The notes under the pieces are model-generated. The model was not told the DNA's origin, made no database searches, and saw only the letters and a list, made by a program, of their open reading frames with translations. DNA of 64,000 bases, from assembly GCF_008580665.1 (NCBI RefSeq), contig NZ_BKDJ01000004.1, positions 62,001-126,000 of the forward strand, given 5' to 3'. The DNA comes from Zafaria cholistanensis. GTDB lineage: Bacteria; Actinomycetota; Actinomycetes; Actinomycetales; Micrococcaceae. Positions 1 to 64,000 of the stretch are shown here, piece after piece (the first letter of the stretch is position 1; every line of letters begins with the position of its first letter). A program made the translations under genes and the position numbers.

Positions 1-963
1 CTCTCCGGCGGAATGCGTTCGATTACCTTTGTCCAGGCCTTCCAGTACTGGCTCAAGGTGGTGTCCCTGGCGGTCCCGCTGGTGTTCGTGCTGCTGCGCC
101 TGGGCTCCGAGGGCATCTCCCCCACCGCGGACGGCGCGGCCTTCGGACCGGGGCCCGCGATGATGACCGGATTCGGGCTGTACGGCACCATCTCCCTGAT
201 TTTGGCCCTGCTGCTGGGCACGCTGGGCCTGCCCCACGTGCTGGTGCGCTTCTACACCAACCCGGATGGACCCTCCGCCCGGCGCACCACGGTGCTCGTG
301 GTGGGGCTGCTTTCCCTGTTCTACCTGTTTCCGATCGCGTTCGGCATCCTCGGCCGGACCTTCGCCGCCGACCTGCCGGGGGCCGGAACCGCCGACGCGA
401 CCGTGCTGCTGGTGCCCGCCCGCGTCCTGGGCGGGACCGCCGGGGACCTGTTGGGGGCCCTGGTGCTGGGAGGGGCGTTCGCGTCGTTCCTGTCCACGTC
501 TTCGGGCCTGGTCGTCTCGGTGGCCGGGGTGATCAGCCAGGGCCTGTTCCACGGCACCGTGCGCGGCTTCCGCATCGCCACCGTCCTTTCCTGCACCGTT
601 CCGCTGCTGCTGGCCCTGGCCAGCGGCAGCAACGCGCTGGCCGGCTCCGTGGGCGCGGTCTTCGCGTTTACCGCTTCCACGCTGTGCCCGTTGCTGCTGC
701 TGGGGATCTGGTGGCGCGGGCTGACCTCCGCCGGCGCCGTGGCCGGAATGGTGACCGGTGCGCTGGCCTGCGGCACGGCGCTGCTTTGCGCCGCCGCGTT
801 CCCCCAACTGCCGCCGCCGGCCGGAGAGCTGTTCTCCAGGCCCGCCGCCTGGACCGTTCCGCTGGCCTTCGCAGTGATGGTCGGCGTCTCCCGGGCCACC
901 CGGGCACGCGGCGAGGAAGCCATCGACCGCGTCATGGCTCGGCTGCACACCCCTGAGCGGTAG
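1..963 (+). CDS. Sodium:solute symporter (ActP-like), C-terminal part
   Basis: This is the 3' end of an inner-membrane sodium/solute symporter, a cation/acetate symporter type. The reading frame is open from the first base (L-S-G-G before the ATG at 13), so that ATG is internal and the gene begins outside the window. About 320 residues remain, with roughly eight hydrophobic segments, including the GGMRSITFVQAFQYWLK stretch typical of the family just before a membrane helix. The protein ends in a short charged tail. The substrate (acetate, pyruvate or another monocarboxylate) cannot be read from this fragment. It converges on the DivIVA-repeat gene, with a hairpin between them. Confidence 0.8.
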   Translation, partial: LSGGMRSITFVQAFQYWLKVVSLAVPLVFVLLRLGSEGISPTADGAAFGPGPAMMTGFGLYGTISLILALLLGTLGLPHVLVRFYTNPDGPSARRTTVLVVGLLSLFYLFPIAFGILGRTFAADLPGAGTADATVLLVPARVLGGTAGDLLGALVLGGAFASFLSTSSGLVVSVAGVISQGLFHGTVRGFRIATVLSCTVPLLLALASGSNALAGSVGAVFAFTASTLCPLLLLGIWWRGLTSAGAVAGMVTGALACGTALLCAAAFPQLPPPAGELFSRPAAWTVPLAFAVMVGVSRATRARGEEAIDRVMARLHTPER

Positions 964-1033
964 GTGGGCGGGGTGGCAGGCAGGCGGGGGCGGGCACCGC
1001 GGGCCGCACCGCCGGCCGGCGCACAAAAAGGCG

Positions 1034-1061
1034 GTGCCGGCTCCCGGAGGGGAACCGGCAC
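1034..1061. terminator. Bidirectional hairpin between symporter and DivIVA-repeat gene
   Basis: Inverted repeat GTGCCGG/CCGGCAC with additional pairing in the loop flank, lying between two convergent genes. There is no long T run, so it may act as a structural or intrinsic terminator for either strand. Confidence 0.45.
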
Positions 1062-1082
1062 GGCGCAGCGCAGGCGCGCAGG

Positions 1083-1667
1083 TCAGTCGATGGAGGCCAT
1101 GAGTTCGACCACGCGGTCCAGGAACGCGTCCACCTGGCTTTCCTCGTAGCCGTCCTGGCCCTTGGCCTCGCGGAAGGTCACGCGGCGGATCGCATCGACG
1201 CTCATCGGCATGTCTTCCTCGAAGTAGCCGATCAGCTGCTCGCACAGGTCGTCGACGTCCTCGACGTTGTAGCTGGGGACACCGCGGCGGCTGGGGCGTC
1301 GGAAGCGCTCCCCGGGCTCCCGGTGCAGGCGGCCGCGGAGGATCGACGAGAGCCGGCCGACCTGCTGGAGCCAGGCCTCCTCGCCTTCGGTCTGGATCAG
1401 CGCGTCGCGCTCGCGCTGGGCGAAGACGTCCTCGAGGCGGTCCAGCGCGCTGTCGACCTCGCGGGCGTTGTAGCCGCCCTTTTGCGGTTCGAAGGCGGTG
1501 CGGCGCACCAGGTGGCTGGTCACCACCGTGGAATCGTCGTCCGTCCCGTTGAACGTCGCGCGGGCCCGCGCAAGGAAGTGCTCCACCTGCTTGACGTTGT
1601 AGCCAAACTCCTGCGGGCCAACCCGTTCGAAGGGGGGCGGCGTCTTCTGGGCGTTCTCCTGGCTCAC
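1083..1667 (-). CDS. DivIVA-domain repeat protein
   Basis: A 194-residue cytoplasmic protein with four copies of a short DivIVA-like motif of the form G-Y-(N/E)-x3-V-D-x2-L, near residues 20-35, 60-77, 125-145 and 168-190. Repeat proteins of this kind are typical of Actinobacteria and are separate from the coiled-coil Wag31/DivIVA; their precise role is unknown. It starts with GTG behind AAGGAAG and follows cdsA on the same strand, 122 bp away. It could link to polar growth or division, but nothing in the sequence proves that. Confidence 0.75.
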   Translation of the reverse strand: MSQENAQKTPPPFERVGPQEFGYNVKQVEHFLARARATFNGTDDDSTVVTSHLVRRTAFEPQKGGYNAREVDSALDRLEDVFAQRERDALIQTEGEEAWLQQVGRLSSILRGRLHREPGERFRRPSRRGVPSYNVEDVDDLCEQLIGYFEEDMPMSVDAIRRVTFREAKGQDGYEESQVDAFLDRVVELMASID

Positions 1668-1789
1668 TGACTTCCTTGGTGGATCGGCGGCACTCCGGCC
1701 TGGGCGGGTATGCGGTTGGGACTGGGCGGGCCGGAGGGCCCGCCGCCCCCATCATACGCGGGGGCGGGTACCGTTCCGGGCAGCGCGGC

Positions 1790-2749
1790 TCAAAGCGCGC
1801 CGGGCAGCAGCAGGACCGAGAGGATGTACGCCACCGGGGTGGCGAACACGATCGAATCCAGCCGGTCCATGACCCCGCCATGGCCCGGAAGCATGTTGCT
1901 CATGTCCTTGATGCCGAGCTCGCGCTTGAGCATCGACTCGGACAGGTCCCCCGCCGTTGCGGCCGCCACCGTGGCGACAGCAAGGACAAGGCCGGCCCAC
2001 CAGGGCTGGTGCAGCAGGAACACCGCGGCCAGGACTCCGACAACCACGGCTCCGGCAACCGATCCGGCGAAGCCCTCCCAGGACTTCTTCGGGCTGATCT
2101 TCGGCGCCATCGGGTGCTTTCCCAGGGAAGCGCCCACGAGGTATCCGAAAGTGTCGTTGGCGACCACCAGCAGCAGCAGGGTCGCCACCTTCAGGGCGCC
2201 GTTGGGCTCGTTGAACAGCAGCACCCCGAAGCTGAGCAGGGTCGGGATCCACAGGATGGTCAACAGGGAGGCCAGGATCGAGCGCAGCGCCCCGGCTCCC
2301 CCCTCGAAGAGCCTCCACAGCATCACCAGGGCGGCGGTGCCGGTCAGTGCGAAGGCGATCGCCTCCTCGCCGCCGTAGTAGGCGGCGAACGGCAGGGCCA
2401 CGCTGCCCACGGCCAGCGGGACCGGCGGCACATCAGCCTTGGCGGTGGAGAGCGCGCGGGACACCTCCCAGCAGCCGAAGACACCAAAGACGGCCACGGT
2501 GGCCACGAAGGCGAGCGGCACGAACAGCAGGCCGGCAAGGACAAGCAGGATCAGCACCACGCCGACGCCGATAGCGGCAGGCAGGTCGCGGCCGGCCCGG
2601 GAAGAGGAGGCGCCGCCGGCCCCGTCCCCGGGGCGGGACGTCCGCAGGGAACGCCGGGAGGCGCCGGTGGGGAACCCGCTCCCCTCCGGCGCCTCCCGCG
2701 CTGTGCCCGGTTCCGGTTGGCTCTCCTCCGGTTGGGTCGTCCCGTTCAT
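1790..2749 (-). CDS. cdsA: Phosphatidate cytidylyltransferase (CDP-diglyceride synthase)
   Basis: Makes CDP-diacylglycerol from phosphatidate and CTP at the membrane, the branch point of phospholipid synthesis. The 319-residue protein has a Pro/Gly/Ser-rich, probably disordered, cytoplasmic N-terminus of about 55 residues, then around eight membrane segments. The C-terminal third carries the family signature: KRELGIKD, then LPGHGGVMDRLDS with its catalytic acidic and basic residues. The ATG overlaps the frr stop (ATGA), so the two are translationally coupled. The gene order frr-cdsA is standard for Actinobacteria. Confidence 0.95.
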   Translation of the reverse strand: MNGTTQPEESQPEPGTAREAPEGSGFPTGASRRSLRTSRPGDGAGGASSSRAGRDLPAAIGVGVVLILLVLAGLLFVPLAFVATVAVFGVFGCWEVSRALSTAKADVPPVPLAVGSVALPFAAYYGGEEAIAFALTGTAALVMLWRLFEGGAGALRSILASLLTILWIPTLLSFGVLLFNEPNGALKVATLLLLVVANDTFGYLVGASLGKHPMAPKISPKKSWEGFAGSVAGAVVVGVLAAVFLLHQPWWAGLVLAVATVAAATAGDLSESMLKRELGIKDMSNMLPGHGGVMDRLDSIVFATPVAYILSVLLLPGAL

Positions 2750-3306
2750 CAGACTTCCAGCAGCTCGGCTTCCTTGCGCTTGAGCAGCTCGTCGATGGTG
2801 TCCACGTTCTTCTTGGTCAGCGCGTCGAGTTCCTTCTCGGCACGGGCGCCGTCGTCCTCGCCGACCTCGCCGTCCTTGACCAGCTTGTCGATCGCGTCCT
2901 TGGCCTTGCGGCGCAGGTTGCGGATCGCGACCTTGGCGTCCTCACCCTTGCCCTTGACGATCTTCACGTACTCCTTGCGGCGCTCCTGGGTCAGCTCCGG
3001 CATGACGACGCGGATGGTCTTGCCGTCGTTGGACGGGTTGGCTCCAACCTCGGAGTCGCCCAGGGCCTTCTCGATGTCGCGCAGCGCGGTGGCGTCGTAC
3101 GGGGTGATCAGGATGGTACGCGCATCCGGGGTCGCGAAGGACGCCAGCTGCTGCAGCGGGGTGGGGGTGCCGTAGTACTCCACCATCACCTTCGCGTACA
3201 GGCCCGGGTTCGCGCGGCCGGTGCGGATCGTCGCGATGTCCTCCTTGGCCGCCTCGATGGAGCGTTCCATCTTGTCCGCTGCTTCCAGCAGGGTTTCGTC
3301 AATCAC
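2749..3306 (-). CDS. frr: Ribosome recycling factor
   Basis: Splits the post-termination ribosome together with EF-G. The 185-residue length and the sequence (IRTGRANPGL near residue 28, PYD at the mid-domain, RRKAKDAIDKL in the C-terminal helix) match the family. GTG start with AAGGAG upstream. It sits between pyrH and cdsA, and its stop overlaps the cdsA start. Confidence 0.97.
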   Translation of the reverse strand: MIDETLLEAADKMERSIEAAKEDIATIRTGRANPGLYAKVMVEYYGTPTPLQQLASFATPDARTILITPYDATALRDIEKALGDSEVGANPSNDGKTIRVVMPELTQERRKEYVKIVKGKGEDAKVAIRNLRRKAKDAIDKLVKDGEVGEDDGARAEKELDALTKKNVDTIDELLKRKEAELLEV

Positions 3307-3383
3307 AGTGTCTCCTTCAGGGTCCGGGGCGCGCGGTGCCCCGGGATGGTTCCGGGCTCTGCCTTCATCCTATGCCACGGCCG

Positions 3384-4136
3384 TCAGACCGTGACGACCG
3401 TGCCGATCGTCTCGCCAAGGATCGCGCGGGTCACGTTGCCCTCGCCTTCCATGCCAAAGACCACCATGTCCAGCTTGTTGTCCTTGCACATGGTCATCGC
3501 GGTCTGGTCCATCACGCGGATGTTCTTCAGGAGGGCCTCGTCGTAGGTCAGGCGGTCCAGCTTGACCGCGTCCGGGTCCTTCTTCGGGTCGGCGGTGTAG
3601 ACGCCGTCGACCCCGCTCTTGGCCATCAGCACGACGTCGGCGCGCACCTCGAGCGCGCGCTGGGCGGCCACGGTGTCCGTGGAGAAGTAAGGCAGCCCGG
3701 CGCCGGCGCCAAAGATCACGACGCGGTCCTTTTCCATGTGGCGGATCGCGCGCCGCGGGATGTAGGCCTCGGCCACCTGGGCCATGCTGATGGCCGACTG
3801 CACGCGGGTCTCCACGCCGGCCTGCTCCAGGAAGTCCTGCAGCGCCAGGCAGTTCATCACCGTGCCGAGCATGCCCATGTAGTCCGCCCGCGAACGGTCC
3901 ATCCCGGACTGGCTCAGCTCGGCGCCGCGGAAGAAGTTGCCCCCGCCCACGACGATCGCGACCTCGACCTTGCCGACCGTCGCGGCAATCTGCTCCGCGA
4001 CCCCGCGCACGGTGACCGGGTCCACGCCCAGCTTGCCGCCACCGAAAACCTCGCCGGAGAGCTTGAGCAGAACGCGGCGGCGTCCGCCGACCTCATCCGG
4101 AACCGTGTTTTCGAGGGTCTGTTGCGTGGCTTCCAT
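3384..4136 (-). CDS. pyrH: Uridylate kinase
   Basis: Phosphorylates UMP to UDP in pyrimidine synthesis. The 250-residue amino-acid-kinase-fold protein has [11 protein letters not shown] near residue 24, the glycine-rich [10 protein letters not shown] loop near residue 63 and the D-R-x-x-A-D-Y-M-G-M region typical of bacterial hexameric UMP kinases. AGGAGG lies just before the ATG. It precedes frr with a 77 bp gap. Confidence 0.96.
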
Positions 4137-4224
4137 GGTGCCTCCTGTCGCGGTCCGGTCGGTCCGCCGTCGTGCTGTGGGATCTGTATGTCAGGGATGG
4201 GAGGGGGATCTGTGGCAGGAAAAA

Positions 4225-4295
4225 GGGGCGGCCACCATCTGGTGGCCACCCCCTCAAACCTGCGACGGCGGGTGAAACGAGGCCTCCCGCCGTCG
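4225..4295 (-). terminator. Two hairpins after tsf
   Basis: In the 167 bp between tsf and pyrH there are two inverted repeats: CGACGGCGGG/CCCGCCGTCG at 4263-4295 and an imperfect GC-rich stem at 4225-4252. Read on the minus strand they follow the tsf stop, so they likely terminate or attenuate transcription before pyrH. Confidence 0.6.
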
Positions 4296-4303
4296 TATTT
4301 CGC

Positions 4304-5143
4304 TTAGGAGCCTACGCGGAAACGGGCGAAGGCGGTAGCCTGAACGCCGGCCTCCTCGAGCACCTTGCCGACGGTCTTCTTGGCGTCCTTGGCGAAGGCC
4401 TGGTCGACCAGGACGATCTCCTTGAAGAAGCCGGTGAGGCGCCCTTCGACGATCTTGGTCAGGGCGGCTTCCGGCTTGCCTTCGGCGCGGGCGGTCTCGT
4501 CGGCGATGCGGCGCTCGTTCTCGACGGTCTCGGCCGGCACCTCCTCGCGGCTCAGGTAGGTCGGAGCCATGGCGGCGGTGTGCACGGCAACGTCGTGGGC
4601 GACGGTCTGGGCTTCGGCGCCGGAGCCGTCAACGGCCACGAGGACACCGACCTGAGCCGGGAGGTCCTTGGAGGTCTTGTGCAGGTAGGCGTCGACGGTG
4701 GTGCCCTCGACGCGGGCGACGCGGCGGACCACGACCTTCTCGCCCAGCACGGCGCCCTCTTCGACGACGTAGTCGCCCAGGGTCTTGCCGTCGACGTCGC
4801 TGGCCAGCAGGGACTCCAGGTCGGCAGCGCCGGAGGAGACGGCAACCTCGAGGACCTTGTCGGCCAGGGCGATGAACTTGTCGTTCTTCGCCACGAAGTC
4901 GGTCTCGCAGTTGACCTCAACCATGACGCCCACGGTGCCGTCGATGACCTTGGCGGCAACCAGGCCCTCGGCGGTGGAGCGGCCTTCGCGCTTGGTGGCG
5001 CCCTTGAGGCCCTTGATGCGGATGATCTCGATGGCCTTCTCGGCGTCGCCGTTGGCCTCGTCGAGAGCCTTCTTGACGTCCATCATGCCAGCGCCGGTGC
5101 GCTCGCGGAGAGCCTTGATGTCAGCGGCGGTGTAGTTCGCCAT
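4304..5143 (-). CDS. tsf: Elongation factor Ts
   Basis: Nucleotide exchange factor for EF-Tu. The 279-residue protein carries the N-terminal signature LRERTGAGMMDVKKAL (residues 10-25) and CETDFVAKN in the core. It lies directly downstream of rpsB on the minus strand, as in most bacteria, separated by two strong hairpins. Confidence 0.97.
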   Translation of the reverse strand: MANYTAADIKALRERTGAGMMDVKKALDEANGDAEKAIEIIRIKGLKGATKREGRSTAEGLVAAKVIDGTVGVMVEVNCETDFVAKNDKFIALADKVLEVAVSSGAADLESLLASDVDGKTLGDYVVEEGAVLGEKVVVRRVARVEGTTVDAYLHKTSKDLPAQVGVLVAVDGSGAEAQTVAHDVAVHTAAMAPTYLSREEVPAETVENERRIADETARAEGKPEAALTKIVEGRLTGFFKEIVLVDQAFAKDAKKTVGKVLEEAGVQATAFARFRVGS

Positions 5144-5179
5144 GTGTAACCCCGTTCTGAGTCGTTCTTAGCTGCTGCG

Positions 5180-5250
5180 CCGGGGACGTGCCGCACGGCA
5201 CGTCCCCGGTCTGGCCGTTTCGGCGGGCCGCACGCGGCCCGCCGAAACGG
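5180..5250 (-). promoter_or_regulatory. Tandem perfect hairpins between rpsB and tsf
   Basis: Two adjacent perfect inverted repeats fill the 120 bp gap: 14-bp arms at 5180-5193/5196-5209 (2-base loop) and 16-bp arms at 5215-5230/5235-5250 (4-base loop). On the minus strand they follow the rpsB stop. They could act as a partial terminator that sets the rpsB:tsf ratio or as an mRNA processing site. Confidence 0.6.
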
Positions 5251-5263
5251 TGGTTTGGGTTTG

Positions 5264-6103
5264 CTACTCGGCGGCCGGAGCCTCGTCGGCGGCCGGAGCC
5301 TCGGCAGCCGGAGCCTCGGCGGCAGCCGGGGCCTCGGTGGAGCCCTCAAGCAGCTCGCGCTCCCACTCGGCCATCGGCTCGGCCGGGGCCTCGGCGTTGC
5401 CGGCGGCCTTGTTGCTGCGGGCGATGAGGCCCTCGGCAACGGCGTCGGCGATCACGCGGGTGAGCAGGTTGACGGAGCGGATGGCGTCGTCGTTGCCCGG
5501 GATCGGGAACTGGACCTCGTCCGGGTCGCAGTTGGTGTCGAGGATGGCGACAACCGGGATGCCCAGCTTCTTGGCCTCGTCGACCGCCAGGTGCTCCTTC
5601 TTGGTGTCCACGATCCAGATCAGCGACGGGGTCTTGGTCAGGTTGCGGATGCCGCCCAGGTTGGACTGCAGCTTGGTCAGCTCGCGCTGCAGCAGGAGGA
5701 GTTCCTTCTTGGTGTGGCCGGAACCGGCGACATCCTCGAAGTTGATCTCCTCGAGCTCCTTCATGCGCTGGACGCGCTTGGCGACGGTCTGGAAGTTGGT
5801 CAGCATACCGCCCAGCCAGCGCTGGTTCACGTAGGGCTGGCCGACGCGGGTGGCCTGCTCGGCGATCGCTTCCTGGGCCTGCTTCTTGGTGCCGACGAAC
5901 AGGACGGTGCCGCCGTGGGCAACGGTCTGCTTGACGAACTCGAAGGCGCGGTCAATGTAGGACAGCGACTGCTGCAGGTCGATGATGTAGATGCCGTTGC
6001 GCTCGGTGAAGATGAAGCGCTTCATCTTCGGGTTCCAACGGCGGGTCTGGTGGCCGAAGTGGACACCGCTGTCGAGCAGCTGGCGCATGGTAACGACGGG
6101 CAT
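5264..6103 (-). CDS. rpsB: 30S ribosomal protein S2
   Basis: Small-subunit ribosomal protein of 279 residues. The start chosen is the ATG giving [20 protein letters not shown], the canonical S2 N-terminus, with GGAAGGAG 8 bases upstream; the longer open frame reaching 6367 is not coding. The C-terminus ends in an Ala/Glu/Pro-rich repetitive tail (residues about 245-279), common in high-GC Actinobacteria. It heads the rpsB-tsf unit. Confidence 0.97.
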
Positions 6104-6521
6104 GTCGCTCCTTCCGGCAGTGGCGGACCGGCCCTTCGGGCCGCGGTAACTGCCTGTGTTTTTGTCGGTTGACGGCTTCCGTCCCTTGTGGACGGTGCCC
6201 CTGGCATCCCGCCGCCGGTTGCCCGTTCCCCGCAGCCGGACCGGTAATACCGGACCGAAGGCTGCGCGGCCCAGCCCGCGGAACCGCCAAGGCGGGTGCG
6301 GGGTGGGTGCGTGATGCGCGGAGTCGGTTCCGTCCGCGGCCACTCCGGACACGGAGGAGCCACACACGGAACTGCGGTACCAAGTGTACTACAGGCAGAT
6401 GCGGGTCCCGGACCGGCTTTGCCTCCTCCACAAGCGGCGTTTCCGCGGCCCGCGGGGCCCGGGGCCCACACCCCGCGCGGCAGCGGCGCCCCGGTCCTGC
6501 GGGCCGGTCCAGCATGGTGCC
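6104..6521. other. Divergent intergenic region rpsB / M23 gene
   Basis: This 418 bp between the divergent rpsB and M23-like gene must hold both promoters. A GGCCCGAAGGGCC hairpin lies near 6131-6143 in the rpsB leader. A relatively AT-rich stretch at 6370-6395 (GTACCAAGTGTACTACAGG) is the likeliest promoter core, but I cannot assign -35/-10 boxes with confidence. No gene is seen. Confidence 0.4.
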
Positions 6522-7346
6522 ATGAAGGACCGGATCAGGGGCTGCGGGGCATGGGAACCGGGAACTGGAGGCGGGGTGGCCGGTACCCGCGCCGGAGATC
6601 GGGCCGGAGGCCGGGCCGGAAGTCGGGCCGGCCGCCGGCATGGGTACAGGGCGGCCGCGGCCTGGTCCGCAGCAGTGGCCTTGGCCGCGGCGGTCGTGTC
6701 TGGCCCGCCGCCCGACGGCGGAAGGCGGGTGCCCGGGCCGCTGGCAGCTGGCGTGTCCCTGGTCGGGCCGGGCGGTACCTGTTCGATGGGGCCGTGTTTG
6801 ATCGAGTCCGGTTCGATCGAGTCCGGTTCGATCGAGTCCGGTTCGATCGAGTCCGGTTCGATCGGCTCCGGTCCTGGCGGGGGCGGTTCGATTGGGGACG
6901 GCCGGCGGCCCGCCGGTGCGTGGTCGTGGCCCGTGGCGGACCGGGGAGGGGCACCGCCCGCCGTCCTGAAGGCATTCGATCCCCCCGCGCATGACTGGCT
7001 CGCGGGACACCGCGGTGCCGACCTGGAGGCGGCCGCCGGGGACACGGTGCGGGCCCCGGCGGCGGGGACCGTGGCCTTTGCGGGCACGGTGGTGGACCGG
7101 CCGGTGCTGACGATCGACCACGGGAACGGACTGCTCTCCAGCTTCGAGCCGGTGGACGGGACCCCGCCCGCCGGGACCGCTGTGCCCGCCGGCGCGGCCG
7201 TAGGCAGGGTCGGGGCCGGCGGCCACTGCGGGGGCCGGTGCGTCCACTGGGGGCTGCGGCTGGAGGGGGTGTACATCGATCCTCTGGACACCGTCGCCGA
7301 CCGCCGGCCGTCAGTGTTGCTGCCGGTCCCCAAGGACGGGCGATGA
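6522..7346 (+). CDS. M23-type (LytM-like) peptidase-domain protein with SIESG repeats
   Basis: About 274 residues. The N-terminus has a Gly/Arg-rich stretch and a hydrophobic segment near residues 45-60 that could be a signal or anchor. Next comes a SIESG pentapeptide repeat (residues about 93-117), then a LytM/M23 beta-barrel from about residue 150. The HxxxD metal pair is present (HRGAD). The usual second HxH motif reads CVHWG, with Cys replacing the first His, so activity is uncertain. Actinobacterial M23 relatives are often found beside rpsB. ATG at 6522 is preferred over the upstream in-frame ATG at 6384, which would add a low-complexity leader. The 3' end overlaps the convergent glycosyltransferase by 36 bp. 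Confidence 0.7.
   Translation: MKDRIRGCGAWEPGTGGGVAGTRAGDRAGGRAGSRAGRRHGYRAAAAWSAAVALAAAVVSGPPPDGGRRVPGPLAAGVSLVGPGGTCSMGPCLIESGSIESGSIESGSIESGSIGSGPGGGGSIGDGRRPAGAWSWPVADRGGAPPAVLKAFDPPAHDWLAGHRGADLEAAAGDTVRAPAAGTVAFAGTVVDRPVLTIDHGNGLLSSFEPVDGTPPAGTAVPAGAAVGRVGAGGHCGGRCVHWGLRLEGVYIDPLDTVADRRPSVLLPVPKDGR
6800..6874 (+). repeat. 15-bp tandem repeat encoding SIESG
   Basis: Five consecutive 15-bp units (GATCGAGTCCGGTTC), four identical and the last with three changes, in frame inside the M23-like gene. Each adds Ser-Ile-Glu-Ser-Gly to the linker before the peptidase domain. Copy number could vary between strains without breaking the frame. Confidence 0.95.
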
Positions 7347-8600
7347 GTGGCTCGTGGCCGGGCGGCGGGCGGACAGGAACCCGGCCCCGGAACGTCCACG
7401 GGCGTCGTGCCCGGACATCGCCTGCCGGTAGACCTCCACCATGGCCGCGGTTTGGCGGCTTTGCAGGAAGTGCCCGGAACCTGCGCCGCCAAGGACCGGC
7501 CCGGTCCCCTGGCGCAGTTCCGTGACGGCCTGCGCCAGGGCGGCGGCCAGGGCCTCGACAGAGTCGCCCCCCGTGGTCCAGTGGCTTCCTGCCGGCAGGT
7601 CCGCGGCGATCCGGTGGTCGCTGAGCAGCGACGGTGTTCCCAGCACCAGCGCCTCGAAAACCGTCATGCCCTGCGTCTCGAATCCTTGGGAGGTTTGGAC
7701 CAGGGCATCGGCCTCGCGCAGTTCGGCAAGCATCCGGCGGTAGGGCACCTTGCCCCGGAACACAACCTCCGCCGGGGAGATGCCGGCGGCCCGGGCTTCA
7801 GCCGCGCGGCGCTGGCCCCCGTCGCCGAAGATGTGGATTTCGGCGTCGATCCCGGAACGGCTTACCGCGTCGAGGAAGGGAAGCAGGCGCTTCTCGGCGC
7901 TGAACCGCCCCACCCATGCCAGCCGGGGACGGGCCCGGGGGCCGGGCTTCGGTGTCGCGAGCAGTTCCCGGGCGATCGCGTCGTCAAGGCCGTTTGACAC
8001 GACGTCGACGTGGTCGAAAACCCCCCGCTCCTGCAGGAGCCGGCCGAAGTGGGAGGACGGGGCCGTCACCCTCTCAGCCCGGTCGGTGAAGCGGGCCAGG
8101 TACGTCCACGCGTCGCGGGCCGCCGGCAGGCCCGTGTCCAGGAACCGGCGCTGGAGCACCCCGAGACCGCTCTGGACCAGTCCGGGGAAGGGCAGGGTGG
8201 CCGCGATGCCCACGTCGAGGCGGTTGTGCATCGTGTGCACCACCGGGGCACTGACCGCCGCGGCGAAGCGGTATCCGATGATGGCCTGCCAGAAGTCGGC
8301 CTGCACGTGCACAACGTCCACCGGCGGCCGGGCGGCCATGGCACGGTGGAGCGCCCGGTCGGTGGCCTTGCCGGGAACGCAGAGGGAGTACTCCCCCGGC
8401 CCCAGCGGAACCGCAGGCAGTTCCACGATTCCCTTGTCCGCGGGATGCCGGCCCCGCTGGGCGGGCGAGACCAGGGTCACCCGGTGCCCGGCGGCCTCAA
8501 GGAACTGCCGCTGCAGCCGAACCGAGGTCTGCATTCCGCCCAAGGTGTCCGGGTGCTGGTCAAGAAACATCGCTACATGCACGTGTCCAGTGTGCCGCAT
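7311..8600 (-). CDS. GT4-family glycosyltransferase
   Basis: GT-B-fold retaining glycosyltransferase of about 429 residues. The N-domain opens with HVAMFLDQHPDTLGGMQTSV, typical of GT4 enzymes that act on envelope lipids or polysaccharides. The C-domain has GRFSAEKRLLPFLDA and the E-x7-E donor-site motif (ETQGMTVFE). Sugar and acceptor are unknown. ATG at 8600 is chosen because it places the first beta strand at the N-terminus; a GTG at 8627 is also possible and neither has a strong ribosome site. Confidence 0.8.
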   Translation of the reverse strand: MRHTGHVHVAMFLDQHPDTLGGMQTSVRLQRQFLEAAGHRVTLVSPAQRGRHPADKGIVELPAVPLGPGEYSLCVPGKATDRALHRAMAARPPVDVVHVQADFWQAIIGYRFAAAVSAPVVHTMHNRLDVGIAATLPFPGLVQSGLGVLQRRFLDTGLPAARDAWTYLARFTDRAERVTAPSSHFGRLLQERGVFDHVDVVSNGLDDAIARELLATPKPGPRARPRLAWVGRFSAEKRLLPFLDAVSRSGIDAEIHIFGDGGQRRAAEARAAGISPAEVVFRGKVPYRRMLAELREADALVQTSQGFETQGMTVFEALVLGTPSLLSDHRIAADLPAGSHWTTGGDSVEALAAALAQAVTELRQGTGPVLGGAGSGHFLQSRQTAAMVEVYRQAMSGHDARGRSGAGFLSARRPATSHSSPVLGDRQQH

Positions 8601-8655
8601 GCGGCAGGGTTGCCGGGCACTGGTCACGTGTCCGGCCGGGAACAGGCCAGCGGGC

Positions 8656-10410
8656 CTACTTGAGGTAGTCGCCGTGGACCCAGCCGACCCTGCTGCCGGC
8701 CACCGTTTTCCGCCATGTCCCGGACTTGCCGACGATGTACACCACCGTCCCCTTTTTCAGGACCGTCAGCGACTTCCTGGACGTGGAGGCCCCCGTGCGC
8801 AGGTGCACGCCGGCGGTGGTCGCGGACTTGCTGCCCTTGGTGACGGTGGACTTCCTGACCCAGCCAACCTGGCCGCGCTGACTGATCTGGTACCAGTCCC
8901 CGGCGGCGGCCCTGAGCGTGACGGCGGTGCCCGCGGACGCAGTGCGGACCGCCGCCGCGGAGGTGGAGGCGTAGGAACGCAGGACCTGCTTGGACTTCAT
9001 CATTCCCAGGCCGGAGGCCGGCTGGACCTTGGTGGCCGCGGACTGCCTGAGGTAGCCGGTCTTGCCGCCGTAGGCGATTTTGTACCAGGTGCCGGCGGTG
9101 GCCTTCAGTGAGAGGACGGCGCCGGACGGGACGGTCTTGACGGCCTTGGCGCTGGTGGAGGCCGACGCCCGCATCGTCTGCTTCGAGGTGGCCAGCGCCG
9201 TGCCCGAGGCCTTCCTTTCGGTGGGGGCCGGCAGTTTGTCGACGTTCGAGCCGGTCGTGTCGGCCGCACCGGAGGACGAACCCGAGGAGCCCGAGGACGA
9301 TCCGGAGGAGGCGGCCGGGAGTTTGGCGAGGTATGCGGTGCTGACCCAGCCGGTCCTGGTGCCGTAGGTGATCTTGCTCCAGGTTCCGCTGGTCCCTGTC
9401 ACCTTGACCTTCCCGCCCGTGGCGATGACGAGCAGCCGCTGGCCCGAGGTGCTGGCGAGGTCCCTCATGTTCAGGTTTGCCGTCGCCTTGTGCGTCGGGT
9501 TCGCGGTGGTGAGGGCCACGGGCCTGCCCGTGGGATCGGAGGGGGTGACGTAGGGGTGCCACGCCCACCCGGAGTAGGCCACGCCCTTCACCGTGGCCTT
9601 TACCCGCACGAACCCGTTGCTGTAGGCGCCCGGCCAGCTGGTGACCTTGGTGCCGTGCGGCAGCACGACCTTCACCGGCGCGGCCAGGCTGGCGCTGGAG
9701 CGCAGGTTCAGGGTGGTGGCCGCGTAGTAGGTGCAGGTGGAGGGAGTGGTGAGGTTGTAGACGACCCTCGCCCCACCCTTGAGGTCCACCCCGCGGGACT
9801 TCAGGAAGGGCACCGGGTCGATGGCCGTGCCGTTCGAGTACCAGGCGTCGTACCAGATGTCCAGGTGCAGGTGCGCCCCGGTCGACGGGCCCGAGCTGCC
9901 GACCAGGGCAATCTTCTGGCCGGCCTTTACTTTCTGCCCGACCCTGACGTACTTGCTGGCCGTCCACATGTGGTAGTACCCGGAAAACACGCGCCGTCCG
10001 CCCACGTTGTGCTCGACCACGATCTGGCCCGAGGCCCCGTTGACCGGGTTGGCCACCCGGGTGACGACGCCGTCGCCCACCGCGTAGATGGCTGTGCCGT
10101 CCGCCGCGGAGAGGTCCTGGCCCAGGTGCTCGGTGCTGCCGCCCTGCACGGGAACGCAGCGGGGCCCCTTGGGCGAGGAATAGTTGTAGGACCCGGCCTT
10201 GAGCGGCATGGCCCACCGCGTGGTCAGGGGCAGCGACGAAATGCTGCCGCCGGCGGCAGCCACCGATGCCCCTGCCCCGACTGCGGCCGGCGCGGCCAGG
10301 GCCCGGGTCGAGGCCGCCGCCGGGGCGGCAACAAGGCAGGAGGCCGCCAGGACCGCGGCTGCCAGCGTGGTGGACCAAATTTTGGCAAGTGGAACCGGCT
10401 TTGAAGCCAT
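8656..10410 (-). CDS. Secreted M23 peptidase with five SH3b domains
   Basis: A 584-residue exported cell-wall protein. Residues 1-35 form a signal peptide (basic start, hydrophobic core, AAPAAAS cleavage region). Residues about 65-200 are an M23 endopeptidase domain with HLGQD (HxxxD) and HLHLD (HxH), so the zinc site is complete. After it come five bacterial SH3 (SH3b) domains of 55-65 residues each, spaced by short Ser/Gly or Pro linkers, ending in GWVHGDYLK. SH3b repeats normally bind peptidoglycan, so this is probably a wall hydrolase or remodelling enzyme. It is followed by the GT4 gene 55 bp downstream. Confidence 0.88.
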   Translation of the reverse strand: MASKPVPLAKIWSTTLAAAVLAASCLVAAPAAASTRALAAPAAVGAGASVAAAGGSISSLPLTTRWAMPLKAGSYNYSSPKGPRCVPVQGGSTEHLGQDLSAADGTAIYAVGDGVVTRVANPVNGASGQIVVEHNVGGRRVFSGYYHMWTASKYVRVGQKVKAGQKIALVGSSGPSTGAHLHLDIWYDAWYSNGTAIDPVPFLKSRGVDLKGGARVVYNLTTPSTCTYYAATTLNLRSSASLAAPVKVVLPHGTKVTSWPGAYSNGFVRVKATVKGVAYSGWAWHPYVTPSDPTGRPVALTTANPTHKATANLNMRDLASTSGQRLLVIATGGKVKVTGTSGTWSKITYGTRTGWVSTAYLAKLPAASSGSSSGSSGSSSGAADTTGSNVDKLPAPTERKASGTALATSKQTMRASASTSAKAVKTVPSGAVLSLKATAGTWYKIAYGGKTGYLRQSAATKVQPASGLGMMKSKQVLRSYASTSAAAVRTASAGTAVTLRAAAGDWYQISQRGQVGWVRKSTVTKGSKSATTAGVHLRTGASTSRKSLTVLKKGTVVYIVGKSGTWRKTVAGSRVGWVHGDYLK

Positions 10411-10719
10411 CAGTTATCCCCCCATGGGCGTGCGGGGGCGGCCCTGTCTCCAGGCGACGGCCCCGCACTACAACAATTACCCCAATAGTCACACATGCCA
10501 CATGAACAGCGAAAGAGTCCACGGCTGTTGTCGAGTGGGGCTGCGGACAGCCCCGGGCATACATTGGGCCCGTGCGCCTCACCCTACCGGACGGGTGTCG
10601 AAGTCCGGCGCAGGACCCGCCCTGCCGGGGCGCGGTGGCTCGGGGGCCGGGGTCCTCCCGGAGGCGGAAAACGGCGGCGACACACGCGGAATCGCAAATC
10701 GGCGCGTGCGCGGGAACGG
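10411..10719. other. Upstream region of the SH3b/M23 gene
   Basis: About 310 bp without a gene. The 90 bp next to the start (10411-10510) is AT-richer, with runs such as CTACAACAATTACCCC, and probably holds the promoter of the wall peptidase. The rest is GC-rich and ends at the terminator of the CAU tRNA. Short overlapping open frames here look non-coding. Confidence 0.4.
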
Positions 10720-10754
10720 AAAACCCGCCGGTCCCGAGGGATCCGGCGGGTTTT
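10720..10754 (-). terminator. Intrinsic terminator of the CAU tRNA
   Basis: Perfect 12-bp inverted repeat AAAACCCGCCGG/CCGGCGGGTTTT with an 11-base loop, starting 9 bases after the tRNA 3' end on the minus strand and ending in a T run. Confidence 0.9.
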
Positions 10755-10763
10755 CCGCACCTG

Positions 10764-10837
10764 TAGGGCGACCGGGGCTTGAACCCGGGACCAAGGGATT
10801 ATGAGTCCCCTGCTCTGACCAACTGAGCTATCGCCCC
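10764..10837 (-). tRNA. tRNA with CAU anticodon, probably tRNA-Ile2
   Basis: A complete cloverleaf can be drawn: acceptor GGGGCGA/TCGCCCT, D-arm GCTC/GAGC, anticodon stem GGGGA/TCCCT around CTCATAA, T-arm CCGGG-TTCAAGC-CCCGG. CCA is not encoded. The run GCAGGGGACTCATAATCCCTTGGTC resembles E. coli ileX more than elongator tRNA-Met, so I favour the lysidine-modified Ile2 that reads AUA; Met cannot be excluded by eye. Confidence 0.85.
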
Positions 10838-11006
10838 GCACGCAGTCCGCGCCGCACCCGGCGGCGCCTGGCGGCCCTTGGCGGCGTTGCAATCCTAGCC
10901 CAAAAGCAGGTCCCCGGTGTGTTGCGCGGCGCGGGTGGCGGCCGGAAGGCCGGCAGCCCGCCGGAAACCCGCGCAGGCCGAAACCGGTGCGCAGGGAAAT
11001 TCAGCG

Positions 11007-11074
11007 CGCAGTGACATTCAGGGCGCAGTGTCATTCACTGCGCAGTGTCATTCACTGCGCCGTGTCATTCAGTG
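11007..11074. repeat. Four 17-bp tandem units at the end of a glycosyltransferase gene
   Basis: Four head-to-tail 17-bp units of the form CGCAGTGTCATTCACTG; two are identical and two differ at one to three positions. Junctions create the perfect 12-bp palindrome CACTGCGCAGTG. The last unit contains the stop codon of the GT4 gene on the minus strand. Confidence 0.95.
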
Positions 11075-12262
11075 CGTCGTGAGGAAATCGTCCGCGGCGG
11101 CGCCGCGGTAGATCTTCTCGAAGGTTTCCATGGTCCTGTCCTGGCTGTGGGACATCGCCTTCTGGTGCCCCGCGGCGCCCATGGCGGCCCTGGCGGCGTC
11201 GTCCAGCGCCAGCACGGCGTCCAGCCTGCGCGCCAGCACCTCGGCGTCCCCGGGCGGGAAAAGGTAGCCGTTGACCCCTTCGTCCACCAGGTGGGGCAAC
11301 GCCATCGCATCCGCCAGCACCACCGGCTTGGAGGCGGACAGGGCCTCCAGGGTGACCAGGGACTGCAGTTCGGCGGTGCCCGGCTGGCAGAAGACGTCGC
11401 TGCGCAGGTAGGCGCGGCGCAGCTCGTCGTCGTCGACGTGGCCGCGGAAGTGCACGCGATGGGCCAGGCCCAAGCCGGCGGCCAGCCGCTCGAGCGGTTC
11501 GCGCTGCTCTCCGCCGCCGATGATCTCCAGGTGGGCCTGGGGGCTCGCGGTCATGCGTCCCAGTGCCTTGATCAGGACATCGATGTTCTTCTCCACGGCC
11601 AGCCGGCCCACAAATAGGACGGTTGGCCAGTCCGGCTTGTCGATGGATTCCCCCGGCACCGGCTCGTAGTGGCCGGAGTCGATTCCGTTGGACAGCGGCA
11701 GGACCTTGTCCAGGCGGGCGTGGCTCATCATGGCGCGGGCGGCCAGGGGCGTTGGGGTGGTGACCACGTCGGCTTTGCCCATGATCCGGCCCATGTCCCG
11801 CCAGGAGTTGCGGGCAATGATCCGCTTGAGCCAGCCGGGGAAGGGCAGGAACGGATCCAGGTTCTCCGGCATGAAGTGGTTGGTGGCGACCGTGCGGATG
11901 CCGCGGCGGCGGGCCTGGGCCAGCGCCGCCTGGCCCACCATGTAGTGGCATTGGGCGTGCACCACGTCCGGCTGGAGGTCATCGAGAAGGCGGGCCACCC
12001 CCTTCTTCGCCGTGTGGGGGAGGCAAACCCGGTAGGTCTCGTGCGTGGGTGCAGCGTGGGACTTCAGCCGGTGGACCATGGCCTCCGGCTGCGCCAGCGT
12101 GAAGCCGGGTCCGGGAACATTGCTGGCCGCCACGACGTGGACCTCATGGCCGCGCTTGGCCATCGCCGTGGCCAGCCGGTAGCAGAAAACGGAGGCACCA
12201 TTGACATCGGGCGGGTAGGTGTCCGCGGCAATCAGGATCTTCAGTGGTCTCTCACCGGTCAC
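11069..12262 (-). CDS. GT4-family glycosyltransferase (MgtA/PimB-like)
   Basis: 397-residue GT-B enzyme opening with LKILIAADTYPPDVNGASVF, the hallmark of actinobacterial GDP-mannose- or UDP-sugar-dependent lipid glycosyltransferases. The C-domain has GRLAVEKNIDVLIKAL and the E-x7-E motif (ELQSLVTLE). The start is a GTG at 12262 with GAGGAG 10 bases upstream; the open frame beyond it is antisense shadow. It lies downstream of a CDP-alcohol phosphatidyltransferase and a DMT transporter on the same strand, which fits glycolipid or phosphoinositol-type envelope synthesis, but the substrate is an inference. Confidence 0.83.
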   Translation of the reverse strand: MTGERPLKILIAADTYPPDVNGASVFCYRLATAMAKRGHEVHVVAASNVPGPGFTLAQPEAMVHRLKSHAAPTHETYRVCLPHTAKKGVARLLDDLQPDVVHAQCHYMVGQAALAQARRRGIRTVATNHFMPENLDPFLPFPGWLKRIIARNSWRDMGRIMGKADVVTTPTPLAARAMMSHARLDKVLPLSNGIDSGHYEPVPGESIDKPDWPTVLFVGRLAVEKNIDVLIKALGRMTASPQAHLEIIGGGEQREPLERLAAGLGLAHRVHFRGHVDDDELRRAYLRSDVFCQPGTAELQSLVTLEALSASKPVVLADAMALPHLVDEGVNGYLFPPGDAEVLARRLDAVLALDDAARAAMGAAGHQKAMSHSQDRTMETFEKIYRGAAADDFLTTH

Positions 12263-12330
12263 GTGCTGGGGGCTCCTCGTTGTTGTCTGTGTGGCCGCAG
12301 GCGGCCGCGGACCGCGATGCGGGTCCTGCC

Positions 12331-13239
12331 CTATCCCCCGGAGACCTCGTGGTCCTGCCGCTGTTCCCGCTGCCGTGCCGGCACGTCGGGATGGTGCCGG
12401 GACAAGGCAACGACACCCACGATAGCAACCAGGGCGGCGGCAGCCATGGAGATCGCGATGACCGGGTGCACATCGGGCCGCAGTTCGCCGAGGATTCCGA
12501 TGCCGATCGCGATGCCCACCATCGGGTCGATGACGGTCAGCCCGGCGATCACCAGGTCCGGCGGGCCGCCGGAGTAGGCGTTCTGCACGAAGTAGGTCCC
12601 CAGCAGCCCGGCCACCGCGATCGCCAGGACGGTGTACCAGGTCACGTTGGCCAGGGACAGCCCGTTGGGGCCCATCATGGCGACGGAAATGGTGCGCACC
12701 AGGACCGCCACGAAGCCGAACAGAACACCGGCACCGAGGATGTGGAAAATTGCCTTCAGGCGGTGGCGGAACACCACCTCCAGGCCGCCAAAGACCAGGA
12801 CCGCGAGGGCCAGCAGCAGGACGATCACCAGTTCCTGCCCGCGGGACACCTCGTGGTTGGTGGCCGTGACATTGATGGCCAGCACCACGAAGCCGATGCT
12901 GCCGGCCATGCACGCGACGATCGCCAGCACGGTGGGACGGTTGATCCGGATGTCCTGGTCCCGGGCATTGACCACCGTGGTGATGACCAGGGCGATTGCG
13001 CCGATTGGCTGGACCACGGTCAGCGGGGCCTGCGCCAGCGCATAGACGTTCAGCGCCATCCCGATGCCCATCAGCGACAGCCCAAAGACCCAGCGCGGAT
13101 TGCCCAAAAGCCGCATCATGCCGCGCGAACCGACGCTCAGTCCGCCGCTCGCGGCGCGTACCGCACTGCTCTGGCGCTGCGTCCCGAAGGCCAGGAAGAA
13201 GGCGGCTGCGATGGCGCAGCCGACCGCTACCCAGGGCAT
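12331..13239 (-). CDS. DMT-family membrane transporter
   Basis: 302 residues, about nine membrane helices, starting MPWVAVGCAIAAAFFLAFG. It resembles the actinobacterial EamA/NIPA-like DMT proteins that often sit beside phospholipid and mannosyltransferase genes. The substrate is unknown. The start overlaps the stop of the CDP-alcohol phosphatidyltransferase by 13 bp and has GGAGAAG upstream, so the two are probably co-translated. The C-terminus ends in a polar His/Arg/Gln-rich tail. Confidence 0.75.
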   Translation of the reverse strand: MPWVAVGCAIAAAFFLAFGTQRQSSAVRAASGGLSVGSRGMMRLLGNPRWVFGLSLMGIGMALNVYALAQAPLTVVQPIGAIALVITTVVNARDQDIRINRPTVLAIVACMAGSIGFVVLAINVTATNHEVSRGQELVIVLLLALAVLVFGGLEVVFRHRLKAIFHILGAGVLFGFVAVLVRTISVAMMGPNGLSLANVTWYTVLAIAVAGLLGTYFVQNAYSGGPPDLVIAGLTVIDPMVGIAIGIGILGELRPDVHPVIAISMAAAALVAIVGVVALSRHHPDVPARQREQRQDHEVSGG

Positions 13240-13901
13240 GCTTCTCCGGCGCGCAGGACCTTGGCCTTCTTCCGGGCCTGGATGAAGTACTGGACGGCGG
13301 CAATGACGTGCAGCGCGCATGCCGCGGCCAGGACCACGGTGGCCAGGAGGTCGATCCGTGCGCCGGCGACGCCTTCGACGTGGCCGAAGAGCAGCAGGGG
13401 CGTGCCGGCCAGCAGCATGGCGGTGCGGACCTTGCCCAGCGTGGTGACGGGCAGGTCCGGACTGCCCCGGAACAGGACCAGGGAGTTGATGATCAGCACG
13501 AGGTCCGGAACGACGATCGCGTACACCAGCCAGGCGGGCGCGAGCCCGGCCAGCACGATCGTCGCGGCGACGACGATCAGCGACACCCGGTCCGCCAGCG
13601 GGTCGAGCCACCTGCCGACCGTGGAGATTTGGTTGAACCGCCGTGCAACGTACCCGTCGACCCAGTCGGTGGAGCCGAGGAAGGCCAGCACCGCCGTTGC
13701 CCATCCGTACTGCGCGGTCCACACCAGCCATACGAACAGGGGCACCAGCAGGAAGCGCGCCACGGTGATGAGGTTCGGGGCCGTCCAGAACGTGTCGAGT
13801 ACGCGGTACTCGATGTCGTCGCGGTGTCCCGCTCCGATGATCCGCACGACGTTCCCCCCTTCCGTTCGTTCGGGCGCGGCCTTCAGGCCGTTATTAACCA
13901 T
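13227..13901 (-). CDS. CDP-alcohol phosphatidyltransferase
   Basis: 224-residue membrane enzyme that swaps CMP of a CDP-lipid for an alcohol (glycerol phosphate, inositol phosphate or phosphatidylglycerol). The catalytic signature D-x2-D-G-x2-A-R-x8-G-x3-D-x3-D is present in DWVDGYVARRFNQISTVGR followed by WLDPLAD (residues about 76-101). There are four to five membrane segments. It could be a PgsA-type or actinobacterial cardiolipin-synthase-type enzyme; the motif alone does not decide. Confidence 0.85.
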   Translation of the reverse strand: MVNNGLKAAPERTEGGNVVRIIGAGHRDDIEYRVLDTFWTAPNLITVARFLLVPLFVWLVWTAQYGWATAVLAFLGSTDWVDGYVARRFNQISTVGRWLDPLADRVSLIVVAATIVLAGLAPAWLVYAIVVPDLVLIINSLVLFRGSPDLPVTTLGKVRTAMLLAGTPLLLFGHVEGVAGARIDLLATVVLAAACALHVIAAVQYFIQARKKAKVLRAGEACPG

Positions 13902-13947
13902 GGTGCACGACGCCGGGCCCCGCCGGGTGCCGGCAGGGCCCGGCGCC

Positions 13948-14733
13948 CTACGGACGCAGGAGCCTGCGCAGGAAGACCACGAGGGCGGCCAGCGAGGCGG
14001 CCATCACCGCCAGCGGCTGCCACCGCTCGCGCAGGGCCTTGCCCGCGTTCTGCCCTGCCGGGCCCAAGGTTGCGGCGACGCGGTCAAAGCCCGCCTCCGC
14101 GGCCGTGGAAGCCCTGTGCAGCCCGTGCCTGGCCTGGGCCTTGAGATCGAGCTTGGCGCCGAGGTCGTCGCGCAGCAGGGCCAGCTGGTCGCGGCGGACG
14201 GCGGAGCGGCGGAGCAGTTCGCCGTAGGGCACCGGTTCGGGCCGGGCGGCCTCCCCGGCAGGCTTCGCCTGCTTCGCCGGCTTCTCCACGTCCAGGCTGG
14301 CCGGGTCGAAGGACGATCCCTCCCGGATCACGCCCAGGTCGTGGCGCAGGCCGCGGAGGGCGTCCTGCGGCAGCAGCGGCTGGGCGCGTTTGAAGCGGGA
14401 AACGGCCACCAGGGCCAGGGTGCCCGCGAGGAGCAGGAACAGGGCCGCGACGAGCAGCGCAGCCAGCCAGGCCGGCATCACTGTGGCAAGGCCCATGATG
14501 GCGGCCACCAGCAGCGCGACGACCATCAAGGACACGAAGACCAGGGCGCCCGCGGCCAGGGCGGCCGCGACGCCGGCCTTGATGCCCTTGGCCTTGAGCT
14601 GGGTGGTGGCCAGCTGAAGTTCGTCCTTGAGCTGGCCGGGCAACAGCCGGGAGGCCAGCCGTACTTGCTCGATCAGGGACGAGGGGGCCCCCGCGGTCGA
14701 CACTGTGGGCCGGTCCGTTCCGGTTTCTGCCAT
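13948..14733 (-). CDS. DUF1469-type membrane protein (phage holin superfamily fold)
   Basis: 261 residues. A Ser/Thr-rich N-terminus and amphipathic helix (residues 18-50) lead into two adjacent hydrophobic helices (about 52-80 and 85-110), a long charged middle part rich in Lys/Ala/Arg, and a C-terminal helix anchored by AVMAASLAALVVFL. This is the DUF1469 (holin-like) architecture common in Actinobacteria. It is chromosomal, not prophage: no phage genes are nearby. ATG at 14733 has TGGAGG upstream. The function is not established. Confidence 0.7.
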   Translation of the reverse strand: MAETGTDRPTVSTAGAPSSLIEQVRLASRLLPGQLKDELQLATTQLKAKGIKAGVAAALAAGALVFVSLMVVALLVAAIMGLATVMPAWLAALLVAALFLLLAGTLALVAVSRFKRAQPLLPQDALRGLRHDLGVIREGSSFDPASLDVEKPAKQAKPAGEAARPEPVPYGELLRRSAVRRDQLALLRDDLGAKLDLKAQARHGLHRASTAAEAGFDRVAATLGPAGQNAGKALRERWQPLAVMAASLAALVVFLRRLLRP

Positions 14734-14937
14734 GGTCAGCCTCCATCTTCTGCCGGCCCGGGCGGGCCGCCACACCCCAAATTACCATTCGCCGACTCGC
14801 CCGTGGCCGCCAGGCACAGCGCCGCCAGGGACTCCGGGAAGGCGGCTCCCCGGCGGATGCCCGGCCGCCCCGGACCGGCCCCCGCGCGGAGGGGCGGGCG
14901 AGCGGCCCGGGAGGCGCCCAAAACGCCCCCGAACGCA

Positions 14938-14970
14938 ACGAATCCCGCCCCCACCGGGGACGGGATTCGT
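14938..14970 (-). terminator. Hairpin downstream of first tRNA-Asn
   Basis: Inverted repeat ACGAATCCCG/CGGGATTCGT with a 13-base loop, 4 bases after the tRNA-Asn 3' end on the minus strand. There is no clear T run. Confidence 0.65.
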
Positions 14971-14974
14971 GCTT

Positions 14975-15050
14975 TGGCTCCCCCGACTGGACTCGAACCA
15001 GTAACCCTTCGATTAACAGTCGAATGCTCTGCCAATTGAGCTACGGGGGA
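14975..15050 (-). tRNA. tRNA-Asn (GTT), CCA-encoded copy
   Basis: Cloverleaf with acceptor TCCCCCG/CGGGGGA, anticodon loop CTGTTAA and T-arm ACTGG-TTCGAGT-CCAGT. The 3' CCA is encoded (14975-14977). The body is identical to the second copy 166 bp upstream on the same strand. Confidence 0.95.
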
Positions 15051-15175
15051 ATGAAGCGATAAGAACTCTATCAGGAAAGGTCCCCAATCCCGAAATCGGG
15101 TCCTGCCGTCACCGCTGCCCACCGGCACCCCTGCCCGCCGCCGCTGGGGAAGGACTTCCCGAAGGGGCACAGACA

Positions 15176-15209
15176 AAAGGGCCCCGCACCATGCGGTGCG
15201 GGGCCCTTT
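15176..15209 (-). terminator. Intrinsic terminator of second tRNA-Asn
   Basis: Perfect 15-bp inverted repeat AAAGGGCCCCGCACC/GGTGCGGGGCCCTTT with a 4-base loop and a short T run, 6 bases after the tRNA 3' end. It shows that the two tRNA-Asn genes are separate transcription units. Confidence 0.9.
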
Positions 15210-15215
15210 CGAAAG

Positions 15216-15288
15216 CTCCCCCGACTGGACTCGAACCAGTAACCCTTCGATTAACAGTCGAATGCTCTGCCAATTGAGCTACGGGGGA
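15216..15288 (-). tRNA. tRNA-Asn (GTT), second copy
   Basis: Same 73-nt body as the copy at 14978-15050, but the following bases are CTT, so CCA must be added enzymatically. It lies between dnaG and its twin. Confidence 0.95.
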
Positions 15289-15341
15289 AGGCAACGCATG
15301 AAACTGTACACAACCCGGCGCCCGAATGTGAAATCGGCGCC

Positions 15342-17441
15342 CTACTCCGCGCGCAGCGCCCGCCGCTGCAGCTCCAGCTCCAGCAGCTCCCGGTTGATCG
15401 CCTGGAAAAGTTCGGGGTCCGCGGCGGGGTCCATGCGCTGCAGCTGCCCCATCTTCTCCGCCTTGCGGTGGTTGATCTGCAGTTCGAAGAGCCGGTTCAT
15501 GATGTCCCGGCAGTAGCGGGTGAGTGCCTCCATGCTGTTGGCCGGCAGCGGCATCACCGCCAGTTCGGACACGAACGCCCGCAGCTCCTCGGGCACCTGC
15601 TGCCGGATCACCTCCACCCACTGGGACGGGGTGGCGCCGCCGGCACCGGCGGCCCGCACGGCGTCGTGCACCGCAGCGTGCGCCGGATGCACGAACCGCG
15701 CCGCGTAGAAGGCCTGCCACTGCTCCCCCGTCAGCATGCCGGGCTGCTGCAGGACCACCTCCAGCGACTCGCGTTCCATGCGGGCCACCGGATCGCGCGG
15801 ATCCGGACGCTGGAAAGCGGGCCGGGGCGGGGCCTGCATGCCGTCGGGGCCGGCGGCGTCGCCGTGCCCGGAGCCGCCGTGCCCGGAGCCGCCGTGCCCC
15901 GAGCCGCTGTGTCCAGAGCCGCTGTGTCCGCCTTCGTGCCGGTCGCCCGCGTGGCCGTCCCGCAGCGCCACGCCCGTGCCCCCGCCGGAGCGCGCCTGGA
16001 CGGCCTGGGCGGGCCCGGCACCCTGGCCTGGGGCCCCGCCGTTCCCAACGGGCCGGCCGTTTCCCCCGGCCCTGCCGTTTCCGGGGGCGCCGCCGTGGCC
16101 GGCTTCCCCGCGGGCGCGCTTGACGGCCGCCCCCACCGCCCGGTGGACGTCCTCCATGTCCATTCCCAGCCAGCCGGCGAGTTCGCGGGCATAGGCCGGG
16201 CGCATGGCCGAATCGCGGATCCCGGCGATGATCGGGGCCGAGGCCCGCAGCGCCTGGACCCGGCCCTCGACGGTGTTGAGGTCGAACCTCTTCAGGCCCA
16301 CGCGGATCGCGAACTCAAAGAGCGGACGCTTTGCGGCAATGAGTTCCTTGACCGCCTCCGGCCCGCGGTGCTGGCGCAGCTCACAGGGGTCGGCGCCGCC
16401 GGGCTCGACCGCGACGTAGGTCTGGGCGATGAAGCGCTGGTCTTCCTCGAAGGCGCGCAGCGCCGCCTTCTGCCCGGCCGCGTCGCCGTCGAAGGTGAAC
16501 ACCACCTCCCCGCCGGTACCGTCGTCCTGGAGGAGCCGGCGGGCAATCTTGATATGGTCCGCACCGAAGGCGGTGCCGCAGGTGGCCACGGCGGTGCCCA
16601 CTCCGGACAGGTGGCAGGCCATCACGTCGGTGTAGCCCTCCACCACGATGATCTGGCGGTTCTTGGTGATTTCCCGCTTGGCCAGGTCGACGCCGTACAG
16701 GACCTGCGACTTCTTGTAGAGCTGGGTCTCGGGGGTGTTCAGGTACTTGGGGCCCTGGTCGTCCTCGAACAGCTTGCGGGCCCCGAAACCGATCGTGGCC
16801 CCGGTCAGGTCGCGGATGGGCCAGATGAGGCGGCCGCGGAAACGGTCGTAGATGCCGCGGTTTCCCTCGGAGAACATGCCGGTGAGCTTGAGCTCCTCGT
16901 CGCGGAAACCCTTGTTCCGCAGGTGCTTGAGCAGCCCGTCCCAGCCTTTGGGCGCGTAGCCGACGCCGAAAAGCGCCGAAGCGTCCCCGTCGAAGCCGCG
17001 CTCGGCGAGGAACTGGCGGCCCGCCTCCGCCTCGGCACCGGCGAGCTGTCCGCGGAAGAACTCCTCGGCGAGCTTGTGCGCGTCCAGCAGCCGCTGGCGC
17101 CGGCCGACTTCCTGCTTGTTGGGGCCGTGGCCGCCGTCCTCGTAGCGCAGTTCGTAGCCGATGCGCGCGGCCAGGCGCTCCACCGTCTCGCTGAACGTGG
17201 CGTGGTCCATCTTCTGCACGAAGGAGATGACGTCGCCGCTCTCCCCGCAGCCGAAGCAGTGGTAGGTCCCCACCTGCGGGCGGACGTGGAAGGAGGGGCT
17301 GCGTTCGTCGTGGAAGGGGCACAGTCCCTTATAGGAGCCGACGCCGGCCGAACGCAGCGTGACGTAGCCGTCGACGACTTCCTTGATGTCGGTGCGTGCC
17401 CGGACCTCGTCGATGTCTTCGCGTTTGATCAGTCCGGCCAT
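15342..17441 (-). CDS. dnaG: DNA primase
   Basis: Synthesises RNA primers at the replication fork; 699 residues. The N-terminal CHC2 zinc finger (CPFHDERSPSF...CFGCGESGD, residues about 40-70), RNA-polymerase domain, and Toprim core with VEGYTDVMA and DGDAAGQKA (residues about 265-320) are complete. A variable linker at about 490-540 contains Gly/Asn and GSGHG pentapeptide repeats before the C-terminal helicase-binding helical domain. ATG at 17441 begins MAGLIKREDIDEVRARTDI, the canonical start. Confidence 0.97.
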   Translation of the reverse strand: MAGLIKREDIDEVRARTDIKEVVDGYVTLRSAGVGSYKGLCPFHDERSPSFHVRPQVGTYHCFGCGESGDVISFVQKMDHATFSETVERLAARIGYELRYEDGGHGPNKQEVGRRQRLLDAHKLAEEFFRGQLAGAEAEAGRQFLAERGFDGDASALFGVGYAPKGWDGLLKHLRNKGFRDEELKLTGMFSEGNRGIYDRFRGRLIWPIRDLTGATIGFGARKLFEDDQGPKYLNTPETQLYKKSQVLYGVDLAKREITKNRQIIVVEGYTDVMACHLSGVGTAVATCGTAFGADHIKIARRLLQDDGTGGEVVFTFDGDAAGQKAALRAFEEDQRFIAQTYVAVEPGGADPCELRQHRGPEAVKELIAAKRPLFEFAIRVGLKRFDLNTVEGRVQALRASAPIIAGIRDSAMRPAYARELAGWLGMDMEDVHRAVGAAVKRARGEAGHGGAPGNGRAGGNGRPVGNGGAPGQGAGPAQAVQARSGGGTGVALRDGHAGDRHEGGHSGSGHSGSGHGGSGHGGSGHGDAAGPDGMQAPPRPAFQRPDPRDPVARMERESLEVVLQQPGMLTGEQWQAFYAARFVHPAHAAVHDAVRAAGAGGATPSQWVEVIRQQVPEELRAFVSELAVMPLPANSMEALTRYCRDIMNRLFELQINHRKAEKMGQLQRMDPAADPELFQAINRELLELELQRRALRAE
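15861..15935 (-). repeat. 15-bp repeat encoding GSGHG in the dnaG linker
   Basis: Five 15-bp units (GCCGTGCCCGGAGCC on the plus strand, drifting toward GCTGTGTCCAGAGCC) code for Gly-Ser-Gly-His-(Gly/Ser) in the primase linker. The frame is preserved. Confidence 0.9.
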
Positions 17442-17496
17442 GGCCCCCAGTCTAGTCCCGGCCTCCAAACCGCCCCCGGCACGCCGGGGGCGGGGC

Positions 17497-18879
17497 TCAG
17501 AAGCGGTTGACGCTGAAGGAGTGTCCCTGGACCAGGGTGGCGTGCCATTCCAGCGCGGAGGCGTCGGTGAGGGAGGCAACCTGGTCGATGACCACGCGCA
17601 GCTTGCCGGCGTCGTCGCGCGCGTCGCGCCAGTCCGCGGCGAACAGCGGCTCCAGGTAGCGGTCTCCCGTCTCCTCCAGCAGCGCCACCAGCTCGGACAG
17701 GACGTCGCGCTGGCGCTGGTAGACCGGCTGGCGCTCGTCGGAGGTCATGACGTAGGTGGCGGCAAGGCCCTTCATGGCGGCAATCTCATGCTCGGTCGCC
17801 AGCGGGACGATCAGGTTCCCGTTGAACCGGGTGAGCGGCTCGGTTCCGTACTCGGCGCGGGTGGCGTCCAGCGCCGCCTGGCAGAACCGGCCGATGAACT
17901 GGCTGGTCATGTCCTTCAGGGCAGCCATGGACCGGCGGGACCCGTCGGCGTGCGGCACCCATTCCTCGGTGGCCTCCAGCCGGCGCAGGGCCGCGTCGAT
18001 GGCCTCGTCCGCCTCCCCCGGCAGGTACCAGCGCCGGGTGCAGTCGATGACGCGGGCGCGCTGGTCCGGGTCCTTGATCCAGCGCAGCTGGAAGCGTCCG
18101 GCCACGATCGCGTCCTCGACGTCGTGGACGGAGTAGGAGATGTCGTCGGCCAGGTCCATGACCTGGGCCTCCACGCACTTCTGCCGCGCCTCCGGACGCG
18201 GACCAAACCGGCCGTCGTGGTTTCCGGAGCGGAGCCAGGAGAACACCGGAAGGTCGTCCTCGTAGACGCCGAACTTTTTGGTCGGTTCGCCCGTGGCGTT
18301 CAGCGGGGCGTCCGCGCGCAGCCACGGGTACTTGCAGGCCGCGTCCAGCGTCGCCCTGGTCAGGTTCAGGCCCGCGGAGCTGCCGTTGTGCCGGAACGTC
18401 TTGGTCTCCAGCCGGGTCAGCAGGCGCAGTGTCTGCGCGTTGCCCTCAAACCCCCCGATGTCCCCGGCCAGCTCGTCCAGGGCCTTTTCCCCGTTGTGGC
18501 CAAAGGGCGGGTGGCCCAGGTCGTGGGAGAGGCAGGCGGTGTCCACCACGTCCGGGTCGCAGCCCAGGGTGGCGCCGAGTTCACGGCCCACCTGCGCGAC
18601 CTCCAGCGAGTGGGTCAGCCGGGTGCGCACGAAGTCGTCCGAGTACGGGGCCACCACCTGCGTCTTGGCCCCCAGCCGGCGCAGCGCCGAGGAGTGCAGC
18701 ACGCGGGCGCGGTCGCGCTCGAAGCTGGTCCGGTACGGCTTCTTCGGCGGCTCCGGAACCCAGCGTTCCTCGTCGTAGGAGGTGTAGCCGGGGATCACCT
18801 TGGCCCTGGTGTCCGGGGACGCGGTTCGGGACGCGCCCAGTGGTCCGTTCATCAGCAGTCCATCCTGTGATCCGTTCAT
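17497..18879 (-). CDS. dgt: Deoxyguanosinetriphosphate triphosphohydrolase-like HD protein
   Basis: Cleaves dNTPs to nucleoside and tripolyphosphate. About 460 residues of the HD superfamily: metal ligands H in RLTHSLEVAQ, HD in SHDLGHPPFGHNGE, and D in MDLADDISYS are all present. ATG at 18879 is chosen because AGGGAG lies 3-4 bases upstream and it starts 8 bp after the dusB stop; an ATG at 18903 would overlap dusB. Order dusB-dgt-dnaG is typical of Actinobacteria. Confidence 0.92.
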   Translation of the reverse strand: MNGSQDGLLMNGPLGASRTASPDTRAKVIPGYTSYDEERWVPEPPKKPYRTSFERDRARVLHSSALRRLGAKTQVVAPYSDDFVRTRLTHSLEVAQVGRELGATLGCDPDVVDTACLSHDLGHPPFGHNGEKALDELAGDIGGFEGNAQTLRLLTRLETKTFRHNGSSAGLNLTRATLDAACKYPWLRADAPLNATGEPTKKFGVYEDDLPVFSWLRSGNHDGRFGPRPEARQKCVEAQVMDLADDISYSVHDVEDAIVAGRFQLRWIKDPDQRARVIDCTRRWYLPGEADEAIDAALRRLEATEEWVPHADGSRRSMAALKDMTSQFIGRFCQAALDATRAEYGTEPLTRFNGNLIVPLATEHEIAAMKGLAATYVMTSDERQPVYQRQRDVLSELVALLEETGDRYLEPLFAADWRDARDDAGKLRVVIDQVASLTDASALEWHATLVQGHSFSVNRF

Positions 18880-18886
18880 GGGCTCC

Positions 18887-20071
18887 CTATCCGCCGGAGA
18901 CATCCAGCTCGGCGGCGGCGATCATCGCCCTGTGGTTCTCGTCCATCTCGCGGCTGGCGAGCCATCCGTCCGGCAGCGCCGGGCGCTTGGGGGAACCGGC
19001 GCGCCCGCGCGGGCCCTCCGCGTCCGCGCCCGGGTAGGGGGCGGTGTGGTCCAGCTGGGCCAGCAGCTCGCGCAGCACCGCGAGCGTTGGGACCGCGGCC
19101 AGCGCCGCGCGCAGTTCGCCGCCGACGGTGTAGCCCTTGAAGTACCAGGCCACGTGCTTGCGGATGTCGCGCAGCGCCTGACCCTCGTCGCCGAAGTAGT
19201 CGCACAGCAGCTCGGCGTGCCGGTAGAAGGTCTCGGCGACCTTGCCCAGGCCGGGACGGTAGCGGGTCCCGCTGCCTTCGAAGGCGGCCTGCAGGTCCCC
19301 GAAGAGCCACGGGCGGCCCTGGCAGCCGCGGCCGATCACCACGCCGTCGACACCGGTCTGTTCGACCATGCGCAGCGCGTCCTCGGCACTCCAGATGTCC
19401 CCGTTGCCCAGCACCGGCACGTCCGGCAGGGCCGCGCGCAGCTCGGCGATGGCGTTCCAGTCGGCCTGTCCGGAGTAGAACTGGCTGGTGGTGCGCCCGT
19501 GCAGCGTCACCGCCGCCACCCCGTAGTCGCGCGCGATCCGGGCCGAGTCCAGGAAGGTCAGGTGGTCCTCGTCGATGCCCTTGCGCATCTTGATGGTCAG
19601 CGGAATCCCGCCCTTGGCCGCCTCGGTGGTGGCCGCCTTGATGATGGAGCGGAACAGTTCCGTCTTCCACGGCAGCGCCGAGCCGCCGCCCCTGCGGGTG
19701 ACCTTGGGGACCGGGCAGCCGAAGTTCAGGTCGATGTGGTCCGCGCGGTCCTCCTGCACCAGCAGGCGCACCGCCGCGCCGACCGTCTTCGGGTCCACGC
19801 CGTAGAGCTGGACGGAACGCACCGGCTCGTCCTCGTCGTGGGAGATGATGCGCATCGATTCCTTGTTGCGTTCCACCAGGGCCCGGGACGTCACCATCTC
19901 CGCCACATAGAGGCCGCCGCCGTACTCGCGGCACAGGCGGCGGAAGGCCTTGTTGGTGATGCCCGCCATCGGCGCCAGCACCACGGGCACGTCGATGGTC
20001 AGGTTGCCCAGCTTCAGCGGGGGCAGCTCGAGTTTCGCAGGGGCGGAGGAGGCGGGGGCGCTAGCGGTCAC
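18887..20071 (-). CDS. dusB: tRNA-dihydrouridine synthase
   Basis: FMN-dependent reduction of uridines in the tRNA D-loop. The 394-residue TIM-barrel protein has APMAGITNKAFR near residue 33, the catalytic Cys in NFGCPVPKVTRRGGGSALP near residue 117, LHGRTTSQFYSG, and the FMN phosphate-binding GNGDI and GRGCQGRPW motifs. It is first in the dusB-dgt-dnaG string. Confidence 0.95.
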   Translation of the reverse strand: MTASAPASSAPAKLELPPLKLGNLTIDVPVVLAPMAGITNKAFRRLCREYGGGLYVAEMVTSRALVERNKESMRIISHDEDEPVRSVQLYGVDPKTVGAAVRLLVQEDRADHIDLNFGCPVPKVTRRGGGSALPWKTELFRSIIKAATTEAAKGGIPLTIKMRKGIDEDHLTFLDSARIARDYGVAAVTLHGRTTSQFYSGQADWNAIAELRAALPDVPVLGNGDIWSAEDALRMVEQTGVDGVVIGRGCQGRPWLFGDLQAAFEGSGTRYRPGLGKVAETFYRHAELLCDYFGDEGQALRDIRKHVAWYFKGYTVGGELRAALAAVPTLAVLRELLAQLDHTAPYPGADAEGPRGRAGSPKRPALPDGWLASREMDENHRAMIAAAELDVSGG

Positions 20072-20242
20072 CCCTCCATTGTCTCAAAGGTCGGCAAATC
20101 GCGGGGCGCGCCCTGTGGGAACCGGGACCCTCGCGTGTCCGGCAGGGCGCCCCGGGCGGAGGCTCCGCGCGGTCCGGGGCCTCCGCGCACTACCGCGGCG
20201 GGGCCGGGTGCGGGAGGATCGAGCCGGAAAGGATGTGCGGCC

Positions 20243-21280
20243 ATGAAGAAGATCGGCTTTCTGTCTTTCGGCCACTGGAGCGACGCCCCGCGGGCCCGGG
20301 TGCCCGACGGCGGCGAGGCGGTGCGCCAGACGGTGGCGCTGGCGGTCGCGGCGGAGCGGCACGGGTTCGACGGCGCCTGGGTGCGGGTGCACCACTTCTC
20401 CCATTCGCTCTCGGCCCCGTTCCCCCTGCTGGCGGCCATGGCCGCACGGACCACGCGGATCGACGTGGGCACTGCCGTGGTGGACCTGCGCTACGAAAAC
20501 CCCCTGTACATGGCCGAGGAAGCCGGCATCGTCGACCAGCTCAGCCGCGGGTCCTCGGGGCGGGGCCGGCTGCAGCTGGGCATCGGACGCGGCTCCCCGG
20601 AGCCGGCCGCGGACGGGCAGGAACGGTTTGGGTATTTCCTGGAGGAGGGGCAGACCTGGTCGGAGGTGGCCCGCGAGCGGGCGGCCCTGTTCCGCAAGGC
20701 CATTTCCGGTGCGGGCCTGGCGGTGTCCAACCCGCTGATGACCCACGGCCTGCCGGCCCGGCTGCCGGTGGCGCCGCTGTCCCCGGGACTGGAGCGGCGG
20801 ATCTGGTGGGGCGCCGGGTCCCGATCAGGCGGGGTGTACGCCGGGTCCGAGGGCATGAACCTGGTCAGTTCCACGCTCATGCTGCAGGACGACGGACGCC
20901 CGTTCCACATCCAGCAGGCGGACCAGATCGCCGCCTACCGGGAGGCTTACGCGGCCTCCGGGCGGGACACCGGCGGGCAGGCCGCGGTGGTGCGCACCGT
21001 GTTGCCGCTGGCCGGCGGGGACAGCGGCGGCCCGGCGGGCCGGCCGGGCGAAACCGGGGACGCGGTGGGGCAGCTGGACGGCGGGCCGGCGCGCTCCGGG
21101 CCGTCCTTCACCGGCCCGCCGGCGGAGGTCGCGGACCGCCTGGCCGAGGACGACGCCGTAAGCGCGGCCGACTACGTGCTGTTCACCCTGCCCAGCCAGT
21201 TCGGCATCGACTACTGCACCGACCTGATGGAGAAGCTGGCGAATGTCGCCCACGACCTGGGTTGGAAGGGCCATCCGTAG
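20243..21280 (+). CDS. LLM-class flavin-dependent oxidoreductase
   Basis: 345-residue luciferase-like monooxygenase fold. It starts MKKIGFLSFGHWSDAPRARV with AAAGGA upstream; the open frame continuing far upstream is antisense to dusB. Features include GFDGAWVRVHHF (strand 2 with the HH pair), TTRIDVGTAVVDLRYENP, and GRGRLQLGIGRGSPEP. Substrate unknown; it stands alone between dusB and the YibE/F gene. Confidence 0.8.
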   Translation: MKKIGFLSFGHWSDAPRARVPDGGEAVRQTVALAVAAERHGFDGAWVRVHHFSHSLSAPFPLLAAMAARTTRIDVGTAVVDLRYENPLYMAEEAGIVDQLSRGSSGRGRLQLGIGRGSPEPAADGQERFGYFLEEGQTWSEVARERAALFRKAISGAGLAVSNPLMTHGLPARLPVAPLSPGLERRIWWGAGSRSGGVYAGSEGMNLVSSTLMLQDDGRPFHIQQADQIAAYREAYAASGRDTGGQAAVVRTVLPLAGGDSGGPAGRPGETGDAVGQLDGGPARSGPSFTGPPAEVADRLAEDDAVSAADYVLFTLPSQFGIDYCTDLMEKLANVAHDLGWKGHP

Positions 21281-21352
21281 CGGGCCGTCCCCCCGGAACC
21301 CGTCCCAACGAAACCCGTCCCGCCGGCATCGGGCTGTCCCGCGGCACCGGAA

Positions 21353-22699
21353 TCAGGCGCCGTGGCGTGCGCCGTCCGTTACCTCCGGCGCGCGCCCGGC
21401 GCTGCGCCGTCCGCCGGAACCGCTCCTGCCGCTGCCGGGGCCGACGGCCTTGACCACGGCGACGGCCACGGCCGTGGTGACCGGGATCGCCAGCACCAGG
21501 CCGATCGAGCCCACCAGGGTGCGCACCACCTCCTCGGCGAGTTCCCCCGCGGTGAGGGAATCCAGCAGCGAGCGGTCGTACAGCCCCACCAGGATCAGCA
21601 CCGGCAGCGCGGCACCGGCGTAGGCGAACGCGATCGTGTAGACGGTGGAGGCGATGTGGTCCCGGCCGATGCGCATCGCGGAGGTGAACAGCTCGCCCGC
21701 GCTGGAGTTCGGGGACAGTTCGGCCAGTTCCCACACCGCGGAGGACTGTGTGATGGTGACGTCGTTGAGCACGCCCAGCCCGGCCACCAGCAGCCCGCAC
21801 AGGATCACGCCGGACAGCTGCAGCTGGGGCACGCCGTTGATCAGTGCGTAGGCGGTGTCGTCCCCGACGCCGGTCAGGTAGGCGGCGTCGGTGGCCCATG
21901 CGGCCAGCAGGGCCGTGACAGCCAGTCCGAACAGCGTGCCGATCAGGGCCGTGGAGGTCCGCGCGGAGAAGCCGTGGGCGAAGTACAGCACCGCGATCAT
22001 GATCACCGTGGAGCCCACCAGCCCCACCAGCAGCGGGGGCTTGCCCTCCACCAGGGCCGGCAGCATGAAGGTGGACAGCACCGCGTACGCGCCGGCGAGC
22101 CCCAGCAGGGCGCGGAAGCCGCGCCAGCGCGCCACCATGCACACCACCGCCGCATACACCACCGCCAGCAGCAGGATCGGGGCGGTGCGCACGAAGTCAA
22201 CGAACACGTACGGCGCTGCCGAGCCGGTGTCGGCCCCGCTGAGGTCCAGGTAGCGCACCGCGTCCCCGGCCTGGACCCCGCGCGAGGCGACGATCTCCGG
22301 CGGGACCTCCACCGGGATCGCGGTGCCTCCCGCGGAGGGCACCACGTAGGAGACCTCGCACTGCTGCGGGGTGCCGCCGGCGGCCGCGGTGTTCCCGGCG
22401 GAGGGGCAGGTCTCGGTCACCGTGCGCTGGACGGTGCCGGTGGCGAAGACGACGCCGGCCGCCGTCGAGTACGGATCATTCAGGGAAACCCGGTCAGCCC
22501 CCGCGGCCGGCCAGAGCAGGGCCATCCCGACGCCGGTGACCAGGGCCACGGGGAGCAGGATGGCGGCCAGGATGGCCCGGGCGCGCCGGCGCTGGAGCGG
22601 ATCCAGCGCCGGCGCGTCGTGGCCGTGGGCGTGGGCGTGGCTGTGGGCGTGGCTGTGGGCGTGGGCGTGGCTGTGGGCGTGGGCGTGGCTGTGTCCCAT
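21353..22699 (-). CDS. YibE/F-family membrane protein with His-rich N-terminus
   Basis: 448 residues. Residues 3-27 alternate His with Ala/Ser/Gly (13 His). One membrane helix follows, then an extracytoplasmic beta-type domain (about 70-190) and about seven more helices with the YibE/F core (GLGVLNDVTITQSSAVWEL, SAMRIGRDHIASTVYTIAFAYAG). The function of YibE/F is not established; the His tail suggests metal binding at the cytoplasmic face. The start is the ATG of MGHSHAHAHS, 15 bp after the GNAT stop. Confidence 0.82.
   Translation of the reverse strand: MGHSHAHAHSHAHAHSHAHSHAHAHGHDAPALDPLQRRRARAILAAILLPVALVTGVGMALLWPAAGADRVSLNDPYSTAAGVVFATGTVQRTVTETCPSAGNTAAAGGTPQQCEVSYVVPSAGGTAIPVEVPPEIVASRGVQAGDAVRYLDLSGADTGSAAPYVFVDFVRTAPILLLAVVYAAVVCMVARWRGFRALLGLAGAYAVLSTFMLPALVEGKPPLLVGLVGSTVIMIAVLYFAHGFSARTSTALIGTLFGLAVTALLAAWATDAAYLTGVGDDTAYALINGVPQLQLSGVILCGLLVAGLGVLNDVTITQSSAVWELAELSPNSSAGELFTSAMRIGRDHIASTVYTIAFAYAGAALPVLILVGLYDRSLLDSLTAGELAEEVVRTLVGSIGLVLAIPVTTAVAVAVVKAVGPGSGRSGSGGRRSAGRAPEVTDGARHGA
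22621..22696 (-). repeat. Hexamer-based repeat encoding (HA/HS)n
   Basis: A GTGGGC/GTGGCT hexamer array codes for the alternating His-Ala/His-Ser tract at the N-terminus of the YibE/F protein. Confidence 0.9.
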
Positions 22700-22713
22700 G
22701 GTGGCGCCCGCCC

Positions 22714-23634
22714 TTAGGCGGTGGCGACGATGGTGGTCGTGGTAACCACCGTCGCGTGCCCGGTGGCGACCAGCTCGTCCACCAGCCCGGCCAGCGGAAC
22801 CATCGAGTCGTCCACCTCCAGCTTGACCGGGTACTGGTGGACCAGCATCGCCAGCAGGCCGCGGACGGCCTCGCGCGCCTCGGCCTCCGGCAGCGTCGGA
22901 TCCCAGCCCAGCAGCACGTCGGCCGGGGCGTCCACGCGTGCCGGCTCGTAGCTGAGCGCGAAGGAGAGGATCTTCCCGCCCTTGTCCTTGGGCTTGTCGC
23001 GCAGCACCACCGCGCCCTTGGCGCCGGTGGAGTCGCCCAGCAGCATGGTCTGGGCCCGGCCCAGGGTCATTTCCGCGCGGTCCCACCCGTGCAGGGCGTT
23101 GTAGAAGTCGGCCACCAGCCGGGTCAGCTCCACCGAGCCGGTGGCCGCCGCCTCCAGGGTGAGGCCGTCGTCGTCGAACACCGGCAGCTTCAGCGACTCG
23201 GGTTCGACCACCACGTCGCGGGCGCGCTGGATCGGCACCTGGCCCAGCGACGCGGCGAAGCCGGCGGCCGCGCCGCCGTCGTCCGCGCCCGCGGCAAAGG
23301 TGTACCGGGACTTCAGCGCGGTGACGCCCGACGGCGGAACCTCCGCGCGCAGCAGGTTCGCCATCTCGGTGGCGACACCCTGGCGGCGGTGCTCCGGCGC
23401 GACCTCGGCGTAGAACCAGAGGCGGTCCGGGTGCAGGCTGGATTCGAAGACGACGGCGGCTGCAACGGGCACGCCCTGGTCCTCGCCCACCACGCAGCGG
23501 GCCCACGGGTCCTCGCTGGAGGCACGCAGCATGGTGCGGTCCACATGCGCCTGCGGGGTGGCCGGGTCCCCCCACAGCTGCAGCAGGGCGAGGTCGTCGC
23601 CGTCCCGCCAGGGGCGGTAGGTCAGGTTGCTCAT
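22714..23634 (-). CDS. GNAT-family acetyltransferase
   Basis: 306 residues with an N-terminal GNAT domain: the acetyl-CoA pyrophosphate loop is HRRQGVATEM near residue 80. The C-terminal half (about 140-306) is a second, degenerate GNAT-like part ending in a Thr/Val-rich strand. The substrate is unknown. ATG at 23634 (MSNLTYRPWRDGDD) has GGAGAAG upstream. It sits between glyS and the YibE/F gene on the same strand. Confidence 0.75.
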   Translation of the reverse strand: MSNLTYRPWRDGDDLALLQLWGDPATPQAHVDRTMLRASSEDPWARCVVGEDQGVPVAAAVVFESSLHPDRLWFYAEVAPEHRRQGVATEMANLLRAEVPPSGVTALKSRYTFAAGADDGGAAAGFAASLGQVPIQRARDVVVEPESLKLPVFDDDGLTLEAAATGSVELTRLVADFYNALHGWDRAEMTLGRAQTMLLGDSTGAKGAVVLRDKPKDKGGKILSFALSYEPARVDAPADVLLGWDPTLPEAEAREAVRGLLAMLVHQYPVKLEVDDSMVPLAGLVDELVATGHATVVTTTTIVATA

Positions 23635-23666
23635 GGCTTCTCCGAACATGTTGGGGGTGGAACGGA

Positions 23667-23699
23667 CCGAGCCTGCCGAGAAGGTCTCGACAGGCTCGG
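23667..23699 (-). terminator. Intergenic hairpin after glyS
   Basis: Inverted repeat CCGAGCCTGCCGAG/CTCGACAGGCTCGG (one mismatch, 5-base loop), 41 bp after the glyS stop on the minus strand. The GAGCCTGTCGAGA sequence resembles a dispersed intergenic element of Micrococcales genomes; here it probably terminates glyS. Confidence 0.6.
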
Positions 23700-23740
23700 C
23701 CTTCGGGAGTGCTGTGGGGGCCGCGGCCCCCGCCGGTTGG

Positions 23741-25126
23741 CTAGGCGCCGACCAGGCGGGCGGCCAGGTAGGACTCGACCTTGTCCAGGGAGACGCGTTC
23801 CTGGGACATGGAGTCGCGTTCGCGGATGGTCACCGCGTTGTCCTCCAGGGTGTCGAAGTCCACCGTGATGCAGAACGGCGTGCCGATCTCGTCCTGGCGG
23901 CGGTAGCGGCGGCCGATCGCGCCTGCGTCGTCGAACTCGATGTTCCAGTGCTTGCGCAGCCGGTTGGCGAGCTCCTTGGCCTTCGGGGAAAGCTCCTCGT
24001 TGCGGCTCAGCGGCAGCACCGCGGCCTTGACCGGGGCCAGGCGCGGGTCAAGGCGCAGGACGGTGCGCTTGTCCACTCCGCCCTTCGCGTTCGGGGCCTC
24101 GTCCTCGACGTAGGCGTCCACCAGGAACGCCATCATGGAGCGGGTCAGGCCGAAAGAGGGCTCGATCACGTACGGGGTGAAACGCTCGCCGGTGGCCTGG
24201 TTGAAGAAGGACAGGTCCGTCCCGGAGGCCTTGGTGTGGGAAGAGAGGTCGTAGTCGGTGCGGTTGGCCACGCCCATCAGCTCGCCCCACTCCGAGCCCT
24301 GGAAGCCGAACTTGTACTCGAAGTCGATCGTGCCGGCGGAGTAGTGCGCGCGCTCGTCCTCGGGGACCTCGAAGCGGCGCATGTTCTCCGGGCGGATGCC
24401 CAGGTCGATGAACCAGTTCCAGCAGGCCTCGACCCAGTCCCTGAACCAGTGGTCGGCTTCCTCGGGCGCGGTGAAGAACTCGATCTCCATCTGCTCGAAC
24501 TCGCGGGTGCGGAAGATGAAGTTGCCCGGGGTGATCTCGTTGCGGAACGCCTTGCCGATCTGGCCGATGCCGAACGGGGGCTTCTTGCGGGAAACGGTGA
24601 GCACGTTGTTGAAGTTCACGAAGATGCCCTGGGCGGTCTCCGGGCGCATGTAGTGCAGGCCCGCCTCGTTGTCCACCGGACCCAGGAAGGTCTTGACCAG
24701 GCCGGAGAACAGCTGCGGCTCGGTCCACTGTCCCTTGGTGCCGCAGTCCGGGCACGCGATCTCGCTCATGCCGTCCTGCGGCTCGCGGTTCTTCTTCGCG
24801 ACGAACGCCTCGATCAGGTGGTCCTGGCGGTGGCGCTTGTGGCAGGAGGTGCACTCGACCAGGGGGTCGGTGAAGGTGGCGACGTGGCCGGAGGCCTCCC
24901 ACACGGCCTTGGGCAGGATGATGGAGGAGTCCAGGCCCACCATGTCCTCGCGTCCGCGCACGAAGGTCTGCCACCACTCGCGCTTGATGTTTTCCTTCAG
25001 CTCCGTGCCGAGCGGCCCGTAGTCCCACGCCGAGCGGGAACCGCCGTAGATCTCACCGGCCTGGAAAACGAAGCCGCGCCGCTTGGCGAGGGAGATTACC
25101 TGGTCGAGCTTGGACTGGGGTGCCAT
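23741..25126 (-). CDS. glyS: Glycine--tRNA ligase (alpha2 type)
   Basis: Charges tRNA-Gly; 461 residues, class II synthetase of the eukaryote/archaea-like homodimeric type. Zinc-type Cys pairs are visible ([13 protein letters not shown] near residue 110-150), class II motif 2 ([20 protein letters not shown]) and motif 3 ([19 protein letters not shown]), plus a C-terminal anticodon-binding domain. ATG at 25126 has GGAG 5 bases upstream. Confidence 0.96.
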
Positions 25127-25258
25127 TTCAACTCCATGGGTGAACGAGGCCGCTGGTTGCGGTCCGTGCCAAAACATACGCTCCCAGCCTAGCGCGGCGG
25201 CGGAGCGGGCCCCGCATCCGTCCCGGGTCCGGGCGGCCCCCGCGCCCGGCCCGGGCAC

Positions 25259-25441
25259 TCACGCGAGGTTCTGCATCGCCGCCGCGGCGGCCCGGTGGCG
25301 GCGCAGCACCTCCGGCAGCGCGGCGGCGACGGGCTCCCCGTTCTCCACCAGCATGCGCCCGGCCACCAGTGTGTGCCAGGCCCGCGACGGGCCGGTACGC
25401 AGCCACGCCTCCACCGGGTCCACCAGCGCCCCGGCCAGCGC
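25259..25441 (-). pseudogene. 3' remnant of an amidohydrolase (8-oxoguanine-deaminase-like)
   Basis: Only about 60 C-terminal residues survive (LAGALVDPVEAWLRTGPSRA ... LPEVLRRHRAAAAAMQNLA), matching the last beta strands and helix of the 8-oxoguanine/cytosine deaminase group. All metal-binding motifs are gone. The homology stops abruptly near 25441, where a substrate-binding-protein fragment begins on the other strand. Confidence 0.7.
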
Positions 25442-25861
25442 ACACGACGTCGAAAACCTTCCGCTGGCGGACAACGGCCTGCCGTTCATGGCCGAGTCGC
25501 TGGTGACCACCGAGGAGAACATCCAGACCCGCCGGGACGCGCTCAAGGGCTTCCTGGTCACGATGATCAAGTGCTGGACGGACGCCGTGGCCGATCCCGA
25601 AGAGTCCGCCCGGCTGGCCGTCGAGGAGTACGGGGCCGACCTGGGCCTGCAGATGGATAAGGAGATCCGTCAGGCCCAGGAGCAGAACAAGCTCGTGTCC
25701 ACCGCGGAACCGGGGCCAACGGCCTGATGTCCATGTCGGACCAGCTCATGGCGGACAACGTCGAGATCCTCAAGCTGGCCGGCTACGACCTCACGGTCGG
25801 GGACCTTTTCGACACCACCCTGCTTGAGGAGGTCTACGCGGAAAACCCGGACCTGAAATAG
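25442..25861 (+). pseudogene. 3' remnant of an ABC substrate-binding protein (NMT1/THI5-like), frameshifted
   Basis: The frame entering near 25442 encodes LPFMAESLVTTEENIQTRRD ... EEYGADLGLQMDKEIRQAQ, a typical C-terminal part of thiamine-precursor/aliphatic-sulfonate-type binding proteins. The frame is lost near 25707-25717 and continues one frame over (ANGLMSMSDQLMADNVEIL) to the natural stop at 25859-25861. The first two thirds, including any signal peptide, are missing, so it is non-functional. Confidence 0.75.
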
Positions 25862-26033
25862 CCTTCGCCCGCGCCATGGGCAGGAATCCCCGGGAGGGGA
25901 TGACGGTGACCCGCCCTCCCCTCCGGGTTGGCGTAACCGGGAGCGGCGAGGGAAACGGCCGTCGGCATTTCCGGCATACACCTGTCGATTATTCGATGGG
26001 CTCCACATTTCGTAGCATTTGAAAAAAGATTCT

Positions 26034-26062
26034 TTGATGGATTGGCGCTTTGTTGCCATACT
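26034..26062 (+). promoter_or_regulatory. Probable promoter of sfnG-metNIQ
   Basis: TTGATG (26034-26039) and CATACT (26057-26062) separated by 17 bp in the only AT-rich stretch nearby. Predicted transcription would start about 6-7 bases later, exactly at the 5' end of the riboswitch. Confidence 0.6.
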
Positions 26063-26067
26063 GGAGC

Positions 26068-26160
26068 GACCATCCCGAGCGGCTGAGAGATCTGGCTCCC
26101 TGACGCCGCAGCAACCTTCCGGACTCCGCCGGAAAGGTGCTACCGCCAGAAACGATGGGG
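26068..26160 (+). promoter_or_regulatory. S-box type SAM riboswitch
   Basis: Conserved S-box blocks in order: CGGCTGAGAGATCTGGCTC (kink-turn and P2/P3 side), TGACGCC, GCAACC (26111-26116), a perfect TTCCGG/CCGGAA P4-type stem, AGGTGCTA, and a closing P1 (CCATC at 26070-26074 pairing GATGG at 26154-26158). It lies 118 bp before a sulfone monooxygenase and methionine-type transporter, as expected for SAM feedback. It could be the SAM-I or SAM-I/IV variant. Confidence 0.88.
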
Positions 26161-26278
26161 AAGGCGCAAGCTTTTCTTCGGCCGTGGTGGCGCCGGTTTC
26201 CTCCCGGTGCCGCCGGCCGCCGTTGTCCGGGATTCCCTGTACCACGCCCTCCGGCGCCGTCCCCCAAGGAATTCGAGT

Positions 26279-27472
26279 ATGAGCACCAACACCCCCGTCT
26301 CCCCCGCGGCCGACCTGCAGACGCCGTTGAAGTTCGCCTACTGGGTCCCCAACGTCTCCGGGGGGCTGGTGGTCTCCACCATTGAGCAGCGCACCGGCTG
26401 GGACTTCGACTACAACAGGAAGCTGGCCCGCATCGCGGAGGACGCCGGGTTCGAATACGCGCTCTCGCAGACCCGCTACGCCGCGTCCTACGGCGCGGAC
26501 AAGCAGCACGAGGCGACCGCATTCACGCTGGGCCTGCTCGGGGCCACCGAACGGCTGAAGGTCATCGCCGCGGTGCACCCGGGCATGTGGCACCCCGGGG
26601 TGCTGGCCAAATGGCTGATCACCGCCGACCACATCTCCGGCGGCCGGGCCGCGGTGAACATCGTCTCCGGCTGGCTCAAATCCGAGTTCACCGGCTTCGG
26701 CCTGCCCTGGCTGGAGCACGACGAACGCTACGTGCGCACCGAAGAATTCATCTCCATCCTGCGCGGACTGCTCACCGAAAAGGATTTCTCCTTCCACGGC
26801 AGCCACTACGACATCTCCGACTTCACCCTTTCCCCGGCCCCGCTGGACCTGCCGGGCCGGGCACACCCGGAGATCTTCTTTGGCGGAAACTCCACCGCGG
26901 CGCAGGCCGCCGCCGGGCGCACCGCCGACTGGTACTTCTCCAACGGCCGGGACCTGGAGGGCTTCGCCGGCAACATCTCCGGAGTGCTGGCCGCGGCCGC
27001 CTCCGGGGCCCGCACCGCCCCCGCGCGGCCGCGCTTCGGGATCAACGGGTTCGTGATTGCCCGCGACACCGAGGCCGAGGCCACGGAGACCCTGCGGGAG
27101 ATCATCGCCAAGGCCCACCGTCCCGCCGTCGAGGGCTTCGCCGCCGCCGTGAAGGAGGCCGGCCAGTCCACCCGCGACGGCAAGGGGATGTGGGAGGACT
27201 CCACCTTCGAGGACCTCATCCAATACAACGACGGGTTCCGCACCGGCCTGATCGGCACCCCCGAACAGATCGCCGAACGCATCATCGAGTTCAAGAAGAC
27301 CGGCGTGAACCTGCTCCTGACCGGCTACCTCCACTTCCAGGAGGAGGTAGCCGCCTTCGGCCGCGACGTGCTGCCGATCGTGCGCGAACTGGAGGCGGAC
27401 CTGGCCCGCAGGAACGGCACCGAACTCAACACCGACCTGCTCCCCGCCACCCTGGAAGGGTCCCCCGCCTAG
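26279..27472 (+). CDS. sfnG: Dimethylsulfone monooxygenase (LLM family)
   Basis: FMNH2-dependent enzyme converting dimethylsulfone to methanesulfinate; 397 residues. It starts MSTNTPVSPAADLQTPLKFA with AAGGA 8 bases upstream. LLM markers include FAYWVPNVSGGLVVSTIEQR, SGGRAAVNIVSGWLKSEF and PEIFFGGNS(T)AAQ, which match SfnG rather than alkanesulfonate SsuD, though SsuD-like specificity cannot be excluded. It lies behind a SAM riboswitch and ahead of metNIQ. The partner flavin reductase is not in the window. Confidence 0.82.
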   Translation: MSTNTPVSPAADLQTPLKFAYWVPNVSGGLVVSTIEQRTGWDFDYNRKLARIAEDAGFEYALSQTRYAASYGADKQHEATAFTLGLLGATERLKVIAAVHPGMWHPGVLAKWLITADHISGGRAAVNIVSGWLKSEFTGFGLPWLEHDERYVRTEEFISILRGLLTEKDFSFHGSHYDISDFTLSPAPLDLPGRAHPEIFFGGNSTAAQAAAGRTADWYFSNGRDLEGFAGNISGVLAAAASGARTAPARPRFGINGFVIARDTEAEATETLREIIAKAHRPAVEGFAAAVKEAGQSTRDGKGMWEDSTFEDLIQYNDGFRTGLIGTPEQIAERIIEFKKTGVNLLLTGYLHFQEEVAAFGRDVLPIVRELEADLARRNGTELNTDLLPATLEGSPA

Positions 27473-27484
27473 CGGCCGGGCGGG

Positions 27485-27625
27485 CCCCGCCCCGCCTGCC
27501 CTGCCCTTGCTCTACCCCGGCCCTGCCCTGGCTTTGCCCTTGCTCTACCCCGGCCCTGCCCTGCCCGGCCTTGCCCTGCCCTGCCCGGCCTTGCCCCGCC
27601 CTGCCCGGCCTTGCCCTATCCTGCG
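27485..27625 (+). repeat. C-rich low-complexity repeats between sfnG and metN
   Basis: Repeated units of the type CCCTGCCCGGCCTTG and TTGCTCTACCCCGGCCCTG fill most of the 247 bp gap. On the plus strand the tract is strongly C over G and pyrimidine-rich. No open frame is credible. Confidence 0.9.
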
Positions 27626-27719
27626 CCGCCGCGCCCTGGGCGCCCTCCCGCAGGGGCGGGGCGGACCCATCGGTTTCCAACGCCCGGGCCCCGCGCCCTC
27701 CACACCGGAAAGCATCCCC

Positions 27720-28790
27720 ATGATCAGCCTCAAGCAACTCACCAAGGTCTACGGCCGCGGCCCGGACGCCGTCACCGTCCTGGACCGCCTCGACGTCGAG
27801 GTCGCCAGCGGCGAGATCCTCGCCGTCGTCGGCCCCTCCGGGGCCGGCAAGAGCACGCTCGCCCAATGCATCAACCTGCTGGAGCGGCCCACCTCCGGGC
27901 AGGTGGTCGTCAACGGCGAGGACCTCTCCGGCCTGCCCGAGCACAGGCTTCGCGTCGCCCGCCGCCGCATCGGCACCGTCTTCCAGTCCGCGAGCCTGCT
28001 CTCCCGCCGCACCGCGGCCGAGAACGTGGCGCTGCCGCTGGAATACCTCGGCGTCACCCCCGCGGAGGCGAAGGCCCGCGTGGCCGAACTGCTGGAGCGC
28101 GTGGGCCTGTCCCACCGCGCCCACCACTACCCGTTCGAGCTCTCCGGCGGGCAGCGCCAGCGCGTCGGCATCGCCCGCGCGCTGGCGCTGCGCCCCTCCG
28201 TGCTGCTCTCCGACGAGGCCACCTCCGGCCTGGACCCGGAGACCACCCGCTCGGTGGTGTCCCTGCTGCGCCAGCTGCGCGACGACCTGGACCTCGCGGT
28301 CGTCTTCATCACCCACGAGATGGACACCGTCCTGCATGTGGCCGATTCAGCCGCCCGGCTGGACCGCGGCCGGATCGTGGAGCAGGGCCGCCTGGTGGAC
28401 CTGCTGACCGACCACGACTCGGCGCTGGGCCGTGCCCTGCAACCCCGGCTCAGCCCGGCAGACCCAGGGGCCGGCGCGCGTGCCTGGCATGTCACGTACG
28501 ATTCGCGCGCCGTCCCCGCTGACTGGCTCCAGCGCGTCTCGGCGGACCTGGGCGAACCCGCGGCCCTGCTGGCGGCAACCATCCAAAATATCGGCGGAAC
28601 CAGCACCGGCAACGCGACGGTCGGCCTGGTGGCCCCCGATGCGGTCCGCGTCGAGGCAGCGTTTGCCAGGCACGGCCTGCGCGCGGTCCTGCGCCCCACC
28701 CACCACGCCACCCGCGGTACGGCACCGGAGACTCCCCCTGCTGAACCCACCCTGACCACCACCCGGAAGGAGGCAGCGCTGTGGGCGTAA
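27720..28790 (+). CDS. metN: Methionine ABC transporter ATP-binding protein
   Basis: 356 residues with Walker A GPSGAGKST (residues about 38-46), Q-loop VFQSASLLSR, signature LSGGQRQRV, Walker B LLSDEATSGLD and the switch His in ITHE. The C-terminal 90 residues form a NIL domain, the methionine-sensing regulatory domain specific to MetN. It forms an operon with metI, whose start lies inside its last codons, and metQ. Confidence 0.93.
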   Translation: MISLKQLTKVYGRGPDAVTVLDRLDVEVASGEILAVVGPSGAGKSTLAQCINLLERPTSGQVVVNGEDLSGLPEHRLRVARRRIGTVFQSASLLSRRTAAENVALPLEYLGVTPAEAKARVAELLERVGLSHRAHHYPFELSGGQRQRVGIARALALRPSVLLSDEATSGLDPETTRSVVSLLRQLRDDLDLAVVFITHEMDTVLHVADSAARLDRGRIVEQGRLVDLLTDHDSALGRALQPRLSPADPGAGARAWHVTYDSRAVPADWLQRVSADLGEPAALLAATIQNIGGTSTGNATVGLVAPDAVRVEAAFARHGLRAVLRPTHHATRGTAPETPPAEPTLTTTRKEAALWA

Positions 28791-29497
28791 CTCTCCCCTC
28801 CGCCGTCATCGTGCGCACGCTGGCCGACACCCCGATCGCGGACCTTCCCGCGCTGCTCGTCCCCGCGCTGGGCGAGACGCTCGCCATGGTCGGGATCGTC
28901 ATGCTGGTGGTGGTGCTCGCCGGCACGCCCACCGCCGTCTGCCTGCACAACATGGCACCGGGCGGGCTGTTCGAGAACAAGGCCGTCTACGGGGTGCTCA
29001 GCTGGATCGTGAACATCGGCCGCTCGCTGCCGTTCCTGGTCCTGATGGCCGCGATCGTGCCGTTCACCCGGTTCGTGACCGGCACCAACATCGGCATCGC
29101 CGCCGCCGTGGTGCCCATGTCACTGGCCGGCATCCCCTTCTTCGCCCGGCTGGTGGAGAACTGCCTGCGTGAGGTGCCGCGCTCGGTCACCCAGGCCGCC
29201 CGGGCCTCCGGGGGCTCGCCGCTGCAGATCATCCGCTCCGCGCAGCTGGGCGAGGCGTTCCCGGCAATCCTTGGCGGCCTGACCATCAACACCATCGCCA
29301 TGATCGAATACTCGGCCATCGCCGGAACCATCGGCGCCGGCGGCATCGGATACGTCGCGGTGACCTACGGCTACCAGCGCTTCGACCAAACCGTCATGAT
29401 CGCCACGGTCGTCCTGCTGATCGCCCTGGTGACGGCGGTCCAGCTGCTCGGAGACGGCCTGGTCAGGGCCACCACCCCGCACCTGCGCCGGCGCTAG
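28781..29497 (+). CDS. metI: Methionine ABC transporter permease
   Basis: 238 residues, five to six membrane helices, with the EAA-loop region REVPRSVTQAARASGGSPLQ that contacts MetN. It starts at a GTG overlapping the metN stop by 10 bp, with GGAAGGAGG upstream inside metN, so the two are coupled. Confidence 0.92.
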   Translation: MGVTLPSAVIVRTLADTPIADLPALLVPALGETLAMVGIVMLVVVLAGTPTAVCLHNMAPGGLFENKAVYGVLSWIVNIGRSLPFLVLMAAIVPFTRFVTGTNIGIAAAVVPMSLAGIPFFARLVENCLREVPRSVTQAARASGGSPLQIIRSAQLGEAFPAILGGLTINTIAMIEYSAIAGTIGAGGIGYVAVTYGYQRFDQTVMIATVVLLIALVTAVQLLGDGLVRATTPHLRRR

Positions 29498-29559
29498 GCC
29501 CGGCCCGCCGGCCCCCTCCCCGAACCCACCCCGGAAAACCCGCGGCGGCACCTGCCGCC

Positions 29560-29655
29560 GCCGCCGCCCCCTGCCCCTGCCCCTGCCCCTGAACCAGCCC
29601 TGCCCTAAAGCAGCCCTGCCCCTAAAAAACCAGCCCTGCCCCTAAACGACCCCTG
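29560..29655 (+). repeat. C-rich CCCCTG / CAGCCCTGCCCCTAAA repeats between metI and metQ
   Basis: Tandem CCCCTG hexamers followed by three diverged copies of CCAGCCCTGCCCCTAAA. The transcript is C-rich and G-poor with little obvious pairing. It occupies most of the 171 bp gap. Confidence 0.9.
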
Positions 29656-29668
29656 AAAGGGAACCCCC

Positions 29669-30583
29669 ATGACCATTACCCAGGACAAGACCGCCACCGG
29701 CCCCGAAGGACACGGCTTCACCCTGCGGAAGAAGCGGAAGTGGCCGTGGGCCGCCGGCGGGATCGCCGTCGCGGCCGCGGTCGCCGCCGCCGTTGCCCTC
29801 AACGCCGGCTCCGGAGCGAAGTCGCCCAACGAGGTCGCGGGCGCCACGCTCACCGTCGTCACCGCCGAGGGCAACCACGCCGAGCAGGCGCTGGTGAACT
29901 TCGTGGCCGAGGAAGTCGCCCCCAAGTACGGCATCAAGGTCGAGTTCAAGGGCCTGGCCGACTCCACCACCCTGAACCGCGCCGTCTCCACCGGCGAGGT
30001 TGCCGGCACCATCTACCAGCACAAGCTCTGGCTGGCCCAGGTCCTCGAGGCCAACCCCGACTTCAAGGAGGAGGCCGCCACGCCGGTGTTCCGCTGGGGC
30101 TTCGGTATCTGGAGCGACAAGTACGCCTCGGTCGAGGAGATCCCGGATGGGGCCACCATCTCCCTGTACTCCGACCCGGCCAACGAGGCCCAGGGCCTGT
30201 GGCTGCTGGAGCGGGCCGGACTGATCGTGCTCAAGGACGGCATCAACAAGTGGGAGGCGACCCAGAAGGACATCGCCCAGAACCCGAAGAACCTGCAGTT
30301 CAAGCTGCTGGACTTCGCGGCGCAGTCCCGCTCGCTGCCGGATTTGGACGCGGCCGTCGGCTACACCGAGTACTACGTCGCGGCCAAGGTAGACCTGGAG
30401 AAGCAGATCTTCGCGCCGCCGGCACCGGACGAGTTCGCCGGCCAGCTGACCATCGGATCCGAGTACAAGGACACCGAGAACGTCAAGAACCTGGTCAGGG
30501 CCTTCCAGGATCCGGCCGTGCAGGAGTTCCTGCGCACCGATCCGGCAGTCAAGGACCTGCTGATCCCGCTCGACGCCCAGTAG
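29669..30583 (+). CDS. metQ: Methionine-type ABC transporter substrate-binding protein, membrane-anchored
   Basis: 304 residues of the NlpA/MetQ fold (LTVVTAEGNHAEQAL, VGYTEYYVAAK, FQDPAVQEFL). The N-terminus is unusual: a polar, basic cytoplasmic stretch (residues 1-26) and one hydrophobic helix (27-46) with no lipobox cysteine, so it is predicted as an uncleaved N-terminal anchor instead of the usual lipoprotein. The ligand is inferred from the MetN NIL domain and the riboswitch; another sulfur compound is possible. Confidence 0.85.
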   Translation: MTITQDKTATGPEGHGFTLRKKRKWPWAAGGIAVAAAVAAAVALNAGSGAKSPNEVAGATLTVVTAEGNHAEQALVNFVAEEVAPKYGIKVEFKGLADSTTLNRAVSTGEVAGTIYQHKLWLAQVLEANPDFKEEAATPVFRWGFGIWSDKYASVEEIPDGATISLYSDPANEAQGLWLLERAGLIVLKDGINKWEATQKDIAQNPKNLQFKLLDFAAQSRSLPDLDAAVGYTEYYVAAKVDLEKQIFAPPAPDEFAGQLTIGSEYKDTENVKNLVRAFQDPAVQEFLRTDPAVKDLLIPLDAQ

Positions 30584-30609
30584 GGACAACCCGGCAGGGA
30601 CGGGATGCA

Positions 30610-30652
30610 CGACGGCGGCTGCGCACCCTTCGGGGGTGCGCAGCCGCCGTCG
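30610..30652. terminator. Strong hairpin terminator after metQ
   Basis: Perfect 19-bp inverted repeat CGACGGCGGCTGCGCACCC/GGGTGCGCAGCCGCCGTCG with a 5-base loop. It closes the sfnG-metNIQ operon and can also serve the converging sfnB-like gene. Confidence 0.9.
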
Positions 30653-30715
30653 TTGTCGGCCCGCTGCCGGGGCAGCAGGGCCCTGCCCGGCACAATCCTG
30701 CCCGGGTGGTGGGGA

Positions 30716-32086
30716 TTACCGGGACGCGCCGATCGCCCATACCCGCGGCAGCTCGGTGCCGTTGACGGAGCGGTCCCCGACCAGGCGCGCCTTGTACACC
30801 CACGGGTTGTGGTTTCCGGCGGTGCGGGCGTTGCGCCAGTGCCGGTCCAGGTTCTTCTCCACCGAGGTGGCCGAAGCGGCCAGGGCGTCGAAGGCGTGCG
30901 AGAGCGCGTCCACCGCCAGCGGGGTCAGGGCGACCTGCCCCTCGGCGGAGGCCAGTTCGGCGAGGTCGTTGAGCCGTTCCTCCTCCGTGGGGCCAATGCT
31001 GCCCGCGCGCAGGGCCAGCGCCCCCTCGTAGGCGCCCTGCAGCGCGGTGGCCACGCGCTCCACGACCGCCTCCCCCGCGAAGCCCGCGGCGGCCAGCTCG
31101 CCCACGACCTGCAGGATTTGCGGGTCCTCGCGCCACAGCGGGGCGGCGGCGTGGCTGAACGTGCGGGTGCGGGTCCGCACCTCGCCGGAGAACTCGCGCT
31201 GGGCTGCCCGGACGCTGCCGGCCAGGACCGTCAGCAGCACGGCCTGGTAGAAGGCGGTCTGGTACTTGAAGCGGGTGTCGAAGTCGATGAGGTTCTCCCC
31301 CTCCACCACGGCGTCCACGAAGGTGGAGGTGCCTGAGCCTGTGGTCCGCTGGCCGAAGCCGTCCCAGTTGTCGTGGTGGGTGACGCCCGGCTGGTGGGCG
31401 CTGACCGCGGCGATGACGCGGGCTCCGGTGTCCGTGCGCTCGGCGTAGGTGTCCAGCCAGTCGGCGTAGATGCTGCCGGTGGAGTAGTACTTGGTGCCGT
31501 TGATGCGGAACCGGCCCGCGCCCAGCTCCGGGGCCGGCACCACCTTGGTGGCGACCTCGCCGATCTTCACGGCGCCCACCTCGGTCCAGGAGTTGCCCAC
31601 CAGCTCGCCTCGCACGAAGCGCTCCAGCCACCGGTCCCGTTCCGGGCCGGGGGCGGCGACCAGGCGGTCCTCCACGAACGCGAAGTGGCCCCTCAGGGCC
31701 TGGGCGATGTTCGAGTCGGCCGCCGCCAGCTCGGTCAGCAGCGCAAACAGCTGCGGCAGCGTGGCGCCGAAGCCGCCATCCCCTGCCGGGACCCTCAGCG
31801 CCCCGAAGCCCGCCTGGGCAAGCTCGCGGATCTGCGCGTCCGGCAGCACGTGGTTCCGTTCCCGTAAGGACGCGCCCTCGGCAATGCGGTCAAAAATGGG
31901 GCGGAACCGTCCCGCCAGCTCTTCGTACACCGGGACGGTGCGGGTCTCCGTGGCGGTATGCGCGACGGCGGCAGCGGCACGGCCCTCCCGCGCGAGCGTG
32001 CCCTGCGGGTCCTGCTGGCTTCGTGGGACGTGGTGGATCTGCTGTAGGGCGTGGATCTGCTGCACGGGGTGGATCTGCTGGGTCAC
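30716..32086 (-). CDS. SfnB-like acyl-CoA-dehydrogenase-family oxidoreductase
   Basis: 456 residues with the acyl-CoA dehydrogenase fold: N-terminal helical domain (RFRPIFDRIAEGASLRERN), beta domain (NSWTEVGAVKIGE, INGTKYYSTGSIYADW) and C-terminal helical bundle. The sequence matches the sulfur-acquisition SfnB group rather than fatty-acid dehydrogenases (no catalytic-Glu context). It starts at GTG 32086 behind GGAGG; the first 18 residues are a VTQQIH-PVQQIH-ALQQIH repeat. Divergent from a second flavoprotein, beside the sfn/met operon, so a role in using organosulfur compounds is inferred. Confidence 0.78.
   Translation of the reverse strand: MTQQIHPVQQIHALQQIHHVPRSQQDPQGTLAREGRAAAAVAHTATETRTVPVYEELAGRFRPIFDRIAEGASLRERNHVLPDAQIRELAQAGFGALRVPAGDGGFGATLPQLFALLTELAAADSNIAQALRGHFAFVEDRLVAAPGPERDRWLERFVRGELVGNSWTEVGAVKIGEVATKVVPAPELGAGRFRINGTKYYSTGSIYADWLDTYAERTDTGARVIAAVSAHQPGVTHHDNWDGFGQRTTGSGTSTFVDAVVEGENLIDFDTRFKYQTAFYQAVLLTVLAGSVRAAQREFSGEVRTRTRTFSHAAAPLWREDPQILQVVGELAAAGFAGEAVVERVATALQGAYEGALALRAGSIGPTEEERLNDLAELASAEGQVALTPLAVDALSHAFDALAASATSVEKNLDRHWRNARTAGNHNPWVYKARLVGDRSVNGTELPRVWAIGASR
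32033..32086 (-). repeat. Three 18-bp units at the start of the sfnB-like gene
   Basis: Three exact-length 18-bp units sharing GTGGATCTGCTG encode the N-terminal QQIH repeats. The GTG start codon is inside the first unit. Confidence 0.95.
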
Positions 32087-32433
32087 GGTGCCTCCGGCGG
32101 GTTGGGTGGTCTGGCCGGACCGGTTCCGTTCCCGGTCCGTCTCGACGAGGCTAGGCGGGCCCCGGCCGCGCCGCACCCGTCCCCGGCGGACATGACAGGC
32201 CGTGAAGCCCCGTGACGCCATGTTGCGCTGTTCGCGGTCCGCGGCGTCCCCACAGGAGGGGTCCGGCGTCATCGGAGGACTCCTTCGGACGCAACCCGTC
32301 ACTGCCGCCGCGGGCGCTTCCGCCGCCGGCGGAGGGCACCCTACGCTCGGTTCCCAACCGGCCCCGCCGGGCTTGTCTGGAGGAACATCTCCTCGAGCAC
32401 CACCCACCCGCCACCGAGTGCAAGGAACGCGCC
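32087..32433. other. Divergent promoter region of the two flavoprotein genes
   Basis: 347 bp between the sfnB-like gene and the next flavoprotein gene. It must carry promoters in both directions, but it is GC-rich and I see no confident -35/-10 pair and no riboswitch core. GGAACATCTCC and CAAGGAACG lie just before the plus-strand start. Confidence 0.4.
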
Positions 32434-33672
32434 ATGACCATCACCCTGACCGAAGCCCTCCACGCATCCCCGTGGGAAGGCCAGCCCACTCCGGCCACCG
32501 CGGAGGCCTGGATTGCCCGCGCGGAGGAGGTCGCCTCGATCCTGGCCCTGGATGCGGTCGAGCGGGACCGTGCCGGCGCCGTCCCCCACCCGGAGGTCCG
32601 GCTGCTGAAGGATTCCCGGCTGACCGTCCTGCTCGGCCCCGAGTCCCACGGCGGCGGCGGACAGTCCTGGACCACGGCGCTGCGGGTTATCCGTTCCGTG
32701 TCCGCCGGAGACGCCTCGATCGGTCAGCTGCTCGGCTACCACCTGCTCTGGGCATGGGCCGCCCGCCTGGTGGGAACGGATGCGCAGATCGCCGCCGTCG
32801 AGGAGCTCTACACCCGCGAAAACCTGTTCTTCGGCGGGGCCGTCAACCCCCGCGACAACGACCTGGCCATCGAGGACCGCGGGGATACCCTGGTCTACAA
32901 CGGCACCAAGTCGTTCACCACCGGCGCCCGGGTCTCCGACCTGCTGGTCCTCGAAGGCGCCCTGCCCACCGGAGAGCACGTGTTCGCCATCGTGCCCACC
33001 GCCCAGGCCGGCATCGGGTTCCCCGGCGACTGGGACAACCTGGGCCAGCGCCTGTCCGAGTCCGGAGGCGCCACCATTAGCGGCGTCGAAGTGGACTGGT
33101 CGGCGGCGGCAGGCTTCGTGGACAAGGAGTTCCGGCCCCTGGTGTACAACACCCTGAACGTGCCGCTGGTCCAGCAGATCTTCACCGCGATCTACCTGGG
33201 CATCGCCGAGGGCGCCCTGGCCACGGCCGCGGGCTATACGCGCAGCACCACCCGGGCCTGGCCGTACACCACGGACCCGAAAGGCACCGCCGTGGAGGAG
33301 GCCTACATTTTGGAGGCCTACGGCGACCTGCGCTCCAGGCTGTGGGCGGCGCAGGCGCTCGCCGACGCCGCCGATGCCGAGCTCTCCGCACTCCTGCATG
33401 CCCCGCGGGAGTCCGTCTCCGCCGCGGCCCGGGGGCGGCTGGCGGTGCGGATCGCCGCCTCCAAGCAGGTGGCCATCAGCGCCGCGCTGGACACCGCCAA
33501 CCGGGTCTTCGAGGTCACGGGCGCCCGGGCCACCTCCAACGCGGTGGGCCTGGACATCTTCTGGCGCAACATCCGCACCCATTCCCTGCACGATCCGGTG
33601 GCCTACAAGCGCCGCGAGGTCGGCGAGTACGAGCTGCTGGGCCGCCTGCCGGAGCCCTCCTGGTACACCTGA
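32434..33672 (+). CDS. Acyl-CoA-dehydrogenase-family flavin monooxygenase (DszC-like)
   Basis: 412 residues with the acyl-CoA dehydrogenase/DszC fold: GPESHGGGGQSW, GGAVNPRDNDL, YNGTKSFTTGARVSDLLV and the C-terminal VTGARATSNAVGLDIFWRNIRTHSLHDPVAYK. The last pattern is typical of FMNH2-dependent sulfur monooxygenases and SfnB-like proteins. ATG at 32434 has AAGGA upstream. The substrate is probably an organosulfur compound by context. Confidence 0.75.
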   Translation: MTITLTEALHASPWEGQPTPATAEAWIARAEEVASILALDAVERDRAGAVPHPEVRLLKDSRLTVLLGPESHGGGGQSWTTALRVIRSVSAGDASIGQLLGYHLLWAWAARLVGTDAQIAAVEELYTRENLFFGGAVNPRDNDLAIEDRGDTLVYNGTKSFTTGARVSDLLVLEGALPTGEHVFAIVPTAQAGIGFPGDWDNLGQRLSESGGATISGVEVDWSAAAGFVDKEFRPLVYNTLNVPLVQQIFTAIYLGIAEGALATAAGYTRSTTRAWPYTTDPKGTAVEEAYILEAYGDLRSRLWAAQALADAADAELSALLHAPRESVSAAARGRLAVRIAASKQVAISAALDTANRVFEVTGARATSNAVGLDIFWRNIRTHSLHDPVAYKRREVGEYELLGRLPEPSWYT

Positions 33673-33718
33673 GCTCCGTCGTCGGGACCCCACGCCGCCG
33701 GACCCCACGCCGCCGGCG

Positions 33719-34618
33719 CTAGGACTCCTCGAGTTCCCCCAGGCCGTCGTAGGCGGACGCGATGGTGCTGATCCGGCGCCGGCCGGTGGAGACCTGGCGG
33801 TTGAGGACCCCGTTGGCGAGCAGGCCCACCAGGGCCATGGCGGTGGAGTAGCTGTCGAATGCCCCGTCGCTGTCGATGGGGCATTCGATCCAGCAGGAGG
33901 CGGAGGCCGCGTAGCTGCGCGCCGTCCCGTCCCCCACCAGGACGACGTCGGCCTGCGAGGCGGCCAGGAGGCGCACGAGCCGGTCGAAGAGCGCCGGGCG
34001 GCGGCGGAATCCCACCAGCACGACGACGTCGTCCTTGCCCACCCCGGCGAGTTCCTCGCCCAAAGTCTGGCCGGGCTGGGGCGCGACGCGGACGCCGCTG
34101 CGGATCTGGATCAGCTGCTGGTGCAGGTGCAGGGCCACCGGGTAGCTGTTGCGCAGGCCAACCACCAGCAGGTTCCGGGCGCCGGCGAGCAGGTCGACGG
34201 CGGCGTCAAGCCGCCCGTCGGCGAGGAGCGCAACCAGCCGCTCGTGGTTTTCGCGTTCCTTTGCCGCGTGCAGGCCCAGCGCGTCGGGGGTTCCCGCGGC
34301 ACCGGTGCGCGAGGGCGACGCCAGCGGGACGCCCTGGCCGCGCATGGCCCGGGTGTGGTCCTTGACCTCCTTGAAGTCGGCAAAGCCGAGCTTGCGGAAC
34401 AGCCGGGACACCGTGGCCTTGGACACTCCGGTGTCCCGGCTGATGTCCGCCGCACTGAAAACGGCCAGGTCTCCCAGGTGTTCCAGCAGGAAATCCGCCA
34501 CCACCCGCTCCTGCGGGGAGAGCCCGGCGTACCGGGCATCGATCCGGACGTCGATCCGGGCGTCGGTGCGGGTGGAGGCAGCGCCCTGCTGCTCCGCGTC
34601 CGTCGTCTCAATCGTCAT
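33719..34618 (-). CDS. RpiR/MurR-family transcriptional regulator
   Basis: 299 residues: N-terminal helix-turn-helix (residues about 30-100; ISRDTGVSKATVSRLFRKLGF is the recognition unit) and a C-terminal SIS domain (about 125-265; LVVGLRNSYPVALHLHQQL) that senses a sugar phosphate or other small ligand. It lies 52 bp downstream of the allantoate amidohydrolase on the same strand, at the end of the pucG-allC unit, so it is the likely local regulator of ureide use. Its ligand is unknown. Confidence 0.88.
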   Translation of the reverse strand: MTIETTDAEQQGAASTRTDARIDVRIDARYAGLSPQERVVADFLLEHLGDLAVFSAADISRDTGVSKATVSRLFRKLGFADFKEVKDHTRAMRGQGVPLASPSRTGAAGTPDALGLHAAKERENHERLVALLADGRLDAAVDLLAGARNLLVVGLRNSYPVALHLHQQLIQIRSGVRVAPQPGQTLGEELAGVGKDDVVVLVGFRRRPALFDRLVRLLAASQADVVLVGDGTARSYAASASCWIECPIDSDGAFDSYSTAMALVGLLANGVLNRQVSTGRRRISTIASAYDGLGELEES

Positions 34619-34670
34619 GCCTGAAACCCTATCCGCCTCCGGACCCTCCGCCCTTCCGCGATGCCGCGGG

Positions 34671-35975
34671 TCACCCCCGGGCCGCGGCCAGCACCGCGGC
34701 CTCGAACGCATCCAGCGCCACCGCCACATCCTCGAGGGCGACCTTCTCGTCGGGGGCGTGGCTGATGCCGTCCTCGCAGCGGACGAAAAGCATGGCCATG
34801 TCGGTCACCGCCGCCACCGCCATGGCGTCGTGCCCGGCCTTGGAGTACAGCTCCATCGGTTCGGCATCCCCGGTGGCGCGGATGCCGGCGCGCACGGCCT
34901 CCATGAGCCTCGGCGCGCACGGCACCGTGGGCGCGGAGTGGATCTCCCGCACGGAAAGCTCCAGGTTGCGGCCGCGGCAGAAGGCCTGCACCGCCTCCCG
35001 GACCAGGCCCCATACACGGTCGCGCAGCCCGTCGGAGCGGGCGCGCAGGTCCAGGCTGAACTCGACCCGCCCCGGGACCACGTTGACCGCTCCCGGGAAG
35101 GCCTGGAACTGCCCCACCGTGGCGATGGCCCCCTCGGCCCGGGCAATCGCCACGATGTCCAGCACGGCCCGGCTGGCCCCGATGAGTGCGTCGCGGCGCT
35201 TCGCGTAGGGGGTACCGCCCGTGTGCCGGGCCTCCCCTGTGACCGTCAGGTGGAAGCGGCGGGCCCCGGCGATCGAGGTCACGGCGGCCAGCGCCCTGCC
35301 GGCCTCCTCCAGGCGGGGCCCCTGTTCAATATGGACCTCCAGGTATCCGGCCAGGTCCCCGGGCCGGCGGGCGGCCTCCCCGACGCGTCCCGGGTCCAGC
35401 CCGAAGGCGCGGAACGCCTCCTCCAGGGTGGTGCCGTGCGCGTCCTTGAGTCCGAACCAGTCGGGGTTCCAGGTGCCGGCCAGCGCCCGGCTGCCCAGCA
35501 GGGTGGCCCCGAAACGGGTGCCCTCCTCGTCGCCGAACGCCACCGTTTCGATCGCGAACGGCAGCTCGCGGGCCCGCTCCCGCAGCCGGGCCGCGGCCTC
35601 GATGGCGATAAGCACCCCGAGGATGCCGTCGTACTTCCCGGCGTCGGGGACGGTGTCCAGGTGGGAGGCCAGCAGCAGCGCCGGCAGCCCGGGGACCGAG
35701 CCCTCCAGCCGCCCGCACTGGTTGCCGGCCGCGTCCTGCCAGGTGGCGAGGCCGGCCTCGGCCATCCACCCGGCGGCCAGCGCGTTGTGGGCGGCGTGCT
35801 CGGGGGTCAGGTAGGTGCGTTCAATGCCCCCGTCCATGGCGCTGATGGCCGCGAGTTCCTCGCACCGGGCCATGATCCGCGCGGCCGCCTCCAGCGACCG
35901 CGGCGTGGGTCCGGGGGTGCCTCCCGCCGCCGCGGTTCCGGCCTGCGGGGCCCCCAGCGCCCGCGGGCCGCTCAC
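34671..35975 (-). CDS. Allantoate amidohydrolase / M20 carbamoylase-type peptidase
   Basis: Hydrolyses allantoate (or an N-carbamoyl amino acid) with release of ammonia and CO2. 434 residues of the M20/AllC family: metal ligands in SHLDTVPDAGKYDGILGV (H, D), GDEEGTRFG (E) and the last His in GISHAPDEKV; IEQGP marks the dimerisation-side motif. The start overlaps the pucG stop (ATGA). Neighbouring pucG and uraD support an allantoate role over hydantoin use. Confidence 0.85.
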   Translation of the reverse strand: MSGPRALGAPQAGTAAAGGTPGPTPRSLEAAARIMARCEELAAISAMDGGIERTYLTPEHAAHNALAAGWMAEAGLATWQDAAGNQCGRLEGSVPGLPALLLASHLDTVPDAGKYDGILGVLIAIEAAARLRERARELPFAIETVAFGDEEGTRFGATLLGSRALAGTWNPDWFGLKDAHGTTLEEAFRAFGLDPGRVGEAARRPGDLAGYLEVHIEQGPRLEEAGRALAAVTSIAGARRFHLTVTGEARHTGGTPYAKRRDALIGASRAVLDIVAIARAEGAIATVGQFQAFPGAVNVVPGRVEFSLDLRARSDGLRDRVWGLVREAVQAFCRGRNLELSVREIHSAPTVPCAPRLMEAVRAGIRATGDAEPMELYSKAGHDAMAVAAVTDMAMLFVRCEDGISHAPDEKVALEDVAVALDAFEAAVLAAARG

Positions 35976-37216
35976 GAGGCGGCTCCGGCAGGAACTGCCG
36001 CCGCGTCCGCGTAGACCTCGCGGGCCGCACCGATGCCTCCGCCGGCCACGACCCGCGCTCCGGCGGTGCGCAGCATCTGCTCCAGCGCGGCCAGGGTGAG
36101 CATCACGGCGTCCTTGCGGGCGTTGTAGCCCATGGTGCCGATGCGCCAGACCTTGCCGCGCAGGGGGCCGAAGCTGGTGCCGATCTCAATGCCGTAGTCC
36201 ATCAGCAGGGCGGTACGTGCCGCGTCGCCGTCGATGCCTTCGGGGATCCTGACCGCGACCACGTTGTTCATCTTGTGCGCGGTGTCGCCGAAGGTTTCCA
36301 GCCCCATGCCGAGCAGGCCGGCGAGCATTGCGTCGCCGTGCAGCCTGTGCCGGGCGACGGCGTTGTCCAGGCCCTCGGCGACCAGCAGGCGCGCGCATTC
36401 GCGGGCTCCATAAAGCATGCTGGTGGCCTCGGTGTGGTGGTTCAGGCGCTGCTCGCCCCAGTAGTCCATCACCATGGCGAGGTCGAAGTAGTTGGACGCG
36501 ATGCGGGTTCCGACGCCGGCGGTGCCGTCGGCAATGCCGGCCTCGACATGGCGGCGGCCGTTGATCACCTCCACGGCCCGCGGCGAGAGGCTGATCGGGG
36601 CGCTGCCGGAGGGCCCGGCGAGGCACTTCTGCAGGCCGGCGGTGGCGGCGTCGACGCCCCAGGCGTCCATCTCGAAGGCGTTGCCGCCCAGCGAGGCGGT
36701 GGCATCGGTGTAGAAGAGGACCCCATGGCGGGCGCAGAGGGCGCCGATCTCCTCCAGCGGCTGGTTCATGGTGGTGGAGGTATCCCCCTGGACCAGGGCC
36801 AGCAGCTTGGGCCTGGTTTCGATGATGGCCCGCTCGATGGCGGCCGGAGTGAACACCTGGCCCCATTCGGTTTCGCGGACGGCCACCCGGGCCCCGCAGC
36901 GTTCGGCAATCTCCTTCAGCAGGTGGCCAAATCGGCCGAAGATCGGCACCAAGACGGTGTCCCCGGGCTCGACCAGGGACACCAGCGCGGCCTCGATGCC
37001 GGCCCGGGAGGTTCCGTCGACCAGGAAGGTCTGGCGGTTCCGCGTCCTGAACACCTCCCGGTAGAGTTCCATGGTCTGGTTCATGTAGCCGGTCATGGCC
37101 GGGTCGTACTGCCCCACAAGGGCCGCGGACATGGCACGCAGCACCCGGGGGTCGGCGTTGATGGGTCCGGGACCCATCAGGAGCCTCTGCGGCGGGTTGA
37201 TCTGCTCGAATGTCAT
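35972..37216 (-). CDS. pucG: (S)-ureidoglycine--glyoxylate aminotransferase
   Basis: 414-residue PLP fold-type I enzyme. It opens LLMGPGPINADPRVLRAMSA as in PucG/alanine-glyoxylate aminotransferases. The PLP lysine is in AGLQKCLAGPSG; the phosphate-binding TSRAG and the YTDATASLGG aspartate are present. It lies upstream of allC, with a GAAAC-GATT-GTTTC palindrome 75 bp before the start. It would recycle the product of allantoate amidohydrolase with glyoxylate to glycine and oxalurate. Confidence 0.88.
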   Translation of the reverse strand: MTFEQINPPQRLLMGPGPINADPRVLRAMSAALVGQYDPAMTGYMNQTMELYREVFRTRNRQTFLVDGTSRAGIEAALVSLVEPGDTVLVPIFGRFGHLLKEIAERCGARVAVRETEWGQVFTPAAIERAIIETRPKLLALVQGDTSTTMNQPLEEIGALCARHGVLFYTDATASLGGNAFEMDAWGVDAATAGLQKCLAGPSGSAPISLSPRAVEVINGRRHVEAGIADGTAGVGTRIASNYFDLAMVMDYWGEQRLNHHTEATSMLYGARECARLLVAEGLDNAVARHRLHGDAMLAGLLGMGLETFGDTAHKMNNVVAVRIPEGIDGDAARTALLMDYGIEIGTSFGPLRGKVWRIGTMGYNARKDAVMLTLAALEQMLRTAGARVVAGGGIGAAREVYADAAAVPAGAAS

Positions 37217-37280
37217 GCCATGCTCCCTCAGCGGGTTGGGGGCCGGGGGTCCGGCCCGGTGGTGCTGTTCCTCGGTCCCC

Positions 37281-37304
37281 CCAGCATACTGAAACGATTG
37301 TTTC
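37281..37304 (-). promoter_or_regulatory. Operator-like palindrome upstream of pucG
   Basis: GAAAC-GATT-GTTTC (37291-37304) preceded by CCAGCATACT. The same CCAGCAT..TGAAAC(G/A)ATTG block recurs at 38043-38060. It is probably a regulator site in the pucG promoter. Confidence 0.6.
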
Positions 37305-37313
37305 TAAGGTATT

Positions 37314-37851
37314 TCAATCTTGGAACGTCGCGGCGGAAGAAGGCGCGGCCACCTGCGCCTCCAGGCGCAGCAGCGCGATCTCGGCCAGCTGTCCGGCCCG
37401 GACCCGGGCCTCGGTCGCCGGGTCGTTGCCCAGGCGCTCATGCAGCCGGGCGAGCATGTCCGCGCCGGTCCGTCCTGCCGCGCGAATAAGGAAAATGCGG
37501 CCGAAGCGTTCCTCATACCGGCGGTTGGCGGCCAGCCATGCGGCCGCCGAAGCCTCATCCAGCCTGCCCCCCCTCCAGCCCGGCCCCGGCCTGCTCCCTG
37601 CGGGAAAGGGCGGCCTCGGCCCCCGAGGTCCGGATCCTTTCACCAATCCGCGGGTGGCGGGCCAATGCGGCGTCCACTTCGGCATCGGTCCAGGCCTCGG
37701 CCAGCCGGGCCGCGCGCTCCAGCAGGGCCGCCGTCCCGGCGTAGGGCCGGGCATCGGCGAGCGCGGCGCACCAGCGCGGGATCGGGGCACAGGCGGCCAA
37801 AAGCCCCAGCACCTCCGCGCGCCCGGCGGCGTTAAAGGTTTCCAGGTCCAT
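37314..37851 (-). pseudogene. uraD: OHCU decarboxylase, broken by a one-base frameshift
   Basis: Encodes 2-oxo-4-hydroxy-4-carboxy-5-ureidoimidazoline decarboxylase, which makes (S)-allantoin. The first frame covers about 90 residues from MDLETFNAAGRAEVLGLL through HPRIGERI (catalytic His) and LSRREQAG. At a run of seven C on the plus strand (37567-37573; G on the coding strand) the frame breaks. The rest (RLDEASAAAWLAANRRYEERF, FLIRAAGR, LLRLEAQV) continues in another frame to 37314. Removing one G restores a 178-residue protein of normal size. It may be a real pseudogene, a phase-variable gene or a sequencing error. Confidence 0.85.
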
Positions 37852-38128
37852 GCGCCATCCATCCTGCCCCTCCGGGACGCCGCTGCAGGGCGTCATGTAC
37901 GGGGCGTCACTGCAGAGCATCGCTGCGGGACGCCGGGCGCCCCCTCTCCCCTGCAGGCTAGGCGCACCGGCTGAACCCGCCGTTTCCGCACTGTTAACAC
38001 CCCGTAACTCACGTTCCAAGAGACGGATGTAAAACATCGTTTCCAGCATTGAAACAATTGAGAAACGAATGTTCCATAGCGTTGGACCCAACAACACCGC
38101 CGCCGGCCCCTGTTCTTGGGAGCACACG
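37852..38128. other. Divergent region uraD / NCS1 permease
   Basis: 277 bp holding both promoters; notably AT-richer at 37990-38070. It contains the GAAAC-type boxes described separately. No gene is seen. Confidence 0.5.
38040..38066. promoter_or_regulatory. GAAAC operator boxes in the uraD/permease promoter
   Basis: GTTTC (38040-38044), GAAAC (38051-38055) and GAAAC (38062-38066); the middle box lies in CCAGCATTGAAACAATTG, which matches the site before pucG apart from a 2-bp gap and one base. Confidence 0.6.
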
Positions 38129-39709
38129 ATGTCCGCACCATCCGCCCAGCAATCCCGCGGCGCCCTGCCGCCGTCGTCGGACCGGCCCGCACCGGGCCTC
38201 GGATCCGCGGCCGTCCACGATCCGCGCCTGACCAACGAGGACCTTGCGCCCCTGGCTGAAAAGAAGTGGAACTGGTACAACATCTTCGCGTTCTGGATGT
38301 CCGACGTGCACAGCGTTGGCGGGTACGTGACGGCGGGCAGCCTGTTCGCGCTGGGCCTCGCCAGCTGGCAGGTGCTGGCCGCGCTGGTGGCGGGCATCGT
38401 GATCGTGCAGGTCTTCGTGAACCTGGTGGCCAAGCCCTCCCAGGTCACCGGCGTTCCCTACCCGGTGATCAACCGCTCCATCTTCGGCGTGCGCGGCGCG
38501 AACATCCCGGCGATCATCCGCGGCCTGATCGCGGTGGCCTGGTACGGGGTGCAGACCTACCTCGCCTCCGAGGCGCTCGTGATCGTGTTCCTGAAGTTCT
38601 GGCCGTCGCTGGCCCCGCTCTACGACGCCGGGCAGTACGGCTTCCTGGGCCTGTCGGCCCTGGGCTACCTTGCCTACGGAATCCTCTGGGTCGCCCAGGC
38701 GTTCGTGTTCTGGCGCGGCATGGAGTCCATCCGCCGCTTCATCGACTGGGCCGGCCCGGCCGTGTACCTGGTGATGATCGTGCTGGCCGTGTACCTGGTG
38801 ACCCAGGCCGGCTGGGAGAACGTGGACCTGAACCTCTCCGGCGGCGAGCCGATGGACTTCGCCGCCTCCATCCCGGTGATGGTTTCCGCGGTCGCGCTGG
38901 TGGTCTCCTACTTCTCCGGCCCCATGCTGAACTTCGGCGACTTCTCCCGCTACGCCAGGGACTTCCGGTCGGTGAAGAAGGGCAACTTCTGGGGCCTGCC
39001 GGTGAACTTCCTGTTCTTCTCCCTCCTGACCGTCATCACCGCTTCCGCCACCGTGCCGGTGTTCGGCGAACTGCTCACCGACCCGATCGAGACGGTCAAC
39101 CGCATCGACACCCCGTTTGCGATCCTGCTCGGCGGCCTGACCTTCGTCATCGCGACCGTGGGCATCAACATCGTCGCCAACTTCATCGCCCCGGCCTTCG
39201 ACTTCTCGAACGTCGCCCCGCAGAAAATCAGCTGGCGCATGGGTGGCATGATCGCCGCCGTCGGCTCCGTGGTCCTGACCCCGTGGAACTGGTACTCCAA
39301 CGCGGACGCCATCCACTATTCCCTGGGCATCCTGGGCGGCTTCATTGGTCCGCTGTTCGGCGTGCTGATCGCCGGCCACTACCTCGCCGCCCGCCAGCGC
39401 GTGGTCGTGGACGACCTCTACACCATGCGCGAATCCGGCAGCTACTGGTTTGCCAAAGGCTACAACCCGAACGCCCTCTGGGCCACGGCCATCGGGGGCA
39501 TTCCGGCGGTCCTGGCCGTCATCCTGCCCAAGCTGCTGCTGGACACCGGCGCCACCGCGGTGGATGCCACCTGGATCAGCGACTACAGCTGGTTCATCGG
39601 CTGCGGGCTCGGATTCGCGGCCCTGGCGGTGCTGGAGAAGGCGAACCCGATGATCCGCGTGCCTTCCCTCGCGGAGGAATCGGTCGTGGACGGGTCGGCC
39701 GCGCAGTGA
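38129..39709 (+). CDS. NCS1-family allantoin/hydantoin/nucleobase permease
   Basis: 526 residues, twelve membrane helices. The family marker near the N-terminus is KKWNWYNIFAFWMSDVHSVG, and the substrate-site region VSYFSGPMLNFGDFSRYA is present. It is divergent from uraD and overlaps the racemase gene by GTGA, so its substrate is most likely allantoin or a hydantoin. ATG at 38129 has TGGGAG upstream; the in-frame ATG at 38069 lies within the operator region. Confidence 0.9.
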   Translation: MSAPSAQQSRGALPPSSDRPAPGLGSAAVHDPRLTNEDLAPLAEKKWNWYNIFAFWMSDVHSVGGYVTAGSLFALGLASWQVLAALVAGIVIVQVFVNLVAKPSQVTGVPYPVINRSIFGVRGANIPAIIRGLIAVAWYGVQTYLASEALVIVFLKFWPSLAPLYDAGQYGFLGLSALGYLAYGILWVAQAFVFWRGMESIRRFIDWAGPAVYLVMIVLAVYLVTQAGWENVDLNLSGGEPMDFAASIPVMVSAVALVVSYFSGPMLNFGDFSRYARDFRSVKKGNFWGLPVNFLFFSLLTVITASATVPVFGELLTDPIETVNRIDTPFAILLGGLTFVIATVGINIVANFIAPAFDFSNVAPQKISWRMGGMIAAVGSVVLTPWNWYSNADAIHYSLGILGGFIGPLFGVLIAGHYLAARQRVVVDDLYTMRESGSYWFAKGYNPNALWATAIGGIPAVLAVILPKLLLDTGATAVDATWISDYSWFIGCGLGFAALAVLEKANPMIRVPSLAEESVVDGSAAQ

Positions 39710-40445
39710 CCATCCGCATCAAGGTCATCAACCCGAACACCACGTGGTCGATGACGGAGAAGATCGGGGCCTGCGCGCGGGCCGTGGCCGGGCCGGGCAC
39801 CGAGGTGGTTGCCGTCAGTCCCGCCATGGGCCCGGCCTCGATCGAGAGCCACTACGATGAGGCGCTGGCCGTTCCCGGCCTGCTTCGGGAGATTGCCGCC
39901 GGGGAGGCCGGGGGATTCGACGCCTATGTCATCGCCTGCTTCGGGGACCCGGGGCTGGAGGCCGCGCGCGAGCTCGCCTCCGGGCCGGTCGTCGGGATCG
40001 CCGAGGCCGCCATGCATGCCGCCTCCCTGCTGGGCCGCAGTTTCAGCGTGGTCACCACGCTGGGCCGGACCGTGGGCCGGGCCAGGGACCTGGCCGGGCA
40101 CTACGGGCTGGCCGGGCGCTGCGCCGGCTACCACGCCTGCGAGATCCCCGTGCTGGACCTGGAGGATCCGGCGTCGGACGCCGCCCGGACCATCACGGCG
40201 CTGGCGGCGCGGGCCCTGGAGACGGACGGGTCCGACGCCGTGGTGCTGGGCTGCGCGGGCATGGCGGACCTGTGCCATGCGATGTCGCAGGAGATCGGGG
40301 CACCGGTGGTGGACGGCGTGGCCGCCGCGACGCTGCTGGCGGAGTCGCTGGTGCGGATGCGCCTGGCCACGGGCAAGCGCGGGGAGTTCGCACGGCCCCG
40401 GCCCAAGCGCTACACGGGGCGCTGGAAGGGTTCACGCTCGCCTGA
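39706..40445 (+). pseudogene. Asp/Glu/hydantoin racemase, frameshifted near the 3' end
   Basis: Likely allantoin or hydantoin racemase. Both catalytic cysteines are present (IACFGDPG and LGCAGMADL) together with IKVINPNTTWSMTEKIG. GTG start overlaps the permease stop. About 237 residues are normal up to KRYTG. At a run of four G (40416-40419) the frame then reads RWKGSRSPDRP and runs on to 41064. If one more G were present, the expected end ALEGFTLA and a stop at 40443-40445 would follow. The core is intact, so a product with a foreign tail may still fold. Confidence 0.8.
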
Positions 40446-40497
40446 CCGGCCGGACCTCCTTCCCCGGGCCCGGACCTCATCCCCGGGGCCGGGGGCC

Positions 40498-41001
40498 CTA
40501 TTCGGTTGCCGCCACGGGAACGACCAGGACGGGAAGGGTCTGCTGCTCGGCCAGGTGCGCCGCGGTGGATCCGCCCAGGAACTCCGAGACCATCGGGCCC
40601 ACGCCGGGTTCCCTGGTGCCGACGATGATCATCGACGCACGCGATTCGCGGGCCAGCCGTGCCAGCGCCCTGGCCGGGTCGCCGGCCAGGACCCGCAGCC
40701 GCCAGGGCAGCTCAGCGTCCTCCATGGCCTTCCAGAGGTTGGCCAGGATCAGGGCAACGTCCGCGCCGATGTCCCCGTCCATCTCCCGTGGATGCAGGGA
40801 CAGGTACTCGGTGTCCGGTTCCATGTTCCATTCGACCAGGTAGCTGCCGGGCTCGACGTAGGCGAAGATGATGGGCCGGCCCAGGGCCTGGGACAGCGCC
40901 CGCGCCTCCAGCACCACTTCGGGGTGCTGGTTGGGGATGACCCCGACCACCAGGGGCCCCGGCACCCGGCGCACGGGCTCTGGGGGCACTCTGTCCGCCA
41001 C
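40498..41001 (-). CDS. Universal stress protein (UspA family)
   Basis: 167 residues, one Usp domain: LVVGVIPNQHPEVVLEAR at the first strand and the ATP-type loop GTREPGVGPMVSEFLGGSTA near the C-terminus. It follows the GntR gene on the minus strand. The frameshifted racemase frame runs antisense through it. Confidence 0.85.
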   Translation of the reverse strand: MADRVPPEPVRRVPGPLVVGVIPNQHPEVVLEARALSQALGRPIIFAYVEPGSYLVEWNMEPDTEYLSLHPREMDGDIGADVALILANLWKAMEDAELPWRLRVLAGDPARALARLARESRASMIIVGTREPGVGPMVSEFLGGSTAAHLAEQQTLPVLVVPVAATE

Positions 41002-41102
41002 AGCTACCTCCCGGTGCCCGTGAAGCCTTCCTCTGGGCCTATTGTCCCCGCCCGGCCCGGATGATTCGATACCCCGGGCGGACCGGCCCCCCGCAACGGC
41101 TC

Positions 41103-41789
41103 CTACGGTCGGGCGCGGGCGGCCAGGTGGCCCAGCAGTTCGGCCTCGGCCCGGTCCAGGTAGGCCCTCAGGTGTTCAGCGGCACCCCGCCGGTCCCCGG
41201 CCCGCAGCATCGAGACGAACTCTGCGTTGGGCTCGACGTAGTGCGTGTGGAAGTCGGGGGCGTCCACCATCGCGTGGAACACCAGCCGCATCTGTGCCAG
41301 CACCTGCCGCATCAGGCCCTGGAGCTGGACGCTGCCGCTGGCGCGCACCAGGGCCTGGTGGAACTCCTGGTTGGCGTTGGCCATCGCCACCACGTCCCCG
41401 CTGGCCTTGGCCGCGCGCGCCTGCCCCACGATGCCCTCCAGCCCCTCCAGGTCCAGGTCCGTGGACCACAGGGCGGCGGCGGGTTCGATCATGCGCCGGA
41501 CGCGGTAGATCTCGCGGATCTCCTCGGGACCGGGCGAGGCGACGAAGACCCCGCGGTTGGGGATGCGGGTGACCACTGCCTCGCCCGCGAGCACGGTGAA
41601 GGCCTCGCGCAGCGTGTTGCGGGAAACCGACAGCGATTCGGACAGCGCCTGCTCGGAAAGCTTGGCCCCCGGCAGCAGCTGGCCGTCCGCGATCCGGGCG
41701 CGCAGCACACCGGCCACCCACGCCCCGGTGTGGGCGTGGGTGGCGTGCTCGGGCGTGGACATGCCCTGGGATGCGCTGTCGGTCGGCAT
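41103..41789 (-). CDS. GntR-family regulator, FCD (FadR-type) subfamily
   Basis: 228 residues. The winged helix is at about 22-85 (LSEQALSESLSVSRNTLREAF, then RIPNRGVFVASP as the wing), and an all-helical FCD ligand domain is at about 95-220 with metal-site histidines (EFHQALV, HAMVDAPDFHTHY). It is the next gene after the biotin-carboxylase gene in the pxp operon and probably regulates that operon. Confidence 0.9.
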   Translation of the reverse strand: MPTDSASQGMSTPEHATHAHTGAWVAGVLRARIADGQLLPGAKLSEQALSESLSVSRNTLREAFTVLAGEAVVTRIPNRGVFVASPGPEEIREIYRVRRMIEPAAALWSTDLDLEGLEGIVGQARAAKASGDVVAMANANQEFHQALVRASGSVQLQGLMRQVLAQMRLVFHAMVDAPDFHTHYVEPNAEFVSMLRAGDRRGAAEHLRAYLDRAEAELLGHLAARARP

Positions 41790-41805
41790 GGCTCCAATCT
41801 AGTGC

Positions 41806-41839
41806 GCCCGTTCCAATCCGATGGGCCCGTTCGAATCCG
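41806..41839. repeat. Direct repeat upstream of the GntR gene
   Basis: GCCCGTTCCAATCCG (41806-41820) and GCCCGTTCGAATCCG (41825-41839), 14 of 15 bases identical with a 19-bp period, in the 76 bp between the biotin-carboxylase stop and the gntR start. Possibly a regulator site. Confidence 0.55.
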
Positions 41840-41865
41840 GTCGGCCGGAAAGGCCGGGTCCGGCG

Positions 41866-43611
41866 CTAGGAGATCACGGCCAGGACGTCGCCGCGGGCCA
41901 CCGCCGCGCCTGCCTGCACATTGCCCCGCGCCAGCGTGCCGGCACGGTGTGCGCTGATGGTGGTCTCCATCTTCATCGCCTCCAGGACCAGCAGCGGATC
42001 TCCCGCCTCGACCACCGCGCCTTCCTCCGCGACCCACTTGACGATGTTTCCGCTCATGGGCGATGTGAGGGCGCCGGGGTCCTGCGCCGGGTCCAGCAAC
42101 GGATCCTGGGCGGAATCCGCGGCCGGGGCGGCGCCGCCGCCCCGGAGCAGCGCCCCGAGCAGCTTCGCCGGAAGCCCCAGCCGCACGGCCTTGCCGTCGA
42201 CCTCGATCGTGAGTTCGCTCCGTCCGGATTCGGGGGCTGCGGCGATCTGGGGGGAGGCGGCCAGCGGTTCCGCGAACTCCGACTCGATCCAGGTGGTGTA
42301 GATCCCCAGCGCGTCCTCCCCGGCGAAGGCGGCATCGCGGACCACGGCGCGGTGGAAGGGAAGCACCGTGGGGACACCCTCGATGACCATTTCATCGAGC
42401 GCGGTCCGCGCCCGGCGCAGGGCCTGGGCGCGGGTGGCGCCGGTGACGATGAGCTTGGCTGCCAGGGAATCGTAGTGGCCGGGGATGGTCGACCCGGTGC
42501 GCACGCCCGAATCGATGCGCAGTCCAGGCCCGGTGGGCGCCTCGAAAGCGGTGATGGTGCCCGGTCCGGGAAGGAAGCCGCGGGCCGGGTCCTCGGCGTT
42601 GAGGCGGAACTCAAAGGAATGGCCCCGGGGTTCCGGGTCCGCCGTGAAGGAGAGTTCCCCGCCGGCGGCGACCCGGAACTGCTCCTGGACCAGGTCCACG
42701 CCGGTGGTCTCCTCCGTCACCGGGTGCTCCACCTGCAGGCGCGTGTTGACCTCGAGGAAGGAAATCGTTCCGTCGGCGGCCAGCAGGTACTCGACGGTCC
42801 CCGCGCCGTGGTAGCCGGCTTCGCGGCAGATCGCCTTGGCGGAGGCATGGATCCGTTCGCGCTGCGAGGGGGTCAGGAAGGGAGCCGGCGCCTCCTCCAC
42901 GAGCTTCTGGTGGCGCCGCTGCAGCGAGCAGTCCCGGGTGCCGACCACCACCACGTTGCCGTGGGTGTCGGCCAGGACCTGCGCCTCAATGTGGCGTGGC
43001 TTGTCAAGGAAGCGTTCAACGAAGCACTCCCCCCGGCCGAAGGCGGCGGTGGCCTCGCGCACGGCCGACTCGAAGGCGTCCTCGACGTCGTCCAGGGAGC
43101 GGGCAATCTTCAGTCCCCGCCCTCCCCCGCCGAAGGCCGCCTTGATGGCGACCGGGAGGCCGTTCTCCTCGGCGAAGGCACGGGCCTGGGCCGCGTTGGC
43201 GACGGGGCCGTCGGAGCCCGGTACCAGCGGGGCCCCGGCCCGCACCGCGACCTCGCGTGCGGTGACCTTGTTGCCCAGCAGCCGGATGGCCTCCGGGGTC
43301 GGGCCGATCCAGGTGAGCCCGGCGTCGAGCACGGCCTGGGCGAAGTCGGCGTTCTCGGAGAGGAAGCCGTAGCCGGGATGGACGGCGTCGGCGCCGGAGC
43401 GCCGGGCGGCCGCGATGATCTTGCCCATGTCCAGGTAGGTGTCGGCCGGGGCCGAGCCGCCCAGTGCGTAGGCCTCGTCGGCCCGCCGCACGTGGAGGGC
43501 GTCGGCGTCGGGGTCCGCGTAGACGGCGACGGAGAGCAGGCCGGCGTCGGCGCAGGCACGGGCGATGCGGACGGCGATTTCGCCGCGGTTCGCGATGAGG
43601 ACCTTCTTCAT
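41866..43611 (-). CDS. Biotin carboxylase fused to biotin carboxyl carrier domain
   Basis: 581 residues. The N-terminal biotin-carboxylase part starts [19 protein letters not shown] and has the ATP-grasp glycine loop ([12 protein letters not shown]) and [17 protein letters not shown]. The last 70 residues are a BCCP domain with the biotinylation motif EAMKMET. It resembles acyl-CoA carboxylase alpha chains, but no carboxyltransferase is present; the neighbours are pxpBC and pxpA. It may carboxylate the lactam or supply the ATP-dependent step, as in other operons with accBC-pxp genes; the substrate is unproven. AAGGAA precedes the ATG. Confidence 0.85.
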
Positions 43612-43682
43612 GGGGGTTCCTTCGGGACGGGCCGGATGGCCACCGGGAATGGTGGGCGGCTCAGATTCAGGGGGGCGGAGGT

Positions 43683-45335
43683 TCAGGGGGTGGTGGCGGG
43701 GGTGGTGACCGGTTCCAGCGTGTCCGGGTCCACCAGGTGGAAGCGGATGGCGGTGCCCGGGGGCAGTTGGGCGGCTACGGGCAGGTCCTCCGGGACGACG
43801 GCGGCGATCACCGGGTAGCCCCCGGTCACCGGATGGTCGGCGAGGAACACGACGGGAAGGCCCGACGGCGGGACCTGGAGCGATCCGGCCACGGCCCCCT
43901 CGCTGGGCAGTTCCCCGCCACGGACGCGTTCCAGCGGACGTGCCCCCTCGCCCAGGCCCAGGCGCAGGCCGATGCGGTTGGACTCGGTGCCGGCCAGCCA
44001 CTCCTGGCCGGTGAGCCGGGACAGTCCCTCCGGGCCGAACCAGTCATCGCGCGGTCCCGGAACCACGCGGAGAACGGCCACGGCGCCGGGGGCGACCCGC
44101 AGGGCGGACGGCTCGGCAGACCCGACGGCCTGGCCGGGCCGGGCCGGTCCCACCGGCAGGTGCATGCCCGGGGCAAGGGGGGCCGGGCCCAGCCCGGACA
44201 TGGCATCGGTGGACCGGCTGCCCAGCACCGGGGCAACTGCCAGGCCGCCCCGGACGCCGATGTAGGGGCGCAGCCCCGTGGTGGCCGGACCGAGGCGCAG
44301 CGTCTCCCCGTCCAGCAGGGCAAAGGGCGCGTCCTGGCCGGGGTGGCGCGGCGGGCCGGCCACCGCGGGGACGATCTCCAGTTCCACGCGGGCCCCCGCC
44401 ACGGCCAGGACCTGGTCCCCGTGCGCCTTCAGCCGAAGTGAGCCGAGCAGGTTTTCGATGACCGCCGCGCCGGGGGCATTCCCGACCAGGCGGTTGGCCT
44501 GGCGCGCGGAGGCCGCGTCGGCCGCGCCCGAAGCGCTGACCCCCAGGTCCCCCAGTCCGGGGCGCCCGAGGTCCTGGACCAGGGACTGCAGGCCGGCGTC
44601 GAGGACCTCCAGGGTCCCCGCCGCGGGGTCCTGTTCGGCGGAAGCCTGTTCCGCCGGGCGGTCGGCGCCGTCCCGCCCGGGCGCCTCCCCCGGGATGCTG
44701 ATCTCCTCGCGGACCGCGATGAAGCGGACCCGGTCCCCGGGCATGACCAGGGCGGGGGATTCGCGGGAGAGGTCCCACATGGGCTGCCCGGTATGGCCGA
44801 TCAGCTGCCAGCCCCCCGGGGAACGGCGCGGGTAGACCGCCGAAAACCGCCCGGCAAGGGCCACGGAGCCGGCGGGGACTGCGGTGCGGGGGGTGTCCCG
44901 GCGCGGGACTTCCAGGGCGGGATCGCCCCCGGCAAGGTAGCTGAACCCCGGGGCAAAACCGCCGAACGCCGCGGTCCACAGCCGGCCGGTGTGTGCGGCG
45001 ACCACGCCCTCGGGGCCCAGGCCGGTCAGGCGGCCCACCTCGGCGAGGTCCTCGCCGGTGTAGACGACGTCGATCTCCACCGTGCGCCCGGCCCGTGCCC
45101 GTGCCGGGGCGGCCTCGAGGCGGTCGATGGCCGCCCGGCCCGAGAGCGCGGCCGCGCGGGAGGCGAAGCGGACGAGCACCGTCTTGGCGGCGGCAAGCAC
45201 TTCCACCTGGCCCGGCAGCGGGTGATCGGCCAGCGCTCCGTGCAGGGCCACCACGGCCTCCAGCGTGGGCAGTTCGACCAGCAGGGAGCGGGTTCCGGCC
45301 CAGCGGACAGGGTGGCTCATACGAAGCCGGGTCAT
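43683..45335 (-). CDS. pxpBC: Fused 5-oxoprolinase subunits B and C (KipI-KipA type)
   Basis: 550 residues. Residues about 1-215 are PxpB/KipI ([20 protein letters not shown] near residue 115; the GFSYL turn is the family marker). After a Glu/Ala/Gly linker (about 215-238), residues 240-550 are PxpC/KipA ([41 protein letters not shown]). PxpA, B and C together cleave 5-oxoproline to glutamate with ATP. The start overlaps the pxpA stop (ATGA). The B-C fusion is known in other bacteria. Confidence 0.88.
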
Positions 45336-46090
45336 ACGAAGCTCCGGATGCCGACGCCGGCGGCCTCCAGGCCGGCACGCACGGAGGCCGCCATCGCCAC
45401 CGCCCCCGGGGTATCCCCGTGCAGGCAGATGCTTTCGGCGGAGGTCTCGATCCGCGATCCATCACGGGCAATGATTGTGCCCTCCGTGGCGAGGCGGACC
45501 ATGTTGGCGGTGACCTCTGCGGCGTCGTGCAGCACCGCTCCGGCCTCGCGGCGGGAGACCAGGGTTCCGTCGGGGTTGTAGGCGCGGTCCGCGAACGCCT
45601 CGGCCACCCCGCGCAGGCCGGCGGCCTCGGCCCTGGCCAGGGCGACCGACCCGGGCAGGAGCAAAAGCGGCAGGTCCGCCCCGAACGCCTTCACCGCGTC
45701 AACGACGGCCTGGGCGTGCGCCTGGTGGTGGACGATGGCGTTGTACAGGGCCCCGTGCGGCTTGACGTAGCGCACCTGTCCTCCCGCGGCGCGGGCCAGG
45801 GCCTCGAGGGCGCCAATCTGGTACAGGACGTCGTCGGCCAGTTCGGTGGGGGAACAGCCCAGGAACCGGCGCCCGAAGCCCGCCAGGTCCCGGTAGCCCA
45901 CGTGGGCTCCGATGACGACGCCGGCCGCGACCGCGTCGCGGCACGTCCGGGCGATGGTCGAGGGGTCTCCGGCATGGAAGCCGCAGGCCACGTTGGCGCT
46001 GGAGACGGACCTGAAGATCGCGGCGTCGTCGCCCATGCTCCAGTTGCCGAAGGATTCTCCGACGTCGCTGTTCAGGTCGATGAATGGCAT
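45332..46090 (-). CDS. pxpA: 5-oxoprolinase subunit A (LamB/YcsF)
   Basis: 252 residues with the full LamB/YcsF motif set: [13 protein letters not shown] (residues 4-16), [11 protein letters not shown] (32-42), [20 protein letters not shown] (about 108). It is followed by pxpBC in overlapping frames. An 11-bp FadR-type operator lies about 54 bp upstream of the start. Confidence 0.93.
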
Positions 46091-46143
46091 GGTGGTCCCT
46101 GTCTCGTGGCGTGCTGTTCCTCAAGGATGCACGAGAAACCGGG

Positions 46144-46156
46144 ATTGTTCAACAAT
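46144..46156 (-). promoter_or_regulatory. FadR/FCD-type operator before pxpA
   Basis: ATTGTTCAACAAT is a perfect inverted repeat around C and fits the TNGTNNNACNA consensus known for GntR-FCD regulators (TTGTTCAACAA). It is the only AT-rich patch in the 107 bp between the amidase gene and pxpA. Confidence 0.65.
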
Positions 46157-46197
46157 ATTGAGCGCGGGCCGCCCGGAGGCGTCCCCGGAGCCGCTGC

Positions 46198-47850
46198 TCA
46201 GGGCGCGGCGCCCGGGAGCCGGCCCGCCCAGGCCAGCAGTGCCGTATCCGAGCCCGCCGCCCCCACCAGGGACACCCCGCACGGCAGGCCCTCCGCGGTT
46301 TCCAGCGGCACGTTCACCGCCGGCAGTCCCGCGAGACCGGCCAGGCAGGTCAGCAGCAGGGTGCGCTGGCGCTGGCGCTCGATGGCCTCTCCCCCGGCGG
46401 CCGAGTCCCTGGCCAGCGGTGCCACGGATGCCGCCGAGGGAACGACGAGGATCCCGTCGCCCACCAGGGCGCGTACTGCCGCGCGCGCCTCGGCCGCAAG
46501 CTGGCGGGCGGCGGCTTCCTGTTCGGCGGTGCAGGCCGCCGCCAGCCGGAACCGCCCGGCCACATCCGGAGCCAGCCGGTCCCCATGCCGCCCAACCCAC
46601 TCCCCATGGGCGGCCCATGCTTCCCGGCCCTGGATGGCCTGGAACGCCTTCAGCCACGCCCGGTGCCGGTCCGGATCGATGGGCCCGGCCGGCTCGATCC
46701 GCCCGGCGGGGCCGTCCGCTTCCCACCGGTCCAGGGCCGCCCGGATCGCGGCCGCCACATCGCCATCCGCCAGGTCCAGCAGGCCCGGCACCAGCCGCAG
46801 CCCCGGGAACGCGGCCGCCGGAGCGGCGGCCGGCAGCAGCACCCGCCCCACCGCCTCCAGCACTTCCGGGGTCCGGGCCATCCAGCCCACCGTGTCGAAG
46901 CTGGGTGCCAGGGGCACCAGGCCTTCGGTGGACACGGCTCCGTGCGTGGTGCGGATCCCCCACAGCCCCTGGTAGGCGGAGGGCACGCGGACCGACCCGC
47001 CCGTGTCCGTGCCCAGCCCGATGCTTGCGTGCCCCAGCGACACTGCCGACGCGGATCCGGAGGAGGACCCTCCGCTGATCCGGAACGGCGCCTTCGGGTT
47101 CGGCGGGGTGCCGTAGTGCGTGTTGGTTCCGGCCAGGCTGTACGCGAACTCGTCGGTCGCGGCCATGCCCTTGACGGACGCTCCGGCCCCCAACAGCGCC
47201 GCGACCGCCGCCGCCGTCGTGGTTTCCGGGACGGCCTGGGCCAGGTGCGCCGGACTGCCGGCACCCACCCGCTGCCCGGCCACCGCGTAGAGGTCCTTGA
47301 CCGCGACCGTCTCCCCGTCCAGGATCCCCGGGGCGGCCGGGGGCACCAGCGGATCCCCCACCACGCGCCAGACCCGCCGGTCAAAGGCCGGCGGGCTGAC
47401 AGCCACGTGCGCCACGGCAACCTGCCACGTGCCCCCGTTCCGCACCCAAACCTGGGTCTGCTGGCCGCGGCCGCCGCTGAGCAGTTCGGTGACGGCGACG
47501 ACCACCGCATGCTCCGGCCCCAGCGCGCGGACCTCGGTGGCGACGATCCGCCGCTTCGGGGCGCCGCCGCGGGTGCCGCGGAAACCGCTGATCGCCTCGT
47601 GGCCCACCAGCAGGCCGCTGCTGTCCCCGCGCATCGTGTCCGACCCGGGTGCGAAAAGCGCGTCCATCGCGGGCAGGTCGTTCTCCATGAGGGCGCGCTC
47701 GTACTCCCAGAACGCCTCCATCAGGCCGGGGATCGCGGTACTTGGGGTCGGGGTGCCGGGAGCCGGGGTGCCGGGGGTCGGGGTGCCGGGGGTCGGGGTG
47801 CCGGGGGCTCCCGCCTCCTGCGCGGCCGGGCGCGGGTGGACGGCGCTCAC
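46198..47850 (-). CDS. AtzH-like (DUF3225) domain fused to an amidase-signature hydrolase
   Basis: About 550 residues. After a Pro/Gly/Thr linker repeat (residues about 15-40), a SnoaL/AtzH-like domain covers about 45-170 (MEAFWEYERALMENDLPAMD). An amidase-signature domain follows from about 175, with the Ser-cisSer-Lys triad: Lys in VAVKDLY, cis-Ser in ISGGSSSGSASAV, nucleophile Ser in GTDTGGSVRVP. AtzH/AtzE and allophanate-hydrolase systems have these as separate proteins. GTG start overlaps the formamidase stop. The substrate is likely a small amide or carboxybiuret-like compound, by inference. Confidence 0.8.
   Translation of the reverse strand: MSAVHPRPAAQEAGAPGTPTPGTPTPGTPAPGTPTPSTAIPGLMEAFWEYERALMENDLPAMDALFAPGSDTMRGDSSGLLVGHEAISGFRGTRGGAPKRRIVATEVRALGPEHAVVVAVTELLSGGRGQQTQVWVRNGGTWQVAVAHVAVSPPAFDRRVWRVVGDPLVPPAAPGILDGETVAVKDLYAVAGQRVGAGSPAHLAQAVPETTTAAAVAALLGAGASVKGMAATDEFAYSLAGTNTHYGTPPNPKAPFRISGGSSSGSASAVSLGHASIGLGTDTGGSVRVPSAYQGLWGIRTTHGAVSTEGLVPLAPSFDTVGWMARTPEVLEAVGRVLLPAAAPAAAFPGLRLVPGLLDLADGDVAAAIRAALDRWEADGPAGRIEPAGPIDPDRHRAWLKAFQAIQGREAWAAHGEWVGRHGDRLAPDVAGRFRLAAACTAEQEAAARQLAAEARAAVRALVGDGILVVPSAASVAPLARDSAAGGEAIERQRQRTLLLTCLAGLAGLPAVNVPLETAEGLPCGVSLVGAAGSDTALLAWAGRLPGAAP
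47747..47806 (-). repeat. 15-bp tandem repeat encoding PGTPT
   Basis: Four 15-bp units (GTCGGGGTGCCGGGG, two identical) in frame near the start of the AtzH-amidase gene, coding for a Pro-Gly-Thr-Pro-Thr/Ala linker. Confidence 0.95.
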
Positions 47851-48935
47851 TTGGCCACCTCCGCGAAGTCCTCGATGCGGATGCGTGCATGCACGCCCTT
47901 CACCAAATCCACCACTTGGGAGATGTTGAAGTCCGTCGCCGCGCTCAGGTAGGCGTAGGCATGCTCGGCATCCAGTCCCCAGCGTGCCTGCAGCAGCGCC
48001 ACCGCCGCGCGCACGCAATCCTGCACGGCCAGGTCCAGGTCCTCGTCCATGCCGGTGGGCACCAGGTAGTCGGCGGTCTCGGCCACGGGGCCCAGCTGGT
48101 CACCGAAGAGCCGCAGCGCGTCCTCGCGCGGCACGACGTCGAACCGGAGCCGGGCGCGCAGGCTCGCCTCCATCGCGGTGAGGGCCACTTCCCCGTCGCC
48201 TTGGGCGAAGTGCGGGTCCCCGACATAGGCCAGCGCGCCCTCGACCTGCACCGGCAGGTACAGCGAGGCGCCCTCGACCATGAGGTTGATGTCGATGTTG
48301 CCCCCGTGCCGCCCCGGGGGAACCGAGTGCGGGCGGGTGTCCGCGTCAACGGCGACGCCCATGGTGCCCAGGAACGGGCGCAGCGGGAAGCGGATGCTGC
48401 GCCCGGCGCCGGCGAACGGGGCCATGGTGCCGCAGGCCCCGCGCGGGGTGTCTTCGACGCCGGCGAAGACGCTGACATTGCCGGGCCCGCGCGGATACTC
48501 CCCGGGCAGCGCGCCGCGGCCGTGCCGGTTGGAGACAACGCCGTAGGGCACGCGCCGCTCCAGCCCCGCGACGGTGATCTTGAGCAGGTCCCCAGGACGG
48601 GCGCCGGCGACGTGGATGGGGCCGGTGACCACGTGCGGGCCGTCGGTGCCCGGGTCGCGGGCACAGTCGCCGGCGGCGAGCGCCACGGCGTCGCGCAGCA
48701 CCTGTTCCCCGTCCACCCCGTGGGTGGCGAAGAAGGCGCGCGGGTCGCGGCCCTGGTCCTCGAGGATGCCCTCGTGGCTGATGGTGTCGATGACCGCCTC
48801 GGTGCCGGGCTCGAGCTTGAGCACGGGGGCGTCGGCCGCGCACGGCAGCCTGCCCCACAGCACGTTGCCTGCGGCGGAGGGCAGGTAGGGGGCCCCGGCG
48901 GGAAGGTGTTCCCCCGGCTGCAGGATGGTGGTCAT
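47847..48935 (-). CDS. Acetamidase/formamidase family protein
   Basis: 362 residues. FmdA/AmdA signature blocks: VVTGPIHVAGARPGDLLKI (about 100-120), PFLGTMGVA, GRHGGNIDINLMVEGASLYL and VGDPHFAQGDGEV. It hydrolyses formamide or acetamide to ammonium and the acid. It is the first gene of the minus-strand amide/5-oxoproline string and is divergent from yoaK. Confidence 0.9.
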   Translation of the reverse strand: MTTILQPGEHLPAGAPYLPSAAGNVLWGRLPCAADAPVLKLEPGTEAVIDTISHEGILEDQGRDPRAFFATHGVDGEQVLRDAVALAAGDCARDPGTDGPHVVTGPIHVAGARPGDLLKITVAGLERRVPYGVVSNRHGRGALPGEYPRGPGNVSVFAGVEDTPRGACGTMAPFAGAGRSIRFPLRPFLGTMGVAVDADTRPHSVPPGRHGGNIDINLMVEGASLYLPVQVEGALAYVGDPHFAQGDGEVALTAMEASLRARLRFDVVPREDALRLFGDQLGPVAETADYLVPTGMDEDLDLAVQDCVRAAVALLQARWGLDAEHAYAYLSAATDFNISQVVDLVKGVHARIRIEDFAEVAK

Positions 48936-48990
48936 CGGTTCTCCTTCGGTTGCCCGCCAGCCTAGGGAGGATGTTTTACGTGGCTGTTAC

Positions 48991-49050
48991 GAAACGGTGC
49001 AATGAATGTTTCATCAGCAACCCTACGATGAAACGGTGACTGAAACTATT
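48991..49050. promoter_or_regulatory. GAAAC boxes between formamidase and yoaK
   Basis: GTTTCATC (49008-49015) and GATGAAAC (49027-49034) form a perfect 8-bp inverted repeat with an 11-bp spacer. Further GAAAC boxes at 48991 and 49042 (ACTGAAACTATTTC) resemble the sites before pucG and the permease. Confidence 0.6.
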
Positions 49051-49728
49051 TCCGTTCCCCGGCGCCGCGTGCGCGACCTGCCCCGCCTCCATCTTCAGTT
49101 GATGCTGGCCCTGACCTTTTCCACCGGCATCATCGACGCCGTGGGCTACCTGGGACTGGACCGGGTGTTCACCGCGAACATGACCGGCAACGTCGTGATC
49201 CTCGGCATGGGCCTGGCCGGCGCCGACGACCTGCCTGTACTGGGTCCGGTCCTGGCGCTTGTTGCGTTCATGGCCGGCGCCGTGGCCGGCGGCCGCGCCC
49301 TGCGCGGCCGCACCGGAGAGTGGACCCGGGCGACCACCTGGCTGCTCGCGGCCGTGGGAGCGGTGGTGCTGGCCCTGGGCCTGGGCCTCATGGTCTGGCA
49401 TGATCCTCCGGAGCCTGCGCTGCTCTCCGTCACCACCCTTCTGGGGGCGGTCATGGGCCTGCAGGCCGCCGCCGCCCGCGCGCTCGGGGTCAAGGACGTC
49501 ACCACCGTGGTGGTCACCTCCACCATCACCGGCCTGTCCATGGATTCGCGCCTGGCCGGCGGCCGCGGCGACCTGTGGGGGCGGCGCGTCCTGGCCGTGG
49601 TGCTGATCCTGGCGGGCGCGGGCGTTGGAGCCGTGCTGCTGAACGTCCATTTGGGTGCGGGCCTGGTTGCCGCGGCGGCGGTATGCCTGGTGTGCGCGGG
49701 CATTGGACACCGCCACGCCAGGGCGTAG
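49036..49728 (+). CDS. YoaK/DUF1275-family membrane protein
   Basis: 230 residues, six to seven membrane helices, with LTFSTGIIDAVGYLGLDRVFTANMTGN, the family's first-helix signature. Its function is unknown; relatives often sit near amide or urea genes. GTG at 49036 (VTETISVP) is preferred over the in-frame ATG at 49006, which lies inside the operator repeat; neither has a strong ribosome site. Confidence 0.78.
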   Translation: MTETISVPRRRVRDLPRLHLQLMLALTFSTGIIDAVGYLGLDRVFTANMTGNVVILGMGLAGADDLPVLGPVLALVAFMAGAVAGGRALRGRTGEWTRATTWLLAAVGAVVLALGLGLMVWHDPPEPALLSVTTLLGAVMGLQAAAARALGVKDVTTVVVTSTITGLSMDSRLAGGRGDLWGRRVLAVVLILAGAGVGAVLLNVHLGAGLVAAAAVCLVCAGIGHRHARA

Positions 49729-49780
49729 TTCCCGGCCGCTGAATCAACCCGCCGGGGGCGGTACGCGGGGGGGTGCCCGG

Positions 49781-49852
49781 GCGGGTGTGCGGACGGGTGT
49801 GCGGACGGGTGTGCGGACGGGTGTGCGGGCGGGTGTGCGGGCGGATGCGCAC
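49781..49852. repeat. 12-bp tandem repeat between yoaK and the NTP-transferase gene
   Basis: Five 12-bp units (ACGGGTGTGCGG or GCGGGTGTGCGG) and a degenerate sixth, in the 136 bp between two convergent genes. Confidence 0.95.
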
Positions 49853-49864
49853 GGGGCCTGGCAG

Positions 49865-50485
49865 CTAGCCCAGCCTCCACAGGTCCGCGGCGGTGTCGAC
49901 GTCCCCGCCGTCGGACAGGTCCGAGCAGTCCACCAGGTCCACGATCCCCGGGTTCCGTGCCAGCCAGCCCCGCGCTCCGGCGTCGCCCTCCGCCGCCGCC
50001 GCTGCGGTCCGCGCCGCGTCCGCGGCGAACAGGACGGGGTGGCCCCGGCGCAGGCCTTCGGTGCCGCCGGCAAATCCGGCGGCGGTCACCCGGCCGGGCA
50101 CGTGGGCCTGCAGCAGCCGCCGGACCATCGCGCGGTCCAGGCCCGGCTGGTCCACCAGCGCCACCAGCACGTCGCGTCCGGTGGGGACCGCCCCAATGCC
50201 GGTGCGGAACGAGCCGCCCATGCCCTCGGACCAGAGCGGATTCTCCACGATGGTGCAGCCGGCAAGGTCGGCCTCGGCGCGCACCCGGGCGGCCCGCGCC
50301 CCCAGCACCACGACGACGCCGGCGCACCCTCCGGCGCGCAACTCGTCCACCAGCCTGGACACCAGCGGGACGCCCCGGCTGGCCAGCAGGGCCTTCGGGC
50401 CGCGGCCCAGCCGCGTTCCCGGCCCTGCGGCAAGCAGCACCCCGGTGACGGGCCGGCCGGATCCGGGGCCTACCGGCGCTCCCAC
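49865..50485 (-). CDS. MobA/MocA-like nucleotidyltransferase
   Basis: About 206 residues with the NTP-transferase fold: GVLLAAGPGTRLGRGPKALL at the N-terminus, VENPLWSEGMGGSFRTG (substrate loop) and VDQPGLD (metal-binding Asp). This pattern belongs to the molybdopterin cytidylyl- or guanylyltransferase group used by xanthine/CO-dehydrogenase-type enzymes. None is in the window. A GTG at 50485, overlapping the DUF606 stop, is the best upstream start; a GTG at 50440 is alternative. Confidence 0.78.
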   Translation of the reverse strand: MGAPVGPGSGRPVTGVLLAAGPGTRLGRGPKALLASRGVPLVSRLVDELRAGGCAGVVVVLGARAARVRAEADLAGCTIVENPLWSEGMGGSFRTGIGAVPTGRDVLVALVDQPGLDRAMVRRLLQAHVPGRVTAAGFAGGTEGLRRGHPVLFAADAARTAAAAAEGDAGARGWLARNPGIVDLVDCSDLSDGGDVDTAADLWRLG

Positions 50486-51444
50486 GGCATCCGTGCGGCG
50501 GCCGGCAGCGCGGCGACGGAGACGGCAAGCAGCGTCAGCGCGGTCCCCAGCACCGTGACCCCGGTGACCACGCTGCCGGGCGCGGGGAACACCAGGTCCA
50601 GCGCCAGCGAACCGAGCAGCTGCCCGGAAACCATGGACAGCCCCGCCAGCAGCACCCCCAAGTGGCGGACCACGACCGCCCCGAGCCCGATGAAAATGCA
50701 CCCCAACGGCCCGCCCAGGTAGTACCACCAGGCATCCGGCAGGGCCCGGGGCCACCCGGCGGGCGCGACGAGGGCCAGCCACGCGGCCAGCAGCACGATC
50801 CAGCCGGCGAGGAAGTTGACCAGGGTGGCGGTGAGGGGGGTGCCGTAGTGCACGGTGGCGGTGCCGTTCATGGCCTGCTGGAAACTCATCAGGAACCCGG
50901 CCGTCAGCGGCAGCAGAAGCAGCAGCAGGCCCTGGGGGCCGTCCCCGGCTTCCCCGCCCATGCGCGGGGAAACGGTCCACACGACGGCCCCGACGGTGAG
51001 CACGGAACCGATGATACGGATGCCGGTAATGTCCTTGCGCCCGCCCGGGCCGATGCCGAGCCGGTCCACCAGCAGCCCGCTGACGGTGAGTCCGGTGACG
51101 TTGGCGACCGTGAACAGGGCCAGCCCGGTGAACGGGGCCGCGAACCCCTGGCCCAGGACGAAGTAGGCGCCGACGCAGCCGGCGGCCATATACCAGAGCG
51201 GGAAGCGGCGCTCGCGCACGGCGTGGCGCAGCTGCGCCAGCCCCGAGCGGCCCCGGCGCAGGGCCAGGGAGAGGACGGCCATCAGGACCAGGCCCACGCT
51301 GAAGCTCAGCAGGGCCGCACCCAGGCCGTCCCCCATCTCCAGCGCAAGCTGCCCGTTGATCCGGGACTGGCCCGGTATGGCGATGCCGGCAACCAGTCCC
51401 AGGGCGATCCCCAGGGGCAGCGGAATCTTCGTGGTGGAGGCCAT
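50470..51444 (-). CDS. DUF606 DMT-superfamily membrane transporter
   Basis: 324 residues with two DUF606/YdcZ repeats, each of about five helices: PLGIALGLVAGIAIPGQSRIN in the first and LPLTAGFLMSFQQAMNGT in the second. Substrate unknown. The gene stop overlaps the start of the MobA-like gene. Confidence 0.82.
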   Translation of the reverse strand: MASTTKIPLPLGIALGLVAGIAIPGQSRINGQLALEMGDGLGAALLSFSVGLVLMAVLSLALRRGRSGLAQLRHAVRERRFPLWYMAAGCVGAYFVLGQGFAAPFTGLALFTVANVTGLTVSGLLVDRLGIGPGGRKDITGIRIIGSVLTVGAVVWTVSPRMGGEAGDGPQGLLLLLLPLTAGFLMSFQQAMNGTATVHYGTPLTATLVNFLAGWIVLLAAWLALVAPAGWPRALPDAWWYYLGGPLGCIFIGLGAVVVRHLGVLLAGLSMVSGQLLGSLALDLVFPAPGSVVTGVTVLGTALTLLAVSVAALPAAARMPWERR

Positions 51445-51781
51445 GGATCAGGCCTGCGGCGGGTGCGGGTGCGGGCGCGAGCCGGTACGCCGGGAGGCGG
51501 CAACGGCGGCTGGCAATGCGGCGGCTGGCAGTGCGGCGGCTGGCAGTGCGGCGGCGGCGGGCGGGCGCGGCTTCACGACGGATCCTTCCTCGGGGGCGAC
51601 CCGCGACCGCGGGACCTGCCCTTCCATCTATACACCCTGCGGGGGGCACCCCCGGGACGCGCGGGCCGGCGCCCACACCGAAAGTGGGGAAGCCCGAAAG
51701 TCGGGAAGTCCGGCAGGGTGGCGGGCTTGGAACACCAGCCGGAATTGGGAGGCGGGCCGCGGCTGGCGGATGATGGGGGGC
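51445..51781. other. Divergent region DUF606 transporter / S4 protein
   Basis: 337 bp with both promoters. It includes three 15-bp units at 51504-51548 and GC-rich low-complexity sequence. No promoter boxes can be assigned with confidence. Confidence 0.4.
51504..51548. repeat. Three 15-bp tandem units
   Basis: CGGCGGCTGGCAATG followed by two CGGCGGCTGGCAGTG, upstream of the DUF606 gene; there is no convincing reading frame across it. Confidence 0.95.
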
Positions 51782-52003
51782 ATGAGTGCACCGTTCCCCA
51801 TCCAGATCCGCGACGAGTCCATCCGCTTGGGACAGTTGCTGAAACTCGCCTCGCTCGCCGAGGACGGCATCCAGGCCAAGGAGTTCATCGAGAACGGCCT
51901 GGTGAAGGTCAATGGCGAGATCGAGACCCGCCGCGGGCGCCAGGTCCGCCCGGGCGACACCGTTGAGGTCAACGGCGAGTCCGTGGTGGTCGAGGCCCAA
52001 TAG
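51782..52003 (+). CDS. S4-domain RNA-binding protein (YbcJ/RlbA-like)
   Basis: 73 residues, almost entirely one S4 domain (IRLGQLLKLASLAEDGIQAK ... GLVKVNGEIETRRGRQVRPGD). Small proteins of this kind bind RNA, often rRNA or tRNA. ATG at 51782 is chosen by domain fit; an in-frame ATG 12 bases upstream is possible. Confidence 0.85.
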   Translation: MSAPFPIQIRDESIRLGQLLKLASLAEDGIQAKEFIENGLVKVNGEIETRRGRQVRPGDTVEVNGESVVVEAQ

Positions 52004-52057
52004 GCGTGCCCTGCGCCGGGCGGCGGGAACCGCCCGGCCGGGCACCTGCCGGTCCCG

Positions 52058-52741
52058 CTAGCTGTCCGGCGTCGCCGCCCCGTCCAGGACCTGCGCGCGT
52101 CCCAGGACGTGTTCGCGCAGGAAGGAGCGGACGTCCTCCATCTCCTCCTGGTTGATGTTGTGCTGCATGCCGGGGTATTCGGCCTTGGTGGCGGACGCAT
52201 GCCCGTCCAGCCACTGGTGGGTGAAGGCCACCTTGTCCGGGGTGATCACGAAGTCGGCGTCACCGCGCCCCCAGAAGACCGGCGGACGGAGTGCCTTGGT
52301 GGCCTCGTCGTCGAAGAACGGGTTGCCTCCGGAGGGGATCACGAAACCGGACAGGCCCACCACAGCGGCAACCTCCGCCGGGCGGTGGCGCAGGGCCGAG
52401 GTGGCCACGGCCATGCCCATGGAGAACCCCAGCAGGGTGACCGAGGAGTGGTTGCCCTTGACGGTGTCCAGCCAGGCCCAGACGTCCCCCACGGAGGCGG
52501 TGACCTTCTCCACGGAGAAGTCCGGTTCGTGCATCAGCGGGAACCAGGTGTGGCCGGGGCCCAGGGGCTGCGGGGCGCGGACCGAGGCGAGGGTGAATTC
52601 CTGGGGCAGCAGCGGGGCCAGCCCCATGAGGTCCTGCTCGTTGGAGAGGTAGCCGTGGAACATGACCAGCAGCGGGGTGCCGGCCCGTGCTGCTTCGGGG
52701 CGGGACCAGAGAACGACGGGATTCCAGGGAGTCTGAGACAT
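52058..52741 (-). CDS. Alpha/beta-hydrolase, phospholipase/carboxylesterase type
   Basis: 227 residues. Oxyanion region FHGYLSNEQDLMGLAPLL, nucleophile elbow GFSMG, acid Asp in GRGDADFVI, and His in YPGMQHNIN complete the triad. It resembles the short YpfH/carboxylesterase group. ATG at 52741 (MSQTPWNPVVL) is preferred. Confidence 0.82.
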   Translation of the reverse strand: MSQTPWNPVVLWSRPEAARAGTPLLVMFHGYLSNEQDLMGLAPLLPQEFTLASVRAPQPLGPGHTWFPLMHEPDFSVEKVTASVGDVWAWLDTVKGNHSSVTLLGFSMGMAVATSALRHRPAEVAAVVGLSGFVIPSGGNPFFDDEATKALRPPVFWGRGDADFVITPDKVAFTHQWLDGHASATKAEYPGMQHNINQEEMEDVRSFLREHVLGRAQVLDGAATPDS

Positions 52742-52800
52742 GCCCACAATTCAACCACACCGTTAGTTGAAGGATAAACCTTGGGGGGCCGGTGCCCCGG

Positions 52801-53862
52801 CTAGTGCAATCCAAGGTGGAACAGCAGCGCCACCAGGAAGTCCTCGGGGAACTCCAGGTGCGGCGAATGGCCGCATCCGGGCAACAGGACCTCACGCACG
52901 GCCCCGCCGCGTTCCCGGTAGCGGGAGAGAACGGCGCGGGTCTGGGCCACCATGGGCTGTGGCGGCGCCTCCTCCTCCCCCGGCCAGCCTTCGGCAACCC
53001 CGAGCCTGCCCAGCTGGTTGATGTCGAGGAGCGAGGCATCGGAGACGACGGCGTCCGAGTCGCCGTGGATCCACAGGATCGGCGGCTTCGGTTCCACCTC
53101 CACGATCGGGGAGACGTTAAAGTGTGCCGGGGCCAGCGCATTGAGCACCCCGCGGTTGCCGGGGGCGAAGCCCGGCCAATGCTCCGAGGGCCTCGAATCG
53201 CCCGGATAGTTGGCCTCTCCGGTAGCGGTGGAAAGCATGGCCTCAAGCCACGCATCCTCCCGCCCGGAGGAAAAGCCGGCATGGACGTAGAGGGTGCGGT
53301 AGACGGCCCGCGGAGAGGTGGGCGCCTCCTCGGTGTGGTCGCCGGCGGCCAGCCGCGCGACGAAGTCCGGGTTCACGCCCCCGGCGCCCGTGCCGGCATC
53401 GTCCTCCGTCAGCCGCCGCCCTTCGGGACCCGCGGTGCCGCCGAAGCCGTAGGGGGAAACCGGGGCCACCAGGGACAGGGTGGAGACGGCATGGTCCAAA
53501 ACGTACTGCATCGCCACTCCTCCGCCCAGGTCCCAGCCCACCAGGTGCGGCGCCTCGACGCCCAGGGCAAGGAGGACCTCCGCGAGGTCATCGCTGAAGT
53601 CGCGCACCCCGCGGGTCGCGTCCACCGGGGCGGTGTCCGATCCGCCAAACCCCCGCAGGTCCACCGCGAGGGCGCGGCAGGGACCGGGCAGGGCCAGCAT
53701 CGCGTCCTGCCACACCAGCGAGGAGGACAGGTTTCCATGGACGAAGACTACGGGCATGCCGTCCGGGTCGTCGCCGCCACGTTCGAGCACATTGGCGATC
53801 AGCCGGTCCGTCGGGACCCGGCGGGCCCTGATCCCCCTGAGAAGGTGCTCCTGCAACCCCAT
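52801..53862 (-). CDS. Alpha/beta-hydrolase with Asp nucleophile (epoxide-hydrolase/dehalogenase type)
   Basis: 353 residues. HGN oxyanion loop (FVHGNLSSSLVWQD) and a nucleophile elbow GWDLGG, in which Asp takes the serine place. The acid lies in HGDSDAVVSD and the His in GCGHSPHLEFPEDF. A lid insert (about 150-240) is present. Asp nucleophiles define epoxide hydrolases and haloalkane dehalogenases; the substrate is unknown. Confidence 0.78.
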   Translation of the reverse strand: MGLQEHLLRGIRARRVPTDRLIANVLERGGDDPDGMPVVFVHGNLSSSLVWQDAMLALPGPCRALAVDLRGFGGSDTAPVDATRGVRDFSDDLAEVLLALGVEAPHLVGWDLGGGVAMQYVLDHAVSTLSLVAPVSPYGFGGTAGPEGRRLTEDDAGTGAGGVNPDFVARLAAGDHTEEAPTSPRAVYRTLYVHAGFSSGREDAWLEAMLSTATGEANYPGDSRPSEHWPGFAPGNRGVLNALAPAHFNVSPIVEVEPKPPILWIHGDSDAVVSDASLLDINQLGRLGVAEGWPGEEEAPPQPMVAQTRAVLSRYRERGGAVREVLLPGCGHSPHLEFPEDFLVALLFHLGLH

Positions 53863-54053
53863 GGGTTCCCCCTGCCTAGCGGCCCGGCGGGTCGATGCGG
53901 GCCGCGCCGGGCCCTGTCCCGCCCCCCGCGTGGGGGCCCACTGCACCCACTGTAAGGTGCCGGACCACCCCCTGACCAGTGGTGTTCCGGGCCAGGGGTG
54001 TTCCGGGCCCGTCCGCCGCCGCGCCGCCGGAACTAGTCCCGGCCCAGGTCCGA

Positions 54054-54095
54054 GTCCAGGTCCAGGTCTAGGTCTAGGTCTAGGTCTAGGTCTAG
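54054..54095 (-). repeat. 6-bp repeat carrying five in-frame stop codons after metX
   Basis: Seven hexamer units, two GTCCAG and five GTCTAG (plus strand), at the 3' end of metX. On the coding strand they read TAG-ACC five times in frame, then TGG-ACC. Confidence 0.95.
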
Positions 54096-55261
54096 GTGAA
54101 GATTTCGGCCCGGAGGGCCCCGTCGAGCTGCTCGATGTCGGTGAGGAAGCCGTCGTGGCCGATCGGCGAGGTGATGTAGTGGACCGGCGGGGTGGACGGC
54201 AGCAGGCGGGCCAGGCGCTCGGACTGCTCGGGCCAGTAGAGGCGGTCGCTGTCCACCGCGGCGACGAAAAACCGCACGCCGGAGAGCCTGGACAGCGCGG
54301 CCTGCGCGCCGCCCCTGCCGCGGCCGACGTCGTGGGACATCAGGGCCTCGGTGAGGACGATGTAGCTGTTGGCGTCGAAGCGGCCCACCAGCTTGGAGGC
54401 CTGGTGGTCCAGGTAGCTTTCCACCTGGTAGCGGCCGCGGTCGTAACCGGCGGAACCGAACGGGTCCTCCGCATGCTGCGCCTGGCGTCCGAAACGCAGG
54501 TCCATCTCCGGTTCGGAGCGGTAGGTGATGTGGGCGAGGCGCCGGGCGATGCCGAGCCCCTCGACCGGCCCGGGCGCGGGCGTGCCGTCGGGGCCGGTGG
54601 CGCCGTAATAATCCCCGCCGCGGAACTGCGGGTCCAGCCGGATCGACTGGGTCTGGATCTGCGCGAACGCAATCTGCTCCGCGGTGGATTCGGCGCAGGC
54701 GGCGATGACCACGCAGTTGCCCACCCGGTCCGGGAACTCGGCTGCCCATTCAAGGGCGCGCGCCCCTCCCATGGAGCCACCGATCACGGTGTGCCACCGC
54801 CGGATCCCCAGGGCGTCGGCGAGGCGGGCCTCGACGCGGACGCCATCGCGGATCGTGGTGAACGGAAAGCGGGAACCGAGGGGACGGCCCGCCTGGTCCG
54901 GGGTGGACGGGCCGGTGGTGCCGTAGCAGCCGCCCAGGATGTTTGGCGCGACGACGAAGAACCGGTCGGTGTCGATCGTCTTGCCGGGTCCCACGAATCC
55001 GTCCCACCAGCCCGGGGTGTCGCTGTCGCCCCGGGCCACGTGGGTGTCACCGGTCAGGGCGTGCTCCAGCAGGACGGCGTTGGACCCGTCCCGGTTGAGC
55101 TCTCCCCAGGTCTCGTACCCGATCACAATTTCCGGGAGGTAGCCCCCGGTCTCGAAGGAGTACGGACCCGTCCGGAATTGGCGGAGCACGCCGTCGGGCC
55201 CATGCCCCACGGCGTGCCGCCACTCCGTCTGCCCGGAGGTTACGTCGAAATCGATGCTCAC
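54092..55261 (-). CDS. metX: Homoserine O-acetyltransferase
   Basis: Acetylates homoserine with acetyl-CoA, the first committed step to methionine. 389 residues of the alpha/beta-hydrolase MetX family: ALTGDTHVARG, nucleophile elbow GGSMGGARALEWA, DSDRLYWPEQ and the C-terminal SPIGHDGFLTD with its catalytic His. The start overlaps the metY stop (ATGA). Both are behind the SAM-IV riboswitch. Confidence 0.95.
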   Translation of the reverse strand: MSIDFDVTSGQTEWRHAVGHGPDGVLRQFRTGPYSFETGGYLPEIVIGYETWGELNRDGSNAVLLEHALTGDTHVARGDSDTPGWWDGFVGPGKTIDTDRFFVVAPNILGGCYGTTGPSTPDQAGRPLGSRFPFTTIRDGVRVEARLADALGIRRWHTVIGGSMGGARALEWAAEFPDRVGNCVVIAACAESTAEQIAFAQIQTQSIRLDPQFRGGDYYGATGPDGTPAPGPVEGLGIARRLAHITYRSEPEMDLRFGRQAQHAEDPFGSAGYDRGRYQVESYLDHQASKLVGRFDANSYIVLTEALMSHDVGRGRGGAQAALSRLSGVRFFVAAVDSDRLYWPEQSERLARLLPSTPPVHYITSPIGHDGFLTDIEQLDGALRAEIFT

Positions 55262-56604
55262 TTCACCGCCTGGAGGGCGGATCCCGGTTCCTTGGCGGCC
55301 TGCCGGAAGCCGCCTTCAAGATCCGCAATGATGTCGTCAATGTGTTCGATGCCCACCGCCAGCCGGACCAGGCCCGGGCTGACCCCGGCCGCTGCCCGCT
55401 CGGCGTCGGTGAGCTGCGCGTGGGTGGTGGACCATGGGTGGATCACCAGGGACCGCACGTCGCCGACGTTCGCCACGTGCGAGTGCAGTTCCAGGGCATC
55501 CACGAACGCCTGCCCGGCGGCGGCTCCGCCGTCGAGTTCAAAGGCCACGATGGCGCCGGTGCCGCGCGGGCCGTACTTGCGGCCGCGCTCGAACCATGGG
55601 CTGGAGGGCAGGCCTGCATAGGCCACCGACCTCACCTGCGGGTGGGCCTCGAGCCATTCGGCGACCTTCAGGGCGTTGGCGACATGGCGCTCCACCCGCA
55701 GGCTCAGGGTTTCCAGGCCCTGGCCGATCAGGAACGCGTTCAGCGGCGCCACGGAGGAGCCGAGGTCGCGCAGCAGCTGCACGCGGGCCTTGAGGATGTA
55801 GGCGAGGTTGGCCCCGAGGATTCCGTCCACTCCCAGGTCGCGGGCGAAGACCAGGCCGTTGTAGGATTCGTCCGGGGTGTTGAAGCCCGGGAAACGCTGC
55901 GGGTCCCGCCCGTAGTCGAACCGTCCGGAGTCCACGATGACTCCCGCGATCGCCGTGCCGTGGCCGCCGAGGTACTTGGTGGCCGAGTGCACCACGACGT
56001 CCGCGCCCCATTCGATGGGCCGGATCAGGTACGGGGTGGCCAGGGTGTTGTCCACGATCAGCGGAACGCCGGCCTCATGGGCGGCGGCGCTGACACCCTC
56101 GATGTCCAGCACGTCCTGGCGCGGATTGGAAACGACCTCGCCAAAGAATGCCTTGGTGTTCGGACGCACGGCCGCGCGCCACTGCCCCAGGTCGTCGGGG
56201 TCGGCCACGAAAGTGGCCTCGATGCCCAGCTTGCGGAGGGTGTGCTTGAACAGGTTCTGGGTCCCGCCGTACAGGCTGGGGCTGGCGACGATGTGGTCGC
56301 CGGCCTCGGCCACGTTCAGGATCGCGAAGGTGGTGGCCGCCTGGCCGGAGGCCAGCAGCAGCGCCCCCACGCCGCCTTCGAGGTCGGCGATGCGGTTCTC
56401 CACGGCCTCCTGGGTGGGGTTGCCGATGCGGGTGTAGATCGGCGCCAGTTCCTGCAGCGCGAAGCGGGCGGCAGCGCTTTCCGCGCTGGGGAACACGAAG
56501 GAGGTGGTCTGGTAGATCGGCAGGGCCCGCGCCCCGGTGGCTCCGTCGGGAACCTGCCCGGCGTGGATCTGGCGGGTTTCGAAAGACCAAGTGTTGCTCG
56601 ACAT
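55258..56604 (-). CDS. metY: O-acetylhomoserine sulfhydrylase
   Basis: PLP enzyme (Cys/Met-metabolism family) forming homocysteine from O-acetylhomoserine and sulfide; 448 residues. Starts MSSNTWSFETRQIHAGQVPD, PLP lysine in VHSATKYLGGHGT, and ASPSLYGGTQNLF for cofactor phosphate binding. ATG at 56604 has AGAGGGGAAG upstream. First gene of metYX. Confidence 0.95.
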   Translation of the reverse strand: MSSNTWSFETRQIHAGQVPDGATGARALPIYQTTSFVFPSAESAAARFALQELAPIYTRIGNPTQEAVENRIADLEGGVGALLLASGQAATTFAILNVAEAGDHIVASPSLYGGTQNLFKHTLRKLGIEATFVADPDDLGQWRAAVRPNTKAFFGEVVSNPRQDVLDIEGVSAAAHEAGVPLIVDNTLATPYLIRPIEWGADVVVHSATKYLGGHGTAIAGVIVDSGRFDYGRDPQRFPGFNTPDESYNGLVFARDLGVDGILGANLAYILKARVQLLRDLGSSVAPLNAFLIGQGLETLSLRVERHVANALKVAEWLEAHPQVRSVAYAGLPSSPWFERGRKYGPRGTGAIVAFELDGGAAAGQAFVDALELHSHVANVGDVRSLVIHPWSTTHAQLTDAERAAAGVSPGLVRLAVGIEHIDDIIADLEGGFRQAAKEPGSALQAVK

Positions 56605-56674
56605 GTTTCTTCCCCTCTGACTGGGGGTCCTCCCCGGCTGCGCGGAAGCACGGGCCGTGCCTCCGCCGGGATGT

Positions 56675-56791
56675 GACCCGCGCTTGTCCCGTGTCCTGCT
56701 GGCACGGGGCCTGGTCTTCACCCGGGGCACCCCACCGCGAGTGGAGGGTTGCCGGCCAGCAAACCGGGGTTTAGCGCTGGCACTCATGACC
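56675..56791 (-). promoter_or_regulatory. SAM-IV riboswitch upstream of metYX
   Basis: Minus-strand RNA reads GGTCATGAGTGCCAGCG, CCCCGGTTTGCTGGCCGGCA, ACCCTCC, GGTGGGGTGCCCCGGGTGA and GACCAGG, then a 3' hairpin and ACAAGCGCGGGTC, block for block the actinobacterial SAM-IV aptamer. It is about 117 nt, ending 70 bp before metY. Confidence 0.93.
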
Positions 56792-56944
56792 TTGGTTCCA
56801 AGTCTTGCGAAGCCCCGCCGGTCCCGCAACTATGTGTCCGCTTGTGTCAACCCTCCGCCGGGCCCCACTACCCCGTCTGGGGTCCGGGCGCACGTTAGGA
56901 ATACCTAAGTCGAGACGTGAATCACAAAGTGCCATGATGGGCCC

Positions 56945-57589
56945 ATGATGAGGCTGGACCATGTTTCTTACGCGTGCGGTCCCGACGGGTTGGCTGCCAC
57001 AGCCGCCCGCATCGGCGAGACCTTGGGGCTCGAGTACGTCAAGGGCGGAGTCCATCCGCGCTTCGGCACTCGAAACGTCATTTTTCCATTGCAGAACGGC
57101 CAATACCTGGAGGTCGTGGAGGTGCTCAACCACCCGGCCTCGGACAAAGCGCCCTTCGGGCAGGCCGTGCGGGCCCGCTCTGAACTGGGCGGGGGCTGGA
57201 TGGGGTGGTGCGTTGCGGTGGACGACCTTGCCCCGTTCGAGGAGCGGCTGGGCCGCCAGTCCGTGCCGGGCAACCGGAAGTTCCCCGACGGTCGTGAATT
57301 GACCTGGCAGCAGATCGGCATCAACGGCCTGATCGCCGACCCGCAGGTCCCCTACATGCTGCGCTGGGACGAGGGCACCGAGGACCTGCACCCGTCCAAG
57401 GCGCTGGACCCGAAGGGCCGGATCTCCAAGATCACCATCGCCGGGTCCCGGGACCGTGTCCGCGACTGGCTGGGCCAGCCCGAGCAGTCCCCGGTGGGCG
57501 ACGTGGAGGTCGTGTGGCAGTCCCCCAACGGGAACCCGGGCATCCTCTGCGTCACCTTCACGACTCCCAAGGGCGAGGTCGAGCTTTAG
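56945..57589 (+). CDS. VOC/glyoxalase-like domain protein
   Basis: 214 residues with a glyoxalase-I-like beta-alpha-beta fold: MMRLDHVSYACGPDGLAATA with a possible metal His, then NVIFPLQNGQYLEVVEVLNH. No full metal site can be confirmed. It is transcribed away from metYX; a TTAGG-AATA-CCTAA palindrome (56895-56908) lies 36 bp before it. Confidence 0.7.
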   Translation: MMRLDHVSYACGPDGLAATAARIGETLGLEYVKGGVHPRFGTRNVIFPLQNGQYLEVVEVLNHPASDKAPFGQAVRARSELGGGWMGWCVAVDDLAPFEERLGRQSVPGNRKFPDGRELTWQQIGINGLIADPQVPYMLRWDEGTEDLHPSKALDPKGRISKITIAGSRDRVRDWLGQPEQSPVGDVEVVWQSPNGNPGILCVTFTTPKGEVEL

Positions 57590-57694
57590 GCCGGCGGCCA
57601 CTCCCCCACACACAGGCACCGCAACAGCGCCGCCTGCACACCATCACCACCTGCATCACAGCACCTGGCCTGCACCACAGCATCTTCCGGCAGC

Positions 57695-57728
57695 ACGACG
57701 GCGGCACCCACCCGGGTGCCGCCGTCGT
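57695..57728. terminator. Bidirectional terminator between VOC and CPBP genes
   Basis: Perfect 15-bp inverted repeat ACGACGGCGGCACCC/GGGTGCCGCCGTCGT with a 4-base loop, between two convergent genes and followed by CGTCTT. Confidence 0.88.
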
Positions 57729-57832
57729 CGTCTTGGGGGCGCCCTTGCACGGCGCTGGTCCCCCGCCTCCCGCGTCCCCCGGTTCCGGCGCAGGGCCGGT
57801 ACCCCTGCGCCGGAAGCCCCCGTACCGGGAGT

Positions 57833-58714
57833 TCAGGTGCCCAGGCCAATGGCCGGGCCAAAGAGGGCGAAGCCCACGAACCCCGCCGCATCCAGCAGGG
57901 CGTGCGCGATCACCAGCGGCATTACCCGCCGGGTCTTCAGGTACACCCATCCGAACACCAGGCCCATCGCGAAGTTGCCCAGGAACGGGCCGACCCCCTG
58001 GTAAAGGTGGTAGCTGCCGCGCAGGACGGCGCTGGCGACCAGCACCTGCCAGGTTCCCCAGCCCAGGCGGGGCAGCCGTTCGAACAGGTACCCGACCACG
58101 ATCACCTCCTCGAGGATCCCGTGGCGCACCGCCGAGAGCAGCAGGACCGGCACCGTCCACCAGTACGGGTCCAGCGCCGCCGGGACGATCGCCGTGGTGA
58201 CGCCCAGCGCCCGCCCGGCCGCGTACACCCCCAGCGTTCCCGCGCCCATCGCCGCGAACAACCCAACGCCCAGCCCGGCGTCGCGCCACGGGCGGCGGGC
58301 GTCCAGCCCGAGCCGGCGGAACGGATTCCCGCCGGGGACCTGCCGGAGCAGGAAGAACACCAGCACAACCGGCACCAGGGCGAAGAAGATGTCCAGCAGC
58401 TGGTACGCGAGGTCGAAGTACTCGCGGGGATTGAGGCTGTTGTTCAGGGTGGTCGTCTGCCCGGCCAGCGGCGCGCGCGTGGCCTTGTCCAGCAGGCTCA
58501 CCACCGAATACGCCGCGGACTGGCCCAGGGACAGCCCCAGCACCAACCCGACCTCGGCCCACAGGAACCTTCGGGACGGGGGGACGGACGGCACCGTCCG
58601 CGCCGGTGAGCCCGGCCCCGGCGCGCGGGCGTCCGGGAAATTCGCGCCGGGATCCGCGCCGGGATCCGCGCCGGGACCTGCACTGGGGTGCGCGCCGGGA
58701 TCTGCACTGCTCAT
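57833..58714 (-). CDS. CPBP-family intramembrane protease
   Basis: 293 residues, about eight membrane helices. Motif 1 is ILEEVIVVGYLFERL (Glu-Glu pair present; the usual following Arg is displaced), motif 2 LRGSYHLYQG with His, and motif 3 IAHALLD with His. The N-terminal 40 residues are a disordered Asp-Pro-Gly-Ala repeat. The substrate is unknown. Confidence 0.82.
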   Translation of the reverse strand: MSSADPGAHPSAGPGADPGADPGANFPDARAPGPGSPARTVPSVPPSRRFLWAEVGLVLGLSLGQSAAYSVVSLLDKATRAPLAGQTTTLNNSLNPREYFDLAYQLLDIFFALVPVVLVFFLLRQVPGGNPFRRLGLDARRPWRDAGLGVGLFAAMGAGTLGVYAAGRALGVTTAIVPAALDPYWWTVPVLLLSAVRHGILEEVIVVGYLFERLPRLGWGTWQVLVASAVLRGSYHLYQGVGPFLGNFAMGLVFGWVYLKTRRVMPLVIAHALLDAAGFVGFALFGPAIGLGT

Positions 58715-58842
58715 GCGCCCGATCCTAGCCAAACGGTCCGGGTGACCGGGAAGGACCCCCTTTCCAGCGCGCTTTCCACCACGCCCGGGCGGCGGCTTTC
58801 CGGGTGGCCCGGCCCGGAAAACGCCGCTTGGGACGGAAAACG

Positions 58843-58893
58843 CCGTCCGGGTTCCGTGACATGGCGGGGCCAAGGCACGGAAACCCGGACGGC
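58843..58893 (-). terminator. Hairpin after tpx
   Basis: CGTCCGGGTTCCGTG pairs with CACGGAAACCCGGACG (one bulge) around a 20-base loop, 38 bp after the tpx stop on the minus strand. Confidence 0.6.
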
Positions 58894-58930
58894 GCGGAAT
58901 CCGGACGGCGTCGGGCCCGGGAGGCCGGGG

Positions 58931-59428
58931 CTAGTTCAGTGCGGCGAGCGCGGCGTTGTAGTCCGGTTCCTGGCCGATCTCCGGAACCAGTTCGGAGTGC
59001 AGGACGGTGCCGTCGGTGTCGACCACCACCACGGAGCGGGCGTTCAGCCCGGCGAGCGGACCGTCGGCCATCTTTACGCCATAGTCCTCGCCGAAGCTGG
59101 AGCGGAAGGTGGAGGCGGCGACGACGTTCTCGATGCCCTCGGCGCCGCAGAAGCGGCCCAGCGCGAACGGCAGGTCGGCGGAGACGCACACGACGGTTGC
59201 ATCCTCCAGGCCGGCGGCCAGTTCGTTGAACTTGCGCACGCTGGCGGCGCAGACGCCGGTGTCGATGCTCGGGAAGATATTGAGCACCACCCGGCGCCCG
59301 GAAAGCTCGGCGCTGGCCACGTCGGACAGGTCTGCACCGGTCAGCGTGAAGTCGGGGGCTGCGGCGCCCTGCGCGGGCAGGTCGCCAATGGTCTGGACGG
59401 GGGTACCCCGGAATGCGGTATTAGCCAT
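58931..59428 (-). CDS. tpx: Thiol peroxidase (Tpx, atypical 2-Cys peroxiredoxin)
   Basis: 165 residues, the usual length. Peroxidatic Cys in [14 protein letters not shown] (near residue 60) and resolving Cys in [13 protein letters not shown] (near residue 94). Reduces hydrogen peroxide and alkyl peroxides with thioredoxin. Confidence 0.95.
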
Positions 59429-59563
59429 GTCTCCTGTCTACCACGCGCAGGCCGGCGCGAATTGCACCGCGGCCCCGATCCCCGCCATTTGACGCTGCCG
59501 AACCGGCGGATTGCCGGCGGCACCCAGACCCTGCCGGCCCAGACGAAGGCCGCCGGCGCGGCC

Positions 59564-60175
59564 CTACGGCCGGTCGCTGCGGGCAACCTCGAACCCGGCC
59601 TGCGCGTAGGGTGCCTGCCCGGCAGCCAGCATGCGCACGAACTCGCCGATCTTCCGTTCCCGGGTCTGAGCCTTTTTGACGGCGTGCAGCCGGTAGTAGA
59701 TCGCATACCGGTTGGCCGCGTTTAACCGCCCATAGGCCTCTCGTGCCGACGGGACGGCATCCAGTGCGTCAAGGAATTCCGGCGGCGGTTCGGCCGCCGA
59801 GGACCCGGCGTAGGCCGCCTCCCAGCGGCCGTCAGCCTTCGCAGCCTCGACCGCCGCCACGCCTTCGGGACGCATCAGCCCCTCCGCCGACAGCCTTTCC
59901 ACCCGCTCCACGTTCTTTGCGGACCACCTGCCGGACCGGGTGCGGGGCGTGAAGCGCAGTCGGTAGGTGCCCCCGTCCCTGCCGGACAGCTGCCCATCGA
60001 TCCACCCGAAGCACAACGCCTCCAGCACCGCGTCCTCGTAGGCCAGGGTGGTGGCGGTGCCGCCCTTCTTGTGCAGAACCAACCACACACCGGGGCTGCC
60101 GGCATGGTGTTCCTCAAGCCAGGCGCGCCAGGCGGCAGCATCGGGAACCAGCAGTTCGGGCAGTGGGGTGGCCAT
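59564..60175 (-). CDS. YdeI/OmpD-associated family protein
   Basis: 203 residues. Family markers are GVWLVLHKKGG, LCFGWIDGQ, and RFTPRTRSGRWSAKN; the C-terminus has ERKIGEFVRMLAAGQAPYAQ. The function of this family is poorly known; relatives are cytoplasmic. Confidence 0.78.
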   Translation of the reverse strand: MATPLPELLVPDAAAWRAWLEEHHAGSPGVWLVLHKKGGTATTLAYEDAVLEALCFGWIDGQLSGRDGGTYRLRFTPRTRSGRWSAKNVERVERLSAEGLMRPEGVAAVEAAKADGRWEAAYAGSSAAEPPPEFLDALDAVPSAREAYGRLNAANRYAIYYRLHAVKKAQTRERKIGEFVRMLAAGQAPYAQAGFEVARSDRP

Positions 60176-60260
60176 GTGCCCAGTCCAGCAGAATCTCTTT
60201 CCCGGATCCAGCCCGCGCCCTGGCGCCGTCGGTGACCTCCCCGCACCGGGAACTGATCCG

Positions 60261-60510
60261 AGGAAGGTGCCTGATGCAGCCGGAGAACAACGGCGTGACA
60301 GAAGATCAGGAAAAGGTTCTGGGTGTGCTCAGGACCCAGCTGAAGCAGGCGCATGAGGAGGCAAGGTCCACGCCCTCCGAGGCTGGCCCGGTGGGAGTTG
60401 GAGACCGTCAAGAGAGAGAACCCCTTTGCCTGCCTGCACCCGGATTGCCGGTGCGAGAACTCCAGCCCCAGCCCGCATACCGGCAGCAGATGCTCCACCT
60501 GGGGCTGCGG
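60261..60510 (+). other. Possible small or broken gene with a good ribosome site
   Basis: ATG at 60274 has AGGAAGG 6 bases upstream and opens MQPENNGVTEDQEKVLGVLR, a plausible helical N-terminus. The frame then merges into antisense shadow with no stop. The neighbouring frame shows RWELETVKRENPFACLHPDC with several Cys, as if one frameshift (near 60390) split one gene. I do not recognise it. Confidence 0.35.
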
Positions 60511-60513
60511 CCG

Positions 60514-60792
60514 AGTGTTGCGTGCCCAGTGCAGCAGGTTCGCCAGTGCGCTGCCGCCGGCAGCGACGTTCTGGCGAGGTTCCCCGAAGTTGTTCTCGCC
60601 GCCGGAGTGGGTGCCCACGACATGGAGGGATCCGCTGAACCACGCGAAAACCGGCGCGCCGCTCTGTCCGCCCTCGGTGTCCGCCTGATACTCCAGCTCG
60701 ACGCCGGCACCTTCCGTGAAGCGGGCGGCCAGCGCCTCCCACCGGCATCGGCCTGTTCGGCCAGATCCTGGCAGCCCGTGGACCCGGCCGCC
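60514..60792 (-). pseudogene. Remnant of a V8/trypsin-like serine protease
   Basis: Between an in-frame stop (60793-60795) and about 60514 the minus strand reads ELEYQADTEGGQSGAPVFAW then HVVGTHSGG and ALANLLHWARN, the C-terminal part of a glutamyl-endopeptidase-type protease with its nucleophile Ser in GGQSG. The first two thirds (signal, His and Asp of the triad) are missing, and no start or natural stop is seen. Confidence 0.65.
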
Positions 60793-60864
60793 TCAGCCAG
60801 GAAAATTGGCCGGGCGTTATCGGGGTCCTGTCATTCGAGCCTGGCACCGACACGGGAACACCTC

Positions 60865-62082
60865 CTATCGGGCCACCGCCACGCCCTTGCGCCATACGGC
60901 GCCGGTCAGCGGCATGCCCGGCCGGTAGGCCAGGTGCGTGGGACTGGGAGCGTTGAGCAGTTGCACGTCGGCGCGGTGCCCGACGGCGAGGCTGCCCACC
61001 GCGCGCCGGCCGTCGGCGTCCAGGCCGGCGTGCCGGCGCAGCGCCAGCGCCCCGCCGAACGTGGCCGCGCGCACCGCCTCGGCCACGGACAGTCCCATCT
61101 GCAGCACCGCGGTAGTGACGCAAAAGGCCATCGAGGAGGTGTAGCTGGTGCCGGGGTTGCAGTTGGAGGCCAGCGCGACCTCCACGCCCGCATCCAGCAG
61201 CAGGCGCGCCGGGGCCAGCGGCTGGCGGGTGGAGAGGTCGCAGGCCGGCAGGCAGGTCGCCACGGTGCCCGGGTTCCCGGTGCGCACGGTGGCGTCCCAG
61301 CTGCCCCACGTCCCGGCGAGCGCTTCCACGTCCGCGTCCTGGAGGTGGTTCACGTGGTCCACGCTGGCCGCACCGAACTCCACCGCCAGCTGCACGCCGG
61401 CGCCCGGACCCAGCTGGTTGCCGTGCACGCGCAGGCCCAGTCCCGCCTCGCCGCAGGCCCGGAGCACGCGCCGGGCCTGCTCTGCGGTGAACGCCCCGCG
61501 CTCGCAGAAGACGTCGGCCCAGCGCACGTACGGGCGGACCCGCTCCAGCATCTCCCCGCAGACCAGGTCCGTGTACTCCTCCGGGTCCGCGCCTGCGGGG
61601 ACCAGGTGCGCGCCCAGGTAGGTGACCTCGTCGGCGACGGTGGAGGCAATCCGGGCGTGCCGGGCCTCCTCCTCCACGTCCAGCCCGTAGCCGGTCTTGG
61701 TTTCCAGGTAGGTGGTGCCGCCGCGGGCGGCCTCGGCGGCCCGGCCCAGCAGCAGCCGGGTCAACTCGTAGTCCCCGGCCTGCCGGGTCGCGGCGACGGT
61801 GGTCGCGATCCCTCCGGCCGCATACGCCTGGCCCGCCATGCGGGCCTCGAATTCGGCGGTGCGGTCCCCCGCGAAGACCAGGTGCGTGTGGGAGTCCACC
61901 CAGCCCGGCAGTGCGGCACGGCCGCCGGCGTCGTGCACCGTGTCCGCGGCCGGAGCCGCCGCGGCGTCTCCGATCCAGGCGATCCGCTCCCCCTCCATCA
62001 CCAGCGCCGCACCGCGCAGCACGCGGGCCTCGGCGTCGACGGTGTGCAGTTCGGCAATGTTGGTGACCAGGGTGCTGTTCAT
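60865..62082 (-). CDS. hutI: Imidazolonepropionase
   Basis: Third step of histidine breakdown: imidazolone-propionate to N-formimino-L-glutamate. 405 residues of the amidohydrolase fold: SHTHLVFAGDRTAEFE (metal His pair and substrate Arg), ETKTGYGLDVEEE, VHGNQLG and ALASNCNPGTSYT. The start overlaps the hutF stop (ATGA). Confidence 0.95.
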   Translation of the reverse strand: MNSTLVTNIAELHTVDAEARVLRGAALVMEGERIAWIGDAAAAPAADTVHDAGGRAALPGWVDSHTHLVFAGDRTAEFEARMAGQAYAAGGIATTVAATRQAGDYELTRLLLGRAAEAARGGTTYLETKTGYGLDVEEEARHARIASTVADEVTYLGAHLVPAGADPEEYTDLVCGEMLERVRPYVRWADVFCERGAFTAEQARRVLRACGEAGLGLRVHGNQLGPGAGVQLAVEFGAASVDHVNHLQDADVEALAGTWGSWDATVRTGNPGTVATCLPACDLSTRQPLAPARLLLDAGVEVALASNCNPGTSYTSSMAFCVTTAVLQMGLSVAEAVRAATFGGALALRRHAGLDADGRRAVGSLAVGHRADVQLLNAPSPTHLAYRPGMPLTGAVWRKGVAVAR

Positions 62083-63437
62083 GCGTACTCCGGATACTCG
62101 GCGAGGAAGGCGGCATACAGCTCGGCCGGGTCGCCGAGCCGGGTGTGGAGGCCGTCGCGGGCGACCGTAACGCCGTTGACGACGACGGCGGCCACGTCCG
62201 CCGCGGTGGCGGTAAGCGGCAGCTGGCCGGGCCGGGCACCCGCGGTGCGGACGCTGCCGGTGCGCACCAGCAGATGGTCGCCGTTGGGGGCGGTCCCGTC
62301 CGCGCGGAGCAGGCCCAGGCTGCGCAGGCCCCCCTCCCGGACGGCGGCGGCCAGCTCGGCCGGGGCAAAGCGGCCGCGGATCCCGCTGCGCAGGCGTTCG
62401 CCGTGCTCGAGCGCGCGCATCTCCAGGTAGGGGTCGACGACGGCGTGCTGGTCGCTGCCCAGGGCGATGGTGGCACCGGCGTCGGCCAGCTCGCGGGCCG
62501 GGCCGATCCCGTCGGCCAGGTCCGCCTCGGTGCTGGGGCACATGACGACGGTCGCCCGCGCCGCGCCCAGCGCGGCGATGTCTTCCCCGGTGAGGTGGGT
62601 GGCGTGGACCACGGACAGCCGCGGGGAGAGCAGCCCGTGGCGGGCCAGCAGGCCGGCGGGGGTGGTTCCGGTGGCGGCCAGGCAGGCCGTGTTCTCGGCG
62701 GGCTGTTCGGACAGGTGCACGTGCAGGGGGGCGTCCGCGCCGAGGACACGGTCGAGCCCGGAGGCAATGGCGGCCAGGTCCTCCTCGCCCACCGCGCGCA
62801 CCGAGTGGATGGCGGCACCCAGGCTCACCAGTCCCCCGCCGCCCTCCCCCCCGCCGTTTTCCTCCGCCCCGTTTTCCTCCTCGAGCGCGGCGCGCAGCGA
62901 GGCGAGCCGGGCCAGCCAGCCGGCGGCGTCGCCGTCGCAGAAGCGGGCCTGGGTGGGGCTCAGCGGCAGGGGGGCGCCGGCGGTGTCCAGCCCGCCGCGC
63001 AGGTAGCAGGTGTCCAGCAGGACCAGCCGGATCCCGGCCGCCCTGGCCGCACGGGCCAGGGCGCGCTCCATGGCGTGCTCGGGCCAGTGCCCGCCGGGTC
63101 GGGAAGCCCCTCCGGTTCGGGTAGCTCCTCCGGCGGAACCGGTTCCGTAGGGGATCCCGCCGGGGCCGTGGTGCAGGTAGTGGAACTCCCCCACCGCGGT
63201 CCACCCGGCGACCGCCATCTCGGCGAACACGGCGGTGGCGAGCCGTTCATAGCCCTCGGGGTCCAGCCGCCCGGCGGCCGCGTACATCTGGTCCCGCCAG
63301 GTCCAGAACGAATCTGCCCGGAAGGATCCGTCGCCGCCGGCCGCGCCCCCGTGGGTGCGCCCGCGCAGGATCCGGTGGAAGGCGTGCGAATGGGCGTTGA
63401 CCGGGCCCGGGACACGGAGCAGGCCCGCCGCGCTCAC
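62079..63437 (-). CDS. hutF: Formimidoylglutamate deiminase
   Basis: 452-residue amidohydrolase converting N-formimino-L-glutamate to N-formyl-L-glutamate and ammonia. Markers: NAHSHAFHRILRGR (metal His pair), TAVGEFHYLHH, HVHLSEQ, and MCPSTEADLADGI. GTG start overlaps the stop of the upstream M20 gene (GTGA). Confidence 0.93.
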   Translation of the reverse strand: MSAAGLLRVPGPVNAHSHAFHRILRGRTHGGAAGGDGSFRADSFWTWRDQMYAAAGRLDPEGYERLATAVFAEMAVAGWTAVGEFHYLHHGPGGIPYGTGSAGGATRTGGASRPGGHWPEHAMERALARAARAAGIRLVLLDTCYLRGGLDTAGAPLPLSPTQARFCDGDAAGWLARLASLRAALEEENGAEENGGGEGGGGLVSLGAAIHSVRAVGEEDLAAIASGLDRVLGADAPLHVHLSEQPAENTACLAATGTTPAGLLARHGLLSPRLSVVHATHLTGEDIAALGAARATVVMCPSTEADLADGIGPARELADAGATIALGSDQHAVVDPYLEMRALEHGERLRSGIRGRFAPAELAAAVREGGLRSLGLLRADGTAPNGDHLLVRTGSVRTAGARPGQLPLTATAADVAAVVVNGVTVARDGLHTRLGDPAELYAAFLAEYPEYA

Positions 63438-64000
63438 AGCAGGTCCTCGAGCGCGTCCGCCAGCGCGTCCACCCCGGCCTCGGCGTCCCCGTCCTCGACG
63501 TGCTCCTCCGGCGAATGGCTGATGCCGGTGGGGTTGCGCACGAAGAGCATGCCGGTGGGCACCACGGAGGCCAGCACGCCGGCGTCGTGCCCGGCCCCGG
63601 TGGCCAGCGCCGGCGCGCCGGGAACGGTGCGCCGGACCGAGTGCTCCAGCGAACGGGCCAGGGCGGCATCGAAGTGCACGGTTCCGCTGGAGGATTCCTC
63701 GAGCAATCGGGCCGCGCAGCCCTCGAAGGCGGCGATCTTCTGGGCCTGGCCGTGGAGGCGCTCGACGAGGTCCGCGACGGTCGCGTCCTCCGGGTGGCGG
63801 ACGTCCAGCCAGAGGTCCACCCGGGAGGCGATGACGTTGGTGCCGCCGGGGACCGGTTCCAGCCGCCCGACCGTTGCCCGCGCCCCCGGAACGGCGGCGG
63901 CGAGCTTGCGCACCGCCAGCACGATCTGCGCTGCGGCGACCATCGGATCGGCGCGGTCCTCCATCAGGGTGGTGCCGGCGTGGTTGCCCTGCCCGGTCAC
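63434..64000 (-). CDS. AllC-like M20 amidohydrolase, C-terminal part
   Basis: The gene begins beyond the window; 189 C-terminal residues are here: GNHAGTTLMEDRADPM (dimerisation/substrate loop typical of allantoate amidohydrolase and carbamoylase), RVDLWLDVRHPEDA, GAGHDAGVLAS and GISHSPEEH (last metal His). Co-translated with hutF and hutI, it may take the final deformylation role in histidine breakdown, which is an inference from context. Confidence 0.8.
   Translation of the reverse strand: MTGQGNHAGTTLMEDRADPMVAAAQIVLAVRKLAAAVPGARATVGRLEPVPGGTNVIASRVDLWLDVRHPEDATVADLVERLHGQAQKIAAFEGCAARLLEESSSGTVHFDAALARSLEHSVRRTVPGAPALATGAGHDAGVLASVVPTGMLFVRNPTGISHSPEEHVEDGDAEAGVDALADALEDLL

Follow-up and report, generated by a model that had tools for sequence, protein, structure and literature searches.

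Two gene blocks lie side by side on the minus strand of the window, a stretch of 64,000 nucleotides from Zafaria cholistanensis. Unit 1 consists of a gene for an FmdA_AmdA-family amidase (47847..48935; Pfam PF03069, 112 bits) and a gene for an AtzH-like domain fused to an amidase-signature enzyme (46198..47850; PF11533 and PF01425). Unit 2, in the order pxpA-pxpBC-BC/BCCP-gntR, encodes PxpA (45332..46090; PF03746, 330 bits), a LamB/YcsF family protein and the proposed ring-opening hydrolase; PxpBC (43683..45335), a PxpB-PxpC fusion with CT_C_D and CT_A_B domains (PF02682 and PF02626, both over their cut-offs); a biotin carboxylase (BC) with a C-terminal biotinyl domain (41866..43611), an alpha subunit of AccA3 type by Pfam, tree and motif, hereafter BC-BCCP; and a GntR/FCD regulator (41103..41789; PF00392 and PF07729), proposed to be PxpR, the 5-oxoproline sensor. 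A gene for a Usp-domain protein (40498..41001, minus strand; PF00582) is found downstream of gntR. The gene families named in an earlier note on this DNA are all borne out by domain search, all on the minus strand, as are its four-base overlaps, GTGA at 47850-47847 between the FmdA-family and AtzH-amidase genes and ATGA at 45335-45332 between pxpA and pxpBC; gntR and uspA, which it counted within 41866-48935, both fall outside that range.

An inverted pair comes next, made up of genes for an Asp/Glu/hydantoin racemase (39709..40422, plus strand; PF01177) and an NCS1-family permease, probably for a ureide (38069..39709, plus strand; PF02133; it also matches the NCBIfam models for NCS1 and allantoin permeases, every score being below cut-off). 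The remaining genes are on the minus strand and belong to a ureide operon. The OHCU decarboxylase gene (37350..37851) was recovered by tblastn in two parts, at 37851-37585 and at 37526-37350; the reading frame differs between them, the change lying at or near a G run. It is followed by genes for a class-V aminotransferase (35972..37216; PF00266), proposed to be a ureidoglycine-glyoxylate aminotransferase (NCBIfam model scores all below cut-off), an M20-family allantoate amidohydrolase (34671..35975; NF006775, 506.7 bits vs a cut-off of 479) and the RpiR-family regulator of the ureide operon (33719..34729; PF01418 and PF01380).

A single composite operon was considered and rejected on the neighbourhood surveys, in which neither unit's relatives carry the other unit's genes. 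The class search for the amidase matched 39 of 296 genomes including its own, and 20 of the 38 others were examined; the family search matched 13 genomes, all 12 others being examined. No pxp gene or BC occurs in any of these 32 neighbourhoods, and the pxp block is kept without unit 1, so that the composite amide/lactam pathway suggested earlier is not supported. Conversely, neither the FmdA-family gene nor the AtzH-amidase is carried by any of the 60 sampled family pxp loci or by any of the best 80 of 172 named pxp loci. Partial matches to another amidase-family gene are present in two Pxp loci, L215 (73.9 bits) and L317 (55.1 bits); these two stretches gave no AtzH or FmdA match. In the window, 107 bases including a palindrome at 46144-46156 separate the AtzH-amidase gene from pxpA, and the pxp block together with the inverted racemase/permease pair parts unit 1 from the rest of the ureide operon. 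The best reading is that the window holds two adjacent nitrogen-salvage operons under separate control, the pxp block lying inside the ureide operon in Z. cholistanensis.

Unit 1 is best read as the end of the ureide operon. An FmdA-family relative is found in 28 of the 32 amidase neighbourhoods within the same 12-20-kb stretch (within 3 kb in 25), a class-V aminotransferase in 24 and an RpiR match in 18; the latter include locus L140, which has the uninterrupted order FMD-AMI-OHCU-PUCG-M20-RPIR. Two of the stretches, L157 and L159, begin at contig ends. The ureide operons of relatives contain OHCU decarboxylase, allantoate amidohydrolase and class-V aminotransferase genes, some with HIU hydrolase or allantoinase as well. 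A racemase is present in four of the 32 neighbourhoods (L154, L176, L178 and L180) and a permease also in four, vs none of the 60 sampled family pxp loci in either case, and the racemase gene can probably be counted among those for ureide use.

The name formamidase given earlier to the first gene product holds at the level of the acetamidase/formamidase family, the NCBIfam formamidase model scoring 71.8 bits vs a cut-off of 500. The AtzH-like domain is well above its cut-off (PF11533, 72.9 bits vs 27), and the fusion scores 61.9 bits against the HpxZ equivalog model, under the cut-off of 135. The amidase motifs at residues 182, 260 and 280 form what we take to be the Lys-Ser-Ser triad. The positions of Tyr22 and Arg46, the catalytic residues of AtzH according to the available text of PMC6219798, are retained in an alignment with a presumed numbering offset of 22. 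The amidase loci were sought with the complete fusion as query, and the AtzH domain gave a match in 20 of 20 class and 6 of 12 family loci; the AtzH/amidase fusion is not constant, because AtzH was not found in the other six family loci. From its gene context, the AtzH-amidase would probably convert oxalurate to oxamate, as a decarboxylating step or an oxalurate amidohydrolase, and the FmdA-family protein would probably convert oxamate to oxalate or hydrolyse a related amide; for Actinomycetota, the pair offers concrete candidates for the hydrolysis of oxalurate and oxamate.

The palindrome before pxpA is a predicted operator, ATTGTTnAACAAT, perfect in its symmetry and located 53 bases before the pxpA ATG. 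It is the sole match in the window when up to 2 mismatches are allowed (expected 0.07), and the only exact copy in the whole genome. Its core is the same as that of the C. glutamicum PxpR site agattgttcaacaatct, which was tested by mutation and deletion; the PxpR repressor binds 5-oxoproline with a KD of 726 nM, and growth of C. glutamicum on 5-oxoproline requires pxpTABC (available text of PMC13274462). The exact operator is present in 42 and missing in 16 of 58 sampled family loci, the count covering 58 of the 60 because two gave no PxpA match; among the best 80 of 172 named loci it is present in 56, 55 of these with a BC, and missing in 24. A GntR match on the pxp strand occurs in 42 of the 60 family loci and travels with the operator. 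Motif and conservation suggest that a PxpR-type GntR protein represses unit 2 through the ATTGTTnAACAAT operator. Since the operator shares its core with the PxpR site and PxpR binds 5-oxoproline, this compound is probably both inducer and substrate of unit 2; the substrate, called undefined in the earlier note, is thereby largely answered for the pxp half by an operator core of the 5-oxoproline-sensor type. The Usp-domain protein, previously placed in the operon, is probably not part of the unit 2 system, a Usp match being found in only one of the 60 family loci (L057) and there on the opposite strand. Elsewhere in the genome, two one-mismatch copies of the operator lie on contig C5, flanked on one side by another GntR gene and on the other by an amino-acid ABC transporter fusion, and a DUF1989 gene adjoins them.

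PxpA reaches 357 bits with NCBIfam NF003814 (cut-off 226). PxpBC reaches TIGR00724 (230.6 vs 230.2) and falls under the NCBIfam equivalog cut-offs for PxpB (125.9 vs 145.55) and PxpC (153.6 vs 500). Both PxpBC domains are named 'Carboxyltransferase domain' in Pfam and are the same domains as in urea carboxylase; Foldseek matched the protein to TTHA0988 (E 3.9e-42) and to urea carboxylase 3VA7 (E 4.7e-18). Conservation above 90% among BC-linked rows, together with invariance across three urea carboxylases, is seen in 14 PxpB and 42 PxpC columns. No column more than 90% conserved in 60 BC-linked PxpBC rows drops below 50% in 13 BC-free rows, so the sequences offer no sign of biotin use at the level of single residues. 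The idea of a urea carboxylase split into parts was also considered and rejected, since PxpBC (128.7) and the BC (532) are both under the TIGR02712 cut-off of 1303.85 and the neighbours are different.

The BC does carry its own AMKM carrier, as had been noticed, EAMKM occupying residues 544-548 with Lys547 as the biotinyl lysine. The closest solved chain to BC-BCCP is M. smegmatis AccA3 (764 bits), and the BC part is 67% identical to the housekeeping BC-BCCP of the genome. The BC tree, built after removal of the duplicates L181 and L198, has a 100/100 branch that parts the fused BCs of the operons from the BCs of split accC type, which means that two or more BC lineages have been used; the Z. 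cholistanensis genome itself has a second, split pxp cluster, in which accC is accompanied by a gene for a biotinyl protein. The statement that the BC has no carboxyltransferase partner is contradicted by PxpBC, which itself holds the carboxyltransferase domains of urea carboxylase in Pfam and Foldseek. The companion idea, that PxpBC may be the acceptor, gains from these domains and from PDB 9YX5, which by its title and chain names is an M. smegmatis acyl-CoA carboxylase complex including AccA3 with MSMEG_0435-0436 bound; the entry speaks for binding, not activity. A carboxyltransferase encoded elsewhere, which the earlier note had set as a check, was sought in the genome: there are two PF01039 genes, neither in the window, one having a BC match of its own 60 bases away and the other lying at a distance of 9.3 kb from the housekeeping BC-BCCP. 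The protein in the window has the BC-BCCP make-up of an acyl-CoA carboxylase alpha subunit, with no PF01039 gene in its operon. That the adjacent PxpBC is the likely partner of BC-BCCP is well supported.

The linkage recurs. Of the 60 sampled family loci, 51 have PxpBC followed by a BC in the same orientation and nine have no BC nearby; this figure leans to close relatives, because the loci were chosen by hand toward high scores among the matches listed, spread over genera (222 of 245 genomes matched in the family search, own included). Among the best 80 of 172 named loci the link is found in 68 and no BC in 12. A less biased phylum sample comes from 24 matching genomes out of 90 and uses each of the 27 places found in genomes other than that of Z. 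cholistanensis, two pieces of one gene being counted once. Four places have their domains in the order of urea carboxylase and were set aside; of the 23 Pxp-type loci, two of which (L228 and L230) show no PxpA in the stretch, 8 have a BC in the stretch, in four of the eight on the opposite strand. The other 15 have no BC nearby; among them, L218 shows a biotinyl match but runs up to the end of its contig, and another three are short stretches. Eleven Pxp-type and three uca stretches were examined among 40 listed rows of annotated plasmid stretches (737 records); a BC is present in seven of the eleven, from Rhizobium, Klebsiella, Bradyrhizobium, Limosilactobacillus, Pseudomonas, Agrobacterium and Paraburkholderia, and absent from four, one of them thinly annotated. 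E. coli K-12 has no BC beside pxpBCA. With a chance expectation of a nearby BC of about 2-3%, a rough value from the BC density of the own genome, the BC-PxpBC linkage is more than chance.

We propose that BC would use ATP and bicarbonate to carboxylate the biotinyl domain of its own chain, and that PxpBC, judged by homology, repeated gene linkage and 9YX5, would act as the carboxyltransferase taking CO2 from carboxybiotin. The likely acceptor would be the lactam nitrogen of 5-oxoproline; PxpA would then open the N-carboxy-lactam to N-carboxyglutamate, which would lose CO2 to give glutamate, these last three steps being the least certain. The evidence points to carboxybiotin as the means by which 5-oxoproline is activated, but falls short of proof. 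The compound explanation that we prefer, and regard as rather probable, is that of two units, unit 2 being a PxpR-repressed 5-oxoproline operon in which BC-BCCP drives a PxpBC carboxylation ahead of PxpA, and unit 1 the ureide/oxalurate end; our confidence in it overlaps with that in its rivals because it is compound. PxpABC could instead phosphorylate 5-oxoproline as in print, BC-BCCP recapturing CO2/bicarbonate or regulating the complex via 9YX5-like binding. This is somewhat unlikely: growth on 5-oxoproline with the BC-free C. glutamicum operon (available text of PMC13274462) favours it and is counted against the biotin route, and ATP hydrolysis is reported for co-purified PxpB/PxpC, yet PxpBC has no Pfam nucleotide-binding domain at E 0.001 and does have a full carboxyltransferase pair, and the available text of PMC13274462 describes the phosphorylation role as assumed. 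A more tentative extension is that prokaryotic 5-oxoprolinase is generally a biotin-dependent carboxylase plus hydrolase, whose BC-BCCP is encoded in the operon or, where unlinked, borrowed from fatty-acid synthesis (AccA3 or AccBC); the lack of a residue separating BC-linked from BC-free PxpBC and the AccA3-bound MSMEG_0435-0436 are compatible with this extension.

The place of the gene in the pxp operon might also be incidental, BC-BCCP being an extra acyl-CoA carboxylase alpha subunit that pairs with AccD-type carboxyltransferases in trans. Its AccA3 type, the 67% identity to the housekeeping protein over the BC part, acyl-CoA carboxylase alpha subunits as best PDB matches and the two classical carboxyltransferases in the genome would fit; the link of BC to pxpBC across genera and phyla in two different BC lineages, its position inside an operon with a PxpR-type operator and the physical binding of PxpB/PxpC homologues to the AccA3 complex (9YX5, title and chain names) make this unlikely. 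Still less credence goes to the earlier suggestion that PxpBC and BC-BCCP carboxylate a ureide, urea or amide, the product being hydrolysed by PxpA or the AtzH-amidase. Urea carboxylase does have the same domains and an adjoining allophanate hydrolase gene, AtzH acts on carboxylated urea (available text of PMC6219798), and L215 and L317 have another amidase-family gene; against this, the 32 amidase neighbourhoods are free of pxp genes, the operator carries the site core of the 5-oxoproline sensor, and the three uca clusters examined carry UAAP1/2, two with allophanate hydrolase.

Every cell is expected to contain 5-oxoproline, and the PxpABC enzyme is encoded by most of the prokaryote genomes that have been analysed (available text of PMC13274462). 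The available parts of PMC8453981, PMC13274462, PMC7642360 and PMC12427679, a set outside which the founding PxpABC and C. difficile papers lie, hold no description of a biotin-dependent PxpABC; in the available text of PMC12427679 an extra BC and BCCP pair is read as lipid synthesis, with pxpB/pxpC reported apart from the pair. If energy does come via carboxybiotin, many genes annotated as 'extra acetyl-CoA carboxylase' would have to be re-annotated. Lactam opening would then join urea as a chemistry driven by N-carboxylation, of which guanidine is another case.

Among known systems, unit 1 resembles Klebsiella HpxWXYZ in having an HpxZ/AtzH-like domain and an amidase in a ureide setting; it differs in that the AtzH-like domain is fused to the amidase and that the FmdA-family protein would replace HpxW. 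HpxX, HpxY and HpxZ of Klebsiella are oxalurate/oxamate genes. The same is described for HpxW in the available texts of PMC5270733 and PMC12625717. Unit 2 shares the PxpA, PxpB and PxpC families, a GntR regulator and the operator core ATTGTTnAACAAT with C. glutamicum PxpTABC/PxpR (available text of PMC13274462), where the operon has no BC-BCCP and PxpB and PxpC are separate genes; unlike that operon, the pxp block of the window has no transporter gene inside. For both halves of PxpBC, MSMEG_0435-0436 (9YX5; alone in 3MML) rank with the closest relatives of solved structure, and the closest solved relative of BC-BCCP stands in the same entry as these PxpB/PxpC homologues, whereas the BC-BCCP of 9YX5, by its chain names, is AccA3 of the acyl-CoA carboxylase and the window has a dedicated paralogue in the operon. 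Urea carboxylase/urea amidolyase (3VA7, 5I8I; uca loci L132, L134 and L135) has the BC, CT_A_B, CT_C_D and biotinyl domains as well, and 56 columns of BC-linked PxpBC are invariant in the three uca rows; its domains are all on one chain in another order, and the uca clusters have UAAP1/2 in three of three and allophanate hydrolase in two, the neighbour not being PxpA. The proposed 5-oxoproline route would parallel that of urea carboxylase and allophanate hydrolase.

The genes under study are all on the minus strand of the window, whose source is a 3.29-Mb assembly (49 contigs, 99.96% complete), and fall into two units. Unit 1 encodes an acetamidase/formamidase-family protein (FmdA family, 48935-47847) and an amidase-signature enzyme with a fused AtzH-like domain (AtzH-amidase, 47850-46198). 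Unit 2 encodes PxpA (46090-45332), a PxpB-PxpC fusion (PxpBC, 45335-43683), a biotin carboxylase (BC) with its own biotinyl domain (43611-41866) and a GntR/FCD regulator (41789-41103); beyond it lies the gene of a Usp protein (41001-40498). The earlier gene calls are right, and the two 4-base overlaps claimed with them were found in the sequence. A 15-base tandem repeat at 47725-47807 codes for the Gly-Thr-Pro-rich N-terminal tail of the AtzH-amidase; a 12/24/36-base tandem repeat lies at 49771-49850, downstream of a DUF1275 gene.

Unit 1 belongs to a ureide operon and not with the pxp block. Of 296 class genomes, 39 have a relative of the AtzH-amidase, as do 13 of 245 family genomes, the window's own counted in both. 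No pxp gene or BC was found in 32 neighbourhoods of these relatives (from 20 of the other 38 class genomes and from all 12 other family genomes), which hold an FmdA relative (28, within 3 kb in 25), an AtzH match (26), a class-V aminotransferase (24), an M20 hydrolase (23), an OHCU decarboxylase (20) and an RpiR regulator (18); one has allantoinase and HIU hydrolase (L141) and another allantoinase (L154). None of 60 family pxp loci carries unit-1 or ureide genes within the stretches examined. On these two null results the single amide/5-oxoproline pathway of the earlier note is rejected. At L215 and L317, both Pxp loci, the stretch holds some other gene of the amidase family, matched only in part and with neither an AtzH nor an FmdA match. 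At least four family genomes have both systems apart: 141 kb in G101, 1.6 Mb in G164, and different contigs in G053 and G065. In a locus from another family of the same order (L140), genes for a DUF1275 protein, FmdA, AtzH-amidase, OHCU decarboxylase, aminotransferase, allantoate amidohydrolase and RpiR are uninterrupted; the window has these genes in this order, with about 8.3 kb between amidase and OHCU decarboxylase, taken up by the pxp block, the Usp gene and two opposite-strand genes, for the racemase and the NCS1 protein. The simplest reading is that the pxp block moved into the ureide operon.

Oxalurate arises by ureidoglycine transamination in B. subtilis, according to PMC5270733. Judging from context, the AtzH-amidase could free ammonia from oxalurate, its AtzH domain could decarboxylate N-carboxyoxamate, and the FmdA-family protein could hydrolyse oxamate. 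Tyr22 and Arg46 of AtzH, whose roles are taken from PMC6219798, are kept in the window's domain in the alignment. Six family amidase loci in a ureide setting (L171, L172, L173, L175, L179 and L180) give no AtzH match, so the domain was lost, gained or diverged there. The window's OHCU decarboxylase gene (37350-37851) is in two frames near a G run (pieces 37851-37585 and 37526-37350); either the gene is truly broken or the assembly is wrong here.

In unit 2, BC follows PxpBC on the same strand in 51 of the 60 family loci, which were picked by hand among the listed matches, leaning to high scores (222 of 245 family genomes match, own included). The same holds for BC after PxpBC in 68 of 80 named loci (the best 80 of 172), chiefly from Arthrobacter, Pseudarthrobacter, Kocuria and Cryobacterium, so the window's genome is probably that of a member of the Micrococcaceae. 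A gene with the CT_A_B domain occurs in 24 of 90 genomes sampled across the phylum. Leaving out four urea-carboxylase orders from 27 neighbourhoods outside the own genome gives 23 Pxp-type loci; BC lies inside the stretch in eight, against about 2-3% expected by chance (a rough value from the own genome's BC density), on the opposite strand in four of these (L215, L217, L221 and L224). Counting against a regular link, BC was not found nearby in the other 15, and no alignment column is conserved so as to separate BC-linked from BC-free PxpBC. Seven of 11 opened Pxp-type plasmid stretches have BC (Rhizobium, Klebsiella, Bradyrhizobium, Limosilactobacillus, Pseudomonas, Agrobacterium and Paraburkholderia, the last with pxpA not found within the stretch); those of Methylobacterium, Leisingera, Falsirhodobacter and the thinly annotated E. 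coli STEC1080 have none, nor is there one beside the pxp locus of E. coli K-12. The Falsirhodobacter stretch (L138) has pxpB-pxpC beside a tripartite transporter, with neither PxpA nor BC. Two loci with the urea-carboxylase order of domains, PxpC then PxpB (L213 and L222), give no BC match in 13 kb.

A second, fully split set (pxpA, a small biotinyl protein, accC, pxpB and pxpC) lies on contig C9 of the same genome (L003:6604-10989), with the biotinyl motif EIMKQ versus EAMKM in the window. In the BC tree, rooted at the midpoint only, a 100/100 branch parts the fused operon BCs, those of Rhizobium and Klebsiella and the AccA3-type housekeeping subunit from the split accC types, so the BCs of pxp loci come from at least two lineages.

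A perfect palindrome, ATTGTTGAACAAT (coding strand), ends 53 bases upstream of the pxpA start. It is the sole match in the window at up to two mismatches (0.07 expected) and the sole exact copy in the genome (0 for a reversed-pattern control), and recurs exactly in 42 of 58 family loci and in 56 of the best 80 of 172 named loci, 55 of the 56 with BC. Its core is identical to that of the C. glutamicum PxpR-binding site, 5'-agattgttcaacaatct-3', which according to PMC13274462 was tested in a reporter with mutated and deleted versions. The same paper reports that PxpR binds 5-oxoproline (KD 726 nM) and, under the conditions tested, not proline, glutamate, glutamine or aspartate, and that growth on 5-oxoproline requires pxpTABC. 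Because the operator core is that of the tested site and PxpR binds 5-oxoproline, we take the window's GntR protein, which would bind ATTGTTGAACAAT, to be PxpR, and the inducer and substrate of unit 2 to be 5-oxoproline. Contig C5 of the same genome (L321:4313-8449) has two copies of the PxpR-type operator with one mismatch each, spaced 121 bases apart. On one side of the pair is a GntR/FCD gene, on the other the gene of an 804-aa fused amino-acid ABC transporter, with a DUF1989 gene adjoining.

The earlier note left BC without a carboxyltransferase partner; that partner is encoded by the neighbouring gene. In Pfam the two halves of PxpBC carry the names 'Carboxyltransferase domain, subdomain C and D' and 'A and B'. 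A structure search with an AlphaFold model of PxpBC (18 sequences, mean pLDDT 85.2) gives matches to TTHA0988 (E 3.9e-42), to M. smegmatis MSMEG_0435-0436 and to E. coli YbgJK; two K. lactis enzymes match as well, urea carboxylase (E 4.7e-18) and urea amidolyase (E 7.5e-19). In the alignment, 14 PxpB and 42 PxpC columns are >90% conserved in 60 BC-linked rows and invariant in three bacterial urea carboxylases. The domains, BC linkage and operator are observed features of unit 2, and for its chemistry we infer acceptor and step order as follows: BC would use ATP and bicarbonate to form carboxybiotin on Lys547, PxpBC would pass the carboxyl on to the 5-oxoproline lactam nitrogen, and PxpA would open the ring, with CO2 then lost. 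The view in print, which PMC13274462 presents as an assumption, is that PxpBC phosphorylates 5-oxoproline, and ATPase activity is reported for PxpB/PxpC in PMC8453981.

Unit 2, read as a 5-oxoproline operon, has a dedicated BC and an identifiable acceptor protein, so that the mechanism of a very common enzyme can be put to the test. The BC–pxp arrangement is widespread and visible in public annotation, and is therefore a variant of what is known. Among solved chains, M. smegmatis AccA3 (764 bits), present in seven PDB entries, is closest to the window's BC; one of these entries, 9YX5 ('Structure of the long chain acyl-CoA carboxylase complex from Mycobacterium smegmatis with MSMEG_0435-MSMEG_0436 bound'), used here by title and chain names alone, also has chains that rank with the nearest solved relatives of PxpBC, for both of its halves, and by these names is a homologous complex that holds AccA3 and the PxpB/PxpC relatives together.
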